A DNA stretch of 64,000 nt, from contig OX387203.1 of assembly GCA_947561715.1 (NCBI GenBank), forward strand, positions 1,302,001 to 1,366,000, in the 5' to 3' direction. How positions within the stretch are numbered: position 1 is the stretch's first letter; each line of letters opens with the position of its first letter. The DNA is from Ascidia mentula (lineage: Eukaryota; Chordata; Ascidiacea; Phlebobranchia; Ascidiidae). The translations under genes were made by a program, and so were the position numbers. Under the pieces are notes generated by a model that was given only the letters and a program-made list of their open reading frames with translations, had not been told where the DNA came from and did no database searches. Positions 1 to 64,000 of this stretch are shown piece by piece.

Positions 1-337
1 AAATCTTTTTTTCATGAATAAAAAAACTAATAATGATTAAATAAATCAGTTGATATCGAATTTGCTGCTTTAGTAATTTACAGAAGAATAAAAATTTGGT
101 GTCACAGAGATACGACAATGTATAAACGAGGGACAGCTACTTCTAACACTAATGAGCTAATCCTAATAATCAAGAACATAGTAGGATTCCAAGCCTAAAT
201 ATTGCGTCCATGGAACATTTGAAGTAAAAAATGACGCAAAAGAACATCAAATTATAAAATATTTTGAAAATAAAAATCAGTCTTTTTAATATTGCCTAAC
301 TAGAAAAGTACACAACAACATGTAAATATCTCCACAC

Positions 338-3300
338 CTGTAGATCACCCGCCCATTCCACCCATCTATCGTTATGTGAGGATTCGTACAAGTCCAGCAG
401 GGCACGAATAAGAAAAGCGTAATCCGCGTCGAAACCATTGATAGGAGTTCGTCTGCAAAACTATCCGTTACGACAGGGCGGGGAAAATCACCCAGTGCGC
501 AGTCTCTTTACAAATGGCAGTCACGATATGGCCCATCAGTGCTGTTATGTTTTGGTGCAAAATATTAGGAGATAATCGGAATAAAATTCTATAAATCTCC
601 ATAATTATAAACGGTACATAAGGAACGTAAATGTTAGTAGTAAAATATACGGCCCGCTGAGACCATGTAGAGTTTGGATTTGTCCCGAGGCTTACAGGGA
701 AAGGTTGCCCACAAGAATACATAAAACATCCAACATTCGGACCGAGCAAAACTGTGCACGTGGTTGACACAATGTTTGTGACCGGTTAGAAACATTATCA
801 CAGAAAAGTGACATTTACATTTGATCGATTTCGTTGTTCTCCCCTTTGTAACAACTTCGAAGTAGCGTTTGGCTTGTGACGTCATAGAGGTGATCGCGAA
901 CGAATCTCGCCGCCTTCTCCGCTACTTCGCTATAGCGAGTATCTCCAGTAGCGCATGCCGCTCTTGCGAAACCGGAAATCATGAGACCTGAAAACGAAAA
1001 AAATTATTCTTCATACAAATTTGTGAATATTGATTTATTTTAAAATCTAGTTTATTTAATTTAAAAGAGAACAAAAAACACAAAAAATTGGTGCTGGCTG
1101 ACGTTGCACCATAGATATAGTAACTGTCTTTGTTACAACATTAGTCGTCACCAGCGGAGCGTCACAATTCCACGCCGTGATCTTCCGAGAAAGAATCACG
1201 AATCACCAAATATAAATCCACCAGGACGACTTGTTTCTGTGTTCACAAGTTTCAGTCACAGAACACAGACCGAATTTGTTGTTTTTCCTTCCAATTTCCC
1301 CAGAAAACTCCCATTGTTTCGTTTAAACTGGAATAAAAGAGCAACAAAATCTTACCATTCCACGCCGTAATCATTTTATCATCCAAGTGGGGACGAGGTC
1401 TTTTCTCTCGAACCTCAAACATCAAGTCACGTGCTCTCTCAAGTCCCGCAATGACGTCATCGTAGGCTAGAGAGAACTTTTCAGATAAGGTGTTGACATT
1501 AGCTCGTACAATCAGCACGTTTTTGCCACGTAACTCGCCGTGTGGATCCTGAAGAGTTTGGTTAGTAAATATATGTGACGTTGGTTTTGAACTTTGTCTG
1601 TGTCCAGTAATAAAGTGGCTTACTTTGTTAAAACGGGGCTTTAAGCTATATTATCGATATAAAATTTCCCCGTAATTGTGCAGATTTGAATGGATCCAAA
1701 TTAGGCGCATTGTTATAAGACCCGACTGAGAATAGTGCACAACTAAGAAACATTAGCGTGCCAAGACACTACAGTTTCGTGTGCTGCATGGTTAGGCGTT
1801 AGTAGTTAATACGTCACCTGCTCGAAAGCCACGTTCCCCTCATCCTTTACACCATAATGTTGACAAACAATTTCCCACAGTTCAACGTCACCGACTTTTT
1901 CGCCCTTCAGAATGTCTTTAATCTGAAAAAAAATACATGGTGATATTTTAGCCAGGGTTCAACACAAAATACCTTTTACAAAATAAACTTTACCTCAGTT
2001 TTTGTAAACACGTAAAATGCACCCTCCTTTTTTGCTGAGTCATCCTTGTTTTCCAACGAATCTGCATCTTCCGCACTGAAAAATCCACCATTCTGAAAAA
2101 ATATGGATTGTTATCAATGTTTACTATAGATTAGAGGATGGATGGTCAAACACACAGGCACCGTTATGCTAACAACGCGATATCATTGAACCTATACAAG
2201 TCAAAGTCTCTTCTAGCACCAAAAGCCTACAACATAGAAACCAAATTTCAGTGCCTTATTAGTAATAGGTAAAGAAAGTCTGTGAAGTGAATTATCAAAT
2301 AAAATAAACAAATTGGTTGGAGACAAAAGAAAAGATTTCTTAAAAACCTTTGAATAGCCTTCTTATAAAAAAAGAAAAATACTTACAGGATGGCAGAGGT
2401 CTCTTTCAACATAAGCAAGTAGTTTAACCAAAGCCTCTTTCAACTTGTTGTCTTTGGTTATTGCGTAACAATCAGCGAGTGCCACCGCAATCTGCCCCTG
2501 GTCGTACAACATCTTCTCAAAGTGGGGAACATGCCAATATTGGTCGGTTGAGTAGCGATGGAAACCCTGCAATGATTAAAGTGAAAACATTTGAAGGTCA
2601 AAGATTTTTGGAGAACACAAAACAATGAAGATAAAGAACCAAAAAGTTACTGATGACCTTTTAAACAAAGACAAATTTTGGTTTCCTAAAAGTTGACACA
2701 TTCAGCCATTATTGTTGGATAAAACATTGTTACACCAACACACACAAAACAACATTTAAAGTCAGACACTAAGCTCTTTAAAAAATGCAGCATACATATC
2801 CGATATGGTCGTGAATTCCGCCATCAGCCATCGCTTTCAATGTCCTGCATGTCATGTCCAATGCTTTCTGGCCCAAGTTTGTTCCAGGGTAGGAGGCAAA
2901 GTATCGGAGAAGAAAGTTCAAGTTCACTGTTAAAAAACATGAGAATGTTATCAGATATTTAACTTCACATATCTAAAAAAAATAACAGAAAGACCAGGAC
3001 ATGGGAAATAAAAAGAGAATATATAACAAGTCCATTTCAAGGCTTGTGAATTGATTCTGGGAATTATTTCCCATTCTGTTGCAAGTGGCCCTGACGATTT
3101 CCACCTTATTTTAAATATATACACTATCTAAGAAACTTTCGTTTGAAATCTGACAGATTTCAGCCTGAAACGAAAGTTTCTTAGAAAGTCCATTTCAAGG
3201 TAAAATTTTCTTTCAGTTTTTAATAGCGTTTGTTTGATTTTTTTTGCAAGGAACTTGAACTTAAATAACAAGGTTTGTTTTACATGAATCTTAACTTTAG

Positions 3301-5461
3301 TGTGAATAAAATAAATAACCTGGTTGTGGAAACTTTGGAGCTCCTCCAAATCCCCCAAGTTCATCATCAAAGTTTTCTGTCATTTGTGTCACACATTTAT
3401 CGCAAGCTTCCTTGTCAGGAATCCCAGCTGAACTGTCTGGCTTTACTTCAATTGCTTTCTGTGCAAAAATATTATTTCAAGTCCACCTTCATATGTTTTA
3501 CACACATGATTTTTCCTCATATGTCCCTAGACCCACAAAAATGTATTTACAAAAGCAAAAGCAATCTAGAGATATTAATATTTTAAAATGTATTTTTTAA
3601 TACTTTTCTGAAATAAAGTCAGGGAATCCCTGATATTTCATGTGAAGCAATAAAATAGGACTTACTTGAATTGCTTCCATTATTTTTGATGCTGTGGAAC
3701 TGCAATTCACCCTGTCTTCATCCCACTGTTGAACAGCATATTCAAAATAAAAGTTGTCAATGTGACACACTGAAAGCTTATGTGTTAAAATATCTGGACA
3801 AATCAACAGATATTTTGACAAATATAAAATTTTGATGGACAAGAACTTTTTCATAATTCACAATTTTACAGATGTAACTAATTGTGCAACCCAATTATGA
3901 AAGGAATAATGGAATGCTTTAATTAAATGAATGTAGAGCAATACATTTTAATTTCTTTAATCCAAACCCAGCATTTCAAATATGAAACGTTTCCCATCAA
4001 GATTTGTACGGTAACCTTTCTGGTACTACAACAAACACGTATTTGGTTATTCAATTTCTTAGCGATTACTGGGTTTATTGCCGTGTTGGCATTTTATTTC
4101 ACTTGTCCTGATGAAGGTCTGTTGTATAACAACCGAAATGCCGTCCAAACAAGTTTTTTTGCCAGAAGAGCTTTAAATTATTGAGTAATATGCCTGGCAG
4201 CATCAGCAACAAATATGTTCAGTTTGTTCACCTTTTTAGCGATGACTCCCAGGATGGTTTTAAACCCTCGACGTGAAATTGAATCTTCCGGAGGAAAATA
4301 AGTTCCACCAATATATGGTTTTAAATCTGGTGTTAACCAAACACTCATTGGCCATCCACCATGACCACTGGTGGCCTGAAAATTCATAATAAAGTATTAC
4401 AACCACATTTATTTACAGACAGGCTTGATTTGTGTAACAAGCATAATCCGCTTTTTTAGCAAATATTTTTTTCGTAATCTTTTTCATGGTCTGCTTTTAA
4501 ACAACTTCAGTTAGATTTTATGTTGAAATAGCATAAGAAATGATGAGTTATGTCCTTCTTCCTATCTTGAGTACATCATTTTTGTTTTTCAGGTATATAA
4601 AATGGAAACTTTCTTAGGTTTTTCAAATAACTTATAAAAACTAATTTATCCATTCACTTTATGGCATAAATATGCTAAAAAAAACCTGAACAAAAGTCAT
4701 GTAAACTCGATCAACATCTGGTCTCTCCTCTCGGTCAACTTTTATTGGCACAAACTTTTCGTTGAGAATTTTCGCAACCAGGTCATTTTCAAATGATTCC
4801 TTTTCCATTACGTGACACCAGTGACAAGTGGAGTAACCAACAGATAAAAATATTAACTTTGATTCATCTTTTGCTTTCGTAAACGCCTCTTCACCCCAAG
4901 GGTACCTAAAAAGATGGCAAGAAAATAAAGTGGCTTCACAATGATTTTATATACTATGTACATCTTTAATTCATTGTATGTTTTGTTTTGGGTAAATTTA
5001 CAAGCAAAAAAAATTTTTATTTTTAAAAACAGTTGTTAAGCAAAATGAATACCAAGAATTTTATTCAAGGAATTTATAATGCACAGCTTTATTGGTTGGC
5101 TGATATGAAAGGATGATCTGTTCTTTCTAACTTTTCAAATGCATTGACATACGAAAAACGTTAGTTTAACCGTGCAAACGACGTTCGCCAAAAAAAATCC
5201 CCGCGCAATTTGCCAACAATTGTAGTCACCTTAACTACAAATAAACAAGGAAAAATCTTAGACTTACCAGTCAACTGGGTTGTAGGCATGTTGCAGTAAA
5301 TATGGAGACCTCTCGTTGATCAAACGGTTTGGTTTTTGCTGAGAAGTTGAACTGGAAGCAGCCATTTTACTCGAGGTCACCAAAGAATTTGACGTTATCC
5401 TATTTTTACGCGGTAAAGAAAAATTTACTGCAGATACAAACCGACGCAAGTGCATGAACAT
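338..5461 (-). CDS. SPATA20: SPATA20-like protein (thioredoxin-like DUF255 plus six-hairpin glycosidase-like region), 3' end outside window
   Basis: Twelve exons can be joined: 5268-5461, 4686-4905, 4232-4375, 3666-3725, 3320-3458, 2796-2926, 2387-2566, 1994-2092, 1818-1922, 1356-1548, 819-987 and 338-452, about 580 residues; the C-terminus lies beyond position 1. The protein opens with a basic, Ser-rich stretch of about 45 residues that could be a mitochondrial presequence, then [20 protein letters not shown]. Exon 2 carries the thioredoxin-like [14 protein letters not shown] block with its CxxC-type pair. Later exons carry [22 protein letters not shown] and FFSAEDADS, all family hallmarks. 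Family knowledge: SPATA20 is a thioredoxin-like protein studied in spermatids, with a C-terminal alpha/alpha barrel; its reaction is not settled. The motif usually read as HDHIGGGFHRYS appears here as HDHIGYGFHRYS if the donor at 2794-2795 is used. Start chosen as the first ATG of exon 1; an internal ATG (MAASSS) could give a form without the presequence. Confidence 0.93.
3128..3184. repeat. Perfect double inverted repeat (hairpin) in a SPATA20 intron
   Basis: A 17-base arm at 3128-3144 (CTAAGAAACTTTCGTTT) is exactly complementary to 3168-3184. Nested inside, GAAATCTG (3145-3152) pairs with CAGATTTC (3154-3161). A 14-base direct repeat, AGTCCATTTCAAGG, lies on both sides near 3030 and 3187, so the hairpin may belong to a small inserted or duplicated unit of about 155 bp. 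It lies between exons 2796-2926 and 3320-3458. No coding content. Confidence 0.85.
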
Positions 5462-8454
5462 TTCATTGCCAAACCTGCAAACAAGCGGAAACAGTTGTCA
5501 GTTTGCAAACTTACTGAAATTCACTATGCGAACTTGCAAGTCATGGCAGTGCCACAGAAAGGTAAATCCCCTGATTGCGCGACGACTAGGACAATGACTC
5601 ATCAAATATATTTTACAGCAACTAATTTTTTTACCAGTTTTGCATAATTGCTACAAATTCTGTGTCAAGTTTTCGGGCATAAAAAGTGAGCGACTGTTGG
5701 TGAAAAAGAAGCATTCCAGCACCCGCAACCATTTCCCGAGTTATGCAAAACCTGCCAGTTATGGAAGAATCTAAAATTGTATCAGCAGCCGATGCCAAAA
5801 CCACACGTTATAATTGATCTCTATCATGTGGAATTCTCACGTTTCGAAAACCACAAACATTTTTCATTTTCGCCAAAACAACAAATTTTGGTGAGCTTAT
5901 TGTTTGATTGTATGGGAATGCGAGGGAAGCGAAAAACCGTGAGAATAACATTTTGATTTAAATCGAGCTCCATGCGTTGAAATAGTTTGCAGGTGAATAA
6001 AGGTTGACCAACCTGAGATTTTGGCCACCTTTGGTACAGTGACCAAAATGCCGGCACATCGCAGACTTAAAATAAGCTGTTCCACATTTCTTTGTCATAT
6101 CTTTTCAGCAGCTATTTTAACATTGGTTCGAGTACTTCAAGGTCAACCTGTCCTTCATGTGACCTTTTTGACTCTCAGCCAATACCGGACCACATTTGAT
6201 TCGGTATTGACGTCAGAGACCGATTTTTTGCCGCAAAATTTCACCGGAACAGAAATTTGTGAAATGTAAAATTGATTACAACAACCCTGTTTGCGAACGA
6301 ATACAAACACACACAAAAACAATGAAGAAGGACCTGTTGTTTATAAAAGTAATAAATATATGTGAAATCAGACGAAGCACAAAGATAATATCAAATAATA
6401 ATGAATATTAATGCGCTGTTGTTGCTGCTAGATGTAAATGTGATTAACAAAACTGATGAAGATTTGCCACCTACCAGACAAAACGTTGGTTGAATTCTTT
6501 GTTTATTTTTATACCAAAAGATCAATTATATTGAAAATGATGGATTAAAAGCTTTGCTCTAAACATGTTGTTAAACACTGGTAATAAGCTAATATGGAAT
6601 TATTTGTTGCATTTCGTCGCAAACGAAGTTGAATCAATATGTTTAGGTTCAAGTTGTGTTGAAAAATATGTTTTCGAGCAATGGTATTGTTTTCATTTCG
6701 TCAAACGTCAAGTTGAAAGAAGGCCAACAACATGCCGTTACATCAAATGGCGTCGTTTGAAAACACGTCGAGACGGCGATACCCAATAAGGCGAGCAAAG
6801 TGTGCGGGTTCTGATTTAAACAAGCAATCAAAGCGCAGTCAACGAGAAACCTCTGCCAAATCTCTCTGCAATCTGATGGCGAGGAAACTGTAACTAAAGG
6901 TTGGAGTCAGAGAGCACAGCTGACCCAAACCTTATTGCCCTCCATGAATGGTCCGTAGCCCTTCCAGTGCCTGGCGGTGGATTGTTTTCATGTATTTCTA
7001 TGCTTCCTATGGCGCAAAGCGGTGGATTGGTGGAAGCGGACATGCGCGTTCGGACAATGGGAGTAAGCGAGTCATGGCGCGGCAAACGTCGGCGGCCGAA
7101 CCCAAGAAAATGGGTTTCAAATTCTTGTGCAAATAATAAATCGAGAATTTTACCGTTCGGTTTTGATCAGTTGAAATGTTACCAGGGAACGTTAAGATAG
7201 TTTTGAATTGCGGCTTCTCGGAACAGAATCTGGTTTAATTGAGTTAAGTTTATTGAGGCGTAAGTTTATGTAGTTTTATTTAATTGAGGCCTAATTTATA
7301 TAAATTCAGACAGTCGGTTGTCGTTAACAAATTTAATCAAGTAACGCACAAACAACTGGTTTGGTTTGCACTTAAAAATCTTAACGCAACATAAGTTATA
7401 GAGAAGTGCATCGTACATAACTGTTGCCTCAGTGTATATCCGAGAAGTGCATTTTACTGTCAGGTGTTTTAATTCCCAATTTTGGAGGTGACACAAACTA
7501 CAAGCAGGATTATAATTCAAAAGAGGTGTGTGTAGAAACCTTGCATAGCACCCAACTAAAGTAGAAATGGTTGATATGATGTGTGTTTAGATAAAGACGA
7601 CAATTTGAACAAAAAAACGCTTGACAAAGCAGGAAATTGGGTCAAATTTAAAATTGTATCAATAAGAAAATGCCGCAGGTAATTAATGGCTATCGGGAGA
7701 CCGTAGACGTTGTTGATCGGCTTGCAATGACGACAACGGGAAGTCTCAACGTTTCATTAATTTCTTCGAATGCCGTTTCTTGGTAAATAATGAGTGCACA
7801 ATCAACCAATACGAATTGGAATCAGACAGCGAGACATAGGTTCAGGTTACACCCAGACTTGAATTCCATTGCTCGGCTGATGTAGAATTATCGCAATTTC
7901 TAAAGAACGTTTTGCCGGAAGACCTATTTCCAACCCTGGGACTATTTAGGTGCCAAATTTGTCTGAGTTGTTTTAACTTTGGCGCAAAAAACTTAGAGTT
8001 AATTACACAGAATAGAAAAGCTACTGTGCCAATTGTTATAAGCAAACGTTTCGAACACTGCTGGGCTCATCATCAGTGCTGTGAACTAAATAACTGAGTT
8101 GCAGCGCCCACAATGGCGGGCATGCGGATGTAATGATAAGTTGCTGTTGTAACTTTAGGCACGACTTATTTTGAACAAATTAAATTGTCAGTTTCGGTTT
8201 TGCGTATACTGGTAATAAATTTTGTACTATTGAGGTATCACAAAGTAAGACTTAATGGTGTTTTACACCGAAATGTTTATACAATAAGTGTGTTTTGTCA
8301 GAGGTGCCATATGTGAAGAATCTTTATACAGGATCAGAACAAGGTTTTTCGTTTTTATTAAATTTATCTGATTTTTGTTGCAGCTGTTCAAGATTTGCTT
8401 TAAAACATGTTCTAACCAGGGTCCAAACGTAAACAAATTGCAACAATAAAATAA
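5462..8454. other. Intergenic spacer between SPATA20-like and adhesion GPCR genes
   Basis: This spacer separates two genes transcribed away from each other, so it should hold both promoters. I see no convincing exon, tRNA or long repeat. Open frames around 6900-7200 have no recognisable protein and no supporting splice pattern. The only structured element noticed is the hammerhead-like motif at 8041-8080. Confidence 0.5.
8041..8080 (-). ncRNA. Hammerhead-like ribozyme motif with minimal stem III
   Basis: Read on the minus strand: AGCA, CTGATGA (8076-8070), an extra U, a stem II of four pairs (GAGC/GTTC), GAAA (8052-8049), then CG, UU and UGCU. UGCU (8044-8041) pairs exactly with AGCA before the core, which gives stem I; stem III would be a single C-G pair and UU the cleavage site. 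The extra U between the core and stem II recurs in the copies at 42.0, 42.7 and 46.3 kb, so it looks like a family trait. Activity is uncertain. Confidence 0.5.
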
Positions 8455-11400
8455 ATGACAATGAAACAAATTACTTTTCTTTGCCTTTTCATGGGTTTGG
8501 TCCAAAGAGGCACAACGAAAACAAACAAACAAGGTATAAATGCATTAAAATAGTGAAGCGAAAAATGTTGACGAACAGTATTAACATAGATTATCTGGAC
8601 TTAAGTTTCAACATCGAGATAAAATAGTTGTTTTGGCTTCATATCCATTGCCCCTTTAATTTTGTTGTATCCTTGTAATACGCTTTAAAACTGCAAAATA
8701 ATTAAATTGTGTAGAGTCCAATTTGTGGGCATGTTGATTAATAAGAATACAAAGCACAATTGTTCATCTATTTTCAGATTTGGCACTTTTTTGCGATGAT
8801 AACGGGACAGAATACAAGTTCTTCACGAAACACATTTCACATCAAAACGCGTCCGACGTCTGTGGTTTGTTTGGTGGAAAACTTGCGTCACTGGAAAGTT
8901 CCGAAAAAGTGGGTTTATTTCAAAATAAACAACATAGGGAGACGATAAAGCTCGTATTCAGATCTTAACAATGCGACAAACGATATTTTTATCCTGGGGA
9001 GTCCATTTTGTTTTTATTCAATGAGTAAACACTGGGCTTTGTGACGTAGCTCCAGCATCAAATAGAAATTGAATTTAAGCCAAAACACGCAGTGTCAAGA
9101 ACTTGGTGACTCACTGTATTTAAATTATTCCCTTATCAGCAAACAGTGCAGCTGTTCCGATGCTGGAAAAGCACATTCGAGGAAAGTTCAAATTCGCTGA
9201 AATCGGAATAGGAAATCACTAATTACCGATTTGTGCCAATTGTTTTGCCTGCTGGGTTCCGGAGCCGATATCAATAAACTTATTTTTTCTCTACCGGAAT
9301 ATTGGGAGGTTGTTAATTACATGAATGTTGGGGGACAGTTTGTAGCGCTTCGAGCTATCGGAAGTATCAGCACTTCCACCTAATTACAAACAAACTTTGT
9401 ACAACTGGAATCTAACAAATGCAATGCGTTTTATAGGTTTTTGATAATTCTTTTCCTTGACACACAATATTGAGCAAAACTAGTTGGATTTAATGATTTG
9501 AATATTGTTTTGATTCGGATTTTAGATGTTCAAACAAAATTAATGGTATCCCATTATTTTTAGATCAAGTTCATTCGAAAGAAAATAAAAAGTTTCGGAT
9601 TGAATCAAGCTGTTGTGGGAGTCAGACACACAAAGTATATAAATTTTACAAAATAACGTGGAATTTGTTTCGATATAAGTTTCTGATTTTAATGTCGATT
9701 ATTAAATCACACGTGCATAAATTAGTTTCAGTTTACGTTGATACAAATTTTCTGCGACAACGAAAAAATACACCTTTACAAAAATAATATTAAACTTTGT
9801 AACGGACAAAAACCTTCCCTCATCATTTCAGATGGGGCCAACTCCAACACATGGATGGAAGTGCGTTGAACAAAGAGGTGAAAAAACATGTCGAACCGTA
9901 TCACGTGATTTTCGCCTCAAATTTACTCCACGAGATGAGTGTTGCTCTGAAACTCTCTGAAGATTCTGGACATGGGAGAGGATTTCTTTGTCAGAGAAAA
10001 TCAGGTATGAGAAGAAAGTTTTGAAAATAACGTCAAAATGACGTAAGTTTGCGATTACTTTGTTCCAGTGCTTAGCGAAACTCTACACTTCCAAGTTTAA
10101 ACAAATGAATTTTTTGCAAGTGCGCTGCTTGAGACACGTAAAAAACACGTACAACTTTCAAAACACGGTGATTTGTTAGTCACAAAGTGGAAGTCTTTGC
10201 TTGGCCGTTTGGTCAGCAAAGTCGTCTGATAGTCACGCCAGCTTGCAGCGTACAAATTGAATCCCCGGTCGGCTGCTTTACTGAAGCTAAAATCTGCTTG
10301 CGTGTTCTTGCTGTATTGGTTACTAAGTTCGAATCCGTGGCAGACTTGTTTATTAATTGAAAGACACGATTGCAATACCAGGTGGCTAAAGTTTAATTTG
10401 GTTCAAGTTCGTTTGACAAGAGTTTAACACGTGACAGAACTGCAGCGAATTAACTAACAAAAGAACGTGCGAACGTTTACAGCGCGACGGCGATAATAAC
10501 GACAGGGCCGAGAGAGTACGAGCGACCAAGAGAGTAGACTATAGACTAGACTGTCGAAGGATTACGAAATGGGCGTTTTATAACGAAGTGTCAGAAAAAT
10601 GTGTTGTCCAGCAGGATGCCAGAAAGCTTGTGGGAGCTCCTGCAGGAAAGCTTAACACCGTCTGCAGTCTTCGGTCCGTATGTGTTCCAAATGTGTAAAG
10701 AATTAAGTAGGGAAACATGCGTGTTGCTACAAGCTGCACTGATGAAACCTTTTAGGTCGAAACAGTGGCCATCTGTCTGCAGTTTATACACATTTTATTA
10801 GTCAATTTGAATCCGGTTTACCTGAAGTTTTCTGTATATCATCAAATTAATTTTGAAAACATGGAACTCCTGTATATAAGCGTATACCGCAAGAATTATA
10901 ACGTAAGTGTATACTGACGTACAAGAATTGAAACCCTGAATTTCCGTGCAAATAAATTTTATGAAATCGTGTGATGAACTGGCATTCTTAGTATGATACA
11001 AAATATCGTCCCGAATCAGGGATCACGTCACTATGTGTTATCACGTGACGCGAGGCGCGGGAATATGCAATCTGCGGTTGATAAACGTCAACGGGTTTGC
11101 CGATATTACGTCAGATACACGCGGTTACCTTAGGTCGATCAACAGTGCATACGGGTTATTCCCGGTCAAATGGGTGTTTTGATGGAAACATCCGCCTGGT
11201 TATTTAAAACAGCTTAAAATGTCCAAAAACAAATTTAAAACAGCAGACATCGCGATTAAGGAGGCTGTTGGCATATTTAGGGATTATGGTTGGTGGTAAA
11301 TTGGCAAACAAATGTGGCATTTACTGCTTAAACTCCAAAGTATTGCTGTAAATTGGAACTAAGTATTGGCCACTGGGATATATGGTAAATTACCAATGTT

Positions 11401-14400
11401 CCTCAGGTGAAGAAAACATAAAGATATCCCTAATTTAAAGACATTGTTGTCCTACATCAAGCCGCTTGTCCACCGTTGCCACCGAAATAACCTATGTGGG
11501 TGCAAATGTTTTAAAATATATTTCTTCTTTCAGGAAACGGAAGCAGTGTTTGTGTAAAAACCATCGCCAGAGAAAAAACACCATCGTCCCTTACTCGCAA
11601 AACTACATCAGACCTAGGAAGAAATCCGGAACCTGGCAAAAGAAGAAACGCGACGAAAACAGTGAAGTTATTCCAGATATTCACGCCAGAGCAAATCGAG
11701 ACACAAAAACAAATCGTACTGGAAAGTTTTGAGAGGCATTTTTCAACCTTTCTGCCTCGCAACAGAAATTCAACACCCCCAAAGCAGCATTTGCAGATGT
11801 TGGCAAAGAGGGATACAACACTGGGTATTGGGAACAACTCGGAAGTTGTAACTCAAAACCAAAATCAAAGTTCCACGGACAATGCCAACGACGAAATCGC
11901 CACTTTTGGGCCAAGATTTAACGCTAGCGACGAAACAAACTATTTGCATCAAGATGCTGATACGAATGACTCTAATGGCAATAATGCGAACGGTTTTGAC
12001 GAGGATTCAGCAACTGTTGGGTTTGCCACGAACAAATTTCGTTCGGAATATTCAGATCAACCGGATACAGGTGGTTCTCAAACCAACTCCCACGTCTTTA
12101 GACAGACAACGAATACGTTCAACCAAAGTTCCACCAACAACCAATCTACTATTAAACTCAAATCACCGCCTCCGCCACCACCCAACTATTTAAACATTCC
12201 CGCCATCGTTAAACAAGTAAATCTTCATCAAACACTCCCCCAAGCATCGGAATTGTTGAACAACATCAGCTCTGTACTGGAGGAACCTGTTGACGGCGAT
12301 TCCCCCGACGTGCAACCGATCACGCCGGAAGATTTACTCGATATCGGGGAAAGTTTGCTTCCCAAACTGGCGCCGGTTTACGTTAGAAAACCACCTCTTG
12401 ATTTTAGCGATTCAGTCGAGGTACGGGACGTTTCATCAGTTGAAAGCATGCCTCGCGTTAAAGTGAACCTGCAGTCATTTTTTTCTATGCATAAGACGAA
12501 GTTTTCAAAAATGTTTGCGGAGATAACGATGCATAAACTTTTTATATGGGAAACACTGGTTGCAATTTCGTTGTGGGCCACAAAACGCGGCGGTGCACCT
12601 ACAAGATCTTGCTGCAGTTTAAAGTTAAAAACATTGTCACACAGTTCCAGTATTTACTGTTGTGAAATATATTGTTCAGTGTCAATTACGCAAAAACGGT
12701 AAAATAGTTGATTCTGATAAAATTTTGCCTCCAAGCAAGTTTCAAAAGCATTCTTATCCAATATGCTGTAACAATATAGTAAAAGAATGTCTGCAGTGCA
12801 CTGTAAAATCAGTATTGGCTCTACTGCTTATAGTAAAAGGATATTGAGATAATTTTTTAATCCCAATTATGTAGGATTCAGCAGCAGAAGATGATGAGAT
12901 CACACAATACGCCCTCAGCTTCATGAGGATCACTAGCAACTTGCTCAACCCAATCAACACTGAATCATGGAAACAAACAATCTTGACACAAAACAAATCG
13001 CGCCAAGGTGAGTCTGCCTGTTATTTCTATGTTGTAAAAAGCTTCAAATAGTTGTCGTCCTTGTAAGGTCTGTTGCAATCCAAGATTGGCTTCAGCAAAT
13101 ATACCAAACGTTTTGTGAAAGATATGTGCAAAAAAAGCCATGATATTGGCGAGCTGCAGACAGGGGTGTACACGCACTGTTTCGACCTGTGATAAGGTAT
13201 CATCAGTGCAGCTGTTGACTATGACACTGTGCTAGGTTTTACACTAGCGGGCACACTAATTTCTACTTTGTGGTATCGTGCCTGTCAACGTCGATCTATT
13301 GGTTACCCTATAAAGGGTACCAAAAGCTAGCACAGTGCCACTGTCAACAGCTGCACTGATGAGACCTTACAGGTCGAAATAGTACATGTACACACCCTGT
13401 TTTGTAAAAGTATATACAATCAGTTTTGTTTTCATTTATTTTACTCAAACAAACAAATTTGTAGACGCCCTGACGCCCTCTTCGCTGATGGAACAAATGG
13501 ACACAGTTCTAGAATATTCTGTTTTATCCTTGACCCAAAAGTCGCGACAAAACTTCGCGTACTCGAGTGACGTAATAGATGTTAAAGTTGAATACATGGA
13601 AAGGAGGCGGGATGTTCTTGTTGAAGTTCAAGCCGACGGAAGTTTATCTCCTCAAACCACCTTAAGGCGGAAGGAAAGATCCTTGAGCAAAAACCAAACC
13701 GAAGACGAGCTTTTAACAATCGTGACGGCGAATTACAAAAGCGCTGCGCGCATTCTGGAGACTTGTGTTGACGTCTCGACGGCTAGTCTCAGACAAGAAC
13801 CTGCAGACTTGTCCGACGTCGACAATACAGGAAATGCGTGCGCGCGAAACGGAATATTGGTGACCGATTCACTATGTGAACACATGTTCGACAACATGAC
13901 GTCACCACCCAAAGCCGTATGGTCCTTTCCTACGTCATCAAACGTTCTTTCAATCACAGCGTTCGACGGTGAACGAAAACAGAACATCCCGGTGAAGTTC
14001 CACATCCGGGAGACTGAAAAACATCCGAACGTCACAAATCACGTGACTAAGTGCGTTTATTACGACACAAACGAACTTCTCTGGTCGGATTTCGGTTGTA
14101 GTCTGGTGACGCAATCCGGAGATGGGAATTACTCGTGTCGTTGTAATCACACGACCAACTTCGCCATTTTACTTCTCGTCCCCATTACGCAGGAAACTTT
14201 CACGTCATCAGTAGACAACCACGCGGTTTCTCCAAGCAACGAACTTTGCGGAACCACTTTACAGGTTTATTACATTAATTGTTTGCCAAATAAATAGCAC
14301 ATTGTGACGCAACTGCCTTCTGTTTTTGTAAAATACTTTTTATGAAATTTTTTTGCAGCAATTTTGTCTGTTAAAGGCTTATTTTGTTGAGGGTGATGAA

Positions 14401-16513
14401 GGAAATGGCTTATTCGAAACTAACTAACTTCAACACTAACAAACTTATAATGCCGAACGAAATTAACTTCTCTGGCTTTTTACGATTATCACGTGTTTAC
14501 CCTAACATTTGTCAACTCGAACGAACTGTTGTATTTCTACAGATGGTGAGTTACATTGTTGGGGGATTTTCAATCGCATTTCTTGGAGTGAGCGTCGCAT
14601 TCTTTGCGTACGCCCGTCAGAGGTCGGAAAGAACCGTGGAACGGAACACAGTCCACATGTGCCTCGCCTTATCAATGCTCTGCCTGCACATCGTTCTCCT
14701 AGCGGACAGATCAAACCAAGCTACTCTGCCGCAAGGAAGAGCTACAGAAGACGACGCAAACTGGTTCTGTTACGTCATAACGGCTTTCACGCACTTTTTC
14801 TTGTTATGCAATTTCGCGTGGATGACAGTGGAGGGGATTCTTCTGTATGTTCTGGTCGTCCTTGGCAACAAGAGGTTGGGCAAATTGAAGCACGTGATCG
14901 GATGGGGCGTTCCCATGACTACCGCCGGTGTGACGTTTGGGGTTGCTATGGCAACAAAAAGTAAGTCATGGGCGTTCTTTGATCGGTGATGATTTTTTTA
15001 TTTGTGTCTTGCAACCAGCTTTAAGTTTCGTTGCAGACAGAAAACTGTGAGATTATTTGTGCATGTATTTATTCAGTATTTCTGATGAGTTGAATGTTAG
15101 TGTAACAATATTATGTGTTTTTTTTTCAGTCCCGTATGTTCGCCAAACAGATCTTACCGACCAACCGAACAGCACCTCACAAATATCACAAAGCAACGGT
15201 AATTTTCTATTATTTATGCACGATGTATGTAATAGCTGGGTTTCGGACTTAAAATGTTTAAATGATACGACTATTTAATTCTAAACATCGTACAAGCAAT
15301 ATAGCCAGTGGTTTAAAAAACATGTTGTCGAATTATTCATATATATTCCTATTATCATTATTACGCAATAATACTCCTTTATTACGCAATATTCCTTCTA
15401 TTTGCAGATGCAGGGAACGGTTACGTCTGTTATCTGTCCAATCAACTTGTATGGGCAGCTTTCGTTCCAGTGTTGGTCAGCATTCTACTTAACTTTGTCA
15501 TTGCGATAAGATTGGTTGCTGTCATCAGCCGTTTGACAAAAGAAAGCCGTTTGTACAGAGTAAGTTACATTACAAACTTAAACAAACAACTGCACATATA
15601 TGACATTCACAGTTGACCTACACGTTGGACATTGCAGAGAATTTATGGTTTTACGCAAATAGTTTGTAATTGCCTGTTTGACATAAAAACTTCCTTTCTA
15701 TATTCACTAAATATTTTTAATCTCACCGGACAAAACAACTTGGATTAGTTTAGAAAATGGACAGAGCATTTATATTCAACAAAATGGATTCCAGTTTTAA
15801 TCTGTGTATTTCTTCCTGTGTTTCACAGCCAAGCGGGCAGAGAGGGACCCCGGCCCAAATCAACGCCAGAGCACTCAGAAAATCTTTAGCTGCCTTTCTT
15901 AAACTCAATCCTTTACTTGGGTTTCCGTGGATTGTCGGCTTTGTTGCTTCGTTTGTTCCGCAACCATACCAGTGTTACGTCATATTCGTTCATACTTGCA
16001 TTAATGGGACTCAAGGTATTTTGTTGTGGTTTGAAATAAAATATCTCAAAGTAGTGACCCATCTTTTACTGTTTGCTATCTTTTGTCTTTATGTCAATAA
16101 ACCTTAATAAACTAAACAAGCAGTGGGATTTTAGTTTTCATTGCTTGTATGCGAATGCAGTCTCTAAGTATAAATATAAACAAGTTCAATCAAATAGATA
16201 TTTTTATTTTATTTTTTTCACAGGTGCATTTTTCTTTTTCGTGACGGTCGTTGAAAACGAGGAAAGCCGATCGCTCATCCGACTCACGTGGCGGAAGTTG
16301 CGTCACAATACAAGTAGCTTTGTGACGTCAATGAGGCAGCGGCGTAGTATGTCGTATCCGGTTGGGACTCCAAGTCACAATCCCACATCTCTAACGCCAC
16401 CGAGCGGTAGACATCGAACAGTTAATACACCAGTTCTGGGCGGCAAAGAGCTGCAAGCAATCGCCGTGGTTAATTGTAATACAGTACCCGATAATGATGC
16501 ACAGTTTTTATAA
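8455..16513 (+). CDS. Adhesion GPCR with N-terminal C-type-lectin-like domain, GAIN/GPS and 7TM
   Basis: Exons: 8455-8533 (signal peptide MTMKQITFLCLFMGLVQ), 8778-8912, 9832-10004, 11534-12420, 12875-13007, 13465-14264, 14543-14960, 15130-15198, 15408-15559, 15829-16015 and 16224-16513. From 9832 on all phases agree. Exons 8778-8912 and 9832-10004 do not join in phase, so one more exon is needed; the best candidate starts at 9140. The second and third exons show the start and end of a C-type lectin fold (DVCGLFGGKLASLES; GFLCQRKS). A long Asn/Ser/Gln-rich linker follows, then a GAIN domain ending in a GPS with CRCNHTTNFAILLL, where cleavage in this family falls between His and Thr. Seven membrane helices follow (exons from 14543 on), then a Ser/Thr-rich tail of about 75 residues. 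Role expected from the family: surface receptor activated through a tethered agonist exposed after GPS cleavage. Ligand unknown. Confidence 0.9.
10732..10784 (+). ncRNA. Hammerhead ribozyme, type I, apparently complete
   Basis: Stem I strand AGCTGCA (10732-10738), core CTGATGA (10739-10745), stem II ACCU/AGGU with a non-paired A.C closing position, GAAA (10759-10762), stem III CAG/CTG (10763-10765 with 10773-10775) closed by a seven-base loop, cleavage triplet GUC ending at 10777, then TGCAGTT (10778-10784), which pairs with the first strand over seven positions including one G.U. Every core base of the hammerhead consensus is present; the only weakness is the A.C at the base of stem II. It lies alone in the GPCR intron 10005-11533. 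Predicted cleavage is between 10777 and 10778. Confidence 0.72.
13153..13212 (-). ncRNA. Hammerhead ribozyme, type I, left end of palindromic element
   Basis: On the minus strand: GCTGCA (13212-13207), CTGATGA (13206-13200), stem II ACCU/AGGU with a U.C mismatch at its base, GAAA (13183-13180), stem III CAG/CTG around a 13-base loop holding the palindrome GTGTACAC, GUC (cleavage after 13159), then TGCAGC (13158-13153), which pairs perfectly with GCTGCA over six pairs. This is one of the cleanest copies in the window. Confidence 0.72.
13349..13400 (+). ncRNA. Hammerhead motif with decayed 3' side, right end of palindromic element
   Basis: AGCTGCA precedes CTGATGA (13356-13362), followed by a perfect five-pair stem II (GACCT/AGGTC, loop TAC) and GAAA (13376-13379). 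Downstream, the expected CTGTC plus TGCAGC is replaced by CTGTTTTGTA, leaving weak pairing for stems I and III. The core and stem II are better than in the left-end copy, but the cleavage side has drifted. Confidence 0.55.
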
Positions 16514-19500
16514 TTATTACGTTTTGAAATGTCAATTTTATTGTTTTCAAGGTTATATAGTATTTATATAAACGTTTTGTTTAAAAAATAATAAAATAGC
16601 TGAATTTTTTTCGGGATTTCGGACATTGCGTGGAATTGTGTGCAGTTTTAAGGTTAAAAATGTTTAAATGATCAACACATGCGGTTAAACGCTCTCGTTG
16701 AAGTTTTGCTGACGTAGAAGACGCGAGCCGAACGAACAAGGCGGGCGATGTAAGAGCGCCACCTAGCTTTGGTCGCACGACCGACGTTGTCTCCGCCAGC
16801 TGGTGCCGAGAGCAGATTTTTCGTGGCAAACGTAAAGATTTTTGTGCTGACAAAAAAGAGCAGACCATGCACAAAAAAATACCTTACGGCGTAATGTCCC
16901 TTTACAAATTAACATCTAAGATGGAAACGAATTTGTATTAGCAGGAATTTAAAAAAGTTGTATCCACTGAAGTAAATTGACTTTTACCCGTGTAAGTTTG
17001 ATCAAGTTATCAACACCAGATTAGTGCTCTCAAACCAAGGGGTTAAAAGAGCAAAAAAGTTAATTATTTATCAAAGATTTCATACACGAAACAGACGCCT
17101 ATGGGATCGAAACCATCGAGGTATGTGCAAATATACTGGGGTTAAGGAGAAAAACGCCAACAAGCATTAACCAGTGGCATAATAAATTTTGAAGGGGGCA
17201 CTTTTACAATTCCCTGCGCCATATATTCTATTCAAATTTTCCACACAAGCCTCCCCTATACAGCGACTAAGTTGAAATCAACCTTACGCTTTCAACCCCC
17301 TTCCACCAACCAAAGAAATAAACGTATATGTTAAAGCATCGCCACCTCGCCAAGACACTGCTATCTAAACATCCAGAAACCACGAACCGCAAATAACTTC
17401 AACTAATTACTCTGTTTTGTGTGCAAGGAATCATCCACTACAGCCGACTGGGTTCAAAGTCTTATGTACATAACTTAAAAAACATTCGCATTCTTGCCAT
17501 ATATATGCTCCCAAGAGACAACCACCTGCTTGTAAGGTAAAAGTCACAAACACCAGTCTCCTCATCAACAGTTGAAACCTGACTTCGTACTTACGTTAGT
17601 CATACGATAAACTGGTGGCAAGGAATGAAACTTGCATCGCCAAATGCACAAAACCGCTTCAGATGACATCAATGTTTGCATCTATGGCACCGAGAAGCAA
17701 CCGCACGTTTCGATCAGCACCTGCAACATCAAATGACAGGCCCGGAATGAAAACTGGAGTCAAACAAAAGTCGAGTTTACGAGGTCGTAACCAAGTCGTC
17801 GTACCAGACAACATATTGTACGGCTTTATGCAAATACAAAAATACAGCAGGGACAATTACTTTGTACTTGTCTGTTTTATTAGTATGTCGGTTTTATACA
17901 CGGAGCAAAGTTGATTTTATACTTTGTATGATCAAGCATGTTCATCTTGTTTCACATAAAAAGGTTGACAAAACATGTTTAGTTAACGTTCTCTGCCAAT
18001 GCACTTCCAGCCACAGTAGCATGGCAACAATATCTACCAAGGCCACCACAGGTGTAGATGATTTTTAGCCAGTATGAGTTGGCCAGTGATAAGCAGATTA
18101 CTATGTAGATGGCCAGCACGGCGAATATCTCGTTTTAACCGCTGACAATCATTCGAGCTCAACCCTTGCGTCTGGAACACAGATAAGACCGCCCGTTGCC
18201 ACGTGTTCATGGTTACGTTGGAACAAAAGGGTTGTGACGAGATTCTCATTTCGATATAGGGGATTACTCAGGTTATGGAAACGCCAATCAAGGTCGACGC
18301 AGAAGACACCCACAAAGGATGTCTAGCGTGGATGTGTGATCTGCAGCAGGAATGTACTGTTTTTACACGAGCCTTTAAAAGCAATAAAAAATGTGCTACA
18401 CAGTCTGGCTTGAACAGCAGCTATGGTGTTACTACGGCAACACAATTTGTTAAAAAATACATTAGATACAACGTTTACCAACCCATACCGCAAATCGACT
18501 GTCGGTATTTTATTTACCTGATTGTTACATCGGGTTAAACCTGTTTACTTTGTAAGTGGTGTCGCTAAGTTGAATTCAAGGCACACACGGAATGTAACTT
18601 GAATTATGTAAGCACGAAACCTATATTTTAGGTCATCATTTGGTAATTATGACAAACACGAATTCACGCACAATCATGCTTCTAGCGATTGCGCAACTGG
18701 AAAACCAAAAACTACTAAAATGTTAATTCCGCCACTGACCCGAAAACCAAATATTGGCATCAAACAACAAACAATTGACCTGTGCCCTGGACGTAAGTGT
18801 CCTCTACACAAGAGAGAGATGTAGTCACGTTTACAAAAGTTTGAGTCGCTAAAATGTTTGAAATTTGCCGAAGGTTGGAACCACAAAGCTATTTTTTGTC
18901 GTTTTGATTGCCTTTGTAAACCCTACAAGGCATTCTTTGTTTAATTACACACTTTGGGTTTGGACAGGCAGATAAAATCTTATCTTAACTACATATAATT
19001 ACCTTCATTTTCTTGACTTTCTTAACATCCTTTTAGCTTTATATTTTATATTGTCTGACCCATAGTTTTTTCAATTCCACTTTCCTTATAGAACTACAGC
19101 CTAACTCATCCCTTATCGCTTGAACCGACACTAATACACCGTTACTGGATACGAACGACAAGCCTTTCTACCTTGCTTTATATATGCCGACGAATTATCG
19201 ACCCACTGGTTTGGATGCTGTGTCACATGTTACTTCCAATTTAGGCGGCATGTTGCCGACAACCTGCTGCTCATATTTGCTGAGACAACAACGCCATACG
19301 CTGCCTATTATCACTAAAAATTACGAGTCTCTATACCCCTTGCTGTGCGATATTTTTGCCGTTGGAAACAACGCCAGTTGCGGTCTTGTTGGCGGTTTGG
19401 TGGAGCTGCTTCCTCAGTTGCTTTTAAAAAAAATCTCTAAATATTGGTAATATTCAACATCTTACGCGAATAAACGCTGGCGGGGGAAGTAAAATTTGCT

Positions 19501-22306
19501 GTTGAAATATATGACGTCATTAGGGCAAAAGGTCATAATGAACAGAAGGTAAAGAAGTTAATGTTTTACAGTAAAAATTATGGCACGCTGATAAAGTCTT
19601 GCGCTTAACGTATAGGTTAATGAAGATCAGGTGAAAAAAAGTCTCTCAAAGTTACTTGGTTGTCAAACTGGACGGAATACAAGAAAATTATGTACGAAAA
19701 ATATTATGTACGAGACATGTTAACCTTTCTTTTTCTAAGGATTCTGACTGTTTTTATTTCCTCAAAGAAACCATTCGCAGAACCATGAAAACGACAATCT
19801 CTAACGGCCAGATTCTCTCAGAATAAATGAGCAAGTCTTACCAAAAGAAACCGTTTAGCCGCAAGGCTTAACACCGCCGGAAACGGAAAAGCAAACAAGT
19901 CGTTACTTTGCGTCGGGATTAAAACAAAACGACATTTTGTTGCGGCCAAGACAAAGTGAAAGAAGGTTTATGTGTTAGTTGAGTAATTAATACTGGCGCC
20001 TCAAGTGTTTGGTCAAGTTGTAAACTTTTTTTATGGTGCAACGAACACCAAGAGTCCAAACAACATAGCATGCTGGAATTAAACGAACAAAATTAATCTT
20101 ACTTTCACCCACAAACACTTCTGTCTTCATGGAAAATGCACAAGGACCATAAGCCAATGACATCCATAGAAGCAAATTAAATGGTTGCTATCACTAAAAG
20201 CACCTTATAACTCAAAACTGCTCCAAAAAAATATATAATGTATTACAATACCTCCAGGAACTCATACCTCAGCACGTGTAAGATTAACCAGAAACTCACC
20301 AGGTCTACCAAACTAACTGGGAGCTTAGCAACACGCAAGTCTAAAGGCTGCCGCGATGCAAAGTTACCAAAAGTGTTACACAAAAACTTTTTCACAATCC
20401 TTATCACGATTTGAGTGCAACAAAACCTACTTTTTCAAAATTTTGGTTAGCGACACAAAATAATTCTATTATTGGGCAAAAAGCAATGGCGTAGAAACCA
20501 ATGAACAAGCACAGAATTTTCAGGGAACGCATCTATCGGAAATCTGTCAATCATTTGTAGTCTGAACATGCCTTTCGTCTCCGAGGTTAAACCCATGCCT
20601 TGCAAGAATGAATTTGAACATCCGAACTTGGCGACAGTTTTATGAAACGTTTAACCATTTCCGATCGTAAAAATAATTGTTCCGTTTGAACAATCGCTGT
20701 GTTTGCGCAAGACTAAGTTGAAAACCTTGAGAGTTTGTAATTAAAGCTAGTAGTTGATTACCTTCTACCTGGGGTAGTTAATTATTGACGCTCATACCTG
20801 CATAAGTAGCGAGTTTATAATAGTTCTTACTCTAAACCTGTAACATTCTATGGTTTCAATGTAAATAATATGACGCATATATAGTTGATACGTTATATCA
20901 ATGATTTACAAAACATTTTGTGTTCCTAAATTTTGATTTTATTTTTGCGCGTGATACGTTTTAAGCGAATACTTAAAAGGTTATCAAGGTGACTATTATC
21001 CCTTAAAGGTCACGCCGTTGCTATATACAATCCTTAGAAAGGGAACAATTTTCCGGTGGCGCACCTTTGTTTTGTCAGACTTTTCCCAAGGAAAACCCAA
21101 AACACAAAAGCCCTGTGGTGAAATTTAGGGGAGAAAAACGGTGGCGTCTCCGACGTATTAAACCGCAGCGACGTCATATGTGAAGCAATAAGGCGAACTG
21201 TTTACTCATAGGGCAGATGGCGACGGTCTTGAGCAAATGTAAGCACATATGTTACGCGATCATGCTTTGCACATGGGGCGAAAATGGTATTTTACAGGTT
21301 TTTTCGCAGATGTTTAATGTCTTATTTTTTCGCACCAAGAAAATTCCGTACACGTTAAAGAAGCAAAATTACCCTTTTATCAGTTTAATGATTTGTTTAT
21401 TGCATCCTTATAATGAAGGGCACCGGACCGTTCTAAAAAATCCCAGCAATAATACGATTACAAAGCGTTGTAAATTTTAGTTAAGCTATACATCGCTACA
21501 GGCACTTGACCCAACTAAAAGTTATGGTTGGTGACTTTTGCACAGAACAATTTTGCCTTAATCTCACCGAATTACGAAATAAACGTCGTTTTATAACAAA
21601 GCAAATTATACAATAAAGTGACGTATTGTAATTGATGAAGTTCCCAAGCAAGCTGTTGTGTTAATATGGAAAAATGAATAATGTTCTTCACAAAGCTGCT
21701 GTCCAATTTGTTCGCCAACTTCAACATGGCCTACACAGCAGCGCTGGAAAGAAACATTTAAAAAGAACCAAGAAGCGCGTCACACCTGCCCCAGTGATCA
21801 TCACAAGCAGTGACGTCAAAAAATTCGATATTTCAGGCCGGGCGATTTTTTCTGCTCACCCAGCAGACGAATCATCGAATTTCCACCAAAATAAAAGCGA
21901 GGGTACTAAAAGAAATAAAAGGCATCGATTTTGTGGACTGTTTCCCGGTCGTCGTGCAGACGGCATACGAACCGCTGTGTGCTTGGATAGTTATTAGCGA
22001 CTCTGAAAACGACATCTGGGGTCGCTTTCGTTTCCTTGTCAGCTCGAAAAATCGAAGATTCTGTTATAACCGGTTGCTGCTGTTAGAGGGTTCGTGAACA
22101 GGTTTTTTGCGGCTTGTTTTTTATTCATCAGATTTGAGGCAATTTATCACAATCCCCTTTGTTTATGTTTTTAGGCAGAAACTGACGACGCCAACAGCCG
22201 AAACTTATATTTCTGGGTGCAAAATAAGTGGAGTTAATAACTTCAAATTTATATTTCTGTTTTCACGTACACTAACACGGATCTTTTTGTTACTCCTTTT
22301 GAGTTT

Positions 22307-22449
22307 CCGGAATATACTAATTTTTTTTTTACCACACCGGGATTTGAACCCAGGATGACCTGGGCACGAAACCCGATCAGGTTTTATTCTTGGTCCATGG
22401 GTCGGGCGCTTGGTTAATGCTGCCAATCACCCGTCCCGGAATATACTAA
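22307..22449 (-). mobile_element. tRNA-derived SINE with intact 14-bp target-site duplication
   Basis: Identical flanks CCGGAATATACTAA occur at 22307-22320 and 22436-22449. Between them, read on the minus strand, a sequence of about 105 bases contains a B-box-like GGTTCAAATCCC inside a T-arm-like hairpin (CTGGG, seven-base loop, CCCGG), an A-box-like TGGCAGCATTAACCAAGC, and ends in GGTGTGGT plus a run of ten A. Target-site duplication, promoter boxes and A-tail together define a SINE insertion. The unbroken duplication suggests a recent event. The sequence differs from the SINE in the DDX23 introns. Confidence 0.85.
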
Positions 22450-22563
22450 ATGATGCCGCAGGAACGATGCGCAACACGACGACGCCAACTAACGACAGCT
22501 CATCGTTTCACAGTGCCTTTTTCTCAGACTGCCTTGCGCTTTTTTGTATCGCATTGTGTTTAT

Positions 22564-22606
22564 TTACACCTGATGAAGCGAGGGGAACTCGCGAAAGCTA
22601 GTGTGA
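22564..22606 (+). ncRNA. Hammerhead ribozyme motif, type I with one-pair stem III
   Basis: TTACAC (22564-22569), CTGATGA (22570-22576), one extra A, a perfect five-pair stem II GCGAG/CTCGC around GGGAA, GAAA (22593-22596), a G-C pair with no loop, UA as cleavage site (22599-22600), then GTGTGA (22601-22606), which pairs with TTACAC over six positions including one G.U. Such minimal stem III hammerheads are known from Penelope-like retroelements, where they are thought to act as dimers. It lies 115 bp downstream of a SINE. Confidence 0.6.
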
Positions 22607-23967
22607 TTTTTGTAATACAAAAGTCAGTCTTTTTTAAAGAGTGCCAAATCAAGAAAATTAAATTTGTCGGAATGTACTAATGCGTACAAAGACAGATCCG
22701 ACCTGCACAAGCGGATTCCTGCAGTCAAACATTTTTTCTTGTCCTTTTTGATCAATAAGATTTCTATAGATGCGTGGCCCTTGCAACTATAATGTAGCGC
22801 ACTTGTGATGGACATAAAATATCTGTTTTGTGTCAGAAAATTTGAAAACTATTGCTAAAAAATGTGTATTAAATCGTTTGAACTATTTAAATCCGAAAAA
22901 AAGCTCCATGTCGAGGCACTGGAAACAATCCTGAAGAGATCAACTGCGCCCTCTGACGGAAACTTTTTTTTGGGCGAAATAATATCTGGCACGATAAACA
23001 TTAACCTGGAACAGGCATATTTCAATTGCGATATAATATCACCAGTTTGCTTATATCCATACCATCGTAAACAAAGCTAACAAGGCCTAAGTGGTAGACA
23101 AGCAGTATTTTGGTAGAAGACAGTCAACGAAACACTTTATTTTAAAATTTGGACAGCACGCTTGAAGCAAGAAACAGAAAAGGAGAATGGCTCGTTTCAA
23201 TTGTCGATTTGGCAACACGTGCGCAGTCGCTATAGTAACGAAAAGGTAAACCCTTCAACAACGGTTTCTTCTTTACACAGGACTAAACAGATGTTTGCTG
23301 TTGCTACCGGTTCAAGAGGTGGTGTAAGGCAGTCGGTATTCCAACAACATACGTGTTTGCTACTTCCAAAGAAACAGCTCGTTTCTATATGTGTTCAAAT
23401 TAGACTTCATACAGAGCTTAGGACGATATCCACATGAAGCTCTTGTCCCAGCAACATTTTAGTCATTGGTAGACAACAGTAAAAACTGAGCCAGATAAAG
23501 CAGTACACAAGTGAACATAGGGAGCGACAATCATGTTCATGGTGGTCGATCAAAACCGTGACAATTATTGCATTGATGCAGAAGACCTTATAGTATGTAC
23601 TGAAAGACGTAGTACAACACAATAATGAAACATTTAAGTTTCGGAAAATGCAAGCAACGACTATTTCTAAATTATGCAGGAAAAGCTGTAATTGAAAACG
23701 CAAACAAAACTTGCGTTACTGTAAAAATAAAAACATGTCAAATAACAAATGATCTAGGACATAAATATGATTTCTGTACAAAATGTACATAATACTGTAC
23801 GTTGGGTGCCTAGAATCAATAAGTTGGTATATCATAATATCAATCCAATCCAGAAATGTTGACCTTAAAAGAAAAAAAATAGTTTTAAAAATTTATTTTT
23901 TAAATAACGTTTTAAAACTAAAACTCTTTTTTTAAATTGCTTTCTATGAATTTAAATGAACTCACTG

Positions 23968-25998
<2,031 letters not shown>

Positions 25999-28744
25999 TT
26001 CCGTTTGACCATCATTTCCTCCACAACACAACCATCCTCAGACCAACACCATAACACATCACAGATAAGTGTAAATATCTTAAAATATTTTCTAAAGTTC
26101 GTTTTGTGAAAACATTCATTCAGAAATTAAACATTTTAGTAAAGAACTCAAGCACTTTTTCTAGAAAGTGCTAATTTAATGTAAGTTGTTTATATGACAA
26201 AGCACGCTTTGCTGGTTACAACCATTGTTTACAAATACTTTTTTGTGTTCTGGGGCGGTAGCTGTTGCCTGTTTCCAATTGGCCAGACCACCCTACAACC
26301 AGTCACGCAACACAAACGCGCCATACTACATTCAACAAAAATCACGTTTCTCTCATGAAACTTATGTAACCACAAGATGCTGTACTGTAGGACATAAAAA
26401 GTATCCGCAAAACCACAACCATGCCCTCTGTATTTTATTGCAAATATTTACCGCTTTTAATAATATTTTACCAAAGATTGGTCCACAATTGCTCAAATAG
26501 TCTATGATTTATGAAACCAAAAAATCTATTTAATTTACGTATTTGACCCAAACGATTGATATTTCTTTTGGAAGATTTTGGAACAAATAGTTGTACCATG
26601 GTAATTCGTCGCACCTTTAAACTTGCGCAAAGTGCACAAATAAGAAATTTGACTAATTTAACGTTTTTAAACATAATCGCTTAGCGCTCATTGTGTATTA
26701 CATACCACCGCGAACATAAAAAAAGTCTGTCAAGAACGGCACAAAAACGAAAAAATGTTTCGTAAAGAAAAAGTTTGATTTTTCAATAAAAACCTCGCAA
26801 TTTCAAAGTCAAACTAGGCCTGGGCCGACTAATCTTTTTGCCAAACGTTAGAAAAAAACGTTTTTATTATGACATTGCGGAAGGACTTTTTAGATGACAG
26901 TGAAATTTTTTAGGTATGTTTTTGTTTTACCTGTAATCATACAGCTTTTAGATTTTTCGGAAAAGGTCAGTTATTAGTAAAGTCATAGCGAACAACTGCG
27001 ATACTCAGCTGTTTTTCTGGTAGAGTATTGTTAACAAAACTAATCCGCTGCATCCATTATGAGGCTGGCGGCGGTCACGTACTTATCGTAGCGCTTGTTT
27101 TAGTTTAGTTTGTACATTGCGATATTGTTGTGCACAGGCATAGAATGAACAAATGTGCAGCAGGTTCTTTTATCACTGTTTCCAGCAAATATGCGTTACG
27201 AAGGTCTGATATAGGTTACCACTTCGTGCCCTTAACAAGTAAAAAATTTTGAGCTGAGCTTACTTGCTGAACCTGCACGAGAGCTTGCATCCAGTTTGGT
27301 CGCTTGACCCTCGATTGGTTGTCGATAGAAGAAAGAAGTCGGCTTTATTTCTGCGTCCTCTTGCATTCGGAAGTTTTTGGCGATGTATTCAGCGGGCAGC
27401 TCTCGTTCATGAGTGATTCCGTTCCATTCGGCACGTAAGCAGTCGAGGGTCTATTTGATCAACACGCCAGCGGTTCAGTTCGCAAACGGTCGCGTGCCGT
27501 TGTAAGCTCAAGACCAAAGCTGATTGCTGTTCGCACAGTTAATTGCAAACATCCTATAAAAGCAACTACGTTAACAAACAAAACACCAATAAGCTTTGCT
27601 GCCGGATGCCAGGGTGCTGAACAGAATGCTCGCGAGAAGTGCCCGAAGGAAGTTGATCGTTGTCAACTTTGAAAAACGATATTTCCGTTCTATTCTGCAT
27701 CACGTGTCTGGTTATGCAAGCGAAGTCGTAACGCTACTTTATTCATGATCAAAGCCGTGTTCGTCATTATTGGTCTTTAAAATGACAAGCCTACGCATGA
27801 CCTTTTTTGGTTGATTAAATGTTTTTCTTCAATCGTTATTCATAGATTTCTATTGTATGTTTCAAACGAAATAAAAAAAATACCAACTCGAACTGTTTGG
27901 ATATTATCTACCTCTTTAACAACTTTCACTTACAATGTTTTAGTTACACCCACGCATTTCTTTCTGCTTGCTTCATTTTCACCCAAACGCAACGCGTGTA
28001 TCGATCGGTTGAAGAACAGATAGTGAATTAAACCGTATATCTTCCAGTACCCCAGCAAAAGGTCAACATGTTCATCCGCCCTGAGCTATGAAAGATGTAT
28101 TAATATTTGTTGTCTATCGCACGCAGCGTAATAGGTACGGTCTAACATAGGTTACATACGGCGATGAATGCGGGCGTAAAATTCAGTGAGACCTCGACCT
28201 TGCTCAGCTATGGTTTTTTCAAATACGATGATATTATCACTTACGTTCAATCAACCTGGTATACCTTCAAGCAGTTGCTGTATGATTTTTTAGAAGAAAC
28301 TCAAAAGTATAGTTGTAAAGACCATTACTCCAAAATCGTCATCATTTTTTTATTCTTCGCTTATGCGTTTTAATGTGGAACCTATTTGTTTCGGAAAGGA
28401 AGCTGTTGTACAATAACAGTTTGGAAGCTGTTGTAAAACGTTGTACAATAACAGTTTGCAACAAACACGACTCAAATTCAAAGTCCATCCAACACGTAAA
28501 GCTCAAAGTTTTAAAGTCGGTCTTTAAGTAGTTCCGCAATGCACGTTGTTACACCGAACACATGATTATTCTCCAGAAGAAAATGCTCGCCTTGACACAA
28601 AGTAGGCTCACGTTTTTTTTAATGTTCAACAAGCCCCGACAGCAATCCGGCTGAAACTGTAGGTTTGAGTATGATTGAAACTACAAGTTTGGAACGTTTT
28701 GTCAATTGGCGGAGACAGCAAAAAACACAACCGCCAGTGGGCGC
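25999..28744. other. Intergenic spacer between EGLN and DDX23
   Basis: Should hold the EGLN promoter (right of 25998) and the DDX23 3' end. The only coding-like stretch is the orphan exon at 27264-27450. A short tandem duplication of about 35 bp containing GTTGTACAATAACAGTTTG occurs twice near 28404-28458. Nothing else supportable was seen. Confidence 0.5.
27264..27450 (-). CDS. Orphan coding-like exon, gene unknown
   Basis: On the minus strand an AG acceptor (AAATAG, ending at 27451) is followed by an open frame of about 62 codons that ends at a consensus donor GTAAGC (27263-27258). The translation includes LRAEWNGITHERELPAEYIA and FRMQEDAEIKPTSFFYRQPI; it is mixed in composition, has no low complexity, and looks protein-like. 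I do not recognise the family. It lies about 1.3 kb upstream of the EGLN start on the same strand, so it could be an alternative upstream EGLN exon, part of another minus-strand gene, or a gene relic. No partner exon was found. Confidence 0.35.
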
Positions 28745-35887
<7,143 letters not shown>

Positions 35888-38503
35888 CTTGGATTAATAA
35901 TCTGATTAATTTCAGGAGAAAAATGTGGTATTATTATTGCATGAACAGCAACAATTTGCAGAAACGCGAACTGCGAATGCAAAACGTTTTTATTTTTCTC
36001 AAAGCCGGCAAAATCCCTCAAGCGGGTCTTAAATATACGACAACAATATATTTGTTTATTTGAACGTTTTTTGCTAATTTTATTTTTATTGAAGTATCAA
36101 GCGATTGTTTTTCTCTAATACAATATTCACAATTACAATTTTTAGTTTGAACGTTTGTTATGCTTGTTGTAAATGTTGTTTATTTACCCTAAATAAGGTA
36201 TCACAAAGTACAGAATGGTGAAATAATCCAAGTAAAGTAATTTAATATTAGTTTTGCTGCAAAAAATACGCAATATACCTAATATTTCACAGACTGTGTC
36301 TTTATGTTCCAGCTCGTCTTCACGGCTACAGAAACATGCTATCATCTGATGTATTATAACTTAATATTGTTAACCTTGTTGCGAAGTGTCCGTTTAATAC
36401 TGTCAAAAATGCCCAACAGGATTCTGCAAGCTGCGATTTGACTGAAGACCAGACAAGTAAAGTGCCGGTAACACCAGCGTAGTTTTGAGCCAACATCAAC
36501 ATCGATCGACTTTTATCTCTAAAAGTAATTTTGTGTACCGAAATCCGCAAACGTCACCATGTGAAACCATCCCAACAGAATTGTTCACTTTATTGACGAT
36601 ACACAACTATACGAAATACGTATGATGTTAGGCGACACTATCCAGATCCAAGTTTTTTCTTTAAATAAAGCGACAATCCTAATAATAAGGCAAAGCACCA
36701 TTACTCACAGGTTGCAAAGGTATGTTTTCCTTTTTTAAAGCTATATATTCTTAGCACGCAGGTTTATTTTAGTTCGGCGGGGACATTTATTATGCGTGCA
36801 TTGATCTGTTTCTAACCATGGATGGTCGTAGAGTCAGTTCCCAAATGATGCGTCGTTTTAATGATTTTGGAGAGGCGCAAGGTTATTTGGATACTTTGGA
36901 AAAATTATGTTTCCATGACAAACAGAAGGAATTCTATTTCCATAACCTTTCGGCTGTAGCAGTGATATGCTACGTCATAATAACTAGTTAGAGATGAGTA
37001 CGTCAGCGGTTCATTGAAGTTGGCAACCTTTGAGTTACACTCTTGCACTAAGCTGAAATACTCGGAACCTCAAAACCTAGAGTAGTTTTGATAGGAACCC
37101 ACTGTCTCTATAAAGCTATTTAACATGGGACAAAAGAGAGTACGTCTTGCCGGCACTTAATGAAATTTTGATCGTTTCATTTCTTATCGATCTCGAAAGC
37201 TGACAGCAATTAACTTACGATTGCGTCTTTGTAGGATGAGATGACGGATTATCTCTGGACAAATTCTGATTACAATAATAATAAGCAATCCCTCATATGG
37301 AGTACGAGATGGGCCCCGCAAATACTTAGGTATCGATTTTGAACGATCAAGGTATTTTTTTCTTCCACTGGCCGCGACCCTACAGAAAGTGTTACTTTTA
37401 GGCATTGAGGGCAAACTGCTGTCCGCATTCGCCGTGCAACCTCAATGTCACGAAAACTATATATTCGAAAGGTTAAACACTAAGACTGTAACTTGTGGAT
37501 AAAATAGTTTTAGTGAATAAGCTATATGTCGAAGAACTTTTGGGGAAATTTTGAGACTTCTTTAGTCGAAAGTTCAGAAGGATAATGTAGCGAAAATTTT
37601 ACGCAAATTTAAGTGCATTGCATCTGTCAATTTGTTTTTGTGGTGAGATGGAATCGTTTCATCCGATCAAAATGAAATGTTTACTTGCATATTTAGGCGG
37701 CTTGCGAACGATACGCAAAGCAGTTGTTTGAATAAACGTAGAATGATTCATTATAGTGCATTGGGAACGATTGTAGATAAGATTAAAACGTTTGCGAATA
37801 AATTTTGCATCAGCTATATTTGCCATGTTGTTTGTCCTGAAGGTTTATAAAGCCGTGAGTTATGTTCCAAAAGAGCGTAGACATGAGTTTGAAGATGAGT
37901 TGCTTTTGAATTTATGATTCGGATTTATTTACAATGAAGTAAGGTTAAATTGTCTTGCGCCCTGTAGCTGTCCAGTGTAAACAAATGTTTAATTGCAGCC
38001 TTCTGGCAATATGAAGATTTTATTTTCCCCTGACAACTCTTTTGCATTCCAACTCTTCTCCTAACCTTCTTTATCGTTGTCTTAACGTGATTATAAACGG
38101 GTCGATCGCCACATATAGTTCAGGCCATGGAGTGCGTAATGCATCTGGAAAGGAAAGGACAGGTAACAATAAAGACGGGGAATATATGTGTCTGCATACG
38201 GATGATTCTGTTATAACTCCGCATGAAATAAATTATTCAGCACTTGTATTTGCATCCTGTTCCATATTAATACTACTGCAATACCACATGCACTTGACCT
38301 TCAATGGAATTTGGAATAATATTTTTGTCTCCGGGTAAATGACAAACAGTAGAAGCTGCACATTACCAGAAAATATAAGACAGCAAAAGAGACAGCAAAA
38401 TAATTTTATGAAGTTTGACTCAATTTTTGCAACCACAAAACTTTTTTTTCAGATGCTTTGATTTAAGTAAGATAACTAACTGTGTTGTGTAGCAACCTGA
38501 ACT
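35888..38503. other. Intergenic spacer between DDX23 and the RGS gene
   Basis: The two genes are divergent, so both promoters should lie here. An open frame of 57 codons with a strong start context lies at 36818-36991. No other coding evidence or obvious repeat was noticed. Confidence 0.5.
36818..36991 (+). CDS. Possible small ORF, 57 residues, hydrophobic C-terminus
   Basis: ATG in a good context (AACCATGG) opens MDGRRVSSQMMRRFNDFGEA and closes with a hydrophobic stretch LSAVAVICYVIITS before TAG. The charged N-terminal half plus a C-terminal hydrophobic segment would fit a small tail-anchored protein. I do not recognise it, and a single 57-codon frame can arise by chance. It could also be the first exon of something longer, though I saw no matching downstream exon. 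Confidence 0.25.
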   Translation: MDGRRVSSQMMRRFNDFGEAQGYLDTLEKLCFHDKQKEFYFHNLSAVAVICYVIITS

Positions 38504-41500
38504 ATGGCTTCTAATTCAAGCCAAAGAAGACGTGGATCACAGTGGGCGAGAACCACATGGAAAAGAGCATTCGAAGGAGCATTAATATCGCCCTTATTTG
38601 GTGAGTCTATACAAGGCGTAACAAGTTAAAAGGTAGCCCATGCATGCACTGCAGCCTAGTTGCATCAGACACTTTTTTCTGACAAGTCGGAGCGAGATCT
38701 GAAAAATCAAGCGATACGATAGCTGTGATCGCCATGTAAGGACGTGCGCAGTGGCGATCCTGCCAATCATATCGTGTAACTACGCCTGGTTATCCCAATC
38801 ATATCGTGTAACAAAGTTTTACTTCACAAGGTTCAATACATAACACTGATGAAGTCTTAATTTGTGTAAAATATCTGCTGGCATTTCATCGTTTCAAGGT
38901 TTTCATTGTTACATTACACAACATATGCTTTCACCGACAATCAATTCAAACGGTTTATTTGGACAACCCTGCAGGGTCCACTAAACGTTTTCAAATAAAA
39001 ATATTATTCCCATCAACACAGAGTTGGCTTTGATGGCACAGTGTATACAAGCATCACAACGTTATGCTCTTGTAGGTGATGGTTCGTTAATAATCAGCAG
39101 CGAAAAGGACGGAGTCCTTCTCAATGTCCAAGCTCTGGACCAGGTGAAATCAATCTTTCTTTCTTACTGTGAAAAAAATCCGTTACATTTTGCGAAAGTT
39201 AAAATTCCTGTATTTCCAAGGTTAAAATCTGTTGGCTTTCGCATAAGACAAGTATGTTTAGCTAAAAAGTATTTACGTCTTACACGAAATGTTTTATGTA
39301 AAAGCCAACAGATTTAACGTTGGAAATACATGATTTCATAAACGTGAGCACAAAGTTAACAAGATACAAATATGTAAAACCTTGTTGTTTTAATAATATA
39401 AAATCCCGATACATTGTGAAACAGCTTTTTCGAAACGGGTGCAGCAACCACGTGTTTGGTTACATTAGCTTAAAACTGCCAGGTATTTTAAATGATTTTG
39501 TACTAAAGATCTTTAATCTAGAATATCAAGCTAACTGATTTAGTTTTAAGGTTTTCGTGAAATGTTGTAATTATACTTTGGGTAGAAATCGTCTGAGCCA
39601 TTCATTATAAATGTATCTCAGTGCATTTGATCCCATTATGAACGATAAGAAATAGCCCAAGAAACGTGCAGTGCATTAGGACTGAACTTTGACATTTAAT
39701 TACAGGACGAAGATAGTTCAAAAGGAAAACCAGAACAGGGCCTTCAATTCCCTCCTCGCCAGAGCGTTTTCGCCAGGGTAAATTACCCTGTTTTGACTTT
39801 GCAATCGATATCAGTTGACAACAAATAGCTCTATACGATGACGCCAATAGCCGCGTCTATTCCCATTGGTCATAACCCGGATTATTTGTTTTGCAATTGC
39901 AAGATTATTAACAACGCTAATACCAGCCATTTTAGGTGTATGCCCTAAGGTTAATGAACATGGATGGTTTCCATGGTTACAAGTAGACTTCTAGCACTGG
40001 TTTTCCCATTCAGAATTGAATTCGCATAAAAAAATTGAATTATTAAAATCGCTCTCTACAATAAACAGACCATGTTAATAAAATAGAAAATTTAAATAAG
40101 TGCCATTCGCACCAGAATAAATTAATTTCGCACGAAGTTTCGTAAATTTCCTAATGGTTGTTTTTGTGCAATCAGTGATTCCGAAGGTTTTGGCGTTTAC
40201 ATATCTGTGTGCATGAGTTGGCGTAGCGTTGTGATGGGTTTTGCTTTGGCCAGCACGACCAGGTTGCCACCTAACCTTTATATGCAGCTTCTCGCAAACC
40301 CATTCGTGAGGAAATCACCTTACATGGGCGCCTGACTCGATAACCCTTGTGGTTTTATCAGTGCCAATCTAATCGTAAATACTCAATCTATTGTTCATGA
40401 GCTTGGAAACTTATGCAAAACTTGTGTGCAAAACTTAAGGGCAGTAATATTTCATGCAATGGCATGATTGGCAGGATCGCCCCACTGCGCAGGTTCGCCC
40501 CACTGCGCAGGACGATCACAGCTATCGTATCGCGATCTATGCCTGGGCTGCCAAGCCTTCAAACCCAAAACTTAAGTGATTTGAATTTTGATTTGTATGA
40601 AGTTGGCTGCGCTCACTATGAAGATGCAAGACCAGAACAAAGGAATTGCGACCATGAATCAAAATTTTAAGAACATTTGCGATGTCGCCGGGTGCCAGAA
40701 AACCTGTGGAATCAACGCTGAATGTGCGAAGGTTGGAGTTCCTTATGCATTTCTATCCTCCTCTCTCATCCAGTGGCTGATGTCGGAATTGGACATCACC
40801 CTGTACCCAGGTGGGAAATTACGTTTTGTTTCATGTACGGCGAAACCTTGATTCATACAACGTTTCGTATGTGGTTATACTTAAGCGGGCGATATTTTGC
40901 AACGTATCCTGAAACATGATTGTTCACTGACAAACTTTCGCGGCAGATCTGTACCCATTTTACGGCACAATGTTTCAACTACAAATTTATTCTTTTTGTG
41001 TATAACTTTTGGTGACATTTTATCATAGACATAGTTCTTACAGTGCGGCCCTCGAGTTTCCCTTGTTAGTTTTTCTTTGGCCCTCTGAGAAGTTTGAGTT
41101 TAAAACCCCTGGGTTAGGGCGTCTGACGCATATGTGTTAACCAGTGCGGTTCGATGTTAAAAATGTACACATCTAAGGCGCCTGACCCATATACCAAACG
41201 GAAACTTGATCTAGTAAATGGTAAACTGGTTTCGAACCCAAATCTTGTAAATAATCCTGAGTCGTTTGTTTAACTTTATTTCTGGTTATGTATATTTCGC
41301 CTATGCTTAAGACTCAGTGAAGGATATGTTTTTGCAGAAGCCTGCCATCTAGCGACAATGTTATGTAGAGCTGGTTTCATATTTCCATGCCGAACTGATT
41401 GGAACTCACATGAGATTAGGGTTGGAGAGCAAGATGACCATGTTCTTTACAGATACCAGGTATGGAATTTCTTTTGCTGATTTTAACATATGTTTTTATG

Positions 41501-44500
41501 CCCCTTTGTCGCCCTCAATAAAATGATTTTTTTAATTTCAAATTGCAAAATTTCTAGTGAAAAAATGTCATACTTGAAAGCCCATAGATTTCAACCTCGC
41601 AAATACGGGTTTCCATAAATGTGTCTTAAATTGTAATATTTTCTTTTTAGACCCCGTTTTATTGGCCGTCGGAGAACCTCACTGCTACTGAAAGTGACCA
41701 TGGTACGGTTGTGTAGAATGTAATTGTTGGTAGATAATAGTGTGATAAAGTCACATGTTTTGATGGAAATTTTTGCTTGACTTTCCGTGAGGGAGCCAAA
41801 AAATTTTTTCCGCCCAAAATTATTTATGTTAGATATTAGACAGTCAAAATAATTACCCACAAACGTCTGACTCAATAACATTTATGGTTTTATCGGTGTC
41901 TGTGTCGTTCTTTTTTCTTGCCCTCATCCGCGTAGAAGCTATTTTGCGTAAAATACAAAAGATTTGAGTAAAAAAGCCAAAGCTAAGATGTTGTTAATCA
42001 TTTTAGGTAAACGTTTCGAACCTATACTTGGTTCATCATCAGTACTACAGCATCCTAGCTTTGACGTTTTTATTCAAAGTTATCAACACCACTTATTTTG
42101 CACACAAAAGATTTGATTTGAAAATAATACTTAACCAAGGTTTCTACTTCTATGTGCGAAAAACGGAGTTAATTATGCGAAACGTCAGAGCTAATTTGTA
42201 ATGCGGTAACGTGCTCTGTGCAAACCGTTGTACCTTTGTGCACTGATGATAAACACAACAGTGTTCAATACGTTTTGCTCATGACATAGATATCATAGCT
42301 CAGGCGTTTTTCTTTTGCGTTTCTACATTTATTATTGCAGAAATCTATCGTAAAATTCAGTAACATTAGTTTTAAGCTTATGCCTTGAATAATAAATGCG
42401 TTATTGATGTATTGCCTTACAGCTTGCTATCTTCTGTCAAGAGAGATGAGTCCTGACTTTTGTCCTTTGGATGAATACGAGGCAGTAAGTTACATTATTT
42501 ATGAAGTGATTCATCCATCACCTACTATCCCTCTACTTTAATCCTTCTTATTCTTCAAACAAGTATATATATGGCATGGAGATTAAAAATGGCTTAAAAC
42601 TTTTTGCGTAGAAGTATATAAAATATACTGAATGTGGTTAGCAAATGTTTGAAACCAAGTGTTTCTGATTATCGTCAGTCGATTTATTTTTAAAATACGA
42701 AAAATCGATTTCGCCTACAAAGGCATCATCAGTTTCTGCAAATAAAATGCAATAAAGCACTCGAAGCTACCTTTACACAAGATAGGCAAGCAAATAAAAA
42801 AAAAAAATGGTGAACACTGTGGACCCTGCCACTGCATCTACACAACTACGAACTGCACTGCTGTGCAAGGCTTTCTAACACCGGAGGCAGAAAGATAAGG
42901 AAGTGCGAATCACGTGAGCACGTAAAAGAGTAATGACAACCAGCATCATAAACGCACGACGTCATTGAACAGCACTAAAAACAATGGTGAAAGATGTAGT
43001 TCACCCATAAAACCACACAACAACATCAAGAAAAACTACCAGCAATTGCTGACGAATAGTGGTTATATTTTTGAATGTGGCTAAATTTTTTTTAGAAATG
43101 TCTAAACAAACTGGAAAAAATGCTGAGTCATCAATGGGAATTCGCGAAAAAATCAACCACAGTTCAAGAAACGTAAGTCAGTAGAGCTACTCCCCCAGAC
43201 TAAACCAAGCGGCAGAAAATGTAAACAAACGCAATTACTCGCGTGTTAATTGCCAGTTTTTCTGTGCAGGCTACTGCAGCAATGTTGCATCACTGACCAG
43301 TTCATTAAAAAGTGGCAGGAATTTGCGTTTTGGCGAATCAATAGACCTGAGCACTTGAAACGATTCGCGGGAGGCCTCAATACAGATAATTGGAATTCGT
43401 GTCTGCGAGGTCAGAACAGAAATCTGCCCCCGGAAAATCCCAAACCAAACAGTGAGAAAATTACACAGGTTTTCGTTGGGAATTTATTTTTCGACGTTTT
43501 CTAACTTTATTACAGCAACAAACAAGAAAGAAAAGAAAAAAACCCTTGGGGCGTCCCCTTCAAGAATACTGAAATCAAGTTGCACAAGGTAAGCAGGGCC
43601 GTCCCAATTTGCACTTAAAATGTCCTTAAAAACAAAATATAGTCTTTTTTAAGTTAAATCGTTTTTTTTATCATTGCACTCGAGGTAAGGTCACGCAGTT
43701 TCGTATGAAAATAAAATTGGCCCGACAGCATTAAACAACTCACTATATGCGAACTTCTGTTCTAATGCGTCGTGTAAAGATCAAGGTTATTTTAATTTTA
43801 ATTAGAATATGCACGGTTTGCACGGATTGGTCGAGTTTCGATCCATTTGTCATCTCCGACCCTCTTTACTACAACCCATGGAAATCGGACGTCGTGGCGG
43901 GCGCCTGGCCGGTTGTACCAACGGAGTGAGTTAATTGTTAGTCTCTCGTGTATTGCGACTGAAACTGGAGAAAGGCAATTGTTTTCATAACCATTGTGGA
44001 TTGTTGTGCATCAATCAGGATTGTTATTGCGATTGATTTGTAATCCCTGCTTTGGCCCAACCTTCATTAGGATTACAGCCGGATTTGGATTATCCAGATT
44101 TAAAATTCAGGGGATTACAGACGTTTGCCCTTTGGTGACATCGTGTTAATAAAGATAACAGCTTATCTGAACACGAAAACCAAAAATATCTGAATGAAAA
44201 ACGCAACTGTTTTAAATATACCTTTATTGCACTTTGTCCTCGTGAAGATTTAAGAATTTTCTGTTTAATTTTCAATCGTGTCGCAAGAAAAACTGACCAA
44301 ATTTTCATGGCGTAACCATTGCTCCTTTGTTAAAATATTTCCTCCACAGAAATGCCTAACAGAAAAAAAGCAATTTTTTTTATTTAAATTTCACTTTGTA
44401 CTCATACAGTTCCTTCTGCAAATAAACATCACTTTTGTTGACAGAGAAACCGGACCCTACATTACCCAGTGCAAAAGTTGGGGACTCAACTTCGACATTC

Positions 44501-45372
44501 TGTTGAAAGACGACCTTGGACTCAATTTCTTCACTGATCATTTAAAGAAAGAATTCAGCGAGGAGAATTTGTCGTTCTACTTGGACTGTGTTTATCTCAG
44601 GAGCGCCCCTGAAAGCGAAGTGGACGAGTTAATTAAAACAATCTTCAGGTGCGAAATTGTTTTATATTCACGTAATCAACAAAGAGAATAAGGTACAAGA
44701 AAGAAAGCCTAGAATTTTTTTTAATGAACTGCAGACAGGGCCACTACACAGTTTTCTTTTATGACGTTTTCTAACATTTGCAACTAAGCGGGCTAACGTT
44801 TCTACTGAGAACTTTTGCAGAAAAAGACAAGTTTTTAAAATAGCAGTTGTATAAAATTTTCACTTTCGGGATCCGTTGGGTGCCCAACTAGGTTCAGATC
44901 CTTCATATTAAACGCTGGAATATATTTTAGTGAATTCGTGTCTTCGAACGCGTCGACGCCGATCAATATCGACACACAGACGATGAATCAAGTCAAACAA
45001 GAGATGAAGAAGAACAAAACGCGTTACACGTTCGATACGGCGTTGGAACACATCTACAAACTAATGAAGAAAGATTCCTACAAACGATTCCTCAGCTCAA
45101 ACATTTATAAGGACGCAATGGCGAACGCCAATCATCCCAAAAAACCTCCGTGAGTTTAAACCACATTGTTGCTGGATACTATCTATAATAATAATAATGT
45201 GCTGGCTTTAAGCTGCAAGTAGCTGAATTATCATTACACGCTACCTATGATCAACTTTGGACTTGGGTTTTAAACATAAATAATTAAAGATTTTGTATTT
45301 TTCTGGCATAGAACCCATAATAATATGTTCTTATTCTTGTGTAGGAAAGAGAAAATGCGACTACCAAAGTGA
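38504..45372 (+). CDS. R7-like RGS protein (DEP, helical extension, RGS); GGL region not recognisable
   Basis: Thirteen exons, all in phase, 521 residues: 38504-38600, 39022-39143, 40603-40810, 41338-41459, 41651-41702, 42423-42484, 43096-43172, 43270-43451, 43516-43588, 43806-43925, 44445-44648, 44931-45149 and 45345-45372. Residues from about 74 give the DEP domain (MKMQDQNKGIATMNQ; FLSSSLIQWLMSEL; EACHLATMLCRAGFIFPC), then the R7 helical extension (TPFYWPSENL; KWQEFAFWRINRPE) and DPFVISDPLYYNPW, which precedes the RGS box in this subfamily. The RGS box itself is KKEFSEENLSFYLDCVYL through YTFDTALEHIYKLMKKDSYK. Role from the family: GTPase activation of Gi/o alpha subunits; R7 members pair with G-beta-5 through a GGL domain. 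Here about 70 residues lie between NRPEH and the RGS linker, but I cannot see a GGL pattern. The end is ambiguous: AAGTGA at 45367-45372 is either Lys-stop or a donor. Confidence 0.88.
38640..38830. repeat. Composite SINE fragment joining two modules, RGS intron 1
   Basis: ACAAGTCGGAGCGAGATCTG and AAAAATCAAGC match the tail of the DDX23-intron SINEs. They are followed directly by GATACGATAGCTGTGATCGCC and GCGCAGTGGCGATCCTGCC, the module seen without the tRNA part at 40.44, 52.56 and 57.9 kb. CCAATCATATCGTGTAAC occurs twice (about 38762 and 38795). This copy shows that the second module can replace the tRNA-like head upstream of the common tail. Confidence 0.6.
40440..40565 (+). mobile_element. 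Short SINE-like copy, non-tRNA head, 11-bp flanking duplication
   Basis: Flanks CAAAACTTAAG occur at 40429-40439 and 40566-40576. The body holds TTTCATGCAATGGCATGATT, a tandem TCGCCCCACTGCGCAGG, then GATCACAGCTATCGTATCG and ends GGGCTGCCAAGCC, a diverged form of the tail on the DDX23-intron SINEs. It lies in the RGS intron 39144-40602, close to the acceptor at 40602. Confidence 0.65.
42004..42280. mobile_element. Second palindromic element with outward-facing hammerhead motifs (diverged)
   Basis: The left end (42004-42046) is a hammerhead on the minus strand: GTA, CTGATGA (42042-42036), extra U, five-pair stem II GAACC/GGTTC, GAAA (42017-42014), CG, UU, then TAC pairing with GTA. The right end (about 42240-42280, plus strand) is a decayed copy (CACTGATGATAAACACAACA then GTGTTCAATACG) resembling the motif at 8.04 kb. 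Inside, TAGCTTTGACGTTT on the left recurs inverted as AAACGTCAGAGCTA. This repeats the architecture at 13.15 kb with a different hammerhead subtype. It lies in the RGS intron 41703-42422. Confidence 0.5.
42695..42740 (-). ncRNA. Hammerhead-like motif
   Basis: On the minus strand: GAAA, CTGATGA (42732-42726), extra U, GCC/GGC stem II with a six-base loop, GAAA (42712-42709), TC/GA as stem III without loop, UU, and TTTC pairing with the first GAAA over four positions. The A/T-rich stem I makes the pairing easy to get by chance, so this is weaker than the others. It lies in the RGS intron 42485-43095. Confidence 0.4.
44729..44745 (-). repeat. 3' half of a hammerhead element
   Basis: The minus strand reads AGTGGCCCTGTCTGCAG, the stem III 3' strand, cleavage triplet GTC and stem I 3' strand found at 10.77 kb. 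No CTGATGA core lies next to it, so it is either a fragment or an insertion that begins near the cleavage site. It lies in the RGS intron 44649-44930. Confidence 0.45.
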
Positions 45373-46267
45373 GTATGCTAGAGAGTAGTGTTCGTTGCTA
45401 TAGAATTTTATCAATGCATAAAATTATTCTCTTATTCTAACTCCTTCAAAAGCGTGTACATTTCAACACTAACAAAAGTAATTCAATGGATATTTCCACG
45501 AAGCTTTTGATGTCGTTTTAGCGTTTTTTGTGTGGTGAAGTAGCAATTAGCTATTATGGGAGTGTCTGATTTGTGGTTTCTGTTTAATTAATCATTATTT
45601 GTGCTCTGGTTTTGGAAAGTGTTTTAATGCTTAAACAAATAGATGTAACTCCAGTTTCTAAGGAATAAGAATAAAAAAAACGCCTGGGAGAAAATAAATT
45701 AAAAATTGATTTTAAGATTTTGCATCGCAAACATATATGCGTTAATTTGGGCTAAAAGGTATGGGTAATTGAATTGGTGACCTTTTGAACTTCGCGTGGA
45801 ATTGCATTTTACCCCAAACCTCTCATTTTACACTAGGAGAATTTGGATCTTGCACGTTGTGTTTAACACTTGTCCAGTAGCGAAAGTAGTTTGTAGAAAG
45901 ACGTTTTTTTTTTGTAATTCAGAGTGATTTTAAGGATTTGGAGACTTTCCCAGTTTCTACCAAAACAGAAGCCCATCGATGGAGACGTGGAAAGGTATTG
46001 AGTAGGGCGAATTTTTAAGACCTAATAATACAAAAAAATATGATTCCGATGACAAAAATGCCCTGACACACAATCCGAAGGTAGTTGCGATGTTAAATAT
46101 GAAAAACCACTCATACAGGCATATATTTCTAAGCAATAAGATGACGGTGATTTTATAGTCTCACCACAAAAGAGATCGTCTACAATGGTCACACCAAGTT
46201 GCACTTATGAAACCAAATGAATGATGAACTTAGGAACACAACTCACGGGTTTTCTCATAATTCTGAG

Positions 46268-46400
46268 TTTATAGAGACTGGCGGGTATCGCTATTAACAC
46301 TGTCATGTTTAAAAGAAGACGTTTCGGCAAAAACTTATGCCATCATCAGTTTTCTTTTAAACATGACAATGTTAATAACAATATAGGCCAGTCTCTTTAT
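46268..46400. mobile_element. Long inverted repeat with a hammerhead at its tip
   Basis: The arms, about 46268-46317 and 46352-46400, are inverted copies: GTCATGTTTAAAAGAA on the left is exactly complementary to TTCTTTTAAACATGAC on the right. The pairing continues outward through GTTAATA and GAGACTGGC blocks with mismatches, about 48 bp in all. A single diverged arm is found alone near 52115-52155 (ACAATGTTAATAACAGTATG). No coding capacity. This looks like a foldback or MITE-type family whose central part is a ribozyme. Confidence 0.7.
46302..46367 (-). ncRNA. Hammerhead motif with greatly extended stem I
   Basis: On the minus strand: CTGATGA (46349-46343), extra U, perfect four-pair stem II GGCA/TGCC around an eight-base loop, GAAA (46325-46322), C-G pair without loop, UC, then TTCTTTTAAACATGAC, which pairs with the arm before the core. 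Stem I has one C.A mismatch at its third pair and then runs on unbroken into the long inverted repeat. The predicted cleavage is at 46317/46318. Core bases are all consensus. Confidence 0.62.
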
Positions 46401-46457
46401 ACTCAAATGAATGATGTTCACATAATAAGGACATGTGTCAGATTCCTTGCGTTTAGA

Positions 46458-46600
46458 GCTGCATATAAGGGTGTACACACTATTTTGACCTGTAAGGTCT
46501 CATCAGTGCAGCTGTTGACTGTGGCACATGGTGCTAGCTTTTACACTAGCAGGCACACAGATTTCCACTTGTGGTAACTTTCCGTTAGGTACTCAACTGG
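46458..46600 (-). mobile_element. Left half of the 13.15-kb palindromic element, hammerhead core damaged
   Basis: On the minus strand GCTGCA, CTGATGA (46506-46500), perfect stem II GACCT/AGGTC and TGCAGC (46463-46458) are kept, but the GAAA box reads AAAA. That changes the invariant G12, so cleavage is not expected. The interior (GTTGACTGTGGCAC, CTAGCTTTTACACTAGCAGG, CACACAGATTTCCAC) matches the left half of the 60.1-kb element. No right half follows. Confidence 0.6.
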
Positions 46601-47655
46601 TTACTAAAGTGACGCCTGCTGGTTAAACCAAACTCTTTTCCTGTTGCAGAGGAGAAATTTTGAGTCCGTGAATCCAGTGGAAGACTCTTATATTTTATTG
46701 TCTCGAACTTTAATAAAATCATTTTACCGAAACCATTTTGCGAGAATTTAAAGGATCGATGCACGACCGATGTTACCGTGTGCATAATTTTGTTTGTAAT
46801 TGAAAGGCAAACATGATTCCGACAATTTTTGAATCATTTGCATTGTTAAATACAAATTTCGTCGGCGAACAATGGGCTATTTATTGACCACGTGGTAGCG
46901 CTATATTGTTATTCTTTTTTCTTGTCGATCGGAACCAATGGCAACAATTTTCGTTGTAGAAAAACAAGCGCCACTTGAGCAATAAGTTTTACCTCCGTTT
47001 CGTCATTATCCTGATGTTCCATGCTTTGTACAAATGTTGTTTCGTGTGAATAAGAATAAAATGCTTCGTTAACATTTGTATACTTTGTTGTTTTGTAATG
47101 AGGCATCTACTTTACTTCCCATCATTCAGAAATTAGTTTCAAAAAATGTGTATTTCTGTCATTTTTTTACGAACAGACACAACCTTTATTGGCATATTTA
47201 GCTGATAACATTAATGTACAATTTAGTTTACCGAAAAAGGGACATCATGTATTTGTTTAAAACAATTATTCCCCAGTATATGTGACAATGTTTATTATAA
47301 CGACACGCGCGGTTTCTCGTAACGGAAAAGACGCAGAATTTCCGAAAAGGAAATCGACGCATTTTCCGGAGCCGATCACGTGACTTTAGCGAATAGAGAA
47401 ACGCCCAAAATTCGCTTTTTATTTATTTCATCGCGATAGTCAGACAAGAAATTTGTAACTTTTGGAAAATTTTGTGAAACGTTTGATGTGCGAAAGACAT
47501 GTCGATCTCCCGGTATATCATGAAAAAATATCTCAATGCAACGGAATCTTTAAAGTGTATATATTCTGACCGTTCTTCTCCAGGCAACTGCAAGTGTAGC
47601 AAAACTTAAAGTAAGGTTTAATGCCAGTGGCTGAGTAGATCTTACCAGGTTGAAG

Positions 47656-48700
47656 ATGTTTGACGTAGTAATGACAGTGGTGTTCGGGCTTCTAAGTCTT
47701 GTCTTAATAATTGTGTCGGCAGCCACCCCTGCCTGGCTCGACAACGGAACGGGGATCTTCATAAACTGCGTTGGAACCGGGGGAGGAGTGATTGGGTGTA
47801 CAGGAGTTTTTGGTAAGTTTAACTTTAAAGATGCGTTTTATGTCATTGCCAATGAAAAGGAGACCAGGATGATTTTTTAGTTCTCTTGACAGCATGACCC
47901 GTCAAAACCACAATAATTCATTTTGTTTTACGGAATAAACTGAACTTCGCTTAAAATGTGTTTGTTTTAGAACTGAGACATCTACATGAAACTTATACTT
48001 GTCCAAAAAGTTTATCAAATGTATCAATAATTAAACTTGTTTGTGTTTTAAAAAACTGATTACTGTAGAACTTGTGTTCCTTTCTTTTTCAGGTAATGAA
48101 GTGATCAGTTTGGTGACAGCCATCCTTTGCATTGTGAGTGCGACATTTGCCCTCTCTGCAATCATCTTCTTTGCTGTTTTCCTCAACAAATATCTTAGAC
48201 AACAGGGCCTGACAGCAGCTACTTTGTATTTATTTTCAGGTAAATCTTTTTTCTTTGTACAAAAGTTTGTCTAAAAAGCTACGTTTTTGAACTCGTTGCT
48301 CTTTAAATCTACTACTTGAAAGAGCGTCGTTTAGTAAGATTCTGCCAGAGTGGATTTCATGTAAGCAATGTTATGCGACACAGGATATATAAACTTTGGT
48401 GAGGAAAACGAAACTTCCTGTGAAATCCAGGACAGCAACTACAGCTTGTTCAATGTGGGCAAATATCATCCACTTGTCGCCATGACAACCAAAACCTAAA
48501 TACTTTATTGTTTCTTTGTAGCTTTGTTCGCAATCACAGCTGGCATAGTGTACGTGGCTGGGAGCATCGATCAGACGGTGGCCAAGGGTGGAGCCCTCTA
48601 CTTTGGATACAGTTTCTACTTGTGTTGGGGGAGTGCCCTAGCCGGTCTGATCGCCTGTGGGTTCGGTTTTTATGCTGGAGCCAAGGGAAATGAGTTGTAG
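47656..48700 (+). CDS. Claudin/PMP22-like four-transmembrane protein
   Basis: Three exons, all in phase (47656-47812, 48093-48239, 48522-48700), give 160 residues. Four hydrophobic segments fit the PMP22/claudin fold: MFDVVMTVVFGLLSLVLIIV, ISLVTAILCIVSATFALSAI, a third around LFAITAGIVYVAG and a fourth around ALAGLIACGFGFYAG. The first extracellular loop has two Cys (NCVGTGGGVIGC) as in claudins, but the usual W-x(n)-GLW signature is reduced to a single W (TPAWLDNG). Such proteins shape cell junctions or membrane domains. Which subfamily (claudin, EMP or other) cannot be decided. Start is the first ATG of the frame. Confidence 0.75.
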
Positions 48701-50780
48701 GCGATCTTCCAAAACTTTATTTGCGACTCAATGAGAAAAAATGCACGTGGATTTCCTTTATAGGCTCTGCATGCTTCCTGTAAGGCTGCAATAGGTTATT
48801 TTGTTGCTAAACGGAAAACGTTTTTTTATTGAATTTGTTGTTATTTAATTTGCAAAATGTTATGGCGGTATTTATTTTGTTGTAAATGCAATTTCGTTGT
48901 CAGTAAAGATTAATTATGTACGGAAAATTTCTCATGACAAACGGCTACTAATGGTCTATATAAGAAAGATATACACTGTTAGACATCAGAATACACGTTT
49001 GCATATATTTAGTTGTACATGCTTCTACTTACAACGTAATAAAGCTGTTTATCGTGGTTCGTTAACAACGGCTGTCTGATAGCACGGAAAGCATAAAATG
49101 ACAAAAGCGTCAAACGTTTTTCCGCAAAGCTCTTTCCTGTGTTTATTATCATCGTGTGTGAAATAAGATATTGTTGCCGGCTGTGTGGTGTACATTGTGC
49201 TTATGGTGTTTTAACGATCGCTTCTTATCTATGCAATAAATTTAACTTTTTCTTCTTTCTTGTTATAATTATCATATACTTGAAATGCTAAACCAATTAC
49301 GTCGTTTAGGATTGGTGATAGCTAAGGTGATAGCAATCTAATTGGCGACAGCTATTTAATGATAAGTTTTAGTAGATTTAATTATTATTATTAAACCAGT
49401 CTTCGATGGTGCAGGACCAATGGTCTTGTTTTTGTGGCATGAAATGATAATAGTTTGACTGTTTTTCAAGAAAAGGAAAATTTAATTCAATTTCACTTTG
49501 CAAAAAACAATTGAACATACGTGAACAATAATTATACAAAATAATAGTAGCATGGACACCGATAAAGTTGCAATGAAAAGAAACTTCAAGTTCCCCTTTA
49601 AGGTAATACCAAGGAATTTTTCCTGTCGGTTTCCTTTTAAATCCGGTCACCGCCCGGCCGCAAAAAAGAAAGAACTGAGCGCCTCAAAGTTTTGGGTGCA
49701 AATCGTCGGCGTTTATTTCGCACCGAAATGTGAAAAGAAAAAAGCAAAATGCTACATTTTTTTCTGCTGCAGGGCGAATGGCAATGACTGGAAACGTTGA
49801 AGTGGAACCAAGCGCTAAGTGCATGCTGGCAATGTAAGGTGATGCGGCAAAATGCGGTGCAAGTCTGTACATAACTTTAAAATGTGAAAAAAGGTTGCAG
49901 GCTTTTTTCATCAAGTTTTGCAGTCAATAATGCAAATTGCGTTGAGAATGCAGCAGAAACAGTCGGCATTTACTCACGCCTTGTCATTATTAACTCGGCT
50001 TTAATATCATGTGACGAGGCCTTCGATGTTAATATGATAAATCGACCACAATGCGCAGAATGTGACGAAACGAGATAACGCACCTCTTGACTGTTTCGCA
50101 TAACACGACCGATGTAATAAGATAGGTAGAGACGCTGAGTCGATGACACGCGCAAAATTTGAGCTTCGTCCACTGCGCAATTAGGGAGTTCCCCACTTCG
50201 TGTAAAACAACTTCGCGGCGAGAGCAACGGAGATCGATGGGACAGCGCAAAGTGATGTTTCCGCTTGTCAAATATTGTGTGCTGGTGGCGTTTCTTGCTT
50301 GTACAACATTGAAGAAGGGAAGGCGTGCTGAAAATTCGTGCTCGCTCGTTTGGGTTAACGAAGCCTTAACAAAGCCTTAACGAAGCTATACTTGTTTATG
50401 CAGAGAAATGTAAATATGCCGTTAAATTGCAGGGATATGTTGAACAAAGCAGAGTGGACTCATTGCTGTCTTAATATCAAGTTTGTCCGATAGGCAAAGT
50501 AACTATTATTGTAATAATAAGGATGTAGAGGAATTCCACTGCGTTCACCATTCTAAAGCTTCCAAAAAGAAGGTGTGACATTTTAAACAAGGCTATACCG
50601 ACTCATTGTCATATCAGTGTCATAGTTTGGCAAACATTCCAGGTTGTCATTACAGCAGTAACGTCAGGGAATTCTGTTGCGATATGCTCCGGTGCAATTT
50701 TTAACTGGAATGCATACGAAGTCCGACATCGTGTAACAGTTTAAGAACACGCGTAAGTTTCATAACGTGTATTGCAGATT
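48701..50780. other. Spacer between tetraspan and first P450 gene
   Basis: No gene is supported apart from a small open frame at 50237-50380. A polyadenylation-like AATAAAG lies near 49038. GTTAACGAAGCCTTAAC is partly duplicated around 50354-50385. Nothing else was seen. Confidence 0.45.
50237..50380 (+). CDS. Possible small secreted or membrane peptide, 47 residues
   Basis: The frame opens MGQRKVMFPLVKYCVLVAFL, a short basic N-terminus followed by a hydrophobic core like a signal peptide, then KKGRRAENSC with a possible dibasic processing site. It lies about 0.4 kb upstream of the first P450. No homology recognised; chance is quite possible. Confidence 0.2.
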   Translation: MGQRKVMFPLVKYCVLVAFLACTTLKKGRRAENSCSLVWVNEALTKP

Positions 50781-53700
50781 ATGTTTCTCTCCATTGTAAG
50801 TTCGATATCGTCCTATCTCACCGGCTGGTGGTTATTAGGGACCATCACCTTGTTGCTCTTCATAAAATGGTACAAAAAACCCTCAAACTTCCCTCCCGGG
50901 CCGAGGGGAATTCCCATATTGGGTGTACTTCCATTTGCGGGGAAGTACCCGGAAAGGGCGATACGTTCTTGGGGTTTGAAGAAACACGGACCTGTGATGT
51001 CAGCTAGGATGGGATTTGAAGATGTCGTTTTCCTCAACAGCTATTACTCGATATATCAGGTATGTTAAAAAATGTCATCCAGACAACAGGTATCACCTTG
51101 TTTGCTAGGTGGTACCGACGGATTTATCTTATCTTGTCAGGTATCGAAAATAACTGACAAAGAATGATGGACGATCAGCGTCAGAGCGATCTTTTATTTA
51201 CAAATTGAGATGCCGACAAGGCGAAATTAATATTTCTGTGTATAATTTTAAATAAAAGCTTGCATTGACGCAGATCGTCAATCATTCTTTGTGAGTTATT
51301 TTGGATATATCAGGTATGTTAAAGTTTGACGTGGAAGCATTGGCGTAACCAAGGATGGATTTGCCGTATCCCCTTTCAAATATTTAAGCTGAAGATGAAT
51401 AAATTTAGTTTTTTTGTAAAATATTCAAATTGTGGTTAGATGTTTGTTGAAATGTTTAAATCTGTCAGACTCCTTTGGTCGTTTTCTTGTTCGTACGGCG
51501 ATGTTTAAAAACAATAATATTCACTTGCTTAGATTATTTGGCCCCCACTAGCATTTCAAGAATTGTGTCAGAAATAGTTCGGTAACTTATATAAATACGT
51601 TAAAACTAACGTCAACATAATAGAAGATGCCAGCAAGGGTTTTGCAAGCGTCAACATTAACGTAATACGTAAACGTCACCAAAAAGAGATGAAAGCTTGG
51701 CGTAATGAAAACTAAATATTTTTAAACTCTTTATTTCGTCACACGACAGACACACACAGGATTAATTGTTTTCCTTCAGGGATTCGTGAAGAACAGCGCA
51801 ACGCTTTCCGGTCGCCCAGACATCGGCATGTTGCAGGAAATTGCACAACACAAAGGAATTATTATGGTCGACCACAACAACTACCACAGGGTTATGAGAC
51901 AATTTACATCCACAACATTGAAGCAGTACGCGTAACATACACGTAGTGTATACTCATCATTAAGTTTGGTTGTACAAATAACGTAGACCAGTGTGGTGAG
52001 GAAATTTGAATGCCCAAAAACCTCTGCCTGTTTTTTAAAAATACTTTCTTTGTTAGTCGAAATTTCTGTTCCGTGTTTCCTGATATGTAAAAACCTTGCC
52101 GAAACTTCTTTCAACCATAACAATGTTAATAACAGTATGGGCCAGTCTTTTTTATTCTTAGACTTGTGAAATACCTTACGTTTATTGAGATCAGTTTATA
52201 AACCAGATTTAATTTCACTTCACCCAACTTCAGGTTTGGTTTCGGAAAAAGCGAATTAGAAGAAGTTTGTAACGATGAAGTCGACAAGCTCATCCTAAGG
52301 TTGCGAGATAAAGTTGGATTGCCCATCGATCTAACGGTAAATTCCTTCAGGTTTCAGAATAATGTATTATCAGCATCAGTTTTCAATAACGCCACAAAAA
52401 TATAAATGTTGGTCTCGTATATGTTTAAGGTATAAGTTTGACTTTGAAGTAAACGGAATGCTTGTAAAAGGTAAGATTCATATTCCTTGCGTTGTAGTTT
52501 TGACCCAAGTGGAGTAATCGTTATTGGCATTTTGTATTTTGTATAACCTTAAAGTAATAATGTTTCATGCAATGGCATGATTGGCAGGGTCTCCCTACTG
52601 CGCAGGTCCTCACTCAGCGATCACAGTTATCGTATATCTGGGCTGCGGAGCCTGTAAACCATAGCATATAGTTAAGTATAAGATCGTCGTCCGCTCCATT
52701 TCGAATGATACGTTGGGAAAGTTTGGCGACGACTTCGTGCAAACACACAAACACCATCGTGACATTCGCCATTTCGAAATAGACCCGATACATGCTTGGA
52801 ACAGTATAAAATCCCCCAATACACAGACAGGTCTCGTCAATCCAAAATACTGGGTTCGTCATACAATGCCGGTTTAGATAATCCGGATTAACGAAGTCTG
52901 ACAGTAAACGTGCAAACAGGGCCTATAATCACTACAAGTTGCACTGATGAGACCCTAATAGGTCGAAACAGTGGCCCTGTATGTATCTTACTATAAATAT
53001 ATATAACAAACCCGTTCTATTTTATTTCTGTGAGATGCAGACACTGTTCCCACTTAAAATCCACCTGTCTGCAGCTCGCATAATTGTTTTTTGTTGATTT
53101 CCAACAGACGGATCTTAGTCTCGTTACTGGTAACATGGTATTCAATTTGATGTGCGGCAGAAGGTGTGATGTTAACGATCCGACGTTTCGAAGATGTATT
53201 TGGCTCGTCCACAAATCGTAAGTAACAGGTCTAGACCAGGGAGGTGTTGAACCCGTTTAATGCTGTGGGATGGATCTCACTCACTAACCTAAACAACACG
53301 TCTTAGTGGGCCAGATTGTAGGCCAGCGGGGCACCAGTTTTACAACTTTGGCCTAGACTTTCGATGTACCCCAAAATAATTTAAAGAAAATTGTGAATTA
53401 TCTGAACTCTTATTTTCGTACGCATGTCTGATCGCACAAATTACAGCTGTGGATAAAAAAACGTTTTCAGATTCCATGCGGCATTTGTCTGTTTATCAAG
53501 CTTTGAATTTCTTCAATTTTTCGAAATCAAAATTCCGGCAATAAATTTCCACAAATTCGATTTTTTATAGCTTTGCAAACACGGAGGATTCTTTTTATTT
53601 TTCCATGCTGACCATGTTCTACTCTCTTCGATTCCTTCCGCCGTTTCGTGGCGCTAGAGAGCGTTGGTTGCTTTATCAAAGCGAACTGATGGGTAAATTG

Positions 53701-55488
53701 ACTTTAGTGTTTCAATGTGTTTATTTACCTTATTTTCATCGTCGGATAATACACTGCAAAGTAATGCTCCCATATTTGTTTAACATGTTTAGGATATTTA
53801 CAGTAAGTTGTCATGATTGCAGGACATTTAAAAGAAGAAATAGAGGAGCACAAAGATAATTTTGATCCCAACAACATTCGAGATTTCATCGATGCGTTTT
53901 TACTTGAGCAACAAAAAGAAATGAAAGCGAATGGGGAAATAGTTCAATTTCCGGTTTGTCATTTGTATCTGAAATAAGTTTTCAACATGAGTTAAAAATC
54001 TTGTATAAGCAATAGAGTCGATAGATTGTTAACGCCTTGACTTTAACTCCACATAACACACGTTAAAAATTTCCTAATATAACTCTTTTTGTCACTTTGA
54101 AGCAGTATTTTAATAGGCAATTTGCAGTATGTTAATTATTTTGTTCTTCTGGCACATTTTCACGCATACTTTTACCGTCATTTCGCCTCCTATCCAACTC
54201 GGCTTTATCAATATACAACATTTTCAGGACGATGAGTTAAAAGTTATCGCTCGGGATATTTTCGGAGGTGGGTTGGAGACAACCGTTACCATGGTGAGGT
54301 GGGCGATCACGTGTTTACTGCATTACCCACAGTTCCAAGACCTCATCGCCATAGAAATCTCAGATGCTATTGGTTTGTAAAGTTACCGTTATAACATATA
54401 CGTGTTCGTGTGACGCACCATTAACATGATGAATACATTGTTTTGCTGCAAAGTGGCTTAAACACGTAAAAATACTCTGTTGATGACCCGAGTACAAGCT
54501 GCAGCACAGCTGGCGCGTTATATTAATTTTCTCTCTTCAATTTTAGCATACTATGTAATATATCTCTAATTATAACAAGTGCTTTATCAGACATTGGTTG
54601 TTATGTCCTGTAGAAGTTATTGCGTGGTAAGTTCTTTTTACCAACAGATGCTGTTGTCGTCCAGGTACAACCGGAAGGGCGTCGCTGTCCCTCAAGAATC
54701 AGATGCCGATTACTTTTGCGTTCCTGCATGAAGTTTTCAGATTTCGACCAGTATCACCACTGGGAATTCCCCATAGGGCAACGGAGAATACGAAAATGTA
54801 CGGATACACAATTCCCAAAGGAACCACGGTAAGAAATTAATGAAAGTACTGAGAATGCCACTAATTTAAGTTCCCTATGGCTTAACAAGTTAGCACATGG
54901 TAAAACATAGCCTTATGGCGAGAAATTTAGGCAAGTAAATTGAGATAGATTGACATTACTCACGACGTGGCGCTAGAGACCCACAGCAGCAGCAAAGTAA
55001 AAAAACATGTTGTATTTTCTATTGAAAGCGACTCAATGAAGGCAGTTTTCCATCATCCCAACAGGCCGTGTTCAAAAAAGAAATAGTTCTAGGTGATCTG
55101 TCGGTACCACCTAGCAAGAACCGACTGATTCCTGTTCGCTAAATAATATTTTTTTTATTTTTATGTTTAGGTGATTTCCAATATATGGGCGGCTCACATG
55201 GATCCAACAATATGGGAAAAACCCTTTGAGTTCAATCCGTATCGTCACATTGACGAAGAAGGAAGATTTGTAAACTCAGAAAAAATGATCGCATTCTCAA
55301 TGGGGCCTCGTTTTTGCATTGGCGAGAAGTTGGGAAGGATGGAGGTGTTTGCAATTTTCGTCCGGATTTTACAGAACTTTGAGATAAGAAGTGCAGACGA
55401 AAAACCACCTCCAATTGACAACGGAACAAACATGATTGAATTTGCACCTTACTCTTTCGACGTCCTTTTAACTGAGAGGAACGCCTGA
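50781..55488 (+). CDS. Microsomal cytochrome P450 (CYP2-clan-like), tandem copy 1
   Basis: Nine exons, all in phase, 507 residues: 50781-51059, 51780-51931, 52234-52336, 53108-53217, 53571-53692, 53823-53953, 54228-54372, 54665-54828 and 55171-55488. An N-terminal membrane anchor (WWLLGTITLLLFI) and proline hinge FPPGPRGIPILG place it in the endoplasmic reticulum. The I-helix oxygen motif is GGGLETT, the K-helix ExxR is EVFR, and the heme-binding loop is FSMGPRFCIGEK with the axial Cys. Reaction from the family: NADPH-dependent monooxygenation with P450 reductase; substrate not predictable. An AG acceptor (TTGCAG) lies four bases before the ATG, suggesting a 5' UTR intron or spliced-leader addition. 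Intron 1 holds a MITE. Sister gene follows at 57.4 kb. Confidence 0.93.
51147..51302. mobile_element. MITE with 54-bp terminal inverted repeats, P450 copy 1 intron 1
   Basis: The left end (51147-51200) and right end (51249-51302) are inverted copies with few mismatches; shared blocks include AAAATAACT, ACAAAGAATGAT, GACGATC and CTTTTATTTA. The total length is about 156 bp with no open frame, so it needs a transposase from elsewhere. No convincing target-site duplication is visible directly at the borders. A 20-bp duplication of the exon 1 donor region flanks it more widely (see findings). Confidence 0.75.
52115..52155. repeat. Solo arm of the 46.3-kb foldback element
   Basis: ACAATGTTAATAACAGTATG followed by GGCCAGTCTTTTTTATT matches the right arm of the inverted repeat at 46352-46400 with a few changes. 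No second arm or hammerhead lies next to it. It is in P450 copy 1 intron 2. Confidence 0.5.
52555..52665 (+). repeat. Short SINE-like copy, non-tRNA head
   Basis: TTTCATGCAATGGCATGATT, GGCAGGGTCTCC, ACTGCGCAGG, GATCACAGTTATCGTAT and the tail CTGGGCTGCGGAGCCTG follow the same order as the copy at 40440-40565. It lies in P450 copy 1 intron 3 (52337-53107). Confidence 0.6.
52938..52987 (+). ncRNA. Hammerhead ribozyme motif, type I, weakened stem I
   Basis: GTTGCA, CTGATGA (52944-52950), perfect four-pair stem II GACC/GGTC, GAAA (52965-52968), stem III CAG/CTG, UA as cleavage site (52980-52981), then TGTATC. Stem I keeps U-A, G-C, U.G, A-U and loses the fifth pair. The upstream CTACAAG and the loop TGGCC are shared with the copy at 10.73 kb. 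A second 3' end, CTGTCTGCAGCTCGC, lies 80 bp downstream at 53065-53079. Confidence 0.55.
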
Positions 55489-56201
55489 ATGCTGATATTG
55501 AAGTATTATTCACTCTATTTCAATGTTTTTCGCATTCCCAGATTGATTTACTTGTTAATAGATTTACGCTATATCCCCGCAATGCATTTTGTTTACTGCG
55601 GGAATACTCATGACGTCACGCCAGTGCACCACCGCGTTTTTTTGGTCGCGTCGAAATTTCAACCAGTGTTTCCCATTTGAAAAGTTTATGCATCGTTATC
55701 TCCGCACATACTCAACCAATAACAGAAAACTTGGTATTGTTAAAATCAATATTACACATATTTTTAACTTATGCACAAAAAATGACTGCAGGGGCACTTT
55801 AAATTTTCGTGTTGTTTTTGTATACATATCCTTTACTGAACTCTGGGATGTAAAATTCGCTGTAAAAATGCCGTGGGTGACAAACCTGATGAACATTCTC
55901 AACCAAACCGCATTCCTTAGTTAAGAGCAGACTAATAGCAAACATTGATCGTCATTTTCGCAAACACGACTACGTCCATCCTCTGACCTATAGGCGATTG
56001 CTGATACAGCAAAACAAAGGCCAAGATAGCTGCAGTGCTGATGTGGTTAAACTCAAATTAAAAAGCTGTTTGGAACTTGCTGTCTGTAAAAATATATGAG
56101 GATTTATTTGGTCTCTTAGGCAGCTTCTTTACTGGTTTTAAAGGGTGTTGCCAGAGTTGTTTGTGTTTTTACGTTTTTACAAGTCTGCAGCAACTGACAG
56201 G

Positions 56202-56423
56202 ATGAATATTAGTGTGCAGTCCTTAGACTTTCATGTCAGTTTCTGTGTTGTTTTACTTGTTTTATTTCAAACCGCATTGTTTTTTAGTGATACTGACGAT
56301 GTCGATTTAAAAATTAAAAACATCAGATACCGAGTCTTTAGTATAAGACTGCCGGGAGATTCCTGTACATTTAAAGAGTTCTATCTCTCAAGCTGCCTCG
56401 AAAATATTTGTCAAGTTCAGTGA
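56202..56423 (+). CDS. Possible small secreted protein, 73 residues
   Basis: Opens MNISVQSLDFHVSFCVVLLV with a long hydrophobic segment (FCVVLLVLFQTALFF) that could be a signal peptide, then a polar region ending SSCLENICQVQ with three Cys. Single-exon frame, no recognised family. A run of 16 bases, AGTGATACTGACGATG, at its 5' side also occurs near 24400, so part of it may be repeat-derived. Confidence 0.22.
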   Translation: MNISVQSLDFHVSFCVVLLVLFQTALFFSDTDDVDLKIKNIRYRVFSIRLPGDSCTFKEFYLSSCLENICQVQ

Positions 56424-57120
56424 CGAACAAAGTTTTTTTTTGTCTGAATCTTTCTCGAGACTGTGGTTAGGTCGCGCAGTTCTTGCGTTTCAAGTATTGA
56501 GACTAGTTCGATGAACTGAACCACTGTGTTCGTGTTAATCACTTTGTTGTTTTAAACTAATATTGGCCGTGGTCGGACTGGCAGTCATCCCTATTACTTG
56601 GCACTATTTTTTGGAATTTCTAATCTTTGGCATCGCGGCTAAAACGCCGCACATATTATGGTGGTGAATGAAATGGCGCAAGACTTTAGTTGTGGTTAAC
56701 GTTACCGAAAACAGTTGAGAAGCTCTGCGCCCAACAACGCGGGACCTCCCACGTCTTGTTGTTTTACACAAAATGTGATTCATCATTGAAAAACGCTTTT
56801 GCACTAAATCCGATTTTTTTTTCTAACCTGGGATTTTACGTAATAATAATTATTTTGTCACCACACGTAGGCATTTTGACCATTGGCCATATATAACAGG
56901 CCAAGACATTGTGCCTGTGATGTTTATTTGATAGGTGGATGTGTTTGAGCTTAGGTGCTTTCTGTTGATGCAGTTTCTCTTTTTTTTGTACGCGGAGAGT
57001 TTAAAAGTTGACAAAGAACCCCCAAAACGTCAAAAAAACGTCAAAAAAAAAACTTTACTTTATTGTTCATCCTTTATGTATTGTGTTGGAATTATATGTG
57101 AATATATAGGATTAAAGCTT

Positions 57121-57172
57121 GAAATAGAAAAGCCAAAGGTAATATGCTATTGAGCTTTGGCTTTTCTATTTC
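57121..57172. repeat. Perfect 18-bp hairpin
   Basis: GAAATAGAAAAGCCAAAG (57121-57138) is exactly complementary to 57155-57172, with a 16-base spacer. No T-run follows that would make it a simple terminator-like signal. It lies about 200 bp upstream of the second P450. Confidence 0.8.
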
Positions 57173-57378
57173 TAATAATCAACTCCAAGTATTTTGCTAT
57201 AATCTAATTTAAAACTGATTCCTGCATATTCATGGGAAATGGCGTCCACAGGGCTAAAGACTGATTATTGCACTAAAGATTATTACACTGGCAAAGACAA
57301 AAGCGGGTCAAAGTGTTATGGTGTGTTAATAATTACAATAAACCAACACCAAACCCATGTTGTCGCCAGACGAACAAC

Positions 57379-60300
57379 ATGCTCTTAGACTACACGGTAA
57401 GTGGACTTGCCGTCTTTATAACTTGCTGCCTGTTGTTGTTCCAACGATGGTGGAGAAAACCCCATCCCAAATTTCCTCCCGGACCGAGGGGAATTCCCAT
57501 CCTTGGGATGCTTCCCTTTCTCGGCGAATTCCCGGCTCGTACAATTAAGCAAATGAGTACGGAGAAATACGGTCCGGTGATGTCTCTACGATTTGGTGGC
57601 GAGGACGTTGTGATTTTGACCAATTGGAAAGCCCTGAACCAGGTTGGGTTCCATTCATATTTTGCACTCTTGCACTTTTACGACATGCATCCTCTTGTTC
57701 TGACGTGGGTCATTATATCTGTGTTTTTGTCAGTTTTACTTGAAAAGGCGATACACTGATGATGCCGTTTGACAGGCGAAATATATACAAAACGACCATG
57801 TAAGACAAACGACTGAGGATTTTCATACAAAAGCTGTGAAAACAAATTTGTTGCCAAGTCTATGTTAAATATAGCTACTGGGCTCCTATGCCTGCGAATC
57901 TAATGCTCTCCACACGATAGCTGTGATCGCCAAGCAAGGACAGTGGGGCGACCCTGCCTTGTCACCACACTTCTGCAAGGCTTCATTGGGCCTAAAATTT
58001 ATCTGTGTTCCATTGATTTTCAGGCTCTGGTGAAGCAGGGTTCACAATTTGCCGGTCGACCCTTCGTAGAAATCTTCAGCAATGTGACGGGAAACAAGGG
58101 GATCCTCTTCAAGGATTACGCGGACGATTTTAAAGCAATGAAACACTTCGGTTTGCGAACTTTGAGAGAGTAAGGATGTATCTCTGTGACTCCCAAAGAT
58201 AATAAGCTGTATCTGACAATAAAGTGTATCTTTATTATGCAGTGTTTATGTATGTATTTATGCAGCAGTCATTCATTCAGTTTATTATTGCAAATCGTTT
58301 GTGATCTTACAGAAAATTACCATTACATGGGCACCAAACTCGATAACCTGTTTTGTTTCGGTGCCTATGTCGCTTTACTTTTTGTATCGTTTATTTGCTT
58401 GTCTTTTGGGCAACATAAACATAATCAGACTGCAAAAAGGAATCATAAAGTTATAATAGAGTATTTTATATAGCGGTAATTGATTATGGCAAACGGGTAT
58501 TTGGGCTACAGTTGAACCTCAATCCGGATAAATCGAATCTAGATTAACCGATTTTTACTTATATATACGTGCAGTCTAATCATGGTATATTTTTACGAAG
58601 ATACGGTCTGGGCAAGACACGAATGGAACAAATTGTCCACACAGAAGCAGATTACTTCTTGGAATTTATCACAAGCAACATCGGGAAGCCACTTGACCTC
58701 AAGGTGAAAGACACGAACGAATAATTTTTCGCGAAATTCTCACGATAAAAAATATAAAATGGTTTTCCGAAAACTCTGTATTGTTTTAGAAATATTTGTT
58801 TAATTTGACGGGAAACATCACATCTCAAGTAGTGTGGGGAAAACGATACGAATACGACAACACTCGGTTCAACGTTTTATTGGAGGACTTAAAGCTGATG
58901 TAAGACCCATGATATTTGAAATAAATCCGTTATAATTGCTGATTTCGATACGCATTTTTCCTTTACCTTTCTTAAACATTCAACAGTTTTGTGTGATTGG
59001 TTTCTGTGCTTAATAATTTTGTGCAGTCACCACATTGCCAGTAACAACACAAAAAGTAATGTATATGTTACGTTGCAAAGAAGCATGTAGCATATGTATT
59101 TCTTTTGTTAGTTGCATACATGAGTTGTAAAACAAAATGTAACGTAGGATTGTGTTTTTATTTTTTTGCACACCAACCTTCTTTTTAATAATTTGTTCTG
59201 ATTTCACAGGTTCGGCGACTTAGAGGACGGTCTATATACATTCTGGGTTTATTACTCACCCAGACTAAGCTGCTTGCCGGGTGGATTTAAACGAGCTTAC
59301 AACAACTTCATCAACCGACAACACAGCTCTGTTGGTGGGTCTTATGTGTACCTTTTGTTTTTTTGTGTGTTTACGTCAGGGGTCGGAACTTGTACAATGT
59401 AATTGCATTTCATACGTGCGTAGACGTTGCATATTTGTACGTGATTTGAGTGCAAGCGTAAACTTAAGGCGTTTATTTTTCAGAATTTATGAAGGAAGAG
59501 GTAGCCGAGCATCAGAAAGCGTTCAACCGTAACGACCTAAGGGATTTCATGGACGCCTACATTTTCGAACAGAAACATGGAAATGAGGCGAACAAAAAGT
59601 TCTTTACGGTGTGTGTGAACGCCGATCTTTGGCTACATGCCATGACTGACCACATTAACAAACAACACAAAATATGTGTTATGGTGAAATAGCTGAACTA
59701 ACGCAAAGCCTCTCCTTAGACCTTAGTTTCCTTTAAGGGCTAGATATTTTTAATGTACTTGCCAAGTGTCCAACTTCTGTCCATTACCGCTATTAACATT
59801 TGCTGTTATATTAACATATGTCAACATTATGTTGCAGGATGATCAGTTGGTTATGTACGGTAAGGATTTGTTCATAGCTGGAACCGAAACGTCCAGTACA
59901 ACCCTTGCCTGGTCCTTTCTCCATTTGTTGCATCACCCCGAATACGTGGATATTATTGAGAAGGAAATCCAGGAATCAGTTGGCAAGAAATTCCCAAACC
60001 AATTTTCCTAATTTAAAAAAAAAATTGTGTTTCGTGCACAAAACAACGTAGATTGTATGTGCGAAAAGAGCCATAACGATAATTGAGAGCTGCTGTATAC
60101 AGGTGTACACACTGTTTTGACGATTAAAGATCTTATGAGTGAAGCTTGTGACTGTGGCATTGGTCTAGCTTTGAACTAGTAGGCACACAGATTTCCTCTT
60201 TGTGGTACCTTCCGGTTAACGTCGATACTGTTGGGTACCCCACTTTTGCACATTTGGGTGAAGCCCGATTGGAGCACCATCCAAGCAGCCGTTTGGATAT

Positions 60301-61242
60301 GGTGCGCTCAAAGCACGGTGGTTCGTTGTTTGGAATCCAGATGGGTTGCCAACGGATTGACATTACCCGGAAGGTATCACAAAGTGGAAATCAGTGTGCC
60401 AGCTAGTTTAAAAGCTAGCCCAGTGCCACAGTCACCATAGCTGCACTGATGAGACCTTATACGCCGAAACAGTGTGTACTACTGTCTGTAGATTTCAACG
60501 TAAATTGCATTCATCCAACGGTGACATTTACGGCGAGACTTGTCGACCTCTAGTTATTTGATATCGTATGTCTTCAGGCTTCAACGGTGTTCCTTCAATG
60601 TCCAAACGTGATGAGATGCCGTTCATTTGTGCCTTCCTACACGAGATAATGCGCATTAAGACCTTAGTGCCCCTGACCGCCCAACACAAAACAACTGAAG
60701 ATTGCTATCTCTTTGACTATGTCATCCCTAAAAATACGACAGTGAGTCAAAGGACACTATGTTTAACCCGAACATTGGGTAGTTTTTCCAGCTTTTCTTC
60801 TTTACGTAGTAGACCATCCAAGTAATAAAATAGCCCGTTAGAATACACACGTGTGTGAAATGGCACACGACATAAAAATAATAAACGTACTTAGACAACA
60901 TTTAATAAGTTGTGTCAACATTTCCAGGTAATCCCGTGCCTGTGGGGCGCCCACATTGACCCGGATATATGGAAAGACCCTGAGAAGTTCGACCCCTATC
61001 GCCACATTGATGGGAACGGAAAGTTTGTGGCTTCAGATAAGATTGTGCCCTTTTCGATGGGTCAACGTTTCTGTCCCGGGGAAGGTTTGGCAAAGGTCGA
61101 GGTGTTCGTTTTCTTCGTGAAAATCATGCAGAAGTTCAAGTTTCGGTGCGCGCCCGAGAATATCCCCACCCTCGACGGCTTGCTTACAACTATATACGTT
61201 CCAAGTGCACTGGAAGTCGTGTTTGAGGAACGTCAGATATGA
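57379..61242 (+). CDS. Microsomal cytochrome P450 (CYP2-clan-like), tandem copy 2
   Basis: Nine exons, all in phase, 498 residues: 57379-57642, 58024-58169, 58601-58703, 58790-58899, 59210-59334, 59484-59608, 59838-59982, 60578-60741 and 60928-61242. Exons 3, 4, 7 and 8 have exactly the lengths of those in the upstream copy (103, 110, 145 and 164 bp), so the pair is a tandem duplication. Landmarks: anchor VFITCCLLLFQ, hinge FPPGPRGIPILG, I-helix AGTETSSTTLAW, K-helix EIMR, heme loop FSMGQRFCPGEG. The more standard AGTETS motif differs from GGGLETT in copy 1, hinting at different oxygen or substrate handling. Intron 7 appears to use a GC donor (TTG/GCAAGA at 59983) and contains a palindromic hammerhead element. 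Confidence 0.92.
57756..57781 (+). ncRNA. Hammerhead-like motif, flanks not convincing
   Basis: CTGATGA (57756-57762), extra U, GCC/GGC stem II with an eight-base loop and GAAA (57778-57781). The flanks TATATACAAAA do not give a clear stem I or cleavage site. Probably a relic of the same subtype as at 42.7 kb. It lies in P450 copy 2 intron 1. Confidence 0.35.
57890..57970. repeat. SINE module fragment
   Basis: CACACGATAGCTGTGATCGCC and CAGTGGGGCGACCCTGCC match, in minus orientation, the non-tRNA head found at 40.44 and 52.56 kb. No tail is visible. It lies just upstream of the exon 58024-58169 acceptor. Confidence 0.5.
60089..60492. mobile_element. Long version of the palindromic hammerhead element, in P450 copy 2 intron 7
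   Basis: The left end (60089-60145, minus) is a decayed hammerhead: stem III and cleavage side are visible but the core reads ACTCATAA and the GAAA box AAAA. The right end is the better copy at 60439-60492. The interior blocks GGCACACAGATTTCC, TTTGTGGTACCTTCCGG on the left recur inverted as CCGGAAGGTATCACAAAG and GTGGAAATCAGTGTGCC on the right. It is about 150 bp longer than the 13.15-kb element in the middle. No open frame of note. Confidence 0.68.
60439..60492 (+). ncRNA. Hammerhead motif, type I, weak stem II
   Basis: AGCTGCA, CTGATGA (60446-60452), GAAA (60466-60469), stem III CAG/CTG (60470-60472 with 60482-60484), GUC with cleavage after 60486, then TGTAGA pairing with GCTGCA over five positions. 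Stem II (GACCTTATACGCC) has lost two of its pairs, so folding may be poor. Confidence 0.52.
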
Positions 61243-62103
61243 GAAAAACCACCCACGTCATCATAGCTTGAAGCCTTTACAATCGCTGCTTATGCTAAGA
61301 ACAATGAACTTTTATACGATTTCACCAATTTATCATGCTTATGATTGTTGGTAAAGGTACAAACGAACTGTATATAGTCGCTGGCAATTTGTCGCTAATT
61401 TACTGCATTAAATACACTTCATTTGGTGTTGGAAAAGGGTTCATTGACCTGTAGAAATTGTGGGCGAACATCTTTAGCCGCTTTAAGAAATTGAAGGACA
61501 TTGTGGAGGATTACACTGCGTAGACAAACGCTACGTAACATTTCTTTACAATGTCATGTTTCATCTTGAACATGTTGGCTTACTCAAGTCGAAATGTGAA
61601 GCCATCTGATACAGAAATTTGAAGCCAACATTTGCGTAACAGATGTGTGTGACTTGGGGTGTTTCGATTACATTTTACTCTTTCGATGCATTTTGTGAAA
61701 GTTTGTCGGACTCTCACTTCCAAGCAACGCGCTATTCTGCTTAGTATATCATTAGCAATAATGTATCATACCAACAGTGGTCAGAGCTGCTGATCAACAT
61801 GAACACGGCACCTTCTTAATTGCACTGCAGGCTAATAGCTGGAAATGCTGTTTTGCATTGACGTATTAGTGTTTAATTTCGTCGAGCGCTTGGCAAGCAA
61901 GTTGCAACTTCAATCACTCCATGCATCTTTAGTTGTCATATTTGACAACATCTGCACTGAATAATCGTCTGTGTATCCAGCTTGGTTAAACCAATCCACA
62001 TGATTGTATTCGTTCCAAACGGCACAAAGACACAACAGATAATCCGCACACGCATATGTCTCAACAACTTTCCACAAAGCAGTTACGTCATCATTCACTG
62101 ACG
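61243..62103. other. Convergent 3' spacer
   Basis: Lies between the 3' ends of P450 copy 2 and the minus-strand gene at 62.1 kb. No exon, repeat or RNA gene recognised. Confidence 0.5.
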
Positions 62104-63966
62104 TCACTGCACCTCGATGGGAATTTTGTTTGCCGTTTTTGTGAGATAGTGTTTGATGGATGCAGAGTACGTGCGGGCGTTTATTATATAAGGAGTGTGG
62201 GTCGGAATCCGTAAGTCCTGTGAACAAAATCAACGCAAATTTCCCATGGAGTTTCTAAAATTTTAAATTTGAAAACTTCACTCACCCCATCGATCCCCAA
62301 TATCCTCTGCCGGTATCTCGCGTCGCTGAATGACGTCATACGCGCGCCACGTGACTTGTCCGTAAAGTTACTCAACCATGACGATCGCCGTTCCGCCTCG
62401 CTGCGGTTGAGTGCGCCTAGACCTTGATCCAAAACCAAAGACGGGGTTTCTGCAAAAGATTCGTATTTTCTGACCCGGGCTGCTATAAATTAATGCAAGA
62501 CCCAGACACACTAGTCCCCATTAAACGGTTGTACATCACACGGTAGATCTTGAATGTAAGGGTGTTTCAACCATTCTGATAGAGGCCTCATGCGGAAACT
62601 TACGCGGTCCTCTCGCTTCTCCACATTTCTTCACGACTTTTCGTAAAACTTCGTCAGGAAGCAAATTGCTCGAAACTCCCATGCGAAGCAGGACATTAGC
62701 TGGGGAAGAAATGGAACATTTTCAAACAAATTTACCATGACAACAAGTTATTTTTTTAAGAAGCCCGCATTGAGGATACCATATTATCTCAAAGCGAGTT
62801 TGTAACGACGAGAATTGCATGTATGACGTTGTTTAACGAGCCATGACGAATAAACACAGGTCATAAATTAGTGTCATAATAAATTCGAAAGTAGTTTAGT
62901 TTGTTGATCAGAAACTTTGAAACAGTTGAAATATATTCGTTCCAGAAGACTTACCTGGAGTAAAGCGAGAGAGGACGGACCCAGGATCAATTTCTTCTTT
63001 CTCCTTTTCAGGAGCTTCCAGTCCCGTCCAATCAACTTCCAACACGTCAGCAGCTTCTATTATTTCATAAAATGAAGGGAATAGCGGCGTTGTTGTAATC
63101 AAGATTAAATAAGTAAAAGTTACCAGATTTGGATTCCTTCTCTCGCTTTGTCGAAGGCGAAGAAGGTTCTGCCTTTTTCTCTTTGTTTCTCTTCTGTTTA
63201 TTATAAGGATGCCTGGAATCTGCACAAAAATATATTAAATTTAACAAAACAAGATTTTTTTTAACTGTTTCACTTTCCGAAAAAATTTTTAATAACATCA
63301 CTGAAAAACACAATCAAAAAGCACAAAACATAATTTATTCAAATGTGGAGTCACAACAGCAACCTTTTTCGGGTCGTCCTCTTGATAATTTCCTGTCTGC
63401 ACGGCCACTACGTGGCGCCAAAGGTGTGTGACGTCGTTGCCTTCTTGGCGAGCGAGTCGAACTTCGTGAAGTTGAAGAGGCACGTGACCTGTCACGGTTG
63501 ATTGCGGACATCTTATCGCGGAGAGCCGGTTTCGGTTCAGTGCCTCGGCGGCTACAGTGAAATTCAAAAGAAAAAGTTCATTGAGGATTTGTGCGGGGTC
63601 AAGTTAACATTACCTGCTACCGTCACGCCTGACTAGATATTCGCGGCTACGAGGACGGTCATGTGACAAATGACGTACATTGCTCTCGTGCGCCTTCTGG
63701 CGGTGCAAGTTTTCCGGTCGACCAGGTGGGCGTTTCGGTAAGTCCGCTCTAAATATATTAGTTTATTGGTGAGGTTGACATATGGACAATGATAAGTAAT
63801 TTATGCTGTCCAACAAGATACAATTCCTGCAGACAAAAAAAATGACACATGCCTTTTTGGATTTGATGCACTTCTTGAATGTGACAACATGCTATGTTGA
63901 GAGGCTCGATCATGTGTCCTCTGATGATCATATGCCACAACACGTGCAGGCGATGGTCTGGACTTC
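62104..63966 (-). CDS. Unrecognised protein with basic, Ser/Arg-rich N-terminal part; 5' end outside window
   Basis: Eight exons join in phase: 63853-63966, 63614-63748, 63364-63551, 63124-63219, 62955-63056, 62604-62699, 62286-62449 and 62104-62217, about 336 codons, with more expected beyond 64000. The N-terminal visible part is basic and Ser-rich (RSRASSTSRSSTRSPRRQRR), followed by a Lys/Glu-rich stretch and an acidic linker (LEVDWTGLEAPEKEKEE). The conserved-looking core is SVLSRFTPANVLLRMGVSSN followed by LLPDEVLRKVVKKC; the end is IPTHTPYIINARTYSAS through KIPIEVQ and a stop. The first visible intron appears to use a GC donor (AAAAAG/GCATGT at 63852-63851). I do not recognise the family; a nuclear or cytoskeletal role would be a guess. 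Lengths and phases argue that it is a real gene. Confidence 0.72.
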
Positions 63967-64000
63967 CTAAAATTGATTAATATTGTAAGGACGCAATTGT

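What the first reader, a model, noticed from the sequence alone, without database searches (positions are those of the whole stretch)
13153..13400. Palindromic element carrying a self-cleaving ribozyme at each end, facing outward
Seen: two inverted hammerhead copies frame a palindromic 250-bp unit; the left one keeps a six-pair stem I, GUC cleavage site, stem III and full core. Known: type I hammerheads occur in Penelope-like elements and in circular-RNA-producing retrozymes, usually as direct repeats. Inference: here the opposite orientation means that a transcript of either strand would carry one active ribozyme near its 3' end plus the antisense of another, which could trim read-through RNA or generate defined ends. 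This arrangement is not one I know as described.
Basis: partly seen in the sequence, partly recalled or inferred. Interest (0 to 1): 0.82.

Follow-up and report, generated by a model that had tools for sequence, protein, structure and literature searches.

The report
Back-to-back copies of a ribozyme retroelement
The palindrome is one old copy of a very abundant, roughly 290-base animal retroelement that carries a self-cutting hammerhead RNA motif, and the way its copies sit in the genome suggests that they were pasted in from both sides of a cut at once, as Penelope-type jumping genes may do.

Summary
The inverted pair is real, but both ribozymes in this copy are damaged, and the borders are wider than reported: 13122-13398, between 12-bp target-site duplications (TSDs, one mismatch). 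Genome-wide the family is huge: 1490+1471 core matches, 0 in the control. By motif and fold, the family ribozyme is a complete type I hammerhead.

The basic unit is a 290-293-bp monomer, also found in direct tandem arrays: a non-LTR retrozyme. Palindromes are two copies joined head-to-head within one insertion. Three rules: (1) in two spacing bins, 68 pairs face outward and 1 inward; (2) TSDs cluster at 12 bp; (3) in 19 of 19 events with a clear TSD, one end stops 2-14 nt past the ribozyme cut and the other carries a 24-42-nt "tail". One array, --+++, was read whole inside a single TSD pair.

GIY-YIG endonuclease genes (Penelope-like, PLE, candidates) show the same orientation bias (19:0). The one PLE whose ends I read has a 12-bp TSD and a one-sided tail. 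Best explanation: two-sided target-primed reverse transcription of retrozyme RNA by PLE machinery. The parts are known; the combination was not found in the papers searched.

The parts
13122..13398 (-). whole palindromic retrozyme insertion (277 bp); the tail-bearing arm reads on the minus strand
   Evidence: borders set by TSDs
13110..13121 (.). left target-site duplication GTTTTGTGAAAG
   Evidence: TSD score 8, below the threshold of 9 used for the 19 counted events
13399..13410 (.). right target-site duplication GTTTTGTAAAAG (1 mismatch)
13122..13324 (-). left arm: 203 nt of unit C from about u129 through the ribozyme, the cut and the tail
   Evidence: alignment to the unit; BLAST map
13122..13158 (-). 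tail: 37 nt beyond the hammerhead cut, present at this end only
   Evidence: offset 37; 89% to unit A positions 1-37
13152..13213 (-). left hammerhead, cut expected after 13159; G10.1 changed to U, 3-nt insertion in loop II
13322..13398 (+). right arm, without tail, ending 3 nt before the cut
13349..13398 (+). right hammerhead, truncated: stem I 3' strand and cut site absent
13322..13324 (.). head-to-head joint of the two arms (matches overlap by 2 nt)
60056..60495 (.). second, older palindromic copy in the window; tail at left, none at right; TSD CAACGTAGATTG (60044-60055) / CAACGTAAATTG (60496-60507)
   Evidence: arms by BLAST; TSD found by eye, letters checked
46455..46585 (-). single-arm fragment of the same family

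Best explanation
A non-autonomous retrozyme of about 290 bp with one type I hammerhead per unit is inserted by PLE-type machinery. Shown: monomer units, direct tandems, outward head-to-head pairs, TSDs of mostly 12 bp and exactly one tailed end in each palindromic insertion with a clear TSD. Inferred steps: oligomeric transcripts are cut by the hammerhead and may be circularised; a PLE reverse transcriptase/GIY-YIG endonuclease makes a 12-bp staggered cut in AT-rich DNA; both 3' ends prime DNA synthesis on retrozyme RNA, one at a start site about 36 nt past the ribozyme cut (giving the tail), the other about 10 nt past it (no tail); each cDNA runs inward for part of a unit or for several units; the two cDNAs are joined head-to-head and the gaps filled, which duplicates the 12 bp. 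The outward-facing ribozymes are a by-product. The copy at 13122-13398 is an old, inactive example.
For: Units of 291, 293 and 290 bp in tandem; direct pairs at unit spacing 62+54, control 0. Outward pairs 34 + 34 against inward 0 + 1 in the same two spacing bins (against 97, 91). In the 100 listed of 116 direct-dimer links, strand switches inside arrays were 7 minus-to-plus and 0 plus-to-minus. L091 is --+++ inside one TSD. Of 57 mapped insertions 32 run minus...plus and 21 of these have a TSD score >=9; dropping two segmental duplicates (L010, L016) leaves 19 events, all with one end at 2-14 nt and the other at 24-42 nt past the cut. Mismatched flank pairs reached score >=9 in 7 of 400 and >=11 in 0; 17 of the 19 reach >=11. 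TSD lengths: 12 in 10, 13 in 4, 11 in 2, and 9, 10 and 14 once each; AT 0.78 against 0.62 in the window. Same genome: adjacent GIY-YIG places within 10 kb are -+ 19, ++ 7, -- 1, +- 0; the one PLE whose two ends I read has TSD TTGTATAAAATA and a 34-nt tail at one end only. Published in vitro work: a PLE protein cleaves and extends both strands and starts at two adjacent internal sites that bound the tail (PMC11167929, main text read). The two arms of an insertion are more alike than arms of other insertions of the subfamily, 10 of 5000 permutations.
Against: No RNA data: circular RNA, self-cleavage and transcription are untested. No PLE with the retrozyme's own tail sequence was found, and none was searched for systematically; the PLE read here (L102, L103) has a different tail. 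Not all GIY-YIG places were shown to belong to PLEs. Covariation in the ribozyme stems is null. No genome copy among those scored reaches an Rfam hammerhead cut-off, best 26.7 and 29.9 bits. Some insertions have one arm only and are truncated at the other end (L015, L022, L044, L093), so two-sided priming is not obligatory. Locus sampling favoured palindromes, so no rate is claimed. A first, badly filtered version of the arm test kept 4 insertions and showed nothing (1019 of 2000).
Confidence: 0.8

Rival explanations
1. Foldback or MITE-type DNA transposon with terminal inverted repeats that happen to hold hammerheads.
For: Long inverted repeats and a fairly constant 12-bp TSD.
Against: In the 19 events with a clear TSD the two ends are never equivalent; direct tandems and one-armed truncated copies exist; arm lengths vary freely. 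No transposase was searched for.
Confidence: 0.04
2. Self-priming: one strand (antisense RNA, as proposed for rotifer Penelope, or the first cDNA) folds back and copies itself, giving a palindrome that is then inserted.
For: Proposed for Penelope inverted repeats (PMC3846280, passages); arms of one insertion resemble each other.
Against: Fold-back of a target-attached cDNA would copy the tail and flank onto both ends, yet the second end stops short at a separate start site; arms are unequal with joints at many unit positions. Antisense-RNA self-priming is not excluded.
Confidence: 0.12
3. Palindromes arise after insertion by inversion, recombination or a second insertion into a first one.
For: The family is very abundant, so secondary events must occur (inference).
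Against: A single TSD pair encloses the whole palindrome in 19 events, including --+++; outward to inward 68:1 in two spacing bins.
Confidence: 0.02
4. The units are solo terminal repeats (pLTRs) of an unfound PLE rather than an independent retrozyme.
For: Same architecture as PLE ends; PLE-like genes with 2870-bp tandem spacing sit in the same genome.
Against: Same-strand runs of up to seven links (eight units) at about 283-293 bp without a coding spacer; longest stop-free frame in a dimer 70-120 aa. A derivation of the retrozyme from a pLTR remains possible.
Confidence: 0.1

Closest known systems
Metazoan non-LTR retrozymes (Cervera and de la Pena 2020, PMC7229834; Results part 1 of 3 and Discussion read, main text searched for terms)
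   Same: type I hammerhead, roughly 170-400-nt unit, GC below 50%, direct tandems, thousands of copies, TSD longer than 4 bp, coexisting PLEs
   Different: that paper describes tandem direct repeats; a term search of its main text gave no inverted, opposite or head-to-head arrangement and no tunicate or ascidian ('palindrom' only for a tetraloop)
Penelope-like elements with inverted pLTRs (Adineta vaga, PMC3846280, passages read)
   Same: head-to-head inverted terminal repeats, optional 31-bp tail on one of them, TSD
   Different: autonomous, with an ORF; TSD 8-10 bp in the cases quoted there, mostly 12 bp here; authors favour self-priming
Poseidon PLE of Anolis (PMC11167929, main text read)
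   Same: two adjacent internal start sites bounding a tail; both strands cut and extended; AT-rich target
   Different: in vitro work on one PLE; retrozymes not studied in the main text; its hammerhead was not needed for insertion in vitro

Membership tests
type I hammerhead ribozyme | core CUGANGA...GAA, A15.1-U16.1, H17, stems I-III with 5' and 3' ends in stem I (definition recalled) | tested here: met
   family sequence folds so; strict descriptor met in 44 of 97 loci, 0 in 19.2 Mb Markov sequence. Met for the family, not for the two window copies
type I hammerhead ribozyme | Rfam RF00163/RF00008 gathering score | tested here: not met
   best 26.7 (cut-off 34) and 29.9 (48.5) bits among the candidates scored in the genome; RF03152 33 of 56.3 in ten loci
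type I hammerhead ribozyme | compensatory changes in stems | tested here: inconclusive
   80 of 96 extracted copies counted (I left out 16 that looked degenerate or wrongly cut); 2 both-side changes, reached in 248 of 500 shuffles
type I hammerhead ribozyme | self-cleavage | not testable with these tools
   needs RNA
metazoan retrozyme | 150-450-bp unit with hammerhead in direct tandem | tested here: met
   290-293 bp; 116 direct links
metazoan retrozyme | no protein-coding ORF, GC below 50% | tested here: met
   GC 0.474-0.481; longest stop-free frame in a dimer 70-120 aa; these frames were not searched against families
metazoan retrozyme | TSD longer than 4 bp | tested here: met
   mode 12 bp in 19 palindromic events
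metazoan retrozyme | small circular RNA | not testable with these tools
   needs RNA
Penelope-like element | ORF with telomerase-like RT and GIY-YIG endonuclease | tested here: not met
   no frame over 120 aa in the unit dimers; GIY-YIG genes exist elsewhere in the genome
Penelope-like element | head-to-head repeats, one-sided tail, TSD | tested here: met
   PLE comparison
foldback/MITE DNA transposon | equivalent terminal inverted repeats at both ends | tested here: not met
   one tail per insertion, 19 of 19

The most novel reading that the evidence does not exclude
Two reverse transcriptases, one primed from each strand of a single 12-bp staggered cut, start at the two adjacent start sites of one and the same circular retrozyme RNA and chase each other round it. 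That would force exactly one tailed and one tailless end, give multi-unit arrays in both directions inside one TSD, and make arms of one insertion share template variants.
Probability: 0.3. Interest if true: 0.78.

Novelty: new variant of a known kind. Interest (0 to 1): 0.58.

Why it matters
How PLEs insert is poorly known, and the proposal that PLEs move animal retrozymes has rested on shared hammerheads, tandem layout and co-occurrence (PMC7229834, Discussion). This family gives thousands of short, readable insertion products whose ends record the start sites, the cut stagger and the joint. The strict one-tail rule links retrozymes to PLE machinery structurally and turns the integration mechanism into a testable question.

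Tried and rejected
Rfam at gathering thresholds found no hammerhead in the window, and none of the scored genome candidates passed; relaxed searches gave sub-threshold hits. microRNA-family hits in the palindromes are below cut-off and reflect a long hairpin; rejected. Covariation as proof of the ribozyme: null. The PLE partner: I did not run a search by tail sequence; the one PLE unit junction read (L102) has a different tail and N-terminus, so the partner is unknown. Foldback transposon, later inversion and fold-back of cDNA were considered and rejected as argued. The first arm-similarity script filtered wrongly (4 insertions left, 1019 of 2000) and was replaced (20 of 22 listed insertions; L045 and L047 dropped for lack of a core pair). 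RVT_1 places as orientation control gave 5 close pairs: -- 3, ++ 1, +- 1, -+ 0 (146 of 150 listed places entered, four on small contigs left out; 150 of 1254 candidates had been scored).

Full report
What is there. The window is C71:1302001-1366000 of a 196-Mb genome in 79 contigs. Adhesion-GPCR, P450 and MYND-finger exons point to an animal; I think a tunicate, from genome size and gene content, but no call shows this. At 13122-13398 lies a 277-bp element between the direct repeats GTTTTGTGAAAG and GTTTTGTAAAAG. It lies just upstream of the GPS-motif exon of the receptor; its last bases overlap the stop-to-stop frame that holds that motif. Its left arm, read on the minus strand, is 203 nt and ends in a 37-nt tail; its right arm is 77 nt and has none. 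The arms meet at 13322-13324.

Ribozymes. The family sequence AGCUGCA-CUGAUGA-GACCU-UAC-AGGUC-GAA-ACAG...CUGU-C|UGCAGCU folds into a type I hammerhead as its minimum-energy structure, -19.2 kcal/mol; this energy is not unusual against shuffles (z -1.58). In the window copy the left arm has U for G10.1 and 3 extra loop nucleotides, and the right arm stops before the cut; neither folds as a hammerhead, and the strict descriptor finds nothing in the window. The descriptor is met on both strands in, for example, L002, L003, L005, L007, L019, L092 and L095. Stem changes among 80 of 96 extracted copies look like decay, not compensation: 92.7% of cells pair, with 2 double changes. So the ribozyme claim rests on the complete conserved core and three stems, not on covariation or Rfam scores.

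The real unit. Tandem loci give units of 291 (L091), 293 (L093) and 290 bp (L025) from cut to cut, GC 0.47-0.48. A 34-base core pattern with up to 3 mismatches has 1490 forward and 1471 reverse matches, control 0. Direct pairs at unit spacing number 62+54. This matches non-LTR metazoan retrozymes (PMC7229834).

How palindromes are built. With exact 12-base anchors, outward pairs number 34 (gap 126-156) and 34 (gap 95-125); inward pairs number 0 and 1. Other spacings were not searched. Among the first 100 listed perfect cores, 86 clusters hold 9 outward, 5 same-strand and 0 inward close pairs. In the 100 listed direct links, arrays switch strand only from minus to plus, 7 of 7, for example -------++++ at C70:2.551-2.555 Mb. 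One such array, L091 (--+++), was read in full and lies inside a single 12-bp TSD.

End rule. Of 57 insertions mapped, 32 run minus...plus; 21 have a TSD score of at least 9; two are segmental duplicates; 19 remain. All 19 have one end 2-14 nt past the cut and the other 24-42 nt past it. If the ends were independent and alike, exactly one tail would occur at most half the time, so 19 of 19 has p of at most about 2e-6. Copies below the TSD threshold, L003 (5 and 38), L019 (10 and 38), L021 (10 and 38, flank like L019), L029 (31 and 9) and the window copy (37 and -3), look the same but were not counted; L004, L030, L032, L064, L077 and L088 gave no usable TSD. The second palindrome of the window, 60056-60495, also shows a 12-bp TSD with one mismatch and one tail, found by eye with the letters checked. 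Samples: L001-L030 were best matches to the window palindrome, L031-L090 came from Rfam scores, L091-L097 were chosen as multi-core clusters, so frequencies are not estimated.

Link to PLEs. The genome holds many GIY-YIG places (134 reported, 150 of 382 candidates scored); those I looked at in L007, L099 and L101 sit in Penelope-like frames by my reading, the rest were not checked. Adjacent pairs within 10 kb are -+ 19, ++ 7, -- 1, +- 0, and C67:6.134-6.147 Mb repeats the --+++ layout with 2870-bp spacing. The ends of the PLE at C72:15.0158-15.0207 Mb show the TSD TTGTATAAAATA; the right end stops at a point that is position 136 of the unit junction L102, the left end at position 170, so the left carries a 34-nt tail. 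In vitro, a PLE protein cuts and extends both strands and starts at two adjacent internal sites that define the tail (PMC11167929). Rotifer Penelope has inverted pLTRs, a tail on one of them and 8-10-bp TSDs (PMC3846280). The same signature in the retrozyme is the strongest evidence here for who moves it. I did not find the specific PLE.

Arms share templates. Over 20 insertions, own-arm differences sum to 198, against a mean of 248 for arms swapped within subfamilies; 10 of 5000 permutations are as low. This fits two cDNAs from one RNA, but gene conversion would do the same.

Novelty. Searches for retrozyme with inverted orientation (0 papers), hammerhead with Ciona or tunicate (one tunicate paper, PMC8704543, reports 9 type I loci in Didemnum, passage), Penelope with twin priming (3 papers listed, none opened), and retrozyme papers since 2021 (22 listed, of which PMC11722881 and PMC8969392 were searched for terms) showed no description of palindromic retrozymes. 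Only open-licence papers are held. A curation guide says retrozymes may rely on PLEs (PMC8969392, passage).

Function. A palindromic copy cannot release a unit circle, since that needs two ribozymes in the same direction; arrays with two or more direct units can. I regard palindromes as frequent, mostly inert insertion products whose transcripts would be long hairpins. This is inference.

Noticed in passing
window 10710-10770 (+) and 52937-52973 (+): A second hammerhead class with a short stem III (ACAGUGGCC...CUGU); these match the 290-bp family only in the ribozyme core. Rfam-selected loci such as L031, L064, L068 and L074 carry it.
   Followed up: partly
window 60056-60495: Second, older palindromic retrozyme close to P450 exons, with the same TSD length and one-tail signature.
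   Followed up: partly
window 32859-32932 and 34926-34999 (-), and L091 from about 221: Two related tRNA hits in the window and, by eye, a similar tRNA-like stretch next to the retrozyme array in L091; perhaps a tRNA-derived SINE.
   Followed up: no
G000:C67:6134028-6146916: Five GIY-YIG places in the order --+++ at 2870-bp spacing; four of the five lie in open frames of 885-892 aa, so a tandem, possibly intact PLE array.
   Followed up: partly
G000:C70:2551335-2554765: Largest array in the listing: seven minus links then four plus links at about 291 bp.
   Followed up: no
unit positions about 85-143 (units A-C numbering): By eye, inner ends of many long arms and truncated single arms fall here, near a GGTACC...GGTACC hairpin; it may be a reverse-transcriptase pause site.
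   Followed up: no
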